Positions 1-64,000 of a DNA stretch of 64,000 nt are shown here, in pieces. The stretch covers positions 21,892,535-21,956,534 of the forward strand of contig NC_045149.1 of the NCBI RefSeq assembly GCF_008831285.2, written 5' to 3'. This stretch comes from Nymphaea colorata. Taxonomy: Eukaryota; Streptophyta; Magnoliopsida; Nymphaeales; Nymphaeaceae. Within the stretch, counting starts at the first letter, position 1. Each line of letters begins with the position of its first letter. Made by a program: the position numbers and the translations under genes. Below the pieces are notes generated by a model, which worked only from the letters and a program-made list of their open reading frames with translations, made no database searches and was not told the origin of the DNA.

Positions 1-316
1 GACGATGCCAGCATAAGTTGTTCTCGTGAATGGATGGAGAACTTTCACGACGGATTCAAAATAGCTCTGATACCATGATAACTTTTGACAGAGTAAAAGG
101 AAGACAATGCACACAGATTTACGTGGTTCGGATCTGTCGATCCTACATTCACGAACATCACGCTGCCTTGCTCTATTTTCTCACTTGTCTTCTTTACAGA
201 TTACAATGAAAATATGTAGCGTTGAAGGAAGACCAACAAGGAAAGAGTTTCCTCAACGTTTCCTTAATGGCACTCAAACGGCTACAAGAGGAATATATGG
301 CAATAAGAGCAAACAT
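1..316 (-). mobile_element. Partial Ty1/copia element at left edge (PBS and LTR, reversed)
   Basis: Bases 64-75 are the reverse complement of the initiator tRNA-Met primer-binding site seen in the other copia elements here (TGGTATCAGAGC). The LTR begins at 76 with TG, and bases 118-140 match in reverse the 'GAACCACGT' LTR segment shared by elements A, B and C. Positions 1-75 would be internal DNA of the element, most of which lies outside the window. The far LTR end is uncertain; CA at 316 is my best guess. Confidence 0.6.
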
Positions 317-373
317 TAACAAGGTAAGAAAATATGTCAATTTCATTGCCGTGATGTTCAAACGTCGACTTCT

Positions 374-760
374 CATCAGATCTCTTCTTTTATTCTCTGA
401 AAACAATTTCACAACATGCCAGGAATTGTAAGAACATAAGAATATGATCTTATGTGAATTAATTTCTACCTTTTCATATATACAACATGCCTCATGTGAT
501 CTACATCTCTAAGGCTCGAGAACTACCCAAGGTGTGGGTTTTACATATATATAATCTGATTTTAAACCGGATCTATAGGCAATAATTCTATATTTCTGGG
601 TTAGAAATATTTTTCCAAGCAATTCTAGATCTCGAAAACACATAAAACCATTAGTTCTACAATGTGATCGCAAGTTTAATTAGTTTTGCAAAATCCAATT
701 GCACAGGGTCCTTAAAATACTTTTGTTGGGAATTGCATAGCAAGATATAATGTAATAATA
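374..760. repeat. Lectin 3'-flank block D, copy 1
   Basis: This block normally follows a lectin gene. Its markers are TTTCACA...GGCAGGAATTGTAAGAA, the segment ending in 'TGTGATCTACATCT', 'GGTGTGGGTTTTACAT', 'TTTAAACCGGAT' and 'TTTCTGGGTT'. Other copies start near 9795, 16048, 26650, 32805, 40150, 60225 and 63515. Here no lectin gene precedes it, so its gene lies outside the window or was lost. Confidence 0.75.
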
Positions 761-1990
761 ACAGTGTTTGCAACCAGCGTGTGATTAAAAGTGCACTTAA
801 GGTGTATAGGTGAAACGCGCTTGACTTGAAGCGTGCGAGCTGAGGTGCATATTTTTGTATCTTTTTTTCTTTTAAATTTGGCCGAAAGGAAAACTGTTCC
901 TTCTTTAACATCCACTACAAAATATCCTTCAACATGAGAATGGCAAAAAATGTCGGTATAGATAGGATGGTATCGAAATGCTTGCATTGGTTTATAATTT
1001 GAAGCTCTCTGCCTGAAATTACTTACCCACATGAACAGTGCAACAGGCAAAAGGGAAAAATAAAGTTGGGTTGACCCTCATTTCTTAGAATTAGGGATGT
1101 TAATAGATGGATATTCCCTTAGTCATATCCTTTTTTTATATATTCACATATTGGGATTCAAATTTGAATAATGAAAAAATCATATCTGAATCCGAATCCG
1201 AATCCAAAATCCGATTTTACAATCTGAATTCAATCGGAATCTGATTTTTTTTATTCATATGCAAATTCGAATTTTCAACAGGATTTTGCCAATTTTCAAC
1301 ATGTAATAGCATTAGATATAAAATATTTGTCTAAAAATGAATCCAATCCGAATCCATATCAGAATCCAATCGGATATTTATGTATATCTGAATCTGATTC
1401 CGAATCCAGTCGGATGTCATTTATTAACTCTAAATCCGATTTGATTTCTTAATCATATATCACATTTTTTTCCATATCTGATTTTTTTGGATCAATTCGG
1501 TCGAAAGCTTCATCAACGATGCTGCACTTGGTCAAGATATCCATAAATCTGCAATGATCCTCAAAATCCCAAAAGATTTTTTTCAAAATCGAACTAAAGA
1601 AAACTTATACCCATTTCATAAAATTATAGATTTATGCAAAAAAAATTTCACCGTTTCAGAAACAAGAACGAAATTTAATATCATTTATTTTGCTACAGTT
1701 TACTTTTCAGACATTTCACATCAGAGCAGCTTACAGCTTAGTAAATACAAATTTAAATATGGAAAACTATCATCTTTAATTATGGATAAAATCTGATTTT
1801 ATTCTGATGATATGTACAATAATTTAATTTTTAGTATCTCATCTGTCCTTAAGCTTAAGAAGTCGTTCTTATTCTTTCTTTATATACTTAATGAACTAAC
1901 TGTACAATGTTTTTTTTTTATTTTATACATTTTTTTTTAGAATATTATACATTTGATATATTTTTGTCCTCAAACTTGTGCTTCAATATG
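720..1990. repeat. Spacer block paralogous to 10130-11110
   Basis: The order of landmarks is the same in both copies: 'GGGAATTGCATAGCAAGATA', a GCG-rich motif (GAAACGCGCTTGACTTGAAG), then a region rich in AATCCGA/TCGGAT words, then 'TTTAAATATGGAAAACTATC'. The copy here is longer. The GCG-rich part and the AATCCGA part each look like short dispersed repeats. I see no coding sequence. Confidence 0.65.
1090..1500. repeat. AATCCGA-rich dispersed repeat
   Basis: It starts at 'AGGGATGTTAATAGATGGAT' and contains many degenerate ATCCGAATC/TCGGATT words on both strands. Related sequence lies at 10540-10720 and near 42782-42910, each also starting close to 'GGGATGT(C/T)AAT'. It is probably a non-autonomous repeat; no termini or TSD could be defined. 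Confidence 0.5.
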
Positions 1991-2009
1991 CATTGCTTGC
2001 CTTCATGTC

Positions 2010-2365
2010 TTATCTTCCCCCTTGCTCTTTTCGATTTGCCAATCCCCCAAATCTCTGACCGTCTCTCTGGATTACAATGCTCGTGCAAGAGGTCGACTAT
2101 TAAGTGGTCTTTCATACTAGACATTTCGCTTGATCAATTGATTGATACAGAGATGAAAATGGATTGATCGATGAAGAGAGTGTGAGCTTACTGTGGAGAT
2201 CTACAAAAGAAAGCAAGAACGGCAAATTTCGGAAACATATGTTTGGTGTAGTGGACCTTGGCATCAAGAGGAAATCTTCTTGTCCTGAAACCCACGACAA
2301 GCTTTAATGGTTGAAAGAAAGCATAGAAACATCATAGTAGGACACGAATGCACGTCTGGTAACTA
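2010..2365. repeat. Spacer block E, first part, copy 1
   Basis: This is a diverged copy of 12690-13045 and 17710-18065. Markers are 'GAAGAGAGTGTGAGCTTA', 'GAAAGCAAGAACGGCA' and 'TTGAAAGAAAGCATAGAAA'. It includes the outer end of the minus-strand promoter-like segment described at 11830-12790, but the rest of that segment is missing here. Confidence 0.6.
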
Positions 2366-2639
2366 TATTTCTTCATTCTTTAGGGACATTAAATATGTAA
2401 GATCTGATACTGTATGGGTTCATTGGGGTCTCTAACGGTGTTTGAAAAGTGAGGGAGATTAATTGCCCGGCTGAGATCATCTCCTCAGTTAGGAGTTTGG
2501 CATAATTGGTCGGAGTAATATATCATTTTCTGACCAATTAGGCAAACACTGCAAATCATATCTGTCTATTTTCTATTTTTTATTTTAAAAACAGTCAAAA
2601 GAATGGCTAAATAATTAAAAAATTCAAAAATATTTTAGG

Positions 2640-4110
2640 AAATCTGCCGTTCTTAGTCACATCTTGTTACAGATGTAAAGAAATCAGATATATCAGATTA
2701 CCCGTTCAATATTCTTGTACCCCTTTAGCCAGATTTGGTATCAAAAGATGGAAAATGAGGGTTTTTTGTCAAATAAGCAAAATGTAGAAACATACAACAC
2801 TGGAGTGTTTCAACCATTGGCAACTGGAATTAAGTGAGCGAGGAGTATTATAAGCTGTTGATAGTCAGCGACAAGCTTCTTCCTTATCGTGCTTCAAACG
2901 AGTCTAAGCAAAATAAGTGGCATGTGTGATCGAGTCATCCCAAAACAAGTATTCTTACTTTTTCTGAATAATAGGAGACTTATTGATGTTGTTGCCGTTT
3001 GCTTTAGTTGTCAAATGGGCGAAGTCTGCAAGCTTCCATTTCACATAATGAAGTAAATTTTCACCCTTTAAAAAAAAAAAAAAACTCATAGTGGCCATTG
3101 GGAACCATTTCCTATTTTGTCTTGTGGAAATATCTTTAAATTCTACGTCATTTTCATTGATGATAATTAGGCTCATTTCCCAGTGTTGGGTCCCCTATAA
3201 GCCAAATTTGATTTATCCATGTGCTGGTTGGGGGATGCAACCAATTCAATCTTTCACACCCTTCAGTCAGATTTGGCTTAAAAAAGTGGAAAAAGATGTC
3301 CTTTATCTAAAAAGGAGCTTGCACCTCAACCACAATGTTGGGGACCCTCCCCTACTTTGTCTTGAGAGCATTATTGTTTCCATGTCACTAAGACTCATTT
3401 TATATGCTTCTACTCTGTGTCACACAAATATGTATCGAGGAGAATAGTATATTTGTTCGGATTGATGGGCTAGTGAAAGTGCAGTCATTAGTTTGATTCC
3501 TATGAACACTATTCTTTTGAATTGTAAATGATCGATGCACGACCACTTGTTGTTGATATTGATATCAACATTTGTGATTTAGTTTTCTCTTGTGGTCAAA
3601 CAATTTCTTAAACATGATGACATTCGGCAAAAATTCATTTTGACCTTTGGGGATCAATCCCTACTTTCACTCGAGGGTGCTATCCTCTTGCGTCATTTTT
3701 AGAGACGATAAAACTCGTTTTACATGGTTAATCACTTATGATACAAATCTGATTTTTTTTTTTTAATGCCTTCCTCTTTCACAAGATGGTTGGGCGGGAT
3801 TGGTCAATTTGTCCTAATCCTTTGGTCAAATTGATGGAATGATAACAAACTATTCTTGATACCAATTGGGCCATTAAGAAGCAGATTGGCATGAGAAAAA
3901 ATAACACATTGCTACTATCTCATAAATCTACTTCAAAAAAATGAAATAAATTCATGGAACACTTTTTTAAGTGACAAATAAATCTCACCAATTTTAGGTT
4001 ATTCACCCCATACAATAACATAATGTTAATGTTTCCAAACGGTCACCAAGACAATGCTATGGGACGATGATATATTTGCTTTTCCAAGTGGATAGACAAA
4101 AATAAAGATA
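2640..4110. repeat. Spacer block E, second part, copy 1
   Basis: It is shared with 13090-13970 and 18075-19095. Markers are 'CATCTTGTTACAGAT', 'AGTCTAAGCAAAATAAGTGG', 'TAGTGGCCATTGGG' and 'ATTTGATTTATCCATG'. Weaker partial copies occur near 6660-7900, 28090-28480, 53270-53304 joined to 58825-59060, and 63780-64000. There is no coding signal; short ORFs are not conserved between copies. Confidence 0.65.
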
Positions 4111-4179
4111 TGATTGCTTTTTTTTTTTTTGGCTGAATTTACAGTGGCCATCATTTCAAAAGGAGAGCTGAATGTTTTA

Positions 4180-4417
4180 ATCAAAGTGCGCATGGGCCGG
4201 TTAGGACTTTCTATTATTATTTTTTCTGCAAGAGAACGATGTGTATATGGAAGGACCAGCGTGTTGGAAAGAGACCACCATTCGGATGTGGATCAGTCAA
4301 GCGACTCGATCCAAACTCTTCCTATGTGAAGCTCAACCCAGCAAACAGCTGGCCATCTTCCCTTCTTCCTCTTCCACACATCTATCTGCGGAGAGATAAA
4401 ATTTGAGCAAATTTGCC
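4180..4417 (+). promoter_or_regulatory. Degraded lectin promoter block, TATA lost
   Basis: This matches the conserved lectin upstream block: the TTTTCTGCAAGA word, 'GGATCAG', 'GTGGATCAGTCAAGCGACTC' and 'CCAAACTCTTCC'. After CCAAACTCTTCC the sequence jumps directly to 'TGTGAAGCTCAACCCAGC'. In 15389 and 26014 this interval holds the TATAAAT box, so the core promoter is deleted. Confidence 0.7.
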
Positions 4418-4827
4418 ATGGTAGCACAAGTGGTAGCTAAAGCCATCCTCTTCTCTCAGGCCGCTGCGGAGGATCTGCTGTTCAGCGGGCAGACTCTTTT
4501 TGCAGGTCGGTTCAAAGAGAATGGGCCTTACAAGCTCATCATGCAGTACAACTGCAACCTTGTGCTTTACATCAACGGAAACCGGGCGCTGTGGGCTTCC
4601 GGCACCGCCGGAAAAGGCTCCAACTGTAGTGCAACTGTGCAACCCTACAGAGAGACGCCAACTTTTGTCTACCCAGGAACTAATGCTCGTTGGGCAAGTG
4701 GGACGGCAAGTGGGCAGTCCAATTACGTTCTGATAGTACAGTATGACAGGAATGTGGTGATCTACAAGTCCTTTCCTGTGGGCTGCCAACGCGGTTCAGG
4801 TGGTAGTAGGAAATTCGAGAACCGTAG
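4418..4827 (+). pseudogene. F-type mannose-binding lectin pseudogene
   Basis: A GNA-type lectin copy closest to the genes at 9111 and 26014. Its natural ATG is at 4418. Against 9111 it has: (i) a 24-nt in-frame deletion that removes the hydrophobic core of the signal peptide; (ii) a D-to-N change in the first sugar site (MQYNCNLVLY); (iii) an 8-nt insertion followed by a 2-nt deletion, so a short stretch is read out of frame and the second QxDxNxVxY motif is lost; (iv) a 1-nt insertion after VVIY that destroys the conserved WATN end and lets the frame run into the (AT)n tract to 4879. The third site (VQYDRNVVIY) survives. With its TATA box also deleted, it is very unlikely to give a functional secreted lectin. 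Confidence 0.88.
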
Positions 4828-4830
4828 AGC

Positions 4831-4854
4831 ATATATATATATATATATATATAT
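4831..4854. repeat. (AT)n microsatellite
   Basis: A perfect AT dinucleotide run directly downstream of the lectin pseudogene. A similar (AT)n run occupies the 3' UTR of the 9111 gene (about 9576-9596), so the repeat is an inherited part of the F-type 3' UTR. Confidence 0.9.
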
Positions 4855-6534
4855 TCACCCGTTGAAACGCCTAAATTGAGTCAAAAAAGCAAAAATATCA
4901 TTATACTTGTCTCCCCAGCTCAAACTGCACAAGATGTTGCATACATAACCATCTCATACGATCACGGTAAGTGCCCATTGAATAATGAGAACAGTTTATT
5001 CTTGTTGTTTTGAATTTGCGTAAAAGATTAGGCAAAATTTATGAGACACTATAAATGCCCCCTAAGGTTCAAATTGACCAATATATTTGATTGGCAGATG
5101 CCACTAGGTTGTCCTCTGAAGCATCGAGGACAAAAAAAAAAAAGGTTTTGCCTTTGAGGAATTTTCTTTTCTTTTTTTTTTATACTAAGTGGTACTGCTC
5201 TCCTTTTTTCAGTTTTTTGAGGGCGAGAGATGCGGTCACTTTTATTGATACTTTTTTTTTTATCAGAGTGAGTGGTTCATTCTACCGTCCTAAGAGAGGT
5301 CAGACCTCCCCTCTTTGCCTGTCTCCCTGGGTTCATAGATCTTGCTTTGGATCCTTTACGAGCTAGAGGTAGAACACTTTTTAAAACATCCACGTGATGC
5401 CCCAAGTACTCGATTCTGAATTCTTAACAAAGATGGAGTACTTATCCACCCAGTGCGATACCACCCTTCGGGGTACTGTCCTTGCACCTTGCCATGAATT
5501 TTTGCCTCCCACTTTCTCATCCCTAGCTGCATACATGGTGGTGACAGGATGTTTTTTTTTTCACTTTATTTTGATAAAAACCATCATAAATTGTGTATTC
5601 TTTTAGTGAAAACCATGATCAAGCAATTGGCCATTGTACGCATATTTTGTCATAGTTTTTTTTAGCGATACAAAACAAAAAGAATTTAATATATATATAT
5701 AATTAATTATTTATAATTATAATGTTTCGATCCTCATGCACTTTAAAAATACTTGTATCCTATGTTCCAACATGTGCGTTAGAAACTAATACATGTATTT
5801 ATATTTTTTATTAGGTAGAGTTTGAATACCTAGAACTAAATAACCAGCTATGAAAAATGCTGAGTATTTAGTACCGAGCACATTTTTGTTCCACCTTTCA
5901 TATACACCGATTTGTTTGATTTCTTAAAACTTTTGTTTCAAGTATAACCTATGTTTGTTCGTAGAACTCAAATTCCAGCCATCTCAAGGCAACCATTGAC
6001 ATAGTAACTGTGTATAATGTCCAACAGGTAGGGAAAAAAGTGACAGCGACAACAATTTCGTAAATTCGTCATATACCAAAAATTATTTAAAATATCTAAG
6101 TTGCCAAGTTCTATACAATTGAAACTGCCCAAAGCATCGAAAAATAGAAACATGCACCTCCGTAGACGTATAAGATCATTCATACTGCCATCTAGCCATT
6201 CTCTCCAGTACTTTGACGAGATCATCATGACAACACCTATTCATGATTAACGTATTATTAGTAGGCTAATTCTCTTTATTAACTTTCACTCAATTTGCAC
6301 GATTAACTGTATTTTTCAATTGGCCTTTGATGTTATTCGCATTCAGAAGAATCTACCTTTAAAATGGTAGTCAAATGACAAACATGAGAATTTCATTCTA
6401 CCACCTAAAAGACATGTTCAAAAAGTAAGTACTTATTGACAGCTTATATATATATGGACAACAGATTCTCCTTTTTCGCTATCGGATGCTCTTATAAACC
6501 TTTGAAACAATAAGTTTTACACATTTCATGAATT
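4855..6534. other. Intergenic, no gene recognised
   Basis: AT-rich DNA with several poly(T) runs. The short ORFs here (for example 5091-5366 and 5394-5606) have no recognisable domain and rely on low-complexity sequence. I could not match this stretch to other blocks in the window. Confidence 0.6.
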
Positions 6535-6645
6535 TCTGTGAATTGTAATAGTGCGTCATGAGTTTTAGGACCTTCAAAGTCCTTGATGTGTGGCCTGAAA
6601 AGTGATTGTCTACTGCTGCTATCAATAAAATTATATATTGTCTGC
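6535..6645 (+). pseudogene. Orphan lectin 3' UTR relic
   Basis: The words 'GCGTCATGAGTTTTAGGACC', 'TTTGATGTGTGGCCTGAAA' (here CCTTGATGTG...) and 'ATCAATAAAATTA' match the 3' UTR/downstream sequence of the gene at 59596 (60098-60190). No lectin coding sequence precedes it, so this marks a lost lectin copy. Confidence 0.65.
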
Positions 6646-6659
6646 CTAAGTGTTTGAAG

Positions 6660-7904
6660 CAAAAACCAGGTCAAGGAGCATTTCGGGACCATCCCCTATT
6701 TTATGAAAAAAATAAAAAAACATGCACCTCAGCCACACGCATGTTTGGGGACTATCCCCTATTTTATCTTGAGAGCACTATCGCTTCCGTGTCACTAATT
6801 TCATTGATGATAATATAAATATGTTTAAAGGAGTGTAGTGAACTTGGTTAAATTGATGGACAAATGAAAGTCCGATCATTAGTTAAATGTTTGTGGGCGC
6901 TACTCTTTTAGACTACAAGTGATAGATGTGTGATACTTTAGCTGGCAAGTGCTCTATAATGACGTAGGTCCCAATGCAACCTTAGACTTTTCAAGTAGTA
7001 AAGGAAGAGCAAGGTGGGGTTCAGCTTTTTCGAGGTACCTCCTCCACCGTCTCACATATATATGATATATATATATATATATATATGATTTTTTGATCCC
7101 TGTTTCTATTTTCAGATAATGGCTGAGGATTTGAAACAAAAATTAAAGAGATGGAGGGAAATTTGTAAGTGAAAAGTTTCCTACATCTTGAAGATTTTGG
7201 CATCAAGAGACAATGCTATCAGACTGAAACCCCGGAAAGACTAAAATAAAGCATATAAATATCACAGAATTGGATCTCGCCATGAAGTTTCGTGACATGC
7301 CAAAAAATTTTAACATAGGGATGTGAGATGGTTGATATAATCTAGTTACTACCCTGAAAATCTGATGCATGTTTAGTCACATCAGGTTAGGAATGTAAAT
7401 AGATTAGATATTCCTGGTTGCAACTCTTTTGCTAGAAATGGCCTCAAAAAGACGGAAAAGGATCTGTCATTTTCGTCGATTGTGCCGAAAAAAGAAACAT
7501 GCATCTCAGCCACTTGCCCATTTCTTACCGGGTTTCAGTCGAGTCCCAACAAATAAGTGGGGTGCGCTATTCAGTCTTCTCCAAACCAATATTCTTGCTA
7601 ATTTTCTTTTAAATAGACGACTTAATTGATGCTATTGCAATCAGTATTTGTGACTCAGTTTGCTCTTGCTGTCAAATGTCAAAGCTTGCATACTTCAATT
7701 TCTATAACATGATGAAATTTGGAAATTTTTTATGGGGCCATACTCCTACTTTGTCTAGAGAGCACTATCGCTTCTATGTTATCTTTAGAGATGATAAAAA
7801 CTCATTTTACGTAGTTTAATCCCTTGAACCACAAATCTGATTTTTTCTTTATGCCTTTGCCTACTTTCACAAGACGGTTGGGCTTTAATCTGAAAGGAAC
7901 ATTA
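6660..7904. repeat. Degenerate block E fragments
   Basis: Scattered matches to spacer block E: 'GGGGACTATCCCCTATTTTA', 'TTGAGAGCACTATCGCTTC', 'GGCATCAAGAGACAATGC' and 'ACAAGACGGTTGGGC'. The order is partly rearranged. It includes a short (AT)n run near 7062-7086. Nothing here is coding. Confidence 0.5.
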
Positions 7905-8860
7905 GCTGGATTGATCAATTTGAACTTTAAGAGGTAAGTATTTACAGTGTTTTATCAATTGGCCCCACTTCAGATGTGAGATGATACCAAACCATCAAAC
8001 AGGAGCTCCTTGCATTCCACTTCCTTGAGATTGTCAACCCTCAAGCCGAGAATTGGAGTTATGGGATTCATATATGTGCCAATAAATCCGTCCAGAAATA
8101 TTGATGTAGTAAATATGAACGTCATCTAAATTATTACTACCAGCGGCACTACCCACAGATAAAATAACAATAATAACAATAATAAAAATGATGACGGTAG
8201 CTACAAATCTTGTCATTTGACCACGAAACAGGAATAACTCTAGGGATGGCATTACGCCATTCTTCTTATTTTATTTATTTTTTAAGACTGGCCTTCTATG
8301 GTTTTGATTGTCTGTTAATGAACCTATATATATATTGGGAAAACACCATTGGCAACAACCATGAACATTCATTGTCCAATATCATGGTAGACATTGGAAG
8401 TGGGGATGAGCAATTCGAGTTTAAATAATCTAAATACAATGAAAACCCAAATTAAACGGTCGAACTCGATGAAAGGTAAAACTTTAATTGGTACTAAGTT
8501 AAACAGCAGGATTACTCTATTACGGATGTCAAACTCCATCGATTTTAGATTTTGGAGAAATTAATCTCACGTTCAAAGTGATTGGAGGTCCTGTTCCATG
8601 GTTGCATTTTCAGCAATATTTGATCCTAAGGGATGTATTAATTTATCGCGATTTGTTTAATTAAATGTTTTTCATTTTCATTTATTTTATTAATTATAAG
8701 TAAATATTATTGAATTAGCCTGCAAATGCCATCCGGTCTCCGCACGTTGGGACCAATTGACATGCACATTTACCATCCAAAACGTTAGGATTTGCACGAC
8801 AAATCAGTGTTGCCAGTATCGTTGGTTGAATTTGCTAATTCTTTTATTAGGCATCGGCTG
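7905..8860. other. Intergenic, no gene recognised
   Basis: AT-rich sequence with no recognisable domain in any frame. ORFs of about 72 codons at 8034-8252 (-) and 8210-8428 (+) are compositionally biased and not conserved in the paralogous spacers. Confidence 0.5.
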
Positions 8861-8864
8861 CATC

Positions 8865-9110
8865 ATTCCACAAGGGGAGGTGGATGATTTAATCAAAACG
8901 CCGATGGCGCGATTCAATAGGATTTTTTATTATTATCTTTTCTGCAAGAAAACCATGTGTTCATGGGAGGATCAGGACGTTGGAAACTGACCACCATCTG
9001 ATATGGATCAGTCACGCATCCCCTGGTGAAGCTCAACCCAGCAAACAGCTATCCATCTCCCCTTCCTCTTCCACAGATCTCGCTATCGTGTAGAGCTAAA
9101 ATTTTGAGCG
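8865..9110 (+). promoter_or_regulatory. Upstream region of lectin gene 9111, TATA segment deleted
   Basis: The block aligns with the other lectin upstream regions (TTTTCTGCAAGAAA, 'GGATCAG', 'GACCACCATC', 'GGATCAGTCA'). About 50 bp are missing between 'GGATCAGTCA' and 'CCCCTGGTGAAGC'. In 15389 and 26014 this interval contains CCAAACTCTTCC and the TATAAAT box. The 5' UTR words 'AACCCAGCAAACAGCTA' and 'CCACAGATCTC' remain. Confidence 0.75.
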
Positions 9111-9536
9111 ATGGCAGCACAAGTGGTAGCTAAAGCCATAGCCATACTAGCAATCCTGGCTACCCTCTCCTCTCAGGCCGCTGCGGTGGAAGTGCTGTTC
9201 AGCGGGCAGACTCTCTTTGCAGGTCAGTCCATAGAGAACGGGCCTTACAAGTTCATCATGCAGTACGACTGCAACCTTGTGCTCTACATCAACGGAAACA
9301 GGGCCCTGTGGGCTTCCGGCACCAATGGGAAAGGCACTAACTGTAGGGCAACCCTACAGAGAGACGCCAACTTGGTTGTCTACTCAGGAAGTAATGCTCT
9401 TTGGGCGAGTGGGACGGCAAGAGCACAGAACAACTACGTTCTCAATGTACAGTTCGACGGGAATGTGGTGATCTACGGCCCTTCTATCTGGGCTACCAAC
9501 ACGGTTCAGAGTGCCAGCAGGAAACTCAAGCCGTAG
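9111..9536 (+). CDS. GNA-related mannose-binding lectin, F-type
   Basis: A 141-residue intronless secretory lectin. Residues 1-25 are a signal peptide (hydrophobic AIAILAILATL, cleavage likely after SQAAA). The remaining ~116 residues form one bulb-type lectin (B_lectin) beta-prism II domain. All three mannose-binding motifs QxDxNxVxY are intact: 51-59 (MQYDCNLVLY), 83-91 (LQRDANLVVY) and 114-122 (VQFDGNVVIY). Cys54 and Cys78 are placed as the conserved GNA disulfide. Members of this family bind terminal or high-mannose glycans outside the cell or in vacuoles, and are storage or defence proteins against insects, nematodes and microbes; that role is inferred here. The ATG starts the sequence conserved with its paralogs. 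The poly(A) signal is AATAAA at 9645. Unusually, the TATA-bearing part of the promoter is deleted, so expression is doubtful although the ORF is perfect. Confidence 0.93.
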   Translation: MAAQVVAKAIAILAILATLSSQAAAVEVLFSGQTLFAGQSIENGPYKFIMQYDCNLVLYINGNRALWASGTNGKGTNCRATLQRDANLVVYSGSNALWASGTARAQNNYVLNVQFDGNVVIYGPSIWATNTVQSASRKLKP

Positions 9537-9644
9537 ATCCAAATTAACGTGCCCGTTTGGCTGCGTCCAGCCAACTATATATATATATATATATATAAAC
9601 TGTTGCTTCCTATAAAGTTGTAGCGTACGAGTCTGGTCTCCGTG

Positions 9645-9650
9645 AATAAA
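9645..9650 (+). promoter_or_regulatory. Poly(A) signal of lectin 9111
   Basis: AATAAA in the context CGTGAATAAA, about 110 bp after the stop codon. The same GTGAATAAA context recurs after the genes at 15389, 26014, 32167 and 59596. Confidence 0.75.
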
Positions 9651-9794
9651 GTACGCACTGTTGTTTAATTCCTATATATATTTGTGGAGCGCATCTTGTG
9701 TTTCAGGACCTTCAAACTCTTTGATTGGCCTACTACTGTTATCAATAAAAGCATATATTATCTAGACTTTCTTGTTTTTGCTGTCTGTCAGATG

Positions 9795-10175
9795 TCATAA
9801 TCTGATCTATTCTTTTTTTCTTTGAAAACAATTTCATCACATGCCAGGAATTGTATGAATATAAGAATATGATCTTCACAGATAGAAATTCTGTGAATTA
9901 ATTAATACCTTTTCATATATACAACATGGCACATGTGATCTACATCTCTAAGGCTCGAGAACTACAAAAGCTGTGGGTGTTACAAATATATAATCTGATT
10001 TTAAACCGGATCTATAGGCAATAATGCTATATTTCTGGGTTTAGAAGTACTTTTCCAAGCAATTCTTGATCTTGAAAACACATAAAAACGTTAGTTCTAC
10101 AACGTAATGCGCAAGTTCAATTACTTTTGTTGGGAATTGCATAGCAAGATATAATGTAATAATAGCAGTGTTTAC
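9795..10175. repeat. Lectin 3'-flank block D, copy 2
   Basis: It follows the 9111 gene by about 260 bp, with the full set of D landmarks (TTTCATCACATGCCAGGAATTG, 'TGTGATCTACATCTCTAAGG', 'TTTAAACCGGATCTATAGGC', 'TTTCTGGGTTTAGAAGTAC'). It runs into the spacer block shared with 720-1990. Confidence 0.75.
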
Positions 10176-11110
10176 AACTAGCAACTGTGTGTGATTAAAA
10201 GTGCTCGCCTCAACGCATGAAGCGTGCGCCTTAAGGTGTATGGGTGAAACGCGCTTGACTTGAAGCGTGCGAGATGAGTTGCATCTTTCTGTACTTTTTC
10301 CTTTTAAATTTAGACGAATTGAAAGATGCTTCTTCTTTAGCATCCACTACTATCCTTCAGCATGAGAAACGCAAAAAATGTCGGAATAGATAGGATTGTA
10401 TAGAAATGCTTGCATTGGTTTATAACTTCCCATCCTGATCCCGAAGCTCTCTGCCTTAAATTATTTACCCACATGAACAGTGCAACAGGCAAACGGGAAA
10501 AAGAAAGCTGGCCCGACCCTCATTTCTTGGAATGTTAATGAATCATATTTATGTTATACCCTTAATTATATCCGCTTTGTTTTATATTCACATATTGGGA
10601 TTTAAATCAGGATTCAAATTCAAATAAACAAAAGTCATATCTGAATCTGAATCCAAAATCTTATTTTGTAATCTGAATCCGATCCGAATAAGGTTTTTAT
10701 GTTCGTAAGCGAATTTGGATTTTCAACTGGATTTTGCCAATTTTCAAAACGTAATAGCATTAGATATAGAATATTGTAGATTTATGCATAAAGTTTTTCA
10801 TCGTTTCAGAAACAAGATCGAAATTTAATATCATTTGTTTTGTTACAATTTACTTTCAGAAGTTTCACATTAGAGCAGCTTACAGCTTAGCAAATACAAA
10901 TTTAAATATGGAAAACTATCATCTCTAATTATGGATAAAAATCTGATTTTATTATGATGATGTACAATATTTTAATTTTTAGTATCTCAACTGTCCTTAA
11001 GCTTAAGAAGTCCTTCTTCTTTCTTTCTTTATGTACTTTATGAACTAATCACACAATGCCTTTTTATTTTAAATTTTTTTTTTGAACATTATATATTTGA
11101 TATTTTTTTG
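10130..11110. repeat. Spacer block paralogous to 720-1990
   Basis: Collinear with 720-1990, including the GCG-rich short repeat (10198-10280), a shorter AATCCGA-type segment (10560-10720) and 'TTTAAATATGGAAAACTATC'. Small deletions separate the two copies. No coding sequence. Confidence 0.65.
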
Positions 11111-11830
11111 TCATGTGCTTTACTATGCAGTGCACCTCGCTTCACAACGTTACCCGCGGCTTCACTTCACCACATCTAACAACATTGGTTGAATGTCTTG
11201 TTGTAATGTTCATTGAATTTGGCCATATGTAGAATACAAAACTTTATTTATGAAATACCTAAAACTTGAAACCGTTCCATCTAGTTAGTAATGCAAATTC
11301 TAAATATGTATAATATTGTACAATTCAAAATCTACTTTGAATGTTTGCCTCAGTACTATATCATAGCAAATAAAGGTTATACGCACTGACTTGGAACATA
11401 TGACTAGAACATAAAGCATCCAGTCAACAATGAATTTGATCACAAATACTGAAAGGACATGAGAAATGAACGGACAACATGCTCTCTTATATACATCGAA
11501 GTACTGAAGTAGCCGATAACGCATGCAGGCTAAAGCTAATAACATCAAGAATGGTTGCTTGTTCAATATCTCAAACCCCTGAACCAACACCTTTCTTTAC
11601 TCTTGCATGATTTGCTTCTAGCAGCTTTACAATCGCATCTTCTCCGCAATTCAAACTGTTAAATAAAAAGTTTATATGTAAATATGGATAAATAAGTGAG
11701 AGAAGTCAAAACCCAGTTTATATGCCAAACTGACCGATTTTTAAATTTGCACATAACTAAACTATCTGTAATACAAAAAGTTTACATGTAAATATAGACA
11801 AATAAGGCTACTAAACAGTTGAACAACTAT
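11111..11830. other. Intergenic, no gene recognised
   Basis: AT-rich. A 96-codon minus-strand ORF at 11300-11590 has no recognisable domain. A GC-rich word near 11128-11175 (CACCTCGCTTCAC...GCTTCACTTCACC) resembles the complement of the GCG-rich repeat at 10198-10280. Confidence 0.5.
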
Positions 11831-12790
11831 ATGACAAACAATTTATGTACACATATATATCCACTCTCACCGCATACACACCTAATTTTTTTTTAAAAAA
11901 ATCTGCATCCACACCCGTATATTTACATCATCACACCACCCGCATCACAAACTCATGTCACATAGCTGTTGAGTTTTGTCAGGGTGCATACAGCGATAAT
12001 GTATTCAATGGCATGTATAGTGACGATGATTTCTCATCATTAAAGGGCAATCATGGCATTTTTTTATACTAATTGAACATCAATGAAAGTCAGTTTTCTT
12101 ATGGTAACCTCAATTAACTTTGGATGAAGCATTAGAAAGAGCAGAAGATATCTTTGTAGGAAACAAAAATTGTACTCAACATCAACATGAGGGCCCATTT
12201 GATTATACAAGATAGCAGAAGACAATAGATCAATTTCAGGCTCTGGAATAAGCTGACCACTCCAATCAAGAGCCACAAAAAGTTTAAATCCTGAATCCCA
12301 AATCGAGTAAAGCTAAGAAGAGAGTCTAGGATTTCTAGTAGTAACAGGCTCGTTGAATTAAAGTAATTCCCTACTCCAACAACCAGAAACTTTACCCAGA
12401 ATTACTGGGACAACAAATTTTGTAAAAGAAAGAGCAAGGGGAAACCTTCGAATTTACACCATAGATAGAAATTCTTTGGCTCGTGCAGAGAATTTTCAGC
12501 TTGGGCTCATGTATTGCCTGATCTATGTCATGTACTTTTCCAACTCTGAGAGAGCCAAAAAAAATCTACCGAAAGAGACACAAACAAAGATGCAAATGCA
12601 AATGGTTAGGTTAGCAGAGAAACGATAGAGAGAGAGAGAGAGAGAGCTTACCGTGGGTCGAGAAAGCGAGTGACAGATCTTATCTCCTCCCCTGCTCTTT
12701 TCGATTTGCCAATCCCTCGAATCCCTTACCGTCTCTCTGGATTCCAATGCTTGTGCAAGAGATCGACTATTAAATAGTCTTTCCACTAGA
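11830..12790 (-). other. Duplicated promoter/5'-exon-like block, copy 1 (unknown gene)
   Basis: Read on the minus strand: a TATA-like TATTTAAT (about 12770-12779), then about 110 bp of leader, then CACG/GTAAGCT (about 12648-12655), which looks like a splice donor, followed by a (CT)n tract (seen as GA on +, 12627-12648). Further on, 12064-12276 holds an open minus-strand stretch (VALDWSGQLIPEPEIDLLSS) that I do not recognise. A second copy lies at 16860-17815 and the outer edge of a third near 2030-2110. This is probably a duplicated fragment of a real host gene's 5' end; no complete coding sequence remains visible. Confidence 0.35.
12627..12648. repeat. (GA)n microsatellite
   Basis: A GA dinucleotide run inside the duplicated minus-strand block; the paralogous run is at about 17649-17670. 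Confidence 0.8.
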
Positions 12791-13970
12791 CATTTCGCTT
12801 GATCAATTGATTGACAGAGAGATGAAATCGATTGATCGATGAAGAGAGTGTGAGCTTAATGTGGAGATCTGCAAAAGAAAGCAAGAACGGCAGATTTCGG
12901 AAACGTATTTTTGGTGTAGTGGACCATGGCATCAAGAGGAAATATTCTTGTGCTGAAACCCAGGACAAAGATTTAATTGTCGAAAGAAAGCATAGAAATA
13001 TCGTAGCAGGACACAAATGCACGTCTGGTAACTATACTTCTTCATTCTTAGGGACATTAAATATAAGAACTAATTGGTACCCCGAAACTGGACCTAAAAT
13101 GTTTAGTCACATCTTGTTACAGATTTAAATAAATCAGATATATCAGATTACCAGTTCAATATTCTTGAATCCGTTTAGCCAGATTTGGTATCAAAAGATC
13201 GAAATGGATTGCTTTTTGTGAAATAAGCAAAATGTAGAAACATACAACACTGGAGTGTTTCAACCATTGGCAATGGAATTAAGTGAGCAAGGAGTATTAT
13301 CAGCTGCTGATTGTCAGCGACAAGCTTCTTTCTTATCGCGCTTCAAACGAGTCTAAGCAAAATAAGTGTCATGTGAGATCTAGTCATCCCAAAACAAGTA
13401 TTCTTACATTTTCTGAATAATAGGAGACTTATTGATGTTGTTGCTAGCAATAATTTTGATTCGGTTTGCTTTAGTTGTCAAATGGGCAAAGTCTGCAAGC
13501 TTCCATTTCACATAATGAACTAAATTTTCAGGCTTTAAAAAAAAAAATCATAGTGGCCATTGGGGACCATTCCCTATTTTGTTTTGTGGGAAATATCTTT
13601 TTATCTTTAAATTCTGTCATTTTCATTGATGACAATTAGGCTCATTTCACAAGGTTTGGCCCCCTATAAGGCAAATTTGATTTATCCATGTTCTGGTTGG
13701 GGATGCAATCAATTCAATCTTTTACACCCTTGAGTCAGATTTGGCTTAAAAAAATGGAAAAAGAAGTCTTTTCTCTAAAAAGGATCTTGCACCTCAACCA
13801 CAATTTTGGCGACCCTCTTGATAGCATTATTGTTTCTATGTTACTAAGACTTGTTATATATGTTTCTATTATGTGTTACACAAATATATATCGAGGGGCA
13901 TAGCATAGCTGTTGGGAGTGACGGGCTAGTAAAATTCTAGTCATCAGTTCGACTCTCGTGTTGTGCCACC
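12790..13970. repeat. Spacer block E, copy 2
   Basis: Collinear with 2115-3480 and with 17815-18400. Markers are 'GAAGAGAGTGTGAGCTTA', 'TCACATCTTGTTACAGAT', 'AGTCTAAGCAAAATAAGTG', 'ATAGTGGCCATTGGGGACC' and 'CCACAATTTTGG'. The copy ends abruptly near 13975, where it joins block F. Confidence 0.7.
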
Positions 13971-15090
13971 ACTTATGGTTGATACTGAGGCAAGGATGAG
14001 GAACATGGCAGCTGCCATTAATGGTGTACTCCTTCCTACCTGGCATGGCAGATACAAATAATGTGGGAGCGAACGACCACGAGGCTTGTATGTATATGAC
14101 CAGGTGACCAAGCGGCCTGATAACACCAGTCAAACAACTGCAACTTGGAAATTATGTATACATATAATTATGCCTCCCCTCTCGAGAATATGCTTCTTCT
14201 TTTTTCTGAAGATTATTTTTGTCGACTTCAAATGGTTGATGTATAATCCGACATTTACAAACATGGATTTTGGCATCCAGAGAGGATCAGAATATTATGT
14301 GATTATTCCAGAGAGGATCAGAATATTATGTCACCAGAATATGCTAAGGTTGTGTGTTTATAAATACAGTTCGAACACAGCCAGTAAGAGGAAAACGTGA
14401 AGAACTTGATGACCATTAGCAATTCGATCCAACACACTAACACTTGTGTCCATGAGCTTTTACTGTTATCCTTGTCAGACACTTGTCCTATTCGTTTCTT
14501 TGTCCTCTTGAATACTTTCACATTGGAAGCGTTTGCAAGGTGGGGTTCGACCACTGGCGCCGCTTTTAACGCTAGTTTAGCGTCAGGGCTGCAGCATTCT
14601 GTTGTAGTGCATGTATCTTTCTGTATTAGCAGTCATGTAGCAGAATTACTGTAAATTTGTTTAGATATTTTTTTTGTGAGTCCTTAAGAAGATTAAATCA
14701 TGATCGTCCATTTGTTTGGGCTCACTATATCTTAGTTGGTACCCTAATTGTTTCATGAGGCGTATTAGAGCTCAACAATAGAGCAACTTATGCTTTTGAC
14801 TGTGCCACTGTATATTTCATACTCTGTTTTCAACAACAACTCCGTTTTATGTGTTGCATTTCTATCAGTTCTCAAATTCATGTAACATTTTTTAAAGTGT
14901 CCAAAGAATCTCTCCAAATGTTTAGTTAGTCGCATGGGACACTAAAGTAGTGTTAGTGTCAATGTTCCCAAACAGTCCCCAAGATAATGCTGTGGGATGA
15001 TGACATATTTGCCGTTCGAACTGGGGAGACAAATATAAAGATATTATTGATTTGTTGGTTTAACTTGGGCATTCCCGTGGTCATCGTTTC
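13970..15090. repeat. Block F, copy 1 (contains the empty site for element A)
   Basis: Paralogous to 19575-19975 joined to 25015-25740. Landmarks are 'AGGATGAGGAACATGGCAGC', 'GACCAAGCGGCCTGATAACA' and 'TTTGGCATCCAGAGAGG'. Near 14390 it reads GTAAGAGGAAAACGTGAAGA without an insertion; the other copy carries element A there. A TATA-like word (GTGTTTATAAATACAG, about 14352-14368) and a 33-bp direct duplication (AGAGAGGATCAGAATATTAT at about 14279 and 14312) lie inside. No coding sequence is recognised. Confidence 0.75.
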
Positions 15091-15388
15091 AAAGAGTGAG
15101 CTGGATGATATTAATCAAAGTGCGCATGAGCCAGTAGGATAGGATTTTCTTATACAGTTTTTTCTGCAAGAAACCGATGTTTTTCTGGAAGGATCAGCAC
15201 GATCGAAACAGACCTCCATTCGTATGTGGATCAGTCAAGCGAATCGATCCAAACTCTTCCCATTTCTTCCTCTATAAATTCCACATCAACCCCTGGTGAA
15301 GCCCAACCCAGCAAACAGCTACCCACCTCCCCATCTTCCTCTTCCAACAGATCTCTCTGCAGAGAGCTCAAACTCGAGCAAAGTTTCG
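15090..15388 (+). promoter_or_regulatory. Promoter and 5' UTR of lectin 15389
   Basis: A conserved lectin upstream block (ATCAAAGTGCGCATG, TTTTCTGCAAGAAACCG, GTGGATCAGTCAAGCGA) with TATAAAT at 15273-15279, 110 bp before the ATG. Transcription probably starts about 30 bp after the TATA box, giving a leader of roughly 80 nt that contains AACCCAGCAAACAGCTACCC and CTCTGCAGAGAG. Confidence 0.75.
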
Positions 15389-15817
15389 ATGGCAGCACAA
15401 GTGGTAGCTAAAGCCATAGCCATTCTGGCTCTCCTGGCTACCCTCTCCTCCCACGCCGCTGCGGTGGATGTGCTGTACAGCGGGCAGACTCTCTATGCAG
15501 GCCAGTTCTTACTGAATGGGCCTTACAAGTTCATCATGCAGGCTGACTGCAACTTGGTGCTCTACGTCAACGGAAACAGGGCGCTGTGGGCTTCCGGCAC
15601 CAACGGCAAAGGCAGCAACTGTAGGGCAATTCTACAGGCAGACGCCAACTTGGTTGTGTACACAGGAGGTAAAGCTCTTTGGGCAAGTGGGACGGCCAGA
15701 GGCTCCGGCAACTACCGCCTGAACATGCAGGGAGATGGTAACGTGGTGATCTACGATGCTGCTGGACGTGCTCTGTGGGCTACCAATACGGTTCAGCATG
15801 CGAACAGGAAAGCATAA
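15389..15817 (+). CDS. GNA-related mannose-binding lectin, A-type
   Basis: A 142-residue intronless secretory lectin. I chose the ATG at 15389 because MAAQVVAKA is conserved in its paralogs; the frame is open upstream to 15296 but that part is 5' UTR. Residues 1-25 are a signal peptide ending SSHAAA. The B_lectin domain carries three intact mannose sites at 51-59 (MQADCNLVLY), 83-91 (LQADANLVVY) and 114-122 (MQGDGNVVIY), plus Cys54 and Cys78 for the usual disulfide. It differs from the F-type genes by Ala instead of Tyr/Phe within the sites, and by a two-residue longer loop before the final Trp (DAAGRALWATN). CDS, 3' UTR and downstream flank are nearly identical to 32167, so the two are recent duplicates or have been converted. 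Two poly(A) signals follow, at 15866 and 15920. The TATA box is intact, so expression is plausible. Confidence 0.95.
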   Translation: MAAQVVAKAIAILALLATLSSHAAAVDVLYSGQTLYAGQFLLNGPYKFIMQADCNLVLYVNGNRALWASGTNGKGSNCRAILQADANLVVYTGGKALWASGTARGSGNYRLNMQGDGNVVIYDAAGRALWATNTVQHANRKA

Positions 15818-15865
15818 CTCGCTTCGCTTTCTGTAGGTCCAGTGCCCGTTTCTCCGCTTCCCGTG

Positions 15866-15925
15866 AATAAAATATATATACTGTTGCTTCCTACATAAAC
15901 GGGGTCAGGACCGCCTGCGAATAAA
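15866..15925 (+). promoter_or_regulatory. Two poly(A) signals of lectin 15389
   Basis: AATAAA at 15866-15871 (CCGTGAATAAAATATA) and at 15920-15925 (TGCGAATAAAATATGCAC). Both are conserved after 32167. Confidence 0.7.
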
Positions 15926-16047
15926 ATATGCACTGTTGCTTAGTTCCTATATGTACTTGTAGATTGCGTCTTGAGTTTCATACCCTCAACGACTTTGATC
16001 TACTGCCGTAGTTACTTAATAAAATTACATATTATCTAGACTCAGAA

Positions 16048-16465
16048 GTCATAATCTGATCTCTTCTTTTTTTCTTTGAAGAAAATTTCACATGGCAGGA
16101 ATTGTAAGAATATGACAGCATGACCTTCACAGATACAAGTTCTGTGAATTAATTTCTACCTTTTCATATGTACAACATGGCACATGTGATCTACATCTAC
16201 AAGGCTCGAGACCTACACAAGGTGTGGGTTTTTACATGTATATAATCTGAATTTAAACCGGAGCATAGGCAACAGAGCTACATTTCTGGGTTTAGAAGTA
16301 CGTTTCCAAGCAATACTAGATCTCGAAAACACAAAAAAAAAAAATGTTAGTTCTACAAAGTGATGCCTAAGGTTAGCAATATTAAATTATACAGGGCCCT
16401 TAAATATTTTTATTGGAAACTGTATAGCAAGTTAAAAATATAATAGTAACGGTGTTTACAACTAG
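16048..16465. repeat. Lectin 3'-flank block D, copy 3
   Basis: Full D landmarks follow the 15389 gene. The block is nearly identical to copy 5 at 32805-33228 and, like it, leads straight into a lectin fragment. Confidence 0.8.
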
Positions 16466-16470
16466 CAGCA

Positions 16471-16645
16471 TTGTCCTCTACCTCCTCTACGGAAGCAGGG
16501 CGCTGTCGGCTTCCGGGGCCGACGGAAAAGCTGCCAACTGTAGGGCAATCCTGCAGAGAGACGTCAACTTGGTCTTCTGCTCAAATGTGATTTGTCTACT
16601 CAGGCAATAATGCTTTGAGCGAGTCGGACGGTGACAGGCCAGAAT
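16471..16645 (+). pseudogene. Lectin gene fragment (middle part)
   Basis: It begins inside the first sugar-site region (TGTCCTCTACCTCCTCTACG, cf. LVLYVNGN), then gives 'GGGCGCTGTCGGCTTCCGGG', 'CCAACTGTAGGGCAATC', 'CAGAGAGACGTCAACTTGGT' and 'TACTCAGGCAATAATGCTTT'. Frames are broken and the 5' and 3' thirds are absent. A homologous fragment lies at 33236-33433, the same distance (about 654 bp) downstream of an A-type gene. Confidence 0.8.
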
Positions 16646-16859
16646 CAATCGCGGAAGAACTAGTGGGAAGCAAAAATTTGATGCTTTAATTTTAAATTTT
16701 AAGAGGCACTCATACGAAAAAAAAAATTTGAAAACCAATTAAATTTTTATATATAAATAAAAGTAAATTTTATGAGCTACTAAATATATATAAATAAGTC
16801 AAAGAAGTCAAAACCCAGTTTATATGTAAATATAGATAAGTAAGGCTACTATACAGTTA

Positions 16860-17815
16860 AACAACTATATAACAAACAATTTATGTACACAAATATATAC
16901 ACTATCACCAAATACACACCTTATTTAAAAAAAAAAAAAAAAAAAAAAAAACTGCGTCCACGCCCGTATATTCACATCAGCACCACCACCCGATGTGACA
17001 TAGCAGTTGAGTTTTGTCAGGATGCATACAGCAAAATGGCATGCATAGTGACCACGATTTCTCATCGTTAAAGGGCAATCATGACATTTGTTTTTGCTAA
17101 TTGAACATCATGAAAGTCAGTTTTCTTCTGGTAACCTCAATTAACTTTGGATGAAGCATTAGAAAGAGCAGAAGATATCTTTGTAGGAAACAAAAATTGT
17201 TCTCAACATGCACATGAGGGCCCATTTGATTATACAAGATAGCAGAAGACAATAGATCAATTTGAGGCTCTGGAATAAGCTGACCACTCCAATCAAGAGC
17301 CACAAAAACTTTAAATCCTGAATCCCAAATCGACTAAAGCTAAGAAGAAAGGCTAGGATTTCTAGTAGTAACAAGCTCGTTGAATTAAAGTAATTCCCTA
17401 CTCCAACAACCAGAAACTTTACCAAGAATTACTGGGACAACAAATTTTGCAAACGAAGGAGCAAGGGGAAACCTTCGAATTTACACCATAGATAGAAATT
17501 TTTTGGCTCGTGCAGAGAATTTTCAGTTTCGGCTCATGTATTGCCTGATCTATGTCATGTACTTTTCCAACTCTGAGAGAGACAAAAAAAAATCTACCGA
17601 AAGAGACACAAAGAGAGATGCAAATGCAAATGGTTAGCAGAGAAACGATAGAGAGAGAGAGAGAGAGAGACAGCTTACCGTGGAGCGAGAAAGCGAGTGA
17701 CAGATCTTATCTTCTCCCCTGCTCTTTTCGATTTGTCAATCCCTCAAATCCCTTACCGTCTCTCTGGATTCCAATGCTTGTGCAAGAGATCGACTATTAA
17801 ATAGTCTTTCCACTA
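16860..17815 (-). other. Duplicated promoter/5'-exon-like block, copy 2 (unknown gene)
   Basis: A close paralog of 11830-12790: TATTTAAT near 17800, donor-like GGTAAGCT near 17675-17682, a (CT)n tract, and the open minus-strand stretch 17097-17303 (VALDWSGQLIPEP-like). Differences are small, but the encoded reading frames are not protected, as expected for a non-coding or dead copy. Confidence 0.35.
16927..16951. repeat. Poly(A) tract
   Basis: A run of about 25 A residues. In the paralogous copy (11888-11900) the same position has only a short T/A run, so the tract has expanded here. Confidence 0.8.
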
Positions 17816-19095
17816 GACATTTCGCTTGATCAATTGATTGACAGAGAGATGAAATCGACTGATCGATGAAGAGAGTGTGAGCTTAATGTGGAGATCTGCA
17901 AAAGAAAGCAAGAACGGCAGATTTCGGAAACTTTTTTTTGGTGTAGTGGACCGTGGACCATGGCAAGAGGAAATATTCTTGTCCTGAAACCCAGGACAAG
18001 ATTTAATTTTTGAAAGAGTTTCAGGACAAGATTTAATTGTTGAAAGAAAACATAGAAATATCATAGCAGGAATTGATATTTCCCGATTTTGTCTTGTGGG
18101 AAATATCTTTAAATTCTGTCATTTTCACTGATGATAATTAGGCTCATTTCACAAGGTTTGGCCCCCTATAAGGCAAATTTGATTTATCCATGTTCTGGTT
18201 GGACATGCAACCAATTCAAACTTTCACACCCTTTAGTCAAATTTGGCTTTAAAAAGTTGCAAAAAATGTCCTTTTTAGACTCTAAAAAGGACCTTGCACC
18301 TCAACCACAATTTTGGGGACCCTCCCCTACTTTGTCTTGAGAGCATTATTGTTCCCATGTCACTGAGACTTGTTTTACATGCTTCTATTCTGTGTCACAC
18401 AACACTCCCATGAACACTATTCTTCTGAACTGTAAATGATGGATGCACTACCACTACTTATGGTTGATATTGATATCAACATTTTTGATCCAGTATTCTC
18501 ATGTTGTCAAATGGACAAAGCTTGGATACTTCAATTTCTTAAACATAATGACATTCAGCAAAAATTCAGGTTGACCTTTGGGGATCAATCCCTACTTTCA
18601 CTCGAGAACGCTATCCTCTTGTGTCATTTTTAGATACGATAGAACTTCTTTTACACGGTTTAATCACTTGTAATACAAGTCTGAATTTTTTTTTTTATGC
18701 CTTCCTCTTTCACAAGATGGTTGTGCGGGATTGCTTAATTTGAACCAGAGTAGGCTTTTACAAGATTTCCTATATTTGTCCTAATCTTTTGGTCAAATTG
18801 ATCGAATGATAACCAAACTATTCTTTGTTGTCAATTGGGCTCTTAAGAGACTGATTGTTACGAGTAACAATAACACATTGTTACTATCTCACAAATCTAC
18901 TTCAAAAAATGAAATCGATTCATGAAATACTTTTTAAAATGTCAAATAAATCTCACCAATTTTAGGTTAGTCGCCTCAGACAGTAACATAATATTAATGT
19001 TTCCAAACGGTCACTAAGACAATGTTATGGATGATGATATATTTGCTGTTTCAAGTGGAGAGACAAATGTAAAGATACGATTGCCTATTTGTTTC
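17815..19095. repeat. Spacer block E, copy 3
   Basis: Collinear with copies 1 and 2, but about 500 bp corresponding to 13070-13570 are deleted at 18070-18075. It continues past the end of copy 2 through words shared with 3540-4130 ('AATCCCTACTTTCACTCGAG', 'CTTCCTCTTTCACAAGATGG', 'CCAAACGGTCAC'). Confidence 0.7.
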
Positions 19096-19281
19096 TGAAT
19101 ATACAGAAAGACGCCAACTTCGTTGTGTACTCAGGAAGTAATGCTCTTTGGGCAAGTGGGACGGCGAGAGAGCAGAACAACTACGTTCTGATAGTACAGT
19201 ATGACAGGAATGTGGTGATCTACGGTTCTTCCGTGTGGGCTGCCAACGCGGTTCAAGTGGTAGTAGGAAACTCAAACTGTA
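19096..19281 (+). pseudogene. 5'-truncated F-type lectin pseudogene
   Basis: Only the second half of the domain remains: QKDANFVVYSG (second site), WASGTAREQNNY, VQYDRNVVIY (third site) and SSVWAANAV. The promoter, signal peptide and first site are missing. A 1-nt deletion after the final Trp shifts the frame, so the usual stop is lost and the frame runs on to 19382. The left breakpoint joins spacer sequence equivalent to 4130-4140 to lectin coding sequence at a shared TACAG. Confidence 0.85.
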
Positions 19282-19574
19282 GAGCAAGATTAAAGTGCCC
19301 GTTAATAGGCTTCTTTGTTTTCCCTAGAAATGGGTTGTTGACTTGTAGATTTGTCAGAAACCAAGATGGCCGCCATTTTTAATGCTTCCTTTCTCTCTCT
19401 TACTCTACAGTTCATTGCTGCTTTCGATGTGAGAGTCGAGCTTACTAAAGCAAGTTATACGACGAAGGAAGTTTTTGGAGGAACTCTAGTGGCAAGAAGA
19501 CAGGAAACTGCTGACTAACAGAAGCAAGGAGAAGAGATCTGTCTTCACCACCACCCACGAGAGGAAGAGAGATA

Positions 19575-19975
19575 TAGAAGCAAGGATGAGGAACATGGCA
19601 GCTGCCATTAATGGTTCACTCCTTCCTACCTGACATGGCAGATACTAATAATGTGGGAACGGACGACCACGAGGCTTGTATGTATACGACCAGGTGACCA
19701 AGCGGCCTGATAACACCAGTCAAACAACTGCAATTTGGACATTATGTATACATATAGGCATGCCTCCTCTCCCAAGAATGTGCTTCTTTTCTTTTTTCTG
19801 AAGATTATTTTTCTCGACTTCAAATGGTTGATGTGTAATCCTACGGTTCACATTTACAAACGTGGATTTTGGCATCCAGAGAGGGATCAGAAAATTATGT
19901 GATTTTTCCTAATTGCCGTTGGCAAGGTTGTGTGTTTATAAATACAGTTTGAACACATAGCCAGTAAGAGGCAAA
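19575..19975. repeat. Block F, copy 2, left part
   Basis: Matches 13993-14395 (AGGATGAGGAACATGGCAGC to CCAGTAAGAG). It is interrupted by element A at 19976 and resumes at 25015. 19971-19975 is the left TSD, GCAAA. Confidence 0.8.
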
Positions 19976-20314
19976 TGTCCGTTACAAAGAGATAAGGAGG
20001 GGATCTACCATATTTGGGAAGGAGATATCTACAGATTTGGGTGTTTCCTCAATCAGCATAGATTTGGGCGTTTCCTCATTTTGGCGTCTTCTTCTGCATG
20101 ATTGTTGGAATCAATCCCAACGATATCGACTGGAGGTTTTTTGTAACTTCCTCATAAAGATGTTTGTAACTGTAAATGCGTGAGAAATATTATGAATAAG
20201 AAAGCTCATTTTCTCCCGTGGATGTAGGCTACAAGCCGAACCACGTAATATGCTGCCTTCTTCTGCTCCTTTCTTGTTTGCATCCTCTGTTTCTTCATTA
20301 TATGTGTTCTAACA
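19976..20314 (+). repeat. Element A 5' LTR
   Basis: 339 bp, TGTCCGTTAC...TTCTAACA. It lacks about 40 bp present in the 3' LTR; the missing part contains the TATA-like CTATATAAAG. Confidence 0.92.
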
Positions 20315-20327
20315 TGGTATCAGAGCA
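20315..20327 (+). other. Element A primer-binding site
   Basis: TGGTATCAGAGCA directly follows the LTR and is complementary to the 3' part of plant initiator tRNA-Met. Confidence 0.9.
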
Positions 20328-20669
20328 TGGCTTTCCTGAGCATCTGGAGTTGATTCATGTGAGAGCAGAAGAATAGAGAGTTGCAGACGATGATTCCAGC
20401 AACGCTCTCCTGTATTTTTCCAACCATGAATTGATTATTGTTGTTCTTTGCTGAGAAACCTCCAATGAGAAGGATTTCCCATTCAGCCTTCCGCTTCGGG
20501 TGGTTTGGCTGGAGTGCTCTACCTCCTCAGCACCAAAAACTATCTTGCAAAAGGCGATGGCGTCGGTGGCCTTGAAAGCCCCAACGACGAGGTTCGGCCT
20601 GATCGTGGAAAAAACTGGGCCCTTCCAACCCTTGTTCTCTGCTTGTGTCCCGTTCTGCTCTTATCTACT

Positions 20670-23600
20670 ATGGCCGACAGCAACCAATCCAGCAGCAGGT
20701 CCAACAGTATGAAAGGGACATGCGATCAAGGTCATGGGACGCTGAAGATCACCTCCATTCTCCTCAATGACGTCAACTATCTTAGCTGGGCTAAAGCTGC
20801 TCGTTTTTTCCTGAGTGGACGATCCAAAGTGGGATACATCAGTGGTCGAATTACACCTCCTGCCAAAAACGATCCTAACTATAAGGCTTGAGAATCCGAA
20901 AACGATATGGTAATGGTCTGGCTTATAAATTCCATGGAACCTCACAATTCCATAGAGAGCTCAATGAAGAAACAGCGAAGGAAATATGGGATACTTTGAA
21001 GGAGATGTACAGCGAGCAAAATAATCTTGCTCGTGTGTACCAACTTCAACTTGATATTGTCAATCTCACCAAAGATGGCAAGCAGACCAGCCTTTATTTA
21101 AACAAGCTCCGCAGCTTGTATGATGAGCTTGCACAATACCGACCGGCTACTACGGAAGCCAACGTCTATCAAAAAAGATTCGAGGAGGACAAAATATTTA
21201 AAGTTCTTGCTAGCCTTGGACCTGATTATGAGAATCTTCGTAGCCAGATTCTCATGACTAATCCCTTGCCAAACTTTAATCAAGTTTGTCAAGCAATTCA
21301 AATAGAAGACACTAGAAAAAAGGTCATGAACCCGATATCCAAATCAGAGTTATATGAAGAGGGTTCGAAAAAGATGGCGTGCATAGCTCGGTCTGAACAA
21401 AATACATGGAAAGTCGATTCAAAAAATCAAAGCGATGGGAACAATCTCCAACGAAATCGCAGCAAACTCAAATGGACTTATTGCAAAAAAAATTGGACAT
21501 CTTCAAGAAAGATGTTGGGAGCTCGTTGGCAGACCTGTAAGAGAAAACTGGCTACTCCATCTCATTCTCCTCAAGCTGGTCTTGCTCATTTTGTTACAAA
21601 AGATGATTTAGAGAAACTTTTCCAAAAATTCTCTAAAACAAATCTGGTATCTACTCATCCAGTCAGCAACACCAATGAAGGTAACAATCTTGCTCTCTAC
21701 ACTCATTCTAGTAATTCTATATGGGTTGTTGATAGGGGTGCAACTGATCACATGACAAATGATGCACAAAGGTTAATTGCGATTGATTGCATGAACAAAA
21801 AACTGGTATTCACAGCCAATGGATCACATATTGATGTTGAAGGAATTGGAAAATTTTTGTTCTTTGAAAACAAATCATCTTCAGCCCTTTATATTCCTAA
21901 TCTCTACATTAACTTGATGTCAGTTAATAAGTTGACAAAGACTAATAATTGTCTGGCCGTTTTCTCTCTCAAGAATATGATATTTCAGGATCTAGAAATG
22001 AAGAGGGAGATTGGTAAAGGACGAGAACAAAACGAGTTATATGTGACGGAAACTCTCGGAGCTAGTTTTCTCATACATACTAATATGGAAAAGAAGAGGC
22101 AAGAATACCAAATGTGGCATGCACGACTTGGGCACATTTCAGACAGAAGCTTGAAGATGCATGTTCCTAATATCACTACTGACAAACATTCTTATAATGC
22201 TTGCAAATATTCAAAGTCTACTAGACTACCGTTTCAATCATCTACTAACGATCTATAATTTTTTTTTATTTAGTGCATTCTGACATGTGGGGATTAAGAA
22301 CGTGATGGGGAGGAGAGGGGGAATAGGTGAATCAACCGTTTGAGGAATTCATGAACAAAAATGGATTAAACCACAACTTACATGTTCTGGTACTCCCCAA
22401 CAAAACCGGGTGTCAGAAAGGAAAAATAGATAGCACCTTACTATCGCTCGCGCTCTCATGATTCACATGAATGTACCTCAAATGTTTTGGGCAGAAGCAA
22501 TTGGTACTGTTTGTTATCTTGCCAATAGAGTTCCAAGTTCTAGCATTGAAAATCAAGTTCCCCTTGAAGTTTTACTTAAAAGATCGATTTTTGTTAAGCA
22601 TTTAATAATTTTTGGGTGCAAATGATTTGTGCATATACAAGAAAAATTCCAAAACAAACTTGAGAAACGAGCCTTGAAATGTGTTTTTCTTGGGTGTTCA
22701 AGCAAGAAGAGGGGCTATAGATGTTTTGAACCAAGATCAAGAAAGTTTTTTGTGACTCAGAATGTGAAATTTTTTGAAAGTGAACCTTTCTATGAAACAC
22801 TGAGTCAGGGGGAGACTCACACACAAGATCAAGGTACCACTCTTACTGCTCTCACTTCCTCTATTGCATCCACCAATCCTGCTGCTTCCCTTCCCCTTCC
22901 CCTTCTTGATGGTTTTCAAGCTCCATGTATTCAAACCCAGAACCAAAACCAGCAATCTAGTGAGCCTACCATCTTAGAAAATCAAAATCAAGATAGTAAT
23001 CCAAACCAAGATAGCAATTCCCAACCACCGGTGTCACTCCAAAACCAAACTCTTGAACTGATACTTAGAAGATCAACTCGTGCCTCTAGACCACCGCCAA
23101 AACTAAAAGAGTTCTATACCTATCTATCAACCCAACACGTTCATTTCATAGACAACTACACTACCTTTGATACATTATCTAATGCATACCAGTCCTATGT
23201 TCTCAATACCTACTCTCATCATGAGTCAAAAAACTACGAGGAAGTAAGCGCAGATCAAAATTGGCAAGTTGCTATGCAAGAAGAGCTGTCAACATTAAAG
23301 AAGAACAAAACTTAGGAGCTAGTGTCGTTGCCCGAATGAAAGAGAGTCATCAGATGTAAGTGGGTATACAAAATAAAATATCATAGTGATGGTTCTATAG
23401 AACGATACAAAGTTTGTCTCGTTGCTAAGGGTTTTATTCAAACCGAAGGAGTAGACTACAATGAAACCTTCGCTCCTGTCACTATGATGAATGAAGTAAG
23501 GATTCTTCTATCAATAACATCAATGAGGCGTGGAAAGTAGCACAACTTGGTGTCATTAATGCATTTCTTCATGGAGAGCTCAATGAAGAAGTTTACATGC

Positions 23601-24617
23601 AAGTTTTTCAAAGCATACAACATGATAAAGGGTATGTGTGCAAACTAAAAAATGCCCTTTGTGGCCTTAAGCAGTTCCGCCAAGCTTGGTTTTCATGCCT
23701 AAGTGAAGCATTTGTTAAAATTGGGTTCAAGTGTAGCAACGCTGATTATACAATGATTGTTGTTATTCGATCTTCAAAAGTAACCATTTTGCTTGTTTAC
23801 GTACATGACATTATATTGACAGGTGATAACAAAGATTTCATGGCCCAAGTCAAAACTTATCTAAATCAGCAATTTGAAATTAAAGATCTCGGGATCCTAC
23901 GATACTTCTTGGGTATAGAAGTTGTGCATTCCACAAATGGAGTATTTATATGTCAAAGGAAATACACTCTCGACCTCTTGAATGAAACCGGTTGCTTGGG
24001 TGCCAAGGTTGCAAACACGCCCCTTGAAATGAACTGCAAATTGAAGAAAGAAGAAGGGGATGACATCGAAAACATTCAAAGTTTTCAAAAGTTGGTTGGA
24101 AAACTCATATACCTTACCGTCACTCGACCGGATATCACCTATGCTGCTAGCCTAGTAAGTCAATTTATGCACAACCCGAGGTCAAGACATGTCAAAAGTC
24201 TACATCAAGATATTGTACGTTTGTCAGAGGAAACTTCGTAACTTGGAAGAGCAAAAAACAGTTAGTTGTGGCTCGATCGAACACAGAGGCTGAATATAGG
24301 GCCATGGCTTCATATCATATGAGTTGATATGGATAAAAGCATTGCTCAAAGATATGAAGATTGAAATGAGAGAGTCTATGAAGCTTATGTGCGACAACAT
24401 GGCAGCAATCTACATTGGAGCTAATCCTGTTTTTCATGAACGCACTAAGTACATTGAAGTCAACTGTCACTTTATTAGAGAAAAAATACAAGATGGAACT
24501 ATTAACACACCACATGTCAGAGTCGAATTTCGACTTGCAGATATCCTTACAAAATCTCTTGAAAGGGATCACCATATATATATCATGCACAAGTTGGGGA
24601 AGATCGACATCTGCTGA
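20670..24617 (+). pseudogene. Element A gag-pol remnant
   Basis: Clear homolog of the intact Gag-Pol of element C. Gag starts at ATG 20670 and hits a stop at 20889 (TGG to TGA), with a frameshift soon after; the open part 20888-22258 covers the rest of gag, the protease and the integrase zinc region. The zinc knuckle is degraded (CKKNWTSSRKMLGARW). The protease site reads VDRGATDHMT instead of VDSGATDHMT. Most of the integrase core is deleted near 22270-22460. The RT active site reads YVHDI instead of YVDDI. The RNase H segment carrying the ADADWAGD motif is deleted near 24200-24240, although the last RNase H part (24280-24617) survives. The element cannot move on its own. Confidence 0.92.
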
Positions 24618-24635
24618 CCAACTTGAAGAGGAGAC

Positions 24636-25014
24636 TGTCCATTACAAAGAGATAAGGAGGCGATCCACCATATTTGGGAAGGAGATATCTATAGATTTGA
24701 GTGTTTCCTCAATCAGCACAGATTTGGGTGTTTCCTCATTTTGGCGCTCTCTTCTTCATGATTGTTGGAATCAATCCCAACAATATCGGCTGAAGGTTTT
24801 TTGTAACTTCCTCATAAAAATGTTTTCATCTAAAGATGTTTGTAACTCTATATAAAGTGTGAATCCCTACTATAAATGAGTGAGAAATATTATGAAGAAG
24901 AAAACCCTTTTTCTACAGTGGATGTATGGTACAAGCCGAAACACGTAATATGCTGCCTTCCTATGCTCTTTTCTTATTCCCATCATCTGTTTCTTCATTA
25001 CATGCGTTCTAACA
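24636..25014 (+). repeat. Element A 3' LTR
   Basis: 379 bp, TGTCCATTAC...GTTCTAACA, preceded by a purine-rich tract (TTGAAGAGGAGAC). It keeps the CTATATAAAG box that the 5' LTR has lost. Confidence 0.92.
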
Positions 25015-25740
25015 GCAAACGTGAAGAACTTGATGACCATTAGCAATTCGATCCAACACTGCCACTTGTTTCCATGAGCTTTTTCACAATGTTATCCTTG
25101 TCAGACACTTGTCTATATTTTATTCGTTGCTTTATCCTTTCAATAGTTTCACATTGGAAGCGTTTGTAAATTGTAAGGTGGGGTTCGACCACTGGCGCTG
25201 ATTTTGACGTTAGTTTAGCGTCAGGGCTGCAGCATTCTGTTGTAGTGCATGTATTTTTCTGTATTAGCAGTCATGCAGCAGAATTACTGTAAATTTGTTT
25301 AGATATTTTTTTGTAGAGTCCTTATTAAATTATGATCGTCCATTTGTTTGGGCTCACTATATCTTAGTTGGTGTCCTAATTGTTTCACGAGGCATATTAG
25401 AGCTCAACAATAGAGCAACTTATGCTTTTGACTCAGCGACTGTATATTTCATACTCTGTTTTCAACAACAACTCCGTTTTATGTGTTGCATTTCTATCAG
25501 TTCTCAAATTCATGTAACATTTTTTAAAGTGTCCAAAGAATCTCCCCAAATGCTTAGTTAGTCGCATGTGACACTAACATAGCGTTAGTGTCACTGTTCC
25601 CAAGCAGTCCCCAAGATAATGCTGTAAGATGACGACATATTTGCCGTTCCAACTGGGGAGACAAATACAAAGATATTATTGATTTGTTGGTTGAATTTGG
25701 GCATTCCCGTGGTCATCATTTCAAAGAGTGAGCTGGATGA
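25015..25740. repeat. Block F, copy 2, right part
   Basis: Resumes the paralogy with 14396-15120 after element A: 'ACGTGAAGAACTTGATGACC', 'AATTCGATCCAACAC', 'CATTGGAAGCGTTTG' and 'AGCGTCAGGGCTGCAGCATT'. It leads into the promoter of the 26014 lectin, as copy 1 leads into that of 15389. Confidence 0.8.
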
Positions 25741-26013
25741 TATTAATCAAAGTGCGCATGGGCCAGTCGGATAGGATTTTCTTCTACTGTTTTTTCTGCA
25801 AGAAACCGATGTGTTTATGGAAGGATCAGCACGTTCGGAACAGGCCACCATTCGGATGTGGATCAGTCAAGCGACTCGATCCAAACTCTTCCATTTCTAA
25901 CTCTCTATAAATTCCACATCAGCCCCTGGTGAAGCCCAACCCAGCAAACATCTCCCCATCTTCCTCTTCCAACAGATCTCTCTGCAGAGAGCTCAAACTC
26001 GAGCAAATTTTCG
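25740..26013 (+). promoter_or_regulatory. Promoter and 5' UTR of lectin 26014
   Basis: Conserved upstream block with TATAAAT at 25906-25912, 108 bp before the ATG, preceded by GTGGATCAGTCAAGCGACTC and CCAAACTCTTCC. The leader contains AACCCAGCAAACA and CTCTGCAGAGAG. Confidence 0.75.
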
Positions 26014-26427
26014 ATGGCAGCTAAAGCCATAGGCATACTAGCTCTCCTGGCCACACTCTCCACTCAGGCCGCTGCAGTGGATGTGCTGTTCAGTGGGCAG
26101 ACTCTCTTTGCAGGTCAGTTCATAGAGAACGGGCCTTACAGGTTCATCATGCAGTACGACTGCAACCTTGTGCTCTATATCAACGGAAACAGGGCACTGT
26201 GGGCTTCCGGCACTGCCGGGAAAGGCACTGACTGTAGGGCAACCCTACAGAAAGACGCCAACTTGGTTGTCTACACGGGAAGTAGAGCTCTTTGGGCGAG
26301 TGGGACGGCGAGAGGGCAGAGCAACTACGTTCTCATAGTACAGTTCGACGGGAATGTGGTGATCTACGGCCCTTCTATCTGGGCTACCAACACAGTTCAG
26401 AGTGCCAGCAGGAAACTCAAGCCGTAG
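26014..26427 (+). CDS. GNA-related mannose-binding lectin, F-type
   Basis: 137 residues, intronless. The signal peptide is about 21 residues, four shorter than in 9111 because 12 nt coding QVVA (or an equivalent register) are missing after MAA; cleavage probably follows TQAAA. The mature domain has three intact sugar sites at 47-55 (MQYDCNLVLY), 79-87 (LQKDANLVVY) and 110-118 (VQFDGNVVIY), and Cys50 and Cys74. The C-terminal half is very close to 9111 (GPSIWATNTVQSASRKLKP in both). TATA box and poly(A) signal (26514) are both intact, so this is the F-type copy most likely to be expressed. Its signal-peptide coding region shares the 12-nt gap and nearby bases with the A-type gene 32167, which suggests exchange between subfamilies. 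Confidence 0.95.
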   Translation: MAAKAIGILALLATLSTQAAAVDVLFSGQTLFAGQFIENGPYRFIMQYDCNLVLYINGNRALWASGTAGKGTDCRATLQKDANLVVYTGSRALWASGTARGQSNYVLIVQFDGNVVIYGPSIWATNTVQSASRKLKP

Positions 26428-26513
26428 ATCCAAATTAACGTGCCCGCTATATATATATACGCCGTTGCTTCCTATATATTAGCAGCGTGCGAGTCTGGCG
26501 AGGACCTCTCGTG

Positions 26514-26519
26514 AATAAA
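26514..26519 (+). promoter_or_regulatory. Poly(A) signal of lectin 26014
   Basis: AATAAA in CGTGAATAAAGTACGCAC, the same context as after 9111. Confidence 0.75.
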
Positions 26520-26649
26520 GTACGCACTGTTGTTTAATTCCTAGATATATTTGCAGAGTGTATCGTGACTTTTAGGACCATCAAAGTCTTTGATTGTTGC
26601 TTCAAGAGTGATTGTCTACTGCTGTTATCAATAAAATCATGTTTTACCT

Positions 26650-27070
26650 AGAATGTCATAATCTGATCTCTTGTTTTTGTCTTTTTCCTTTTTAAGTGGA
26701 CCATTGAAGAAAATTTCACATGGCAGGAACTGTAAGAATTATATGAGAATATGACCTTCTCAGACAGAAATTATGTCAATTAATTTCTCCCGCTTCATAC
26801 ATGGCACATGATATCTACTTCTACAAGGTTCAAGACCTACACAAGGTGTGGGTTTTACATACATATGTAATCTGATGTTAAACCGGATGTATATTTCCAG
26901 GCAATACTAGATCTCGAAAACACATAAAAAAGTTAGTTTCCAAAACGTGATGCCCAAGTTTAATAAGCTTTGCAAAATTTTAATACACAATTTAAATATT
27001 TTTATTGGCAATTGTATAGCAAGATAAGAATAATAATAATGATATTAATAATAACAAGTGTTCACAACTA
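26650..27070. repeat. Lectin 3'-flank block D, copy 4
   Basis: Landmarks 'GAAAATTTCACATGGCAGGA', 'CTACACAAGGTGTGGGTTTT' and 'TTAAACCGGATGTATA' are present, with more divergence than copies 3 and 5. Confidence 0.7.
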
Positions 27071-27877
27071 GCACCTCATTTCAAAAAGGATCAAATCTTA
27101 GCCCACCAGCGCCGGAAAAAAGAAAAACAACCGGTGTGAACGTGAGACATTGTTGAACAATTTACTAGTTCGCCGTAAGAATACTGAGACGTTCTCGTTG
27201 ACATGCAAGATATTGTTGACAATTGCTAACTGCAGTGGGAGATGTTGCTGCCAACCGGTACTGCCAGGAACTGCCTGTGGTGGCATTGGGTGGCGACGAC
27301 CCCATCCTTCTTTATACAAAAGGAGGTGGACGATGGCCTGCTTCAGTTAAAAAGATTTGCCTGAATAGCAAACTTTTCTTTTTCTGTTCTTCCGGGGACG
27401 GGCGGGCAGGTTGTCGCCGGCAACTCCATCAGGGCAGTTCCCAGCAGCATCAGCCAAAAAAAAATATTTGCCTTTCTCTTAGCAAGGGGAAGCCATCACC
27501 TTACCTACATGGTGCTGGTGCTGGGCTGTCAGCGAGGCCTCAGTGCGCATCTCGAATGCTGCTGAAAATCATGTGAATCGTGTGATGCTTTTTAATTAAT
27601 CATGCACACCCTTTGTATTGCATTTGGGAGCCATGATTAAACAGAGTTCAAGATACCTCTTCTAGATATCCTTGTCAATATATATATATATTTCTAATAT
27701 TCCATCCTCGTGCACGTTAGAATATTTGTAATTTTTCTAATGTGTAGAAATACATGCCCCTCGTCTCACTAATTAGGACCTAATCTCCATTAACAAGCTA
27801 AATTAACTCATGACTTTCACTTTACACATGCTGGTTGTGTTCTTTGAAGCTGCCCGAGTAACTGCGACAAGAACAGC
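27071..27877. other. Intergenic, unrecognised moderately GC-rich part
   Basis: 27090-27570 is richer in GC than its surroundings and has overlapping ORFs on both strands (e.g. 27223-27576, 27098-27319), but no domain I recognise and no paralog elsewhere in the window. 27600-27870 is AT-rich; a short part (about 27815-27855) resembles 43310-43345. Confidence 0.4.
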
Positions 27878-28004
27878 TAGAGGGGCTGTTTGAGAACAGT
27901 GACAGTATGTTACGCTTTCAAAAATGTTTTATCAATCTGTCCAATCTTTTGAAATAAAAATATAAAACAGTGACAAACAGTTGCGATTCTCAAACAGCCT
28001 CTGA
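27878..28004. mobile_element. Putative hAT-like MITE
   Basis: Inverted ends: left TAGAGGGGCTGTTTGAGAA and right TTCTCAAACAGCCTCTGA, which complement each other over about 15 bp. The internal sequence is AT-rich and non-coding. A clean TSD was not found because the right end has been re-duplicated (28033-28082). Confidence 0.5.
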
Positions 28005-28082
28005 GCAATGAGGATTACATGCTATGGATACGGTTGCGATTCTCAAACAGCCTCTGAGCAATGAGGATTACATGCTATGGAT
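27980..28082. repeat. 53-bp tandem duplication
   Basis: Two adjacent copies, period 53 bp, each starting GTTGCGATTCTCAAACAGCC and ending GATTACATGCTATGGATA. The duplicated unit includes the right terminus of the MITE and its flank. Confidence 0.9.
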
Positions 28083-28089
28083 AGTCATC

Positions 28090-28480
28090 CACGTGAGCCG
28101 CAACCTTTTTTTCTCATCACGTTTCAAACACGGCTAAGCAAATAAGTGGAGTGCGTGGCTGAGTCATACCCAAACTAGTGTTCTTACTGAGTCATCCCCA
28201 AACTAGTTTTCCTTTAACTTTCTTAGACTTATCTAAGCAAATAAGTGGCGTGCGTGGCTGAGTCATCCCCAAACTAGTGCTCTTACTTTTCTTAACAGTA
28301 AGAGACTTATAGACGGCGCCTAAGTGCTAGTAATAATTTTTTATTCAGTTTGCTACTTTGCCTTAGTTAGTTGTCAAATGTGCAACGCTTGTATGCTTCC
28401 ATTTATTGAACATGATGAAATAAATTGTCAGCCTTGACAAAAAATTCCTAGTGACCATTGGGGAGCATTCCTACTTATGT
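28090..28480. repeat. Diverged block E fragment with local duplications
   Basis: Related to 2880-3110. AGCAAATAAGTGG(A/C)GTGCG and the GAGTCAT.CCCAAACTAGT segment are repeated at about 28137-28180, 28190-28210 and 28236-28280. Confidence 0.6.
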
Positions 28481-28722
28481 TTCTATGTCACTTTCATTTT
28501 CATTTTAAGTGACATGGGTACTTCAATAGGGTCCACTAGACCTACCCATACTGCTATACTTGTATCTAAAGTAGGTGATTTTATGAAATGTTTTAATCTA
28601 AAAATATTTGTTTATTTAAATGTTGCTTTCATTTTAATTTTTTTTGTATTATTTTACATATATACATTTATGTATCATATCATAGTCACTTACGTGCATT
28701 TTCTAACTCCATCACTCGTACT

Positions 28723-29227
28723 TAGGCCTGGGCATCGGGCCGGGCCGGCCCGGCTGGGTAACGGCCGGCCCGATCCGGCCCGCCCTCCCCTCTCCCTTAC
28801 CCCCGCCCTCCCAACCCCCTTTTCCTTTCCGGCTTTCCCCCTCCCGTCACCCTCCGATGGAGGGGGAGGGGGAGGGGGAGGGAGACGGAGGTGAAGGAAG
28901 ACGGAGGAGGGAGGGGGAGGGAGACGGAGGAGGAGGAGGGAGACGGAGGAGGAGGGAGAGGGGGAGCGGGAGCAGATGAGGGGGAGGGGGAGGGGAAGGG
29001 GAAGGGGAAGCGGAGAGGGGGAGCGAAGCAAGGCCAGAGGGAAGCAGAGGGGGAGTAGAGAGGGAAACGGGAAGGGAGAGGGAGAGGGAGAGTGGGGGCA
29101 GACTGCGGAGAGGGAGGGGAGCGGGGGACGGAGGCCGAGGGTGGGGAGTCAGGGCCGGGCTAGATTTTTCTCGGCCCGAACCCGGGTCCGATCGGGCCGG
29201 CCCGGCCCGGCCCGTTGCCCAGGGTTA
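28723..29227. mobile_element. GC-rich hAT-like MITE
   Basis: A 505-bp element flanked by an exact 8-bp duplication CTCGTACT (28715-28722 and 29228-29235). Terminal inverted repeats are TAGGCCTGGGCATCGGGCCG on the left and, in complement, TAACCCTGGGCAACGGGCCG on the right. The inside is GGGCCGG-rich near both ends; from 28776 a pyrimidine-rich run is followed from about 28858 to 29140 by an almost pure purine run with many G tracts. It encodes nothing credible. The 8-bp TSD fits the hAT superfamily. Confidence 0.82.
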
Positions 29228-29608
29228 CTCGTACTCAAACTGTACCCATGCCCATGTGACTCAGCTTTCATTTATTATAAGGCTTGATTCACAAGGATCG
29301 ATCCCTTGCTACACAAATTGGATTTTTTGATGCCTTGGTCCACTTGAGGAAAATTTAAATTTTTCAAATGGATGTAGGAGGAGAATAAGAGAAAAGTTTG
29401 TCTTATATTTTTTATAACCTTGGCATCCAGAGCTGATATTCATGTTCTCAGATACTGGAGCAAAATGAGAAGCCTAAAAGAAACCATAGAAATATGGGTC
29501 TAGCCATGGTTGACGTTGTTGCTAACAATAGTTGGAATAGAGTTTGCTTTAGTTGTCAAATGGCCATGCAAAGGTTGCAAACTTCCATCTCTTGAAAATC
29601 TTGCATAT
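29228..29608. repeat. Block E-like remnant
   Basis: 29350-29590 carries weak matches to block E ('GGCATCCAGAGCTGATATTC', 'GTTGTTGCTAACAATAG', 'TTTAGTTGTCAAATGG') and is similar to 63780-63990 ('GAATAAGAGAAAAGTTTGTC'). No gene. Confidence 0.5.
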
Positions 29609-30060
29609 GATTATAGTAGCCTATGCCATAACCACAAATATTGGTTTTTTTCAAGTATTTTCAACAAAGCTGTTTTTCAATAAAAACTATGTGAAAATCT
29701 CGATAAATTTTTTAAATTTGAAACAATCCTAAAAATTGGGTAAAAATGAAAGAAATGAGAAACTAATAAGAGGACATTTAAAAACTAGTTAACATGAAAA
29801 ATATAATATGTTAATGATGATCAAATTATAATAATATAATTCAATTTGAGTTTAAAAGTGAATCCATGATGTCACTAACCTTTAAAGAAAAACAAAAACA
29901 AAGTGGAAAATGTAAAAACACGCGATAAATATGTATGAACATTTTTTCAAAACATGCACTTTTTGTGTTTATTTGTTTTTATCTTTTTTCTTGTTAATAT
30001 AACAATATTTTCGAAAATATGATGATATTTGTGGCTATATATATACCCTATACTACTCAA
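29609..30060. mobile_element. Possible inverted-repeat element
   Basis: The left end has TATAGTAGCC...CCACAAATAT and the right end complements it (ATATTTGTGG...CCTATACTACTC). About 10 contiguous bases plus AGTAG match in inverted orientation, with AT-rich DNA between. This is suggestive of a MITE; no TSD was seen. Confidence 0.35.
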
Positions 30061-30376
30061 TTAAGCTGCAAAATGTTGAAAAAGAAAAACTTTGGCACAT
30101 TTAGAATCTCAACCAAATGCACACAATACCAACAGTGCAAAAAACTAAAATACTAATAAAAGTAAGAGGAGAACATTGAAAAAAAAAATCATTATTAATA
30201 TCCGCAAGACAACACGACCATCATCCCTCGCATTAAGATATCCCCACAAAAGCAAGTGGTGGCAACCTGCATATATATTCTGATTTTAAACGAGATGTGT
30301 AGGCCATAGTGCAATATTTCTTTGTTTACAAGTACATTTCTAAGCAATAATTGAACTTGACAGCACATCAAAAAGT
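30061..30376. other. Intergenic, partial block D traces
   Basis: AT-rich. 30270-30360 retains weak D-like words ('TTCTGATTTTAAACGAGATG', 'ACATTTCTAAGCAATA'), as expected just before the lectin fragment at 30377 if it arose like 16471 and 33236. Confidence 0.45.
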
Positions 30377-30650
30377 TTGTTTTACGTCAACGGAAACAGG
30401 GTGCAGCGGCTTCCAGCGGCGACGGGAAAGGCGCCAACCAGAGAGTCGCCGGCTTGGTTGTCTGCTCAGGAAATAATGCTCTCCGGACAGCGAGAAGTCA
30501 AAACTGCCGGCGGAGTGAAAAATATCTGGCCGTAAATTTTGTGAGGCTACAATGTAGCTACGTCGTGATATTACAGACGGATGGGCATGTAGTCCTCCGG
30601 TCCTTCTCTGTGGGCTACCAACACACAGGCGGTTCTGAATGGCAACAGTA
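30377..30650 (+). pseudogene. Degenerate lectin pseudogene
   Basis: Recognisable pieces in order: TTTACGTCAACGGAAACAGG (YVNGNR), 'GGCTTGGTTGTCTGCTCAGG' (second-site region), 'AATAATGCTCT', 'CTACGTCGTGATATTACAG', 'GACGGATGGGCATGTAGT' (third-site region, DGxV) and 'TGTGGGCTACCAACAC' (WATN). The 5' end is missing and several indels break the frame. It lies downstream of the 26014 gene like the fragments behind 15389 and 32167, but farther away. Confidence 0.75.
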
Positions 30651-30884
30651 TATTTCACTGAAACTCGCATTCAAATTCAATGAACCTGGAGACTTATAAC
30701 CATGGATTCTGAAAACCTTTCAGATTACTTTAGTTGTTTGCCACTGTGAGGTTTCGGCCTCCATGGTAGCCTTATTGCTTACTACCTAAAAGAGGCTCAA
30801 CTTTTGAGCATCTATCTGGGACTTAAAAACTTCAGAGTTTTAAAACTTGATTAAATCATTACTAAAAAGGTTTGCTGAAATGAT

Positions 30885-31327
30885 ACTAAATTCTCAGAAG
30901 ATAAAATGCTGAGAGTTTTTATGTTTGTAGTTGATTATATTATGAAAATAAAAAGCTGACTGGAACAATTTTAAATTTTGAGAGGAAAAAAGATGGTCTT
31001 GCAGATTATACTAAAAAACTAAGCAAGATTTTACTAAATTCTCAGAAGAAAAAATGCTGTTAAGAGTTTTTATGTTCGCAGTTGATTATATTATGAAAAT
31101 AAAAAGCTGACTGAAACAATTTTAAATGCTGAGCAAAAGATGATCTTGCAGATTACACTACAAAAGCAAGCAAGATTTTACTAAATTCTCAGAAGATAAA
31201 ATGCTGTTAAGAGTTTTTATGTTTGCAGTTGATTATATTATGAAAATAAAAAGCTGACTGAAACAATTTTAAATGTTGGGAGGACAAAAGATGGTCTAGC
31301 AGATTACACTAAAAGACCAAGCAAGAT
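30885..31327. repeat. Tandem repeat, 3 x ~147 bp
   Basis: Units start at 30885, 31033 and 31180 with ACTAAATTCTCAGAAGA and share TTGATTATATTATGAAAATA, AAAAGCTGACTG and 'CTTGCAGATTA'. Copies differ by small indels. Non-coding; it could be a short local satellite. Confidence 0.9.
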
Positions 31328-31429
31328 TAATACTTGTCGTCATGGATGACGCCTGGTGGTATCAAGTGTAGGCGCAAAAAAATGAAAAGGTAAAAAAGAA
31401 AATTGACATTCATATTAATCATTTGGTTT

Positions 31430-31760
31430 ATAGAAAAAACATTAATTTTTATATAGATTAATGAAACACCGTCTATGATGTGAATTTGGATCGTATCTTT
31501 GTCTTCCCTGTTAGGTACTAAATCTAATCAAGACATTTGACTTTTTCGTTTGCTAGGAGATCTGGATTATGCAGTATGAGTTGTGAGTAGCTCGAGAGAA
31601 ATTTTAGTTCCCTGTCTATGTTAATAATCTGTCCTTTTCTTCAGTTGTAGCTTGCAATTCACCAAACACATCCACATAAACACAAGTGTCTTCATGGCGC
31701 TTACACTTAACAAATTATATATACTAATAGAATGCCTCAAAAAATTTATAGTGTCTAATC
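31430..31760. repeat. Block G, copy 1 (partial)
   Basis: Shared with 42420-42530 and 62020-62260: 'GTGAATTTGGAT', 'CTTCCCTGTTAGGTACTAA', 'TTTGCTAGGAGATCT', 'TATGCAGTATGAGTTGTGAG' and 'TGCAATTCAC'. Unknown origin, no coding signal. Confidence 0.6.
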
Positions 31761-31854
31761 TTTTACTCAAATTTATGAAACAATAATAAGCTGTTCTCAC
31801 TATCCAATGGGCCCTTAAAACGTGACCTTAGCAGATGATATATGCAACATGTTA

Positions 31855-32166
31855 TATGCAGTTCGAACTGGGAGACAAGTATAAAGATATTATTGGGGTG
31901 CTGAATGATTTAATCAAACAGCGGATGCGGCAGTTCGATAGGATTCTTTTATTATTTTTTCTGCAAGAAAATTATGGGCTTATCTAAGGATCGGCACGTT
32001 GGAAACAGACCACCATTCGGGAGTGGATCAGTCAAGCTACTTCTTCGCGGCTATAAATTCGACCAGCAGCCACTGCTGAAGCTCACACAGCAAACAGCGA
32101 CCCATCTCCCCTTCTTTCTCTTCCACAGATCTCCCTGCAGAGAGCTCAAACTCGAGCAAAGTTTCG
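31855..32166 (+). promoter_or_regulatory. Promoter and 5' UTR of lectin 32167
   Basis: Conserved lectin upstream block with TATAAAT at 32052-32058, 115 bp before the ATG. The sequence around the box (CGGCTATAAATTCGACCAGC) matches the 59596 promoter rather than 15389 or 26014, although the coding region is closest to 15389. Confidence 0.75.
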
Positions 32167-32583
32167 ATGGCAGCTAAAGCCATAGCCATACTAGCTCTCC
32201 TGGCTATCCTCTCCTCTCACGCCGCCGCGGTGGATGTGCTCTACAGCGGGCAGACTCTCTATGGAGGCCAGTTCTTAGTGAATGGGCCTTACAAGTTCAT
32301 CATGCAGGCTGACTGCAACTTGGTGCTCTACGTCAACGGAAACAGGGTGCTGTGGGCTTCCGGCACCAACGGCAAAGGCAGCAACTGTAGGGCAATTCTA
32401 CAGGCAGACGCCAACTTGGTTGTGTACACGGGAGGTAAAGCTCTTTGGGCAAGTGGGACGGCCAGAGGCTCCGGCAACTACCGCCTGAACATGCAGGGAG
32501 ATGGTAACGTGGTGATCTACGACGCTGCTGGACATGCTCTGTGGGCTACCAATACGGTTCAACATAGGAACAGGAAAATATAA
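32167..32583 (+). CDS. GNA-related mannose-binding lectin, A-type
   Basis: 138 residues, intronless. The signal peptide is about 21 residues (MAAKAIAILALLAILSSHAAA), with the same four-residue gap as 26014. Three intact sites lie at 47-55 (MQADCNLVLY), 79-87 (LQADANLVVY) and 110-118 (MQGDGNVVIY); Cys50 and Cys74 are present. The mature protein is almost identical to 15389; differences include Gly for Ala before GQF, V for A in NRVLWAS, and the C-terminal HRNRKI. The stop is followed by the 15389-type 3' UTR with AATAAA at 32632, block D and a lectin fragment, so at least 1.3 kb downstream of the start was copied together with 15389. Promoter features are intact. It is expected to be secreted and to bind mannose glycans. 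Confidence 0.95.
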   Translation: MAAKAIAILALLAILSSHAAAVDVLYSGQTLYGGQFLVNGPYKFIMQADCNLVLYVNGNRVLWASGTNGKGSNCRAILQADANLVVYTGGKALWASGTARGSGNYRLNMQGDGNVVIYDAAGHALWATNTVQHRNRKI

Positions 32584-32631
32584 CTCGCTTCGCTTTCTGT
32601 AGGTCCAGTGCCCGTTTCTCCGCTTCCCGTG

Positions 32632-32637
32632 AATAAA
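32632..32637 (+). promoter_or_regulatory. Poly(A) signal of lectin 32167
   Basis: AATAAA in CCGTGAATAAAATATATG; a second AATAAA follows near 32683, as after 15389. Confidence 0.7.
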
Positions 32638-32804
32638 ATATATGTACTGTTGCTTCCTACATATACGGGTCAGGACCGCCCGCGAATAAAATATGCACTG
32701 TTGCTTAGTTCCTATATGTATTTGTAGATTGCGTCATGAGTTTCATATCCTCAACGACTTTGATCGTAGTTCTCAATAAAATTACATATTATCTAGACTC
32801 AAAA

Positions 32805-33228
32805 GTCATAATCTGATCTCTTCTTTTTTTTCTTTGAAGAAAATTTCACATGGCAGGAATTGCAAGAATATGACAGTATGACCTTCACAGATACAAATTC
32901 TGTGAATTAATTTCTACCTTTTCATATGTACAAGATTGCACATGTGATCTACATCTACAAGGTTCGAGACTTACACAAGGTGTGGGCTTTTACATGTATA
33001 TAATCTGAATTTAAACCGGATGTATAGGCAACAATACCACATTTCTGGGTTTAGAAGTATGTTTCCAAGCAATACTAGATCTAGAAAACACAGACAAAAA
33101 TGTTAGTTCTACAAAGTGATGCCCAAGTCTAATTAGTTTTGCAAAATTAAATTGTACAGGGTCCTTAAATATTTTTATTGGGAATTGTATAGCAAGATAA
33201 AAATATAATAATAACAGTGTTTACAACT
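32805..33228. repeat. Lectin 3'-flank block D, copy 5
   Basis: Nearly identical in order and wording to copy 3 (16048-16465), including 'GACAGTATGACCTTCACAG' and 'ACACAAGGTGTGGGCTTTTA'. It runs directly into the lectin fragment at 33236. Confidence 0.8.
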
Positions 33229-33235
33229 AGCAGCA

Positions 33236-33433
33236 TTGTCCTCTACCTCCTCTACTGAAGCAGGGCGCTTGTCGGCTTCCAGCGCCGACGGAAAAGGCGC
33301 CAACTGTAGGGCAATCCTGCAGAGAGACGTCAACTTCGTCGTCTGCTCAGCAAATGGTGCCCAAATGTGGTTTGTCTACTCAGGTAATAAAGCTCTGAAC
33401 GAGTCGGGTCGGACGGTGACGCCCCATAATTAA
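33236..33433 (+). pseudogene. Lectin gene fragment (middle part)
   Basis: Homolog of 16471-16645. It shows 'TCCTCTACCTCCTCTAC', 'AAAGGCGCCAACTGTAGGGC', 'CAGAGAGACGTCAACTTCGT' and 'TTTGTCTACTCAGGTAATAA', with a repeated second-site segment (two VVCSA/VYSGN-like pieces). There is no start, first site or third site. It is probably dead; the open frame has no promoter or ATG of its own. Confidence 0.8.
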
Positions 33434-33561
33434 TCGCGGAAGAAATAGTGGGGAGGCAGAAGTTTGATGCTTTAATTTTAAATTTTAAGGGGCATTAATA
33501 TGTGAAAAAAAAGCAAAAAAAAAACTTGAAAACAACCAATGAAATTTTTATATATAAATAA

Positions 33562-33950
33562 AGTAAATTTCAGGAGCCGACGTGCTCAATTCTGCGCAAC
33601 TGGATGGGTACCTGAGCCTGTTGCACAGACTTACTTGTCGCCGTCTGCCGGCTCTACCCTTCTCCCACAGCCTGCAAAGCCGTCGCGGTCGTAGTCTCTG
33701 CCCTATTCCCGCAGGCCCTCACCGTTGCCATCGCCGCACCTCCTAGCTTCCGCCCTGCCTCGCATCGCCGGTTCCATGCGTGCTTCTGGGCCGGCGCATC
33801 GCCATCACACCTCCTGGTTCCCGTGCCTGCCCTTGCTGTTGCAGCTCTCCGCTCCTCTTCAGCCCGCAGGCCTTCACCGCGGCTGTTGCCCAGCTGAGTC
33901 CCTACCCTGCCTTTCTAATGTCGACTTGTATATGATGGGCCCGATCTGAC
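33562..33950. other. GC-rich unrecognised insertion
   Basis: About 390 bp rich in C and G (many GCC/CCG words) between the lectin fragment and an orphan lectin 3' UTR. ORFs on both strands lack any domain I know. It could be a captured gene piece or a non-autonomous transposon; ends were not resolved. Confidence 0.4.
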
Positions 33951-33954
33951 CCAG

Positions 33955-34143
33955 CCAAATTAAAGTGCCTATTTGGCTGCGGCCAGCCAATTATATAGAT
34001 ATATGTTCTTGCTTCCTATATATTCGTAGCGTGCAAGATTCTGTAAAATATGCACTATTGCAGCTTCAAAGTGTGGGTAATTAGTTTCTACATATATTTG
34101 TAGAGTGTGGGATCATGAGTTTCAAGACCTTCAAAGTCCTTTT
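33955..34143 (+). pseudogene. Orphan lectin 3' UTR relic
   Basis: 'AAATTAAAGTGCC', 'TTTGGCTGCGGCCAGCCAA', 'TGCTTCCTATATATTCGTAG' and 'TTTCAAGACCTTCAAAGTCC' match the 3' UTR of 9111 (9540-9725). Its coding sequence is gone, and element B is inserted at its right end. Confidence 0.75.
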
Positions 34144-34366
34144 TGTTGGGAGATTTGTGGAAGAAGATTGTCATTGCCAAGATCAAAAAGAAATCAGCAA
34201 AATCCTGGTGTTACGATAAGATTGTCCCCTTCTCCCTTAGAATGTAACAGAGCAGAAAAATAAGAAAAATCTTTCTTCTTCCTCCGTGGATGTAGACCTC
34301 TCGTCGAACCACGTTAAATTTGTGTGTTTTGTCTATGCATTGCTGTCTCTCCCATGGTTTTCATCA
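34144..34366 (+). repeat. Element B 5' LTR (internally deleted)
   Basis: 223 bp, TGTTGGGAGA...TTTTCATCA. It lacks about 79 bp present in the 3' LTR, from GATTGAATTA to GTATAAAACC, which includes the TATA-like box. Confidence 0.92.
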
Positions 34367-34380
34367 TGGTATCAGAGCAG
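34367..34380 (+). other. Element B primer-binding site
   Basis: TGGTATCAGAGCAG, complementary to initiator tRNA-Met, directly after the 5' LTR. Confidence 0.9.
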
Positions 34381-34464
34381 GTTATGTGAGACTGCTGTGA
34401 TTCTCGTCTGGATTTCTTTGAACATTGGCTGTCTCTGAAAGCTGCTGCCAGATTCATCCATTCA

Positions 34465-34794
34465 GCCTCTGCAACATCGTCTTCATCATCGTTCGCTTAG
34501 GCCTTCCTCTTAGCTGCTTTCGCTACATAGGTGCCTTGTCAGATTCAGACATCGTCTTCCTCTTATCACCAGCAGCCCTTCCCACCGTGGCGACGGACTT
34601 GCTGTTCGTCTTCCTGAACTCTTCCATAAAAACGAAGAAGGTGCTAGGCGGCCGCTTCAGATTGTTAGGGCCCCTCCCTTTCTTAGCAGCACTCTTCCCA
34701 ACTCGGTCGCTCCTAGAGGCCTTCCTCTTCGTTCCCAGCTTGTTATCGTTTTTTTTTTTTGCCGTTTTTTGGCCTTTGCCTTCCCTCCTTTCAT
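34465..34794 (-). pseudogene. HMGB: Captured HMGB gene fragment (antisense in element B)
   Basis: On the minus strand a start codon at 34794 opens MKGGKAKAK, the typical plant HMGB amino terminus. After a frameshift in an A-rich tract comes a lysine-rich basic region (KLGTKRKASRSD, VGKSAAKKG), then HMG-box sequence: LKRPPSTFFVFMEEFRKT, SKSVATVGRAAGDK and TMSESDKAP. About seven residues are missing after EEFRKT. Another 1-nt loss follows SDKAP, then VAKAAKRKA in a second frame, a stop, and an acidic stretch (NDDEDDVAEAE) like the HMGB acidic tail. The pieces run together without introns, which suggests capture from spliced mRNA. HMGB proteins are nuclear DNA-bending proteins; this copy is broken and non-functional. 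It lies between the PBS and gag. Confidence 0.82.
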
Positions 34795-35619
34795 CGGAAA
34801 TACCTAAAAACAAAGAGAAAGGGCGATAAAAGAAGGCTTCACTTGTGAGAAAGGCAGGCTGAACCACCCTCCGTCTGCAAGCTTCAAAACACAGGCGTTG
34901 TTTCTACCGACCTCCTCTCGTTGTGAAATTGGACGTGCAACATCGCCTGGAAGTCAGGCTTCCAACAGACCGGTGCTCGACCAGAACTGACGTCGGAGCT
35001 GGCCGAAATCGCATTTTTTTTTCGGCCGCTCGTTTTTTTCTGCGTCCCTGTTCCTGCTTCCCCTGTTCCTGCGTCTGAACAAGGAGTGTCGCTGGCACTT
35101 TATTCTTCGCAGCAGATTTCTTCACGACGGGATTCGTTGGTTGATTACATCTCCAAGCAGCAAATTTTTTCGGGTAACTCGTGTGCCTGTCATCTTTGCG
35201 AGTTTCTCCTAGAGCGCTGAGAAGAGACGGTTTCCATCGACCCTTGTTCGGCTGCCAAGACTCTGCTGTTTTCACCAATACCACCAGCCGTCGAGAAGGA
35301 GTCCAGATTGCCTAGTATCCGCTCCTGCATCCTTAATAAAAAGATTTAAGGAGCTGTAAAGAGGAACCGCTGGATTTCTTAAGTTCCGGCTATTTTTCTC
35401 TGTGCCGTGTTGCCCAAGGTTGGTTCCTCTCTGAGAAATCTGGTTTCTCCTCCTAACGGCCATCATTTTCTGTCGTTCCTTTTTCTTTGAACTCTTAACA
35501 GCGAGTGATCAACAAAGACAACAAACTATAAACTATAGACGCCTTACCGAGCAAAGCTGAAAATCACCAATACTCTCTTGGGTCCAACTTGAGCAAAGAG
35601 GTCGAATACATAAACGGGA

Positions 35620-38600
35620 AGATCTTAAATTTGATGATTGGCAATCTCAAAATTATATGGTAATGTCTTGGCTCATTAACTCTATGGAGTCTTCCATTTC
35701 AAATCTGTTTATGTATCAAGAAACTGCAAAGGAGATTTGGGATGAATTAAAACAACTCTTTTCTGAGCAAAACAATCTTGCACGGGTTTATCAAATTCAA
35801 GTCAAAATTGCCAATCTTGTGAAAGGAGACAAACCGCTGAATCTTTACATAGGAGAACTTAAAAAGCAGGTTTGATGAACTTCTACAATATAGGCCTGCT
35901 ACGATTGATCCAGATACCTACAAAATTCGATTTGAGAAAGACAAAATTTTTAAGCTGTTGGTAGGATTAGGAGCTGAATATGAAGGTATTAGAAGTCAAA
36001 TTCTTAACACCACTCCTCTTCCCAACTTAAACAACGTCTGTCAAATGATACAAAGGGAGGTTGCACGAAGACAAGTTATGAATTTCAATACCAAAACTGA
36101 AATTCTTGAAGAAAGTCATGAAAAAATGGCATGTGTTGCTCAAACCGAACTTGCCAAAGGAGATCAAAAACTTCCAAACATCAACAAGTCTCCAAACACC
36201 AATTATCAGAAAGGAAGAAAGAAATTTAAATGCACCCACTGCAAGCGATCTGGTCACACTCGTGAAAAGTGCTGGGAACTGGTTGGGAGACCCACAAGAG
36301 ACAAAGCGACGTCTTCCACCAACTCAGCCAACTTCGTCACCAAGGATGATCTTGAAAAATTCTTTCAAAAGTTCGCCAAGACCAATTTGATCTCATCTCA
36401 GCCCGTCAACAATTCTGAAGGTAACAACTTTGCTTTGATTGCTACATTCAATCATTCTACATGGGTTAGTGATACAAGGGCCACCGATCACATGCCTAGT
36501 GACTTAACCAATTTGATCAATCTTGACGAAACAAAAAAACGACCAGTTTTTACTGCTGATGGATCACCAATTATTGCTGAAGGATACGGTGAAACTAGAT
36601 TCTTTAAAAAGGGGCAAAAATCCCAAGTCTTATGTATTTCTAAACTTTCAGCAAATCTCATATCAATGAGCAAATTAACAAAGTCTCATAATTGTTTGGC
36701 TGTTTTTTCCTCAAAGGATGTAATATTTCAGGATCTTGTGACGAAACAGGAGATTGGTAGAGGGCATGAGCAGAATGGGTTGTACGTGATGGATAAAAAT
36801 AGTTGCAGCTTCATGGTGAATGATCAGCAAGATTGGAGTTTTCACTACTGGACTTGGCACGCCAGACTTGGTCATATCTCTGACCAAAATTTAACTTGTC
36901 TTATTCCTCATCTTATAGTTGGAAATAATTCGTGTGATGCTTGTGAATTTTCTAAATCCACAAGACTGCCGTTCCAATCCTCTGCTGAAAAATCTAAAGA
37001 AATTTTTGATTTTGTTCACTCAGATGTTTTGGGACCAGCCCCAGAAGTGTCATATTCTGCATTTAGGTACTATGTTTCCTTTATTGATGATAAGACTCGC
37101 ATGACTTAGCTGTTTTTTCTCAAGTATAAGAGTGAAGTTTTTAGTGCTTTCAAAGAGTTTTTCAAAATGGTACATACTCAATATGGAGTAAAAATTAAAA
37201 AACTTCGCTCTGATAATGGGGGTGAATACGTGAACGATGCTCTTGAAAACTTTCTGAAAGAGGAAGGAATACAACCTCAATACTCATGTGCAGGCACCCC
37301 ACAGCATAATGGAGTTGCCGAACGTAAAAATAGGCAACTACTGAATATTGTTCGATGTCTTATGATTCATATGCATGTTCCACTTCGTTTTTGGAATGAC
37401 GATGTTGCTACAGCTTGTTATATTGCCAACAGGGCACCTAGGTCTAGCATCAAAAATCAAGTTCCCATAGAACTTCTCCTTAATAAAAAAGTTTCTATAA
37501 AGCATCTTAAAGTTTTTGGATGCAAGTGTTATGCTCATATACAAGAAAAATTCAAGAACAAATTTGAAAAACGTGTTGTCAAATGCATCTTTCTTGGTTA
37601 CTCTAGTAGAAAGAAATGGTATAAGTGTTATGATCCAGTTACTAGAAAATTACTTATATCTCGTGATGTGAAGTTTTTTGAACAGGAGTACTTCTTTGAT
37701 GATCAAAGACAGGGGGAGACGAACAAGTACTTCTTTGATAATCAAAGACAGGGGGAGACGAACATCACTGATTCTATCCTTCAACCCGTATTGCCAGTGG
37801 TTGAACTTAGCAATGAAGTGTCTTACGCAAGACAACTCCGCTCTCAAAATGCCTCAAATGATGTATCCTTGCTTCCGCCTCAAAGAACTCAACAACCTGA
37901 TATCAACACCAATCCTCTCACCTCTCCCACTGAACCAAACTCCAATTTCAGCAATTCCAGCCAAACCTCTCAAGAAAATTCTAGTAGACGGTCCACTCGT
38001 CCTACTAGACCACCAACCAAATTTAGTGACTACTATACCTATCTTACAGCCAACAATAATTACTCCATTGATCAATACCTAACTTTTGAAAATCTGCCCA
38101 TTCACTATAAATCTTATATCCTAAATACATATTCTCAACATGAACCAAAAACTTATGAAGAGGCAAATACAGAACCAGAGTGGCGTAATGCAATGGAAGA
38201 AGAACTTGCGGCACTAACAAAAAGTCAGACATGGGATCTAGTTCCTTTACCCGATGGTAAGAAGCTGGTTGGATGCAAGTGGGTTTATCGAATAAAATAT
38301 AACAGCAATAGAAGTGTAGAGCGCTACAAAGCTCGTCTCGCCGCAAAAGGATTTACCCAAACCGAAGGTATTGTATAATGAAACCTTTGCGCCTGTTGCA
38401 AAGATGAGCTCTGTCCGAACTTTAATTTCTGTAGCAGCAAACAAAAGATGGCCTCTCACTCAATTAGATGTGAAGAATACTTTTCTTCATGGGAAACTCA
38501 ACGAAGAAGTCTATATGGAGGGTCCAAAAGGTATAAAAAATGAGCACAAGTATGTATGTAAGTTGAAAAAGGTGCTATACGGGTTAAAACAGTCACTACG

Positions 38601-39672
38601 AGCTTGGTTCTCTCGTCTTTGTGATGCTCTTATTAGACTGGGTTTCAAGAAAAGCAGTGCTGACCATACTATGTTTACATATTCAAAAGGTTCTAAAATT
38701 TGTATTCTCCTTGTCTATGTAGATGACATAATAACGACATGTGATGATATTGACTTTATGCCGCGCGTGAAAGACTACCACAATCAGCTGTTTGAAATCA
38801 AGGATTTGGGAATACTAAGATTTTTCTTAGGGATTGAAGTTGCTCATTCAAATAAAGGAGTTTTCCTTTGCCAAAGGAAATATACATTAGATCTATTGAA
38901 AGAAACCAGGTGCTTGGGTGCTAAACCTGCAGAGACTGCTCTTGAAGCGAATTGTAAATTAAAGAAGGATGAAGGTGAACCTGTCAAGAATGTTCAAAGC
39001 TTTCAGAAACTTGTTGGTAAGCTCATTTATTTGACTGTTACAAGACCAGACATATCTTATGTTGTAAGTCTTATTAGTCAGTTCATGCACTTTCCTAGAT
39101 CATCTCTTGTTGAAGCTGCTCACAGAATTTTGAGATATTTGAAAAGATGTCCTGGAAAAAGAATTTTAATGAAACATGATCTACCACTAGATGTCGTGGG
39201 TTATACTGATGCAGATTGGGCAGGAGATCCAAATGATAGAAGATCTACTTATGGTTTTTGCACCTTTATTGGAGGAAATCTCGTAACCTGGAGAAGCAAA
39301 AAACAATCTGTAGTTGCTCGATCAAGTGTTGAAGCAGAATATAGAGCAATGGCTGGATGCACATGCGAACTCGTATGGATTAAAGCTCTTCTGAAGGATA
39401 TGAATATTGATGTGCGAGAACCTATAAAGCTTATATGCGACAATATAGCTGCAATTTATATTGGGGCAAATCCGGTCTTCCATGAAAGAACCAAACACAT
39501 TGAGATTGATTGTCATTTCATTAGAGAAAAGATTCAAGATGGAACTATCGAGACATGTCATGTTAAAAGTGAAAATCAGTTGGCTGATATTTTCACAAAA
39601 AGTCTGGCACGTGAGAAACATCAAGGCATTGTAAACAAGTTGGGACAGATCAATATCTGTCCTCCAACTTGA
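35620..39672 (+). pseudogene. Element B gag-pol remnant
   Basis: Aligns throughout with the Gag-Pol of element C. The gag N-terminus is missing or scrambled; homology starts near 35625 (FDDWQSQN..MSWLIN). A frameshift lies near 35870 in gag. The zinc knuckle CTHCKRSGHTREKC is intact. The protease motif is changed (SDTRATDHM for VDSGATDHM). The integrase zinc region and catalytic D, D and E positions are present (HSDV, SDNGGEY, VAERKNR), but a TGG-to-TAG stop interrupts at 37107. A 2-nt deletion near 38370 breaks the frame early in RT. RT itself (YVDDI near 38720) and RNase H (TDADWAGD) look intact to the end at 39672. A 42-bp unit (TACTTCTTTGATGATCAAAG and on) is duplicated in tandem near 37688-37771. 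Confidence 0.92.
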
Positions 39673-39681
39673 GGGGGAGAT

Positions 39682-39983
39682 TGTTGCGAGATTTGTGGAA
39701 GAAGATTGTCATTGCCAAGATCAGAAAGAAATCAGCAAAATCCTGCTGTTACGATAAGATTGTGATTGAATTAAAAAGGGAAAGAGATCTCTTAATTCCT
39801 AGAAAGATGAGACAATGGCTCTCATTCCAAATGTATAAAACCCCTTTCTGCCTTAGAATGTAACAGAGCAGAAAAATAAAGAAAAAACTTTCTTCTTCCT
39901 CTATGGATGTCGACCTCTGGTCGAACCACGTTAAATTTGTGTGTTTTGTCTATGCATTGTTGTCTCTCCCATGGTTTTCATCA
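39682..39983 (+). repeat. Element B 3' LTR
   Basis: 302 bp, TGTTGCGAGA...TTTTCATCA, complete, with the TATA-like GTATAAAACC near 39834. Confidence 0.92.
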
Positions 39984-40149
39984 CTTCCGAAGCAACCTTG
40001 AGAGGCCACCCACCTTTTATTAACCAAAAGTAACTATACAGAAAAAGAAGCTGCGCAAACTTTACAAGATGGTTAACATAGCTATAACATCAAAAGAGAG
40101 GTCAATACGGAGAAAAGCAAACTGGTTGCCCTTGTCCATAAAATTATAT

Positions 40150-40610
40150 AGTTTTCTTCTTCTTTTTTAACTGAAGAAAATTTCACAATATGACAGGTAA
40201 GAACATGAGAATATGACATTCACAAATAGAAATCTGTGACTTTCTACCTTTTCCGTAAGTTGATCTGTTAGAGATGAACATTTTTTTTTAAACACAAAAT
40301 TTCGTCAAAGACGTTTCAACACCCATCCTTTCACTTGCTCTTCGAAAATTAATTAGTAACCACGCAGATGTGATCCACAAGGCTCTGGTCCTGCACAATG
40401 TCTGCGTTATATATAAATTTTAATCCGGAACTATATGCAATATGCGATATTCTGGGTTTAGAAGTACATTTCCAGGAAATATATACTAGATCCAATTAAC
40501 ATATGAAAATTTTAGTTTTAAAATGTGATGCGCAAGTCTGGCCTTGCAAAATTAAATTGCACAGGGCCCCTTAAGTTTATTTGGACAATGCAATAATAAT
40601 TATAGTCATA
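40150..40610. repeat. Lectin 3'-flank block D, copy 6
   Basis: 'GAAGAAAATTTCACAATATG', 'ACATTCACAAATAGAAAT', 'GTGATCCACAAGGCTC', 'TTCTGGGTTTAGAAGTACAT' and 'AAATTGCACAGGGCCCCTTA' follow the D order with an extra insert (about 40270-40355). It lies to the right of element B, which splits the orphan 3' UTR at 33955 from this block. Confidence 0.65.
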
Positions 40611-40616
40611 GCCACA

Positions 40617-40620
<4 letters not shown>

Positions 40621-40667
<47 letters not shown>

Positions 40668-40670
40668 GTG
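40621..40670. repeat. (CT)n microsatellite
   Basis: About 24 CT units with one interruption. A shorter (CT)n sits in the paralogous place at 61675-61695. Confidence 0.9.
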
Positions 40671-40679
40671 CCAATCATT

Positions 40680-40930
40680 GAAGCCACTGTATGTTTTTTT
40701 TTTCTTTTTCTTTTGTATGTATGTTGATCTCTCCTTAATGAGTTTTACCTTTTGATCAGCTAGCCTTTTCTCTTCAAACTATTCCTGGTTTCATTGTGTT
40801 TGTATTAAATATATGTGCAGATAAGTGACTATGCATGTGTGTTCTTTTTCATAATTGTAAGAAGTGAAATAAACTATGTCTATTCTGTACAAATTATTTT
40901 TTAGAAACATGCCAAAGTTCACGTTTATTA
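40680..40930. repeat. Block G, copy 2 (partial)
   Basis: Matches 42170-42370 and 61700-61930: 'TGTTGATCTCTCCTTAATGA', 'CTATTCCTGGTTTCATTGTG' and 'AGAAACATGCCAAAGTTCA'. Non-coding. Confidence 0.65.
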
Positions 40931-41010
40931 AAGGATTAACAAAGTATCGGTTCTGGTTTTTAAAGAGCAAGCTATCCATGGTTCAAAACCATGCACAGTT
41001 TAAGAGAGGC

Positions 41011-41366
41011 TGTTAAAGAATAAGATTTTTGGATCTTTCATCTGGATTCAAAATCCAGCGCGTTGAACAATGTCTCTCGACGTTCTATGTCTTTGTATTC
41101 TACATTCTTGTAAACTATGCTATGGTATTCTATGTCCTTGTGATATGTGATAAGTCTCCTAAGATTCTATAATTGAAGAGTCTCTTAGGATTATGCAATT
41201 GTAACTGATTGAGTGTATTATAAATATGGGCCATGTACACCATCTGGTCATGGCCTCTTCTCCTTAGCCTCTCCCTATCTCATTCTCTCTCTCTATCTTT
41301 CTGCATGAATACAAATTTTTAGTTATACATTATTGGTGTCAGATTTCTATCATGGTATCAGAGCAG
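41011..41366 (+). mobile_element. Isolated copia LTR with PBS (truncated element)
   Basis: A 342-bp LTR from TGTTAAAGAATAAG to TTTCTATCA (41011-41352) is followed by TGGTATCAGAGCAG, the tRNA-Met PBS. No gag-pol homology follows, so the element was truncated just inside its 5' end. Its LTR sequence differs from those of A-D, indicating another family. Confidence 0.75.
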
Positions 41367-41838
41367 CTAAAAGATAACAAAAATAAATTAGTGTGAAAGT
41401 AATAACATAAATATATATAAATAAGTAAATTTCTAACAAATAAAAATTAAAAAATAAAAAACGTGAAAAAATGAATAAGATGAAAACAATCAGTTGGACA
41501 TTCTGGCAATTTTTTAAGTGTTAAACTGCCAACTTATTTATTACTTTTTTCACTACTTTTTTAAAAAAAACACGTTTTTTGTTGCTTTGATTTCAGTATT
41601 ATCAATTAGCAACTTAATTTAACAAAGATCAAATGTTAGTCCACCATTACCCAAAAAAAAGAAAGAAAGAAAGAAAGAAAGATACACTTACCTTTTCACT
41701 CTCGTGGGAAAACAGAGCATAATGTGAACTTTCAGTGCTGATGCAAAACAAGAAAATGTCAGACATTAAAAACATTTACTGCTAGCATAGGGGTGCATCA
41801 CTATATACCTATAAAGCATATGTTGGAGAAACCTATCC

Positions 41839-42138
41839 TCAAGTCATCCCATTGCACGAAGCTGCATGTGTAAGACGTCTGGATTGATTGCCGAAGGAGT
41901 GGCTGGATTGATTGCCGAAGGAGTGGCATGAGCGATCTGGCAATATTGAGGAGTTGCCGACTTTTGCGCCAATACAAGCACGGCCTTTAATAACATAAGA
42001 CGACTTATCTGTTGCTACTTGTATTGTCGTTGGTGGCAATTTTCCCATATTTTTCCAGCCGACGAGTTTTTCTGCTGCTTTTTCGACGACCGGGCTGTTG
42101 ATCTTCCATTGGTGGCTTCCTTCATCCCCATACGGCAT
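41839..42138 (-). pseudogene. Unrecognised protein-like relic, copy 1
   Basis: A minus-strand open stretch of 99 codons, e.g. KINSPVVEKAAEKLVGWKNM and VATDKSSYVIKGRACIGAKV. The same sequence, broken by stops and an insertion, lies at 60530-61290. I do not recognise the family. A 24-bp direct duplication (GGATTGATTGCCGAAGGAGT) occurs at about 41880-41927. Confidence 0.35.
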
Positions 42139-42169
42139 TGTAACCGGTGGCCTTCTGTGGCAATACTTC

Positions 42170-42700
42170 GGTTTTTTATCAGCTAGCCTTTTCTCTTCAT
42201 GCTATTCCTGGTTTCATTGTGTTTGTATTAAATATATATGCATGTATATGCAGACACGCGTCTATGAGTGTGTGTTACTTTCTTAATTGTAAGAAATGAA
42301 ATAAACATGCCCCTGCTATGTGTGTTCTGCACAGATTGTTTTGCAGAAACATGCCAAAGTTCAGTTGGTCCATCTATTGGACCTAAGAATTGTGGAAGTA
42401 CTTAGAAGAACCTGTCCCCTTTTTTAACCGGCAGGATATAAATAATGTGAATTTGGATAGTATCTTGGATTCTGGAGACAATCCTTCCCTATTAAGTACT
42501 AAATCTAATCAAGACATTTGATTTTTTCATTCATTTTACTGCCTCTGGTGTGCTGCAATCCATCCATTTTCCTGCTGATAGGGAACCAAAAGTCTGAATC
42601 TTAAAAGCTTGAAGTCTAAAGGATCTATGGTGCTGCAATCCATCCAGTCTTTTGAGCCCATCTACTCCGGCGAGAGCTAGCTGGATTTTTTTTTATTTAA
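42170..42700. repeat. Block G, copy 3
   Basis: Collinear with 61760-62800, but with the part corresponding to about 62100-62630 deleted: 'CTATTCCTGGTTTCATTGTG', 'GTTTTGCAGAAACATGCC', 'TTGGATAGTATCTTGGATTC' and 'AGTCTGAATCTTAAAAGCTT'. No coding sequence. Confidence 0.65.
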
Positions 42701-43359
42701 ATAGAGGTATGTTAGCTATTACATATCCTTGTACACAATTTTTTTGTGCAGAAGAGTGTAAACGGAACCAGCTTCAACAAGTAGGGATGTCAATATATTC
42801 TAATTGAATCGGATTTCAGACCTAACCATCCCAACAAAATCAGACATGAAAAAAAAAAAAGTAATGTCCAATTAAGAAATCGAACTGGATTCGAATTTAA
42901 GAAATGAGTCGAGGACAGTAAATGCCCTCGTGAAGAGAGAGGAGATAATCTTGTCGCTTTGTAGAAGGAGCATCATGGCAACACTTCCCGGGAAGGTTCT
43001 CCGTGACTAACTCGCTCCACTCCAGGTAAGAAAGGAAAACAGCTGGAAGCTGAGTCCCAACGAGTAAAAAGTGTATGAAACTTTACTTTTATTGCCGAGC
43101 GATGGATAGGGTACTGATCAGACCCATGGTGTTCCATGATGGATCAAGAACAAAAGTGTGATGGGAGCACATTTGTTGGCACGGGACGTGAATGCATGTC
43201 TAACAACTATGTATCTTCCTTCTTCAGGATGTCAACTAGTTAATAAGATCATATTACTGCCCTCAAACGAGATCTATGTTTAGTCACATCTTGTTACAGA
43301 TGTTTACTTATGATTTTCAATTTACATCTGCTGGTTGTGTTCGAAAGGACAGATGAACA
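42701..43359. other. Intergenic with repeat traces
   Basis: 42782-42910 resembles the AATCCGA repeat of 1090-1500. 43080-43300 has weak block E words ('GTCTAACAACTATGTATCTT', 'AGTCACATCTTGTTACAGAT'). No gene. Confidence 0.5.
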
Positions 43360-43744
43360 TGTAAAGAGTCATCACCGACTCTTGAGATGAGTCGAGAAGA
43401 CTCAAGAGGCTTTGAGCCTCTCTTTTAAAGTCAGTGCTTGTGTTTAAGTCGGTGCCTGTGTAATGATTAAAGCAAAAACAAAAAAACAGAAAAAAAAACA
43501 AAATGTGTAGAAATTGGTGGAAGCATCATCCACCGACTTTTTCATCCCTATAAATAGGGATGATGGGCATGTGAGTTATGTGTGTGAAAAAGGAGTGTCT
43601 TGAGTGGCTTGTGTTGAGTGGGTGTGCTCACTTCGTGAGCTACTTGGGTGATACGGGTACAGCAAGATGTCCTCCTTTGTAAGTGGGTAGCTGATTACAT
43701 GAGCTAGGGAGTTATATCTAGGGTCCACATTCGTTTTTCCAACA
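43360..43744 (+). repeat. Element D LTR 1 (internally deleted)
   Basis: 385 bp. It aligns with LTR 2 except for a deletion of about 200 bp between CATGAGCTAG and GTTATATCTAGG. It is followed by AGTGGTATCAGAT, a PBS that is broken off after about 13 bases. Confidence 0.88.
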
Positions 43745-43763
43745 AGTGGTATCAGATACCAAT

Positions 43764-44351
43764 TGTAAAGAGTCATCACCAACTCTTGAGATGAGTCGAG
43801 AAGACTCAAGAGGCTTTGAGCCTCTCTTTTAAAGTCGGTGCTTGTGTAATGATTAAATAAAAAATTTTAAAAAAAAATGTGTAGAAACCGGTGGAAGCAT
43901 CATCCACCGACTTCTTCATCCCTATAAATAGGGATGATGGGCATGTGAGTTATGTGTGTGAAAAAGAAGTGTTTTGAGTGGCTTGTGTTGACTGGGTGTG
44001 CTCACTTCGTGAGCTACTTGGGTGATACGGGTACAGCAAAGTGTCCTTTGTAAGTTGGGTAGCTCATTACATGAGCTAGTGACGTGAGTCTTTTTTTAAA
44101 CTCTTGGTGTTTATGTAATATTTTATTGTTAAAAATAGTTATTCATGGTTTAAGTGTTGATGCACATGTTACATCCTTGATTGGTTAAGTTGTGAGTTTT
44201 GTTAGCTTGGTTATTAAGATCCTATTACTTATACTTTGTCAAAGTTATTATTAAGAATCATTTTGGACGTCGAGACTCTGCTGGATTTTCTCTGCATAAA
44301 TTTGGGTTTGGATCTCAGTTATATCTAGGGCCCACATTCGTTTTTCCAACA
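43764..44351 (+). repeat. Element D LTR 2 (true 5' LTR)
   Basis: 588 bp, followed by the PBS AGTGGTATCAGAGCGAGG. The LTR contains several stem-loops and a palindrome holding the TATA box (43916-43937). Confidence 0.9.
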
Positions 44352-44352
44352 A

Positions 44353-44366
44353 GTGGTATCAGAGCG
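44353..44366 (+). other. Element D primer-binding site
   Basis: GTGGTATCAGAGCG, complementary to initiator tRNA-Met, next to LTR 2. Confidence 0.85.
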
Positions 44367-46363
44367 AGGTTTGGTTTAAGAACTGGTTTTAATAGTGAGT
44401 TTAATTGGGCGAATAATATTTTGCAATTATGGCGGCATTAGCGGTTGCATTAAATAATATTGAGAAGCTTAACAATAGCAATTATAGCTATTGAAAATCT
44501 TGCAGTCTTATTTTCTAGGACAGGAATTATGGGAGATAGTTTTGGGATCAAACACTAATATTCCTGTCGACGAGAAAGCAAAGAAGAAATGGATGATCAA
44601 AGCAAGGAAAGCTATATTCGCAATTAAGGTATCAATTGAGAATGATTTATTAGAGCATATATGTGACGTTAAGACTCCTAAAGAAGCATAGGATGTTTTT
44701 GCAACACTATTTGCTCGAGCTAATGATGCCCGCCTACAATTGTTAGAAAATGAATTAGCTACATTAACTCAGGGAAACATGTCGATATCAAAGTATTTTA
44801 TGAAGGTTAAAAATATTTGTAGGGAGATTTTTCAAATTGACTCTGAGTATAAGATTAGTGAGGCCCGTATGTGGAGAATTCTTATTCGCGGGCTTCATCC
44901 AGAATTTGGCAGTTTTATAATTGGTGTTCAAGGTTTGCCAGTTCAACCAACATTATTGGAGTTGGAGAATCTCTTGATCAATCAAGAAACTTTAGCGAAG
45001 CAAATGGCTAGTCTTTCACTCAAAGTAAATAATGAGGAAGCGTTGTTTAGTAAGGGTCAGAGATCACGCTGGCCAGCCAAACCAGTCATAAGGTCTCCAT
45101 GTACAAACATTAAGGACAAGAAAGAGAAAAATGTAGAAAAGAAAAAAAGAGAAACTATACAACAGTAGAGACCAAAGAATAAGTGTTTTAGATGTGAAAA
45201 ATTGGTCATTTTGCTCGTGACTGCAGAATCAAAATAGATGAAGGAAATGCAGTCATGACATGTAAGCAACATGGGGGAGTTAATGAGGCTAAACAGAAAA
45301 GTTCGTTTTTATACTCAATGGAAGTTAAAGAGGACGTTAAACAAGAAAGATGTAATTCCACCCATATAAAACATGTGAAAGAAAAAGAAGAGAATATCAA
45401 TTATCAAACTGATTGGATAATTGATTCTGGATGTTCAAACCATATGACTGGTGATGAGAGCAAGTTCTTAAGTATGAAAGAATATGATGAAAATCGAGTT
45501 GTTGTTACTGCTAACAACACAAAGCTCCCAGTGGCACATATTGGAAAAGCAGAGGTTGTAGCCAACTTCAGTAAAGACCGAATTTTACGGAACATTTATC
45601 ATGTTCCAAGAATGACTAAGGACTTGTTGTATGTGCTACAATTAACAGCTTTAGGGCACTATGTTTTGTTCGGCCCAAATGATGTGAAAGTTTATAAAGA
45701 TGCAGATGTTCAAGGGACTCCCATGTTTGAAGGAAGAAAAATTGAGTCAATATATGTCTTGTTAGCGGAAACAACATATATTGACAAAGCAAAGAAGCAT
45801 GACACTTCGGAAATCTGACATGAGAAACACGCTCATGTAGGATACAACAAACTTCGGGAGATGTCTAATAAAGGCCAATTGATTGGCATGCCTAAGCTGG
45901 ACGTACGAACAGACAAAGTATGCACAAGATGTCAATATGGAAAGGCGCATAGGAGGTCATTCAAAGAATCAAAGCATAGAGCTAAAGCGTCATTCGAGCT
46001 TGTGCATTCAGATGTCTTCGAAAAAGTACCAGACCCATCAGTTGGAGGTAAGTGGTATTTTATCACATTTATTAATGATTTTTCAAGACATACTTGGGTC
46101 TATTTTATGAAAGAAAAGTCTGAAGCACTTGAAAATTTTAAGGAGTTTCGCCATATGGTAAAAAATGAACTTGGGTATAAAATTCGGTGTTTACGCACTG
46201 ATGTAATCACCCCAAATTTTTCTAAAGGACTATGATGTTTTATCCAAATGCAAAATTCAAATTTATGCACAAGATTTCCAAAATACTACTCTCAGATCCA
46301 AATTAAATCCAAAATACTACTTTTAGATCCAAAACCCAATTTCAGATCCAAATCAATCATTTA

Positions 46364-46776
46364 AGACCGATTTGCCCCTCCTTTTGACCAAAAAACCTTC
46401 TTTTAGAGGGTGATTTTAGTGTTTTTTAAACAAGACCGATTTGTCCCTCCTTTTGACCAAAAAAACCTCTTTTAGAGGGTGATTTTAGTCTTTTTTTAAA
46501 CAAGACCGATTTGCCCCTCCTTTTGACAAAAAAACCTCCTTTAGAGGGTGATTTTATTCTTTTTCAAAGAAGACCGATTTGCCCCTCCTTTTGACCAAAA
46601 AAACCTTCTTTTAGAGGGTGATTTTAGTCTTTTTCAAACAAGACCGATTTACTCCTCCTTTTGACCAAAAAACCTTCTTTTAAAGGGTGATTTTAGTCTT
46701 TTTTAAACAAGACCGATTTGCCCTTCCTTTTGGCCAAAAAATCTCTTTTTGGAGGGTGATTTTAGTCTTTTTAGGT
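46364..46776. repeat. Tandem repeat, 6 x ~69 bp
   Basis: Units start at 46364, 46433, 46503, 46571, 46641 and 46710 with AGACCGATTTGCCC and carry CCTTTTGACCAAAAAA and 'TTAGAGGGTGATTTTAGT'. The array lies just upstream of the LTR's TATA box, the position of enhancer repeats in LTR U3 regions. Confidence 0.93.
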
Positions 46777-46815
46777 CAAAAAATTCAAATTTTGGGTTTT
46801 GGCTCCAAAATCCTC

Positions 46816-46823
46816 TATAAATA
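46816..46823 (+). promoter_or_regulatory. Putative TATA box of the solo LTR
   Basis: TATAAATA in CTCTATAAATACCCC, about 40 bp after the 69-bp array and followed by a pyrimidine-rich leader with (CT)n. Probable U3/R boundary near 46850. Confidence 0.65.
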
Positions 46824-47156
46824 CCCCCCCATATCCCCCCTCTTGGGCAAGATTGGTCCTTGGGAGAAACTCTAGTGTATTCTCACTTGAAGACTTAGAG
46901 TTTCTCTTGAGCTCTCTCTCTCTCTCCCTCTTCCTCTTTTCATTTCCTTCTCCAACTTAGAGCAAGCACTTTTGGAGCTTCATTCAAAAGGGGATCTTCA
47001 AGTGAAGGTGTTCCTTAAGTCATTTCCTATTAGAGGTATGTAATCTTCATCTCTCTCATTTCTCTCTTCTTTCTTTTCATTAATGTTCTTATTATTATGT
47101 TATTTCTTTCTCTTAAACATAGTGTTGTTGTTGTTTTCATTTTCTCTTCTCATCTT

Positions 47157-47904
47157 CATCTCCCCATGGCCAAAGGAGATAGCACTCAACCTCTTTTTAG
47201 AGACAAGAGGCTATGCTCAAATGCACCGGGAGCATGAGAAGATGAGATGATATCTTATTTTATGATTAAATCATGTTCTTTCAAGTATTCTTGTTGTTCT
47301 TGTTCTTTCTCTATATTAATATCTTATTGCTCTTTCTTCTCTTCAATAATATATTCTTGTTGTTGTTATTCTTTTCCTTAATGAATATATTTTTGTTGTT
47401 ATTGTTATTTCATTTCTTCAATAGTCTTGTCCTTGTTATTTTTTTCTTTCTTCTTCCTCTTCCCATGACCAAAGGAGATAGCCCTCAATCTCTTTTTAGA
47501 AACAAGAGGCTATGCTCAAGTGCATTGGGAGTGTGAAAAGATGAGAAGATCTTTCGTTTCATGATTGAATCATGTTTTCTCTTTTATTAAATATAACATT
47601 GTATCTCTTTCTATATTTTTTTCTCATCTTCATCTCCCCACGGCTAAAAAAGGTAGTTCTCAATCTCTTTTTAGAGACAAGAGGCTATACTCAAAGTGCA
47701 CCGGGAGCATGGAAAGATGAGATGATCTTTCATTTTAATCATGTTCTTTCTTTTCATGAATACATTCTTATTGTTTTTTTTTTGTTTCCTCTTATTTTCC
47801 TCTCTTCCTCATTTCTCCATGGCCAAAAGAGATAGCTCTCAATCTCTATTTTAGAGTCAAGAGGCTATACTAAAGTGCACCGGGAACATGAGAAGATGAA
47901 GTGG
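47157..47904. repeat. Four diverged ~90-bp repeats in the solo LTR
   Basis: Cores at about 47157, 47461, 47634 and 47814 share CATGGCCAAAGGAGATAG, 'CTCTTTTTAGAGACAAGAGG' and 'GCACCGGGAGCATG'. They are spaced 173 to 304 bp apart with pyrimidine-rich DNA between, so the array is a longer degenerate tandem repeat. Confidence 0.8.
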
Positions 47905-50900
47905 TATATCAATTCATAGTTACATCATGTCTTCCCTTCTAATTGAACTTTGCTTTTTCCATCATTCTCTTTCTTTCTTTCATTCCTTGAATGTTATCTA
48001 TAAATTATGCACGCATGATTGCTTGGTTTTTTACTTACATGTGAATGTATGGCGGGAATGAGAGTGTGGTTTGGGGACTCTTTATTTTCATATTAATTTT
48101 TGAGGTTGGGACTTGTCCAACCCGGGATAAACCCTCACGAAAATGTACATATTAATATGCATTTTCATGACATTTTGCGCTAGATTCTTTCTTAATCATC
48201 ACATTAGGAACCCTAACGAGTGCTTCGTTATGTTGCTTGTTTTCTTTCATACCCAACGGTGGAAGAAATATAGCTCTTACAACAAACTAAATAATAACAT
48301 TCTATACTTATATAAATCATATTTTCCAAAACATTTTCAAAAAGAACCTTCTAATATGGCCTTAGGGACTTAGCTTAGACTCTTGCATGAGTCCAAGCTC
48401 CCCTCCGGCCCACATTAAATTTGAAGTTGGTAATTTTAAGTTGTTCCTTGATTTTTTTTTAATCTTGTGAAGGTATGGATGTATACACATGTTATATACA
48501 TTTATGCCAACATGATGACCCCCATCTTTCTCTCTCTATGCTTTCACTTTCTATTGTGCATGAATACGTATGTACATGTGTTCCATCTCCTCTCTTTCAA
48601 ATATTTATTCCTCTTTTCAAGACAAATATCTTCTCTTATAACATTTCTCATACCCATATATGCGTATGATATTTTTCTTTTCCTCTAAAATCTCTCTTTC
48701 TCTTCAAATCAATACATCTTTTTCTCTTTATATGTGATGATATGTACAAAAATATGCATGTCTTTCTCTATATCTCTCTCTTTCCTTTCATAAGAGTGTT
48801 TTATCTCTTGTATTCTTCTTAACATTCTCATCTCATGAACTTTCTATTTACCAACTTCAATAAGACCACAAATCAAGTAATGACCCAATATTGGAATCAT
48901 GCTTGATGGTCTACAATCTCTATCCATTTTCAAAAACTTTTCCTTCTTATATATAATAATTATAACAACGAAATCTTAGATGTATGTTGTGGTAGGAATG
49001 ATATTAGATGAATGTTGTGGTAGGAATGTTTTACTTTTTTTCAATCATATAGGGTAAATGCATTCATGCATTCTCACCCACTTTATTTCACTTATGATCA
49101 CAAGCACCTCTCTAAAAGAACTTAAGCAAGAAGGGATGGAGCTCTAGCTAGGTGGTAACCGAATTAGAGCAAAATCTCAAACCTACTTAAAGTCTTAAGA
49201 GAACACTAAAGTGATTTCAAAATGTTTTCACAAGTTTTTCAAATGATATTTACTAGTTTCACTTTTTCCTCAAAACATTTCACTTTTTCAAGCAATTCTT
49301 CAAGAACCTTTTCAAAAGTTTGAAACTCCAAACTTTCAATATTTTCTACACCGCATATAGAATCAAAAAGATGTTTAAGTTAAAACGAAATGCATCAATG
49401 ATAAACATAGTCCTTGGGTTGATTACCCCCGGTAAAGGCGCCGGGAATGGTCGATCCTCGTATCGACGGGCGAGTCCCTTTCTTTCCTCTTTCAAAACAA
49501 AAACCTTATTTTTCTGGAGCACTCCAAAACCAATGAAAATTTTGGGATGCAAACAACTGATAATGGTGGTGAATATACATTTGACATGTTTATGGCATAT
49601 ATGAGGCAACATGGTATTCGAAGGCAATTCACATGTGCCTATACGCCACAACAAAATGGAGTGGCAGAAGTGAAAAACCGCCACATAGTAGAAACATGTC
49701 GAAGCATGATGCATGCAAAGAACATGCCACCAAGATTTTGGGCCGAGTGTGTCAGCACCACTGTACACGTCATTAATTGACTACCGTTACCAAGATTTAA
49801 TTTTAAGTCTTCATATGAAATGCTCCATAAAAAGAAGCCATCTGTGAGTTATTTTAGAGTTTTTGGTTGTGTATGTTATGTCTTTTTATCTGAGCAGCAC
49901 AGGACTAAGTTCGACAAGAAGGCACAAAGGTATGTCTTTGTTGGATATGACCTATATCGAAAAGGATGGAGATGTGCTAATCCTATTACAAGCAAGTTCA
50001 TGTTTCTCGCGACGTCATCAAGTTCATGTTTCTCGCGACGTCATCTTCGATGAAGCATCGTCTTGGTGGTCAAAAGAAAAGAAGGAGCTTCCAGATTCTC
50101 CAGTTTTGAGAGAGATGTTTGAAACAAAATACAATTTGAGATGAATCAAGGAGAGCCTCAGCCAGAAGTCATAGAAGCAAGACGAGCAGATAAACAAGTT
50201 CATAGCCCAAGACAAGGAGAACGAGCAGATCCATGGAAAACAGAAGTCAGTCCTCTTCAACAACGAAGTATAGAAGAAGAAAGGTCATCACAACTTGAAG
50301 AGCCAGAAGAAGTACCCATAACACTTAGAAGATCGACAAGAATACCAAAACCAAATCCCAAGTATGTAGATGCAGACTGTGCATCATGAAGGAGATCGAG
50401 CCAGCTTCTTTTGAAGAAGCAAAAGATGTTGAAAAATGGCAAGCAGCAATGAAAGATGAAATGAAGGCATTGGAGCATAACGAGACCTTGGAGCTCGTAC
50501 CAAAGCTTGCAGGAGTAAAACTCATTACTTGTAAATGGGTTTACAAAATAAAAAGAAAGGCAGATGGCTCAGTTGATAGATATAAGGCTCGACTAGTCGC
50601 GAGAGGATTTTCACAGCAGTATAGCATTGACTTTGAAGAAACTTTTAGTCCTGTTGTGAAGATCACATCCGTATGTATTCTGATAGCTATTGCTGCAAGC
50701 AAATCTTGAAAGCTATGGTAAATGGATGTGAAAAATGCTTTCTTATATAGAGATCTCGATCATGAAATCTACATGGAGCAGCCTAAAGGATTCAAATCTC
50801 CAAACAAGCCAGACTACGTCTGCAAGCTAAGAAAAGCACTTTATGGATTGAAGCAAGCACCCAGAGCATGGTACGAGAAAATAGCTGATTTTTTGGTGTT

Positions 50901-51942
50901 TAGTGGATTTCATGTCACCTCAGCAGATTCAAGTCTCTTCGTCAAGACAAGAGGTACGAAGCTTACTATTTTATTAATTTATGTTGATGATTTAATTATT
51001 ACTGGAGATGACAATAAAGAAATTAATCTCATTTGTGAACATCTCACAGTGAGATTGAAATGAAAGAGCTGAGAGAGTTGCGACACTTCCTTGGATTGGA
51101 AATTGATTACGAATCTAAAGGATTTTTTTTAAGTCAAAAGATGTATGCTCATGACTTACTACATAAGTATGGTATGCTCAGTTGCAAACCTATCTCAACA
51201 TCTATTGAGGTAAATGCAAAACTTAGAATTGATGAAAGAGACAAGCTAGATGATGTTACTATGTATCGACAACTAGTTGGAAGCCTAATCTACTTAACAT
51301 TATCAAGACCAGACATTGCCTATGCAGTTGGTGTTGTGAGCAAGTTCATGCAAACTCCAAGGAAGCTACATTTAAAAGCATTAAAAAGATTATTACGGTA
51401 TATCGAAGGAAATCTTGACTTTGGTATACTTTATGAAAAGGGGTCAACTTGTCAAGTTGTTGGTCATTGTGATGCGGATTATGCTGGAGACTTATCAACT
51501 CGAAGATCAACCACTGGATATACGTTTAGCTTTGAAAGTGGTGCAATTTCATGGTGCAGTAAGAGACAGCCGACAGTTTCACTGTCTACAACAGAAACAA
51601 AATATAAAGCAGTATCTCAAGTAGCACAAGAATGTGTGTGGTTGATGCGAATGCTGAAAGACATCAAACAAAATGTGAATTATATAGTGAGACTCTACTG
51701 GGATAATCAAAGTGTCATAAGACTTGCAGAGAATCCTGTCTTCCATGCTCGAATGAAACACATAGAAGTGGAACATCAATTTATTAAAGAAAATGTACTT
51801 AAAGGAACGATTCAGTTGCAGCCAGTCGCTTCAAAAGATCAAGTCGCAGACATCTTCATTAAGGGCTTGTCAGCACAAACATTCGCCAAGCTTAGAAGAA
51901 TGTTAGGAATTATGAGTAGAGAGTCGGTAATGAAGGGGAGAT

Positions 51943-52537
51943 TGTAAAAAGTCATCACCGACTCTTGAGATGAATCGAGAAGACTCAAGAGGCTTTGAGC
52001 CTCTCTTTTAAAGTCGGTGCTTGTGTAATGATTAAAAAAAAATTAAAAAAAAAAACAAAATGTGTAGAAATCGGTGGAAGCATCATCCACCGACTTCTTC
52101 ATCCCTATAAATAGGGATTGATGGGCATGTGAGTTATGTGTGCGAAAAAGAAGTGTCTTGAGTGGCTTGTGTTGAGTGGGTATGCTCACTTCGTGAGCTA
52201 CTTGGGTGATACGGGTACAGCAAGGTGTCCTCCTTTGTAAGTGGGGTAGCTCATTACATGAGCTAGTGAGGTGAGTCTTTCTTAGACTCTTTGGTGTTTA
52301 TGTAATATTTTATTGTTAAAAATAGTTATTCATAGTTTAAGTGTTGATGCACATGTTACATCCTTGATTGGTTAAGTTCACTTTGTGAGTTTTGTTAGCT
52401 TGGTTATGAAGATCCTATTACGTATACTTTGTCAAAGTTATTATTAAGAATCATTTTGAACGTCGAGACTCTGTTCTCTGCATAAATTTGGGTTTGGATT
52501 TCAGTTATATCTAAGACTCACATTCGTTTTTCCAACA
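51943..52537 (+). repeat. Element D LTR 3 (3' LTR)
   Basis: 595 bp, TGTAAAAAGTCATCACCG...TTTTTCCAACA. It differs from LTR 2 at about 4-5% of positions by eye. Its TATA palindrome has a 1-nt insertion (52099-52121). Confidence 0.9.
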
Positions 52538-53304
52538 GCATGACCTTGATGTTTTAGAACATCTGACCTGAATATCTAATTTTCAGTGAATGTATGCATT
52601 ATAGTAGTAGCCCAACAAAAGAGAAACACTCGTGCAAATCACGTGGGCCATGGTCAGAAGCAGATAAGAATAAGAACAAAATGAAGTCACAAACCTCCAA
52701 ACCAAGAAATCGTAACAGAGTCGCACCAAATTGAACAATGACTTGTTAATGATTATTCTAATAAATGAGGAGGTACAGAGACAAAATTAGAACGTAGAAG
52801 CTGCTTGATTGAAGTCATGAGATGATCAAATCAAAACTGATATTTTCTAAAAGGAAAAAAAAAACAAAAAAGAAAATCTATATTAACAAGAAGAGCATAT
52901 TGGAATAAGCAAATACTGGTCGGACTCTCCGATCTGCGTTCTCCTCAGCATTGATTTGTTGGACTTCATTACCGACATCTTGCAGTCCATCTTCTGCCAG
53001 CCACCCGGTCCACCGGCATCAACAGCGGAGGACCAGACAATGGTATGGGCGATGACTGCAACAACAGAGTTATCACGGGAGAGGGGAGGCGAAGAGCTTC
53101 GCGGGAGAGGGGAGGATAAGCAGTTGACGTGCGGAAGAATGGAAAGGAAGTTGGCGGCATCATCCTTTTAATAACGGAATAGCTGCGTAGTTGAAAAATT
53201 CTTATATATTGACGATCCCGTTCCGTCAGCAATGGTGGATTTTCATAGATATTTCTCATTGCTTTTCCGACGAGTCTAAGCAAATAAGTGGCAATGCGTG
53301 GTTC
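52538..53304. other. Intergenic, weak GC-rich ORF
   Basis: 52956-53171 is an open stretch (LDFITDILQSIFCQPPGPPA) without an ATG at its start and without a recognised domain; it may be a fragment of a host gene. 53268-53304 is block E sequence (GAGTCTAAGCAAATAAGTGG), the left flank of element C. 53300-53304 is the TSD GGTTC. Confidence 0.4.
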
Positions 53305-53683
53305 TGTTGGAAATTTCTAGAAGGGAATCTAGTGCGCCAAGATAGGAGGCAGATCACGAAGAACACAGATCATGCAAAAGATCAGGAAAGAAGATCAAGT
53401 CAAACAAAAGTCAAGAGCAGATTAAGATTCTTTGAAAGAAATAAGAGTTTATCTTAATTCCTTTTTTTCCTTGCTGTGAAGATCTAGCTTATCACGTTCC
53501 TGTTTCTTTGCTCCCATCTTCTATATATAGAGTTGTACCGTGGTTCTGAAATATGAATGAAAAACAGACTTTTCCCTTCTCGTGGATGTAGGCTTAAAAC
53601 TGCCGAACCACGTAAATCCCTCTTCTCTCTCTCTTCTGTTTTTATCTAGCTTTCTTTGCTCTTGGATACAATGGTTTTCAACA
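53305..53683 (+). repeat. Element C 5' LTR
   Basis: 379 bp, TGTTGGAAATTTC...GGTTTTCAACA. TATA-like TCTATATATAGAG is near 53520. (T)n and (CT)n runs lie towards the end. Confidence 0.95.
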
Positions 53684-53697
53684 TGGTATCAGAGCAG
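53684..53697 (+). other. Element C primer-binding site
   Basis: TGGTATCAGAGCAG, complementary to initiator tRNA-Met, directly after the LTR. Confidence 0.92.
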
Positions 53698-54272
53698 GTT
53701 CTTGAGAGAGAGTGCTTCATAGTGTTTATTGTTCCTAAAGAACGCTAGTCACCAGAAGTATCACTCTGATCAGAGGATTGTTCGTTAGTCTTCTAAGTCT
53801 GATTGAAGACAAATTACAGAAGAAACCAGAGCTTCGCCTGAGAACAGCAATCCTTCTGGCAAGGTTCTGCCTTTACGGTAACAGTTTTTTTCCTAAATCT
53901 CAGAATTGGGGATTTTCTATGCTTCGGTGATGTATTCTCATCATCGTCTGGATTAACTTCACCATTCATTGATTCTCGTTGGAGGAAGAGAATTTCTGTT
54001 TAAAAAGAAAAACAGAGACCACGCGAGGAAGTTCGTTTAATCATTCTCTGGCGACGTCGGTATTTTTTGGGATTTTCAGTTGTCGAGCAGAGTCCTCTTG
54101 AATCCTCCCAGGTCCTTTGGTAGTCATCTGTGACTAACGACTGAAATTTATCACCCATGCCCAAAGTTGTTTGCGCTCGGTGTTTTTTTGGATCTTGTTC
54201 AGTTTGATCTCTTGTGTATTTAATTTTTTGCCCTGCTATTTGAGGAGTCGGTGTGCTTTTTTCTCTGTCTTC

Positions 54273-57200
54273 ATGGAAGAATCTAATCAAAGCAGCAATG
54301 TCAAAGAAAATCCAAGAAACAACGATCATAACGTCAACACGTTGAAGATTACATCTACTCTTCTCAATGGCAAAAATTACTTAAGCTGGGCAAAAGCTGC
54401 TCGTCTGTTTCTTAGTGGACGATCAAAACTTGGATTCATCAATGGTTCTATAAAACAACCTGATAAACATGATCCAAAATACCAAGAGTGGGAGTCAGAA
54501 AACGACATGATTATGTCGTGGTTAATCAATTCTATGGAGCAGCCAATTGCTAATTTGTTTCTTTACCAAGAAACAGCTAAAGAGGTCTGGGATACCTTGA
54601 AAGAGTTGTATGGAGAACAAAACAATCTGGCTCGTATTTATGAAATTCAAATGGAAATTTCTAAGCTTACTATGGGAGATAAGCCAATTCAACTTTATCT
54701 TGGTCAGCTACGAAGTCTCTATGATGAACTCTTACAATACCGACCAGCCACCTTTGATCCTGATGTTTATAAACATAGATTTGAAGAAGATAAGATCTTC
54801 AAAGTTCTTGCTGGTCTACCTGATGATTACGAAGCAGTTCGAAGTCAGATTTTGATGACGTCTCCTCTTCCAACATTTAACAATGTTTGTCAGACCATAC
54901 AAAGAGAGGTAGCCCGTCGAAAAGTTATGAACGTGTCCTCAAAAATTAGTAGTGAAGAAAGTCTTGAGAAAATGGCATGTTATGTTAACAATAAAAAGGG
55001 AGACTCCAAACTACTCAATGATAGCAACAATGGCCAGAGAATCCGAAGCAGATTCAAATGCAATCACTGCAAGAAGATTGGACACACACGTGATAGATGT
55101 TGGGAGTTAATTGGTCGTCCAACGAAAGAGAAATCATCATCCAAACAATCAGATCTAGCCAACTTTGTGACCAAGGAAGATCTTGAAAAATTCTTTCAAA
55201 AGTTTTCAAAGACGAATCTGGTTTCATCTCAACCAGTTGAATCTGAAGGTAAGAATCATGCTCTTATTTCTGTTTCTGCTGCTTCAACTTGGATTGTTGA
55301 CTCTGGGGCCACCGATCACATGACTGGAAATTCTTTTAAGATTACTAGTTTAGACAAAGAACAAAAACAACACGTCTTTACTGTAGATGGGTCTCCTATA
55401 GCAGTTGAAGGAGTTGGTAGAACTACTTTTCTTGAAAAAGATATTAAATCTAGTGTTCTCTATGTTCCTAAGATATCTGCCAGTCTAATGTCTGTGAGCA
55501 AATTGACAAAAACTCATAATTGTTTGGCTATTTTTTCTTCAAAGGAGGTGATTTTTCAGGATCGAAACTCGAAGAAAGTGATTGGTAGAGGACGCGAGCA
55601 TGGAGGTCTCTATATGATAGATACGTGTGATGCTAGTTTCCTTACTTACAGAGAAAAAGAATCTGAGTACCAAAAGTGGCATGCTCGCCTTGGACATGTC
55701 TCTGATAGGAGTTTAAAGCAGCTGGTTCCTAATCTCACCATTGAAAGCAGGGCATGCGATGCTTGTGAGTTTTCCAAATCAACAAGGTTGCCGTTCCAAC
55801 CTAACAGTGAGAGATCTTCTAATTTTTTCAGTTTAGTACATTCTGATGTGTGGGGGCCTGCCCCTGAGGATTCTTATGCTGGTTTTAAGTATTATGTTTC
55901 ATTTATTGATGATAAGTCTAGAATGACATGGATCTATTTTCTCAAAAATAAAAGTGAAGTTCCCACATTGTTTGAGGAATTTTATAACATGGTTCTCACT
56001 CAATATGGTTCTAAGATCCAAAAGCTTCGATCAGACAATGGAGGAGAATATGTTAATGACATTCTAAAAAATTTCTTGAAAGAAAAAGGCATCCAACCTC
56101 AGTATACATGTGCAGGAACCCCTCAACAAAATGGAGTTGCAGAACGAAAAAATCGTCAGTTACTCAATATTGGTCGATCTATTATGATGCATATGAATGT
56201 TCCTTCACGTTTTTGGACTGATGCTATTGCTACAGCTTGCTATTTAAGCAATAGAACTCCAAATTCGAGTATAGATGATAAAATTCCTATTGAATTTCTT
56301 TTAGGAAGGGCAGTTTCAATTCAACATCTCAAAGTTTTTGGGTGCAAATGTTATGTGCATGTTCAAGAAAATTTTAGGAACAAGTTTCAGAAACGAGCTA
56401 CAAAATGTATTTTTCTAGGTTATTCTAGTAGAAAAAGAGGATACAAGTGTTATGATCCTATTTCTCGGAAACTTCTTGTTGCTCGTGATGTTAAGTTTTT
56501 TGAGCAGGAGCCATACTTTGGTGTCTCAATTCAGGGGGAGCAAGTAAGTAATGAAGATTTGCAGCACAGTGAGCAGGTTCAGCCTCTTGTTGATGTTTTT
56601 AACAACACCTCTGTTGTTGATCACCAGTCTATAGAATCTAACCCCATAGATCATAGAGAGGGATCTATCATGGAAGAACCTGAACAAATATTCCCAGAGA
56701 TCAATGTATCTGAATCAACCCAAAGCCAAGGTCCTGAGCTACCTATTCGTCGTTCCACTCGTAATACCAGACCACCAATAAAACTGAGTGACTACTACAC
56801 CTACTTGACTGCAGGCAAAGTTCATTCAATAGAAAAATATGTAACATTTCAGACCCTATCTCTTCCGTACCAAACCTATGTGTTAAACACTTACTCCCAA
56901 ACTGAACCAAAAACCTTTGATGAGGCAAACAGGGACAGTAGGTGGAGAGAAGCTATGAAAGAAGAACTTACTGCGTTGCACAAAAATCAAACTTGGGATC
57001 TTGTTCCTCTCCCTGAAGGAAAGAAATTGGTTGGATGCAAGTGGGTGTATAAACTAAAGTTTAAAAGTGATGGGACAGTGGAACGGTTCAAGGCTCGTCT
57101 AGTTGGAAAGGGTTTCATGCAAACAGAAGGAATAGATTACAATGAAACATTCTCTCCAGTTGCCAAAATGAACACCATCAGGATTTTACTTTCTGTTGCA

Positions 57201-58436
57201 GCTAATAAAAGGTGGGAATTAATGCAGCTTGATGTGAAAAACGCTTTCTTGCATGGAGAACTTCATGAAGAAGTTTATATGGAAGTTCCGCAGGGTGTTC
57301 CAAACCCAAGTGGGTATGTCTGTAAGTTAAAAAAGGCTTTATATGGGTTAAAACAGTCTCCTCGTGCTTGGTTCTCTCGCTTAAGCGATGTTCTTACTCA
57401 AATTGGTTTTAAAAGAAGTTCAGCAGATTATACCATGTTCACCTATACTAGAGGATTGAAAATTGTTATCTTACTTGTTTATGTAGATGACATTATTTTG
57501 ACAGGAGATGACACAGAATTCATGGCGCAAGTCAAACAACTCCTTAATAAGCAGTTCGAAATCAAAGATCTAGGTGTTTTAAGGTATTTTTTGGGTATTG
57601 AAGTTGCGCACTCTGACAAAGGTATTTTTATTTGCCAACGGAAATATATTCTTGACCTATTAAAAGAGACAGGATACATTGGAGCTAAGGCTGCTGACAC
57701 TCCTTTGGAACTAAACTGCAAACTGCGTAAAGAAGATGGAGACATTGTTGAGAATATTCAAGGTTTTCAGCAACTTGTTGGTAAACTCATATATTTAACT
57801 GTGACCAGACCTGATATTGCTTATGCTGTTAGTTTAATAAGTCAGTTCATGCATAAACCAAGATCCACACATGTTGAAGCTGCCCATAGAGTGTTGAGGT
57901 ATCTAAAAGGGACTCCAGGAAAAGGAATACTCATGAAACGTGATCAACAACTAGAAGTAATCGGATACGCCGATGCTGATTGGGCAGGAGATCCAAATGA
58001 TCGCAGATCTACGTCTGGTTACTGCACATTTGTTGGAGGAAATTTGGTAACATGGAAAAGCAAAAAACAAACCATTGTAGCCAGATCAAGTGCTGAAGCT
58101 GAATACAGAGCAATGGCAGCTTGCACTTGTGAACTTATGTGGGTCAAAGCAGTACTAAAAGACATGAACATTGAAATAAAGAAAGCTATGAGCTTATTGT
58201 GCGACAATATGGCTGCAATATATATTGGAGCTAATCCTGTCTTTCATGAGCGCACCAAACATATTGAAGTTGATTGCCACTTTATTAGAGAGAAAGTTCA
58301 AGATGGTACCATCACTACTCCGCACGTTAAAAGCGAAAGGCAACTAGCTGATATCTTCACTAAGAGTCTTGCAAAGGACAAACATCTTTACATATCAAAC
58401 AAGTTGGGGCAGATTGATATCTGCTCACCAACTTGA
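54273..58436 (+). CDS. Ty1/copia Gag-Pol polyprotein (element C)
   Basis: 1387 residues in a single frame, the usual copia arrangement. I start at ATG 54273 (MEESNQSS); the frame is open upstream but without an ATG. Domains with approximate residues: Gag with a UBN2-like capsid part (30-220); zinc knuckle CNHCKKIGHTRDRC (about 262); aspartic protease VDSGATDHMTG (about 342); GAG-pre-integrase zinc region, H..H...C..C (about 470-500); integrase core with HSDVWGP, SDNGGEYV and GVAERKNR supplying D, D and E (about 522, 587 and 622); reverse transcriptase with YVDDIILTGDD (about 1069); RNase H with ADADWAGD (about 1234) and the final LADIFTKSL region. All catalytic motifs are intact, so the element could be autonomous. 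It acts in cytoplasmic virus-like particles and the nucleus to copy and integrate itself. Confidence 0.96.
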   Translation: MEESNQSSNVKENPRNNDHNVNTLKITSTLLNGKNYLSWAKAARLFLSGRSKLGFINGSIKQPDKHDPKYQEWESENDMIMSWLINSMEQPIANLFLYQETAKEVWDTLKELYGEQNNLARIYEIQMEISKLTMGDKPIQLYLGQLRSLYDELLQYRPATFDPDVYKHRFEEDKIFKVLAGLPDDYEAVRSQILMTSPLPTFNNVCQTIQREVARRKVMNVSSKISSEESLEKMACYVNNKKGDSKLLNDSNNGQRIRSRFKCNHCKKIGHTRDRCWELIGRPTKEKSSSKQSDLANFVTKEDLEKFFQKFSKTNLVSSQPVESEGKNHALISVSAASTWIVDSGATDHMTGNSFKITSLDKEQKQHVFTVDGSPIAVEGVGRTTFLEKDIKSSVLYVPKISASLMSVSKLTKTHNCLAIFSSKEVIFQDRNSKKVIGRGREHGGLYMIDTCDASFLTYREKESEYQKWHARLGHVSDRSLKQLVPNLTIESRACDACEFSKSTRLPFQPNSERSSNFFSLVHSDVWGPAPEDSYAGFKYYVSFIDDKSRMTWIYFLKNKSEVPTLFEEFYNMVLTQYGSKIQKLRSDNGGEYVNDILKNFLKEKGIQPQYTCAGTPQQNGVAERKNRQLLNIGRSIMMHMNVPSRFWTDAIATACYLSNRTPNSSIDDKIPIEFLLGRAVSIQHLKVFGCKCYVHVQENFRNKFQKRATKCIFLGYSSRKRGYKCYDPISRKLLVARDVKFFEQEPYFGVSIQGEQVSNEDLQHSEQVQPLVDVFNNTSVVDHQSIESNPIDHREGSIMEEPEQIFPEINVSESTQSQGPELPIRRSTRNTRPPIKLSDYYTYLTAGKVHSIEKYVTFQTLSLPYQTYVLNTYSQTEPKTFDEANRDSRWREAMKEELTALHKNQTWDLVPLPEGKKLVGCKWVYKLKFKSDGTVERFKARLVGKGFMQTEGIDYNETFSPVAKMNTIRILLSVAANKRWELMQLDVKNAFLHGELHEEVYMEVPQGVPNPSGYVCKLKKALYGLKQSPRAWFSRLSDVLTQIGFKRSSADYTMFTYTRGLKIVILLVYVDDIILTGDDTEFMAQVKQLLNKQFEIKDLGVLRYFLGIEVAHSDKGIFICQRKYILDLLKETGYIGAKAADTPLELNCKLRKEDGDIVENIQGFQQLVGKLIYLTVTRPDIAYAVSLISQFMHKPRSTHVEAAHRVLRYLKGTPGKGILMKRDQQLEVIGYADADWAGDPNDRRSTSGYCTFVGGNLVTWKSKKQTIVARSSAEAEYRAMAACTCELMWVKAVLKDMNIEIKKAMSLLCDNMAAIYIGANPVFHERTKHIEVDCHFIREKVQDGTITTPHVKSERQLADIFTKSLAKDKHLYISNKLGQIDICSPT

Positions 58437-58445
58437 GGGGGAGAT
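58435..58445 (+). other. Element C polypurine tract
   Basis: GAGGGGGAGAT overlaps the gag-pol stop codon and abuts the 3' LTR; it primes plus-strand synthesis. The same tract precedes the 3' LTR of B. Confidence 0.85.
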
Positions 58446-58824
58446 TGTTGGAAATTTCTAGAAGGGAATCTAGTGCGCCAAGATAGGAGGCAGATCACGA
58501 AGAACACAGATCATGCAAAAGATCAGGAAAGAAGATCAAGTCAAACAAAAGTCAAGAGCAGATTAAGATTCTTTGAAAGAAATAAGAGTTTATCTTAATT
58601 CCTTTTTTTCCTTGCTGTGAAGATCTAGCTTATCACGTTCCTGTTTCTTTGCTCCCATCTTCTATATATAGAGTTGTACCGTGGTTCTGAAATATGAATG
58701 AAAAACAGACTTTTCCCTTCTCGTGGATGTAGGCTTAAAACTGCCAAACCACGTAAATCCCTCTTCTCTCTCTCTTCTGTTTTTATCTAGCTTTCTTTGC
58801 TCTTGGATACAATGGTTTTCAACA
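58446..58824 (+). repeat. Element C 3' LTR
   Basis: 379 bp, identical to the 5' LTR except for one base by eye. Confidence 0.95.
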
Positions 58825-59090
58825 GGTTCATCCCAAAATCAGTGCTATTGTTGATGTTGTTGCCAGCAATATTTGTGATTCAGTTTGCTTTAGAATTGTC
58901 ATATGGCAAAGCTTGCAAACTTTCATCCATTTTTAGAGATGATAAAACTCGTTTTACATGGTTTAATGTATCCTTTGCAATATAAATCTGGTTTTTTGAT
59001 GCCTTCGTCCACTTCCACAGGATGATTGGGCGTTACTTTGAGAGCAAAATTAGCAGTATCGGTCAATTTGAACATTACGAAGAATTTATA
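58825..59090. repeat. Block E fragment right of element C
   Basis: Continues the flank at 53268-53304: 'TGTTGATGTTGTTGCCAGCA', 'CAGTTTGCTTTAGAATTG', 'AGAGATGATAAAACTCGTTT' and 'CCACTTCCACAGGATG'. Like block E elsewhere, it precedes a lectin promoter. Confidence 0.65.
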
Positions 59091-59164
59091 TATAGTGTTT
59101 CATGAATTTACTCAAATCTTTTATTCAAGTTCATGTGACAATAATAAACTCTTTTCATTATCCA

Positions 59165-59595
59165 ATGGACTTTAAGAGATGATATATGCAACATATAGAG
59201 CAGTTTGAACTGGGGAGACAAGAATGAAGACATTATTGCTTTCTGGCAGGCATAATTTAGGCATTTGCCCATGTCCAGGGCCGGCACTTCAAAGGGTGAG
59301 CTGGATGATTTAATCAAACTGCGCAGATGCGGCAGTCCGATAGGATTTTTTTAACTACTTTTCTTGCAAGAAAACGATGTGCCTAGGGAAGGAACAGCAC
59401 GTTGGAACAGATAATATATTTCGGGTGTGCATGGATAAGTCAAGCGACTCGATTCAAACTCTACCTATTTCTTCTCCGCTATAAATTCGACCAGCAAACC
59501 CAGGTGGAGCTCAACCCAGGAAACAGCTACCCATCTCCCCTTGTTCCTCTTCCACAGATCTCTCTGCAGAGAGCTCAAACTCGAGCAAAGTTTCG
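59165..59595 (+). promoter_or_regulatory. Promoter and 5' UTR of lectin 59596
   Basis: Conserved lectin upstream block (GAACTGGGGAGACAAG, GGATGATTTAATCAAACTGC, CTTGCAAGAAAACGATG, AGTCAAGCGACTCGAT) with TATAAAT at 59480-59486, 116 bp before the ATG. The leader keeps CTCTGCAGAGAG and CTCGAGCAAAGTTTCG. Confidence 0.75.
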
Positions 59596-60006
59596 ATGGC
59601 AGCACAAGTGGTAGCTAAAGCCGTAGCCATTCTAGCTCTCCTGGCTACCCTCTCCTCTCATGCAGCTGCGGTGGATGTGCTGTACAGCGGGCAGACCCTC
59701 CTTGCAGGCCAGTTCTTAGTGAATGGGCCTTACAAGTTCATCATGCAGGCGGACTGCAACCTGGTGCTCTACATCATCGGAATCAGGGCGCTGTGGTCTT
59801 CCGGCACCGCCGGGAAAGGCCGCAACTGTTGGGCAACCCTACAGAGAGACGCCAATTTGGTTGTCTACTCAGGAGGTAAAGCTCTTTGGGCAAGTGGGAC
59901 GGCGAGAGGCGCCAACAACTACCGCCTGAAGGTGCAGGCGGATGGTAACGTGGTGATCTACGATCCTGCCGGACATGCTGTGTGGGCTACCAATACGAGC
60001 AAATAG
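59596..60006 (+). CDS. GNA-related mannose-binding lectin, A-type, shortened C-terminus
   Basis: 136 residues, intronless. Signal peptide residues 1-25 end SSHAAA. Sites at 51-59 (MQADCNLVLY), 83-91 (LQRDANLVVY) and 114-122 (VQADGNVVIY) keep all five sugar-binding positions; Cys54 and Cys78 are present. It differs from 15389 by IIGIRALWSSG for VNGNRALWASG, by NCWATLQ for NCRAILQ, and by ending ATNTSK instead of continuing TVQHANRKA; the shorter tail may remove a C-terminal extension or only trim it. TATA box and poly(A) signal (60059) are present, so the gene could be active. It is the most diverged intact A-type copy and lies about 27 kb from its nearest intact neighbour, separated by elements B, D and C. 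Confidence 0.94.
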   Translation: MAAQVVAKAVAILALLATLSSHAAAVDVLYSGQTLLAGQFLVNGPYKFIMQADCNLVLYIIGIRALWSSGTAGKGRNCWATLQRDANLVVYSGGKALWASGTARGANNYRLKVQADGNVVIYDPAGHAVWATNTSK

Positions 60007-60058
60007 AGTGGCGCGCAGCAGGACACGCTTGCTGTAGATCCAACTTAAAGAGCCCGTG

Positions 60059-60064
60059 AATAAA
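60059..60064 (+). promoter_or_regulatory. Poly(A) signal of lectin 59596
   Basis: AATAAA in GCCCGTGAATAAAATATG, 53 bp after the stop codon; a second (CAATAAAA) lies near 60178. Confidence 0.75.
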
Positions 60065-60097
60065 ATATGCACTGTTGCTTAGTTCCTATATAGACTG

Positions 60098-60300
60098 CGT
60101 CATGAGTTTCATGGCCCTCAAGGCCTCAACGTCTTTGATGTGTGGCCTGAAACGTGATTGTCTACGGCCGCAACTATCAATAAAATTACTTCTTATCTGG
60201 ACTGCTTTGTTATGCTGTCTGTCAGATGTCATAATCTGATTTCTTCTGTTTTTCTTTGGTGAAAATTTCACAGCAAGGCAGGAATTGTAAGAATAAAAGA
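60098..60300. repeat. Lectin distal 3' UTR and partial block D, copy 7
   Basis: 'GACTGCGTCATGAGTTTCAT', 'TTTGATGTGTGGCCTGAAA' and 'TGTCATAATCTGATTTCTTC', then 'TTTCACAGCAAGGCAGGAAT'. Block D stops near 60300, where unrelated AT-rich sequence follows. Confidence 0.7.
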
Positions 60301-60479
60301 ATGTGAAATTTTTAATGATTTTCTGTGTTTTTTTCTTTACACCAAAAATTACCCGAGAAAAGTTTTACCGTTAAAAATTTGAGAATGATGTTTGTGACAA
60401 TGCATCCTATGTAACATACACGATTCAACCGCTTAGCTGTGAATTTCTTCTCAGCTCGCGTTCTCGAACGACCAGCCAA

Positions 60480-61027
60480 CGCATAAAACATATATTGTCG
60501 AAACTTATCCTCAAGTTATTGCATTGCTTTTTCTGGATAGATGACCGAAGGAGTGGCATGAGCGATCTGGCAACATTGAGGAGTTGCCGACTTTTGAGCC
60601 AAAACAAGAAGCATAGTCTTTAATAACACAAGACGATACTATTTGTTCCTGCTTGTTAAGCTATCAGTTACAAATGGGGATAGCAACGAAAACCCATTTT
60701 CGTTCCTGTATGCTTCGAGCACGGAAAAGCTTCGAAGATAAAGGTGCTGAAAACAGAGACAAAAAGTTCTCCTTACTAAATTGAGCCTATCATCTCTACT
60801 CCGTAGACCTGCATTTCTAATTCTTCCAACTTTCATTCATGAAATTAAGTTTCGTTGCTAAAGGAGACTATATATTGTCGTGCCCCTTTTTGCGAGTTTT
60901 TCCCGGTTTCCCATCGCTGACCCTTTTCCGAACACTTGATCTTCCCTCCATCCACCACCGTAGTTGTGTGGATGGTGGCAGTGGCAGAATCAGGAGAAAT
61001 TGTTGGAGGCCGAGGCACTCATTTAGC

Positions 61028-61065
<38 letters not shown>

Positions 61066-61290
61066 AAGGAGCATGCATTATGTATATAAGAGAACAAATA
61101 TTTAAAAATATTAATATAAATTAAAAAAAAAAAACATTGAAAGCAGCCCACACGTGGCTCGGCCTCGGGTTGGTGGCTATTTTCCCAAATTTTTCCAGCC
61201 TTCCAGTTTCTCTGCTGCTTTTCCGGCGACTTGTTGATCTTCCATTAGTGGTCATCCGCGTACAGGCATTGTAACCGGTGGCCTTCCATG
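60480..61290 (-). pseudogene. Unrecognised protein-like relic, copy 2 (split)
   Basis: 60535-60655 and 61168-61290 together match 41880-42150 (GAAGGAGTGGCATGAGCGAT; AACATTGAGGAGTTGCCGAC; TTTTTCCAGCC; GTAACCGGTGGCCTTC). About 510 bp of unrelated sequence separate the two parts. Frames are not maintained. Confidence 0.4.
60656..61167. other. Insertion of unknown origin with (AT)n
   Basis: Sequence absent from the paralogous relic at 41839-42138. It contains an (AT)n run (61033-61063) and an A-rich stretch (61118-61135). No termini or TSD could be assigned, and no recognisable protein is encoded. Confidence 0.4.
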
Positions 61291-61669
61291 GCAATTGGGA
61301 TTTCTCGATTTGCGGGTGGGCGGCCAGCTGCAAGTTTTCTCTTGTCGAGATCATCTCTCTCGATGTGGAATCCAGTGCCATCAATCTTGCAACACGCAGG
61401 GTATCGTCAAGTTCGTCAATACCATGTGTCATGGAACCACCCTTCTCTCTTAGTGTTTGAGCAGTTTTTGCTTGTGACCTCCTCTTTTGTCCATGCAAGA
61501 TCCACAAATCCAAGAGATAGTGTTTAAATAATGTTTTCTTTAAAAGACAGGTGTTCGACTTTCAAGTTTTAGTTTCCCATCTCTGGACAGACGTCACTTT
61601 GGCTTTCGGTGCACATATTTTATCTCTAACTTTAGTCATCATTTTTTGTTCTAATTGAGTGAATTAATT

Positions 61670-62280
61670 TTCAGCTCTCTCTCTCTCTCTCTCTCACTGA
61701 AGCCACTGTTATCTCTTTTTTCGTCTGTATATATGTTGATCTCTCCTTCATGAGTTTTACAGCTAGCAGAGTATTCCTGGTTTCATTGTGTTTGTATTAA
61801 ATATATGTGTATGTATGTGCGCATACGTGTCTATGCACGTGTGTTCTTATCTGAAATGTAAGAAAAGACATAAACATTCCCCTGCAATGTGTGTTCTGCA
61901 CAAATTGTTTTGCAGAAACATGCCCAAGTTCAGTTGGTCCATGTATTGTATATAAGAATTGTGAAAGTATTTAGAAGATCCTGTCCTCTTTTTCTACCGG
62001 TAGGATGTAATTAAAGTGAATTTGGATAGTATCTTTTGTATTGGAAACAATCCTTCCCTGTTAAGTACTAACTCTAATGAGTTTTTCATTTGCTAGGAGA
62101 TCTAATTTATGCAGTATGAGTTGTGAGACTGAGTAGCTCAGAGAAATTCTAATTCCCTGTCTATGTTATTCATCCGTCCTTTTCTTTAGTTCTAGATTGC
62201 AATTCACAAAACACATGCATGCACATAAGCACAAGCGTCTCCATGGCACTTACACTTTAACAATTATACAAGTAAAATCC
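61670..62280. repeat. Block G, copy 4
   Basis: The longest copy of block G: (CT)n, 'TGTTGATCTCTCCTTCATGA', 'TATTCCTGGTTTCATTGTGT', 'CTTCCCTGTTAAGTACTAAC', 'TATGCAGTATGAGTTGTGAG' and 'CACATAAGCACAAGCGTCT'. It has relatives at 31430-31760, 40680-40930 and 42170-42700. Confidence 0.65.
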
Positions 62281-62439
62281 CTCTAGCCCTTGTTTTAAAT
62301 TATCTTAGAAAGTGTCATCAATGTGTTTGCTTCTTCGCTAATTGGAAAATGCTGTCACGCCACCTTTCTCATTTACTATACTTGGTTTTGGTAGCTACAA
62401 TCCTGTTTTTGGGTTCCAAGGTGTCCTTTCTGGATTTCC

Positions 62440-62848
62440 AGTAGGCGATTGCAGGTGGAACTATTGTGCCGTTTTCTGTGGACTGGCGGCATGAAAGAGT
62501 GGTTTCTTCAGCAGCTTATTGGAGAAGAGTATAGTGATGTGGTGGACCAGCTGGGGTTAACGATAGCTGAAGGAAAAGGTTCGCTTCAGACGGTGGCTAG
62601 ATGTGTTCAGTCTGCCTGCCTTTCGCTCGCTGCAATCCATCATGTTGACTGCTGATAGGGATCCGCTTGTCAGCAAAAGTCTGAATCTTAAAAGCTTGAA
62701 ATCTCAGGATCTATGGCATGCGATTCGGAAGAAGGATACCTCCTTGAAATGTGGTCTCAATATTTGTGAGCCATGTATTCCAGGGAGAGCCAGTCATAAA
62801 CAGATTCTTCAAAAACATGGTATTTCTCTCGTGCAAGACTCAGTATAG
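62440..62848 (+). other. Unrecognised protein-like fragment
   Basis: Two overlapping frames: 62449-62655 (RFLWTGGMKEWFLQQLIGEE, VVDQLGLTIAEGKGSLQTVA) and 62603-62848 (NLKSLKSQDLWHAIRKKDTS, CEPCIPGRASHKQILQKHGI). Composition is gene-like and less AT-rich than the flanks, but I do not recognise the family. Part of it (about 62640-62790) is also present at 42560-42690. It may be an exon or a relic of a host gene broken by a frameshift near 62620. Confidence 0.35.
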
Positions 62849-63269
62849 TTTTTGTTTCCCTAAAAACTATGTCAACAAATATTTGTTGTTCAGTTTAAAT
62901 TGAAAAAGGTTAGATTCATTTTGCTACAATTAGTAGAAGACTGTATCTGATTTTCTTTTCCCATTAAACTGTTAGTCAAAGAGTTGAAAAAAGTAAAGCT
63001 TGTTGGCTCTGAAGAGTGTGTGTGTGTGTGTGTGTGTTTTTTGCTAATAGACGTCACAAAACACATTTATATGAAAAAAGTTGCAAAGAGTAATTTGTAA
63101 ATCAGATTACCTGGGGATAAAACCAGATCACTTAAATTTGAGTTAGAAAATATTTAAAGCAAAATATAAACCTCTTAATATGTTTATAAACTCTAATTTT
63201 ATGTAAACCATTCCAAAGAGTAATTTTGCAATATAAACATTTATATGAAAAAAGTTGCAAAGGGTAATT
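62849..63269. other. Intergenic, with (TG)n
   Basis: AT-rich; (TG)n at 63016-63037, and a local repeat of 'CATTTATATGAAAAAAGTTG' at about 63064 and 63238. No gene. Confidence 0.6.
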
Positions 63270-63620
63270 TTGTGTAGAAATATGCACTGTTGCAGCTTCG
63301 AAGTGTTGCTAATTAGCTCCTATGTAGATTTGATGAGCAACTATGAGTCGAGCTTGAGCCGGCTTGACTCATTGTGCAACCCCACATGTAGGAGGTGAAT
63401 TGTGAATTGTTTTGTTAATCAGGAGGCGCTTTGTAGTTTCTCAAAGGATGAGCAGATTTTTGTAAATCATTTGAAACTTGAGCGATGTTCTGTATTTTTT
63501 TCTTTTTCTTTCCTTCTTCAAATGAATAATTGAAGAAAAATTCACGACGGCAGGAGTTGTAAGACTACGTGAACATGACCTTCACATATAGAAATTCTAC
63601 GAATTTCTACCTCTTTTATG
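63270..63620. pseudogene. Orphan lectin 3' UTR plus partial block D, copy 8
   Basis: 'AGAAATATGCACTGTTGCAG' and 'CTTCGAAGTGT' match 34046-34075; 63527-63610 matches block D ('GAAGAAAAATTCACGACGGC', 'GGAGTTGTAAGA', 'CATGACCTTCACATATAGAA'). No lectin coding sequence is near it: another lost copy. Confidence 0.55.
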
Positions 63621-63779
63621 AGTTGATTATTTTATCATTGATATCTCACCACGAGCCATGTCCACGACCATCTGCACCCACATCCTGTCATGCAAGGTTC
63701 TTACTTACAGTGGTGGAGCGACGAAAAACAAGTTGATTGAACATTAACTTCAAAGGAAACTCTAAATTTTTCAAAGCGA

Positions 63780-64000
63780 TGGAGGTGGAGAATAAGAGAA
63801 AAGTTTGTCTTATATAATATTTTGATGACCATGGCAGCCAGAGGTAATACTCTTGTTCTAATTAGACACTGGAGCAAGATGGAAAGTCTAAAGAAAGCAT
63901 AACATGGGGTCTAGCCGTGATGTTTGATGACAACATATCAAAAAAAAATTTGGGTTGAAGATCTTTTTAGTGGGACGTGGATACATGTTTATGACTATAT
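63780..64000. repeat. Block E-like fragment at right edge
   Basis: Similar to 29370-29530 ('GGAGAATAAGAGAAAAGTTT', 'CATGGCAGCCAGAGGTAATA', 'ACACTGGAGCAAGATGG', 'GGGTCTAGCC'). It continues past the window. Confidence 0.5.

Follow-up and report, generated by a model that had tools for sequence, protein, structure and literature searches.

The leader of element B, a degenerate Ty1/copia LTR retrotransposon, encodes plant HMGB sequence on its minus strand, as judged by similarity searches, and this piece of a host gene lies antisense to the element between its PBS and gag. Element A, a relative of B in the same window (i.e., the whole 64-kb stretch of DNA that was analysed), carries a second antisense host piece in its own leader, apparently independent of the first and taken from a different gene. 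That LTR elements capture host exons is already known from Bs1, from TRIMs, and from rice and sorghum; antisense placement in the leader, twice over, is unusual. That two unrelated host genes are found antisense in one short interval shared by two related elements suggests that a distinct step of capture is involved, and we consider it probable that the HMGB piece was captured by reverse transcription of some kind. Copia leaders are accordingly suggested as a place to look for captured sequence.

The HMGB fragment in the leader of element B

Element B has the order of parts that defines a copia element, i.e., LTRs, PBS and gag, then rve plus SH3, then RVT_2 and the 3' LTR. An 80-nt stretch with the sequence TATAAA, present in its 3' LTR (39682-39983, plus strand), is missing from its 5' LTR (34144-34366, plus strand), and the PBS (TGGTATCAGAGC, 34367-34378, plus strand) is of a type that we take to be that of the initiator-Met tRNA. 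The gag-pol region (35561-39672, plus strand) is broken, with Pfam matches to Retrotran_gag_2, gag_pre-integrs, rve and RVT_2. The two LTRs are identical at 212 of 223 aligned positions, besides which the 5' LTR shows gaps of up to 78-80 nt, and a perfect 5-bp target-site duplication is absent, the flanks CTTTT and CTTCC showing two C/T differences. Measured as the distance between the PBS and a conserved gag motif, which was placed by eye, the leader of B is 1194 nt long, compared with 430 nt in A and 662 nt in a third element, C.

Plant HMGB proteins have an N-terminal basic region, one HMG box and an acidic tail. On the minus strand of the B leader, a 126-aa stop-to-stop ORF (34526-34903) includes part of an HMG box and matches Pfam HMG_box at E=6.6e-4 with 20.5 bits, which is below the curated cut-off of 25.4. 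When the same ORF was searched against the PDB, 13 distinct sequences were matched with E no higher than 1; the best (3.7e-4) was an SRY/HMGB1 fusion, aligned over its HMGB1 part, and the others are all annotated as HMG proteins. Since 54 leader ORFs were scanned in all, the Pfam value is modest on its own, and we base the identification on tblastn, in which three plant HMGB query sequences, written out for the purpose, matched the window with scores of 59.7-70.9 bits (E=1.7e-13, 2.3e-17 and 1.2e-17). When the B leader was block-shuffled 200 times, tblastn scored 24.6 bits at best, and no HMG match in Pfam was obtained from five shuffled versions of the ORF. A chance resemblance of a Lys-rich, low-complexity antisense reading to HMGB, which the sub-threshold Pfam score and the number of ORFs scanned might have invited, has in our estimate a negligible probability and was rejected on the shuffles and the E-values; the box motif KRPPSTFFVFMEEFRKT, moreover, is not of low complexity. 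The preliminary description had placed an HMGB-like stretch antisense between the PBS and gag of a copia element, and Pfam, PDB and tblastn searches all bear this out. There is no second copy of the fragment within the window.

The fragment as a whole spans 34476-34794 on the minus strand, of which 34529-34777 was aligned by tblastn and the remainder was assigned by eye. The start, MKGGKAKAK (34768-34794), does not share a frame with the HMG box. A second frame holds the basic stretch and the box, with TAKKKNDNKLGTKRKA (34718-34765), the box motif (34607-34657) and a stretch beginning NSKSVATV that runs down to 34529; according to the tblastn alignment against the query HMGBs, the box is six residues short just before this last stretch. 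A third frame contains YVAKAAKRKA (34500-34529) and NDDEDD (34476-34493), which are separated by a stop and which we take to be HMGB-like, both being assigned by eye and unscored. Thus, where an intact functional HMGB gene would have a single ORF from start to tail, the fragment has three frames, an internal deletion and a stop, and it is a decayed, HMGB-like pseudogene piece. Of the protein it keeps the basic region and the N-terminal portion of the HMG box, together with a tail that is down to six residues in another frame. The HMGB start, Lys-rich region, box and acidic tail described earlier are indeed on the minus strand, but they are broken up by the frame changes, the deletion and the stop, and the "acidic tail" is a short hint at most.

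A second antisense fragment and the leaders of related elements

Element A is bounded by LTRs at 19976-20314 and 24636-25014, which are flanked by a perfect 5-bp target-site duplication (GCAAA/GCAAA) and are identical at 305 of 339 aligned positions, and its PBS lies at 20315-20326 on the plus strand. Antisense in its leader is a fragment of an At5g48480-like (glyoxalase-like) host gene (20476-20660, minus strand). The N-terminal domain of that family, Pfam At5g48480-like_N (PF22656), was matched at E=3.6e-8 with 33.5 bits, above the cut-off of 27, over residues 24-55 of the minus-strand ORF 20358-20660; against the Arabidopsis structure 1xy7 in the PDB the match was weak (E=0.24). By eye, the fragment continues in another frame with NHPKRKAEWE, which presumably resembles the same At5g48480-like protein, and this part gave no match when searched alone. 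Including the by-eye part, 149 nt separate the PBS from the homology in A; the corresponding distance in B is 150 nt to the scored alignment (34529) and 97 nt when the by-eye parts are included. No direct repeats of at least 12 nt flank the fragment in the A leader. As evidence on introns the A fragment does not have the length to be informative, and the name At5g48480 was absent from the papers found in a literature search for its exon structure. In A as in B, the identity, orientation, place and decay of the host piece are shown, and the two inserts are alike in being antisense, in lying in the PBS-gag interval and in deriving from the N-terminal coding part of a gene.

Six exact PBS sites were found in the window, where 0.22 would be expected even when up to one mismatch is allowed. 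One of these perfect copia-type sites, at 41353-41364, has LTR-like sequence before it and, by eye, is not followed by gag. Elements A, B and C are related members of one copia group by their DNA identity, which in the main alignable pieces is 69-72% between B and C and 65-71% between B and A; a further element, at 44354, whose leader is short, appears by eye to belong to another copia group. Element C (53305-58824) has LTRs identical at 378 of 379 positions, a target-site duplication (GGTTC/GGTTC) and a 1432-aa stop-free stretch, and it looks recent and possibly intact. No host fragment was recognised in its PBS and leader (53684-54272, plus strand). Searches for relatives in viral_contigs and genome_contigs retrieved none, as expected for plant sequence.

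To survey the leaders of A, B and C, every stop-to-stop ORF that reached 25 aa (9, 30 and 15, respectively) was compared with Pfam. Host families were found at E<1e-3 in two of the 54 ORFs, namely HMG_box in B and At5g48480-like_N in A, both antisense. The At5g48480-like_N match is readily sustained against a scan of 54 ORFs, whereas that to HMG_box depends on the tblastn result. Plus-strand leader ORFs of the three elements showed no host domain at this threshold, the plus-strand family that did appear being gag itself, in an ORF running from the A leader into gag; an additional sense-strand ORF was consequently discarded as an explanation. Two weaker matches were not counted. Vicilin_N, in a minus-strand ORF of the C leader (54003-54272), reached E=0.004, below the cut-off, and a PDB search of this ORF with E up to 1 found nothing; five shuffles of it gave nothing below 0.074 in Pfam, and taken together with the five shuffles of the B ORF, none of the ten shuffled proteins fell below 0.07. 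The other, Kv2channel in a minus-strand ORF of the B leader (E=0.0052), was likewise below the cut-off. With two cases the orientations would agree by chance one time in two, and the antisense pattern is thus to be read as a lead and not as a statistic. When the three leaders were aligned with one another, nothing scored above shuffles, as is expected at such divergence, and, the leaders being unalignable, the insert-free state of a leader cannot be demonstrated from them.

We would also like to note that in A as well as in B a TATA-bearing stretch is missing from the 5' LTR and kept in the 3' LTR. The gaps in the 5' LTR amount to 40 nt in total in A and to about 80 nt in B, and there are two cases only. 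The young element C keeps the TATA stretch in both LTRs.

Origin of the antisense fragments

From the observations on A and B we infer capture during reverse transcription, a spliced template, a plus-strand switch and an order of events. In full, this reading holds that cDNA of a spliced host HMGB mRNA was acquired during reverse transcription, before integration, with a plus-strand switch as the likeliest step, and we give it just under an even chance. That LTR elements take host mRNA into their particles and switch templates onto it is a published model of capture (PMC5408686, from the part of the article available).

Plus-strand strong-stop transfer takes place at the PBS. After that transfer, the plus strand would enter the internal region of the element, and the growing strand may then have jumped to a host mRNA carried inside the particle. 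Copying this mRNA toward its 5' end would yield antisense cDNA, after which the plus strand would have gone back to the minus-strand DNA of the element; the B copy would then have integrated with the fragment, which would have decayed afterward. We consider a plus-strand switch the likeliest step because the insert is antisense and sits between PBS and gag. As a claim in its own right, capture of HMGB by a plus-strand template switch is possible, with a probability that we put somewhat short of even. A run to the 5' end of the mRNA would be expected to leave N-terminal coding parts, as are found in both elements; that the N-terminal side points toward gag is a mere consequence of the orientation and does not count as further evidence. 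On the other side of the balance, there are only two cases, the target-site duplication of B is imperfect, and in both elements the host homology stops short of the PBS.

The case for a spliced template comes from the HMGB fragment. Over 249 nt (34529-34777), HMGB coding sequence was aligned by tblastn in one frame with no intron-like interruption. Plant HMGB genes are multi-exon; in the text available for each study, those of tomato have 5-14 exons, most having seven (PMC11172549), and those of watermelon 6-16 (PMC12786108). A spliced mRNA template is favoured because the 249 nt are uninterrupted in a gene family of this structure. The preliminary description had called the fragment intron-free and read it as capture of a spliced host mRNA. 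The lack of an interruption holds over these 249 nt, whereas splicing itself is deduced from the exon structure of plant HMGB genes; the capture reading gains weight from the independent antisense piece in A, with a later DNA insertion still to be set against it. On the minus strand, a pyrimidine-rich tract that ends in TTTTTAG, 9 nt ahead of the HMGB ATG, could be 5' UTR or an intron remnant.

In the alternative of DNA insertion, the host fragments entered as DNA, after or between insertions, for instance as a retroposed copy, as filler in break repair, or within a nested Pack-type element or Helitron. A and B are old, decayed copies by the divergence of their LTRs (305/339 and 212/223 identical), which would leave time for later insertions, and the leader of B is long at 1194 nt, against 430 and 662 nt. 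Furthermore, a 13-nt direct repeat (copies at 34470-34482 and 34936-34948, alike at 12 of 13 positions) brackets the HMGB fragment in the manner of a target duplication (bracketed stretch 34470-34948, plus strand), and removing one 466-nt unit from the leader leaves approximately 728 nt. Dinucleotide shuffling, however, produced such a repeat pair in 17 of 300 copies, and what was to count as a bracket was set only once the pair had been seen, so the repeat is not beyond chance; it could be template-switch homology, the target duplication of a later insertion, or chance. The poly-T that a retroposed copy should have at the PBS-side edge is not there, by eye. Inverted repeats do not bracket the fragment either, the B leader having one 15-nt pair, 80% complementary, with one arm inside the fragment; there is no inverted-repeat pair in the A leader, and none of at least 60 nt within 28-46 kb. 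Finally, the window lacks a second copy of the fragment, the A leader lacks flanking direct repeats of at least 12 nt, and two independent events would be needed in the same short interval and in the same orientation. We hold DNA insertion to be unlikely, though worth serious weight.

Capture could also have taken place in minus-strand synthesis, by a switch onto a natural antisense transcript or a backward read-through transcript of the host gene. Template switching in cDNA synthesis is the published model (PMC5408686, in its available part), and the outcome would look identical. Nevertheless, this route requires antisense RNA from each of two unrelated host genes, intronless in the case of HMGB, and we consider it quite improbable.

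Extending the plus-strand reading from one element to the group, one may ask whether the leader in this copia group is repeatedly rebuilt by antisense host cDNA, acquired by plus-strand switching near the PBS and running to mRNA 5' ends. We regard this as distinctly unlikely. If it were true, related leaders would hold different antisense 5' gene pieces, and their orientation would be a fossil record of plus-strand, not minus-strand, switching.

It had also been proposed that transcripts of B could pair with host HMGB mRNA, and in a stronger form the antisense fragments would have been retained because element transcripts silence or otherwise affect host HMGB. The orientation is certainly antisense, and small RNAs are described, in the available text of the study, on some LTR-captured genes of rice and sorghum (PMC3726574). 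Yet the fragment in B is short, frameshifted and deleted, and the 5' LTR is without the 80-nt stretch that contains TATAAA. The pairing proposal is thus unsupported, and retention for antisense control is in our view highly improbable.

Comparison with known captures and other features of the window

The Bs1 element of maize is a close parallel, being an LTR element with transduced coding pieces from more than one host gene (PMC13317346, as far as its available text goes), and its captures comprise exons only (PMC4717578, available part). Elements A and B, too, are LTR elements and between them hold coding pieces of more than one host gene. In Bs1, however, three pieces lie in one element and form a chimeric gene (PMC13317346, same text), whereas A and B have single, broken, antisense leader pieces in two elements. 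TRIMs of soybean and Medicago likewise contain host fragments, which are intron-free, within LTR elements with 5-bp target duplications; in contrast to the gag-pol copia elements A and B, they are small and mostly present in two or more copies (PMC4717578, in the part available for both statements).

A likeness of another kind is found in aORF-3R of Grande, RIRE2 and Retand, which is coding-type sequence antisense to gag-pol (PMC7264820). It lies between pol and the 3' LTR, is conserved across copies and has no host counterpart (PMC7264820), while the sequences in A and B occupy the PBS-gag interval and can still be recognised as decaying host genes. The LTR-captured genes of rice and sorghum resemble those of A and B in being host genes inside full-length LTR elements (Jiang and Ramachandran 2013; PMC3726574, available text). 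The words antisense, orientation and intron are absent from the main text of that paper as available (PMC3726574), and orientation is consequently not comparable. In the titles and the openings of abstracts of the open papers that were searched, antisense host-gene pieces in related copia leaders were not seen described.

Several other features of the window were seen. Diverged direct repeats occur at 30907-31328 and at 32351-33342, the second pair being mannose-binding-lectin-like by eye; for 33215-33430, no Pfam match was obtained with E up to 0.1. At 46230-46780, an imperfect repeat array with a unit of approximately 60 bp interrupts another copia element, by eye.
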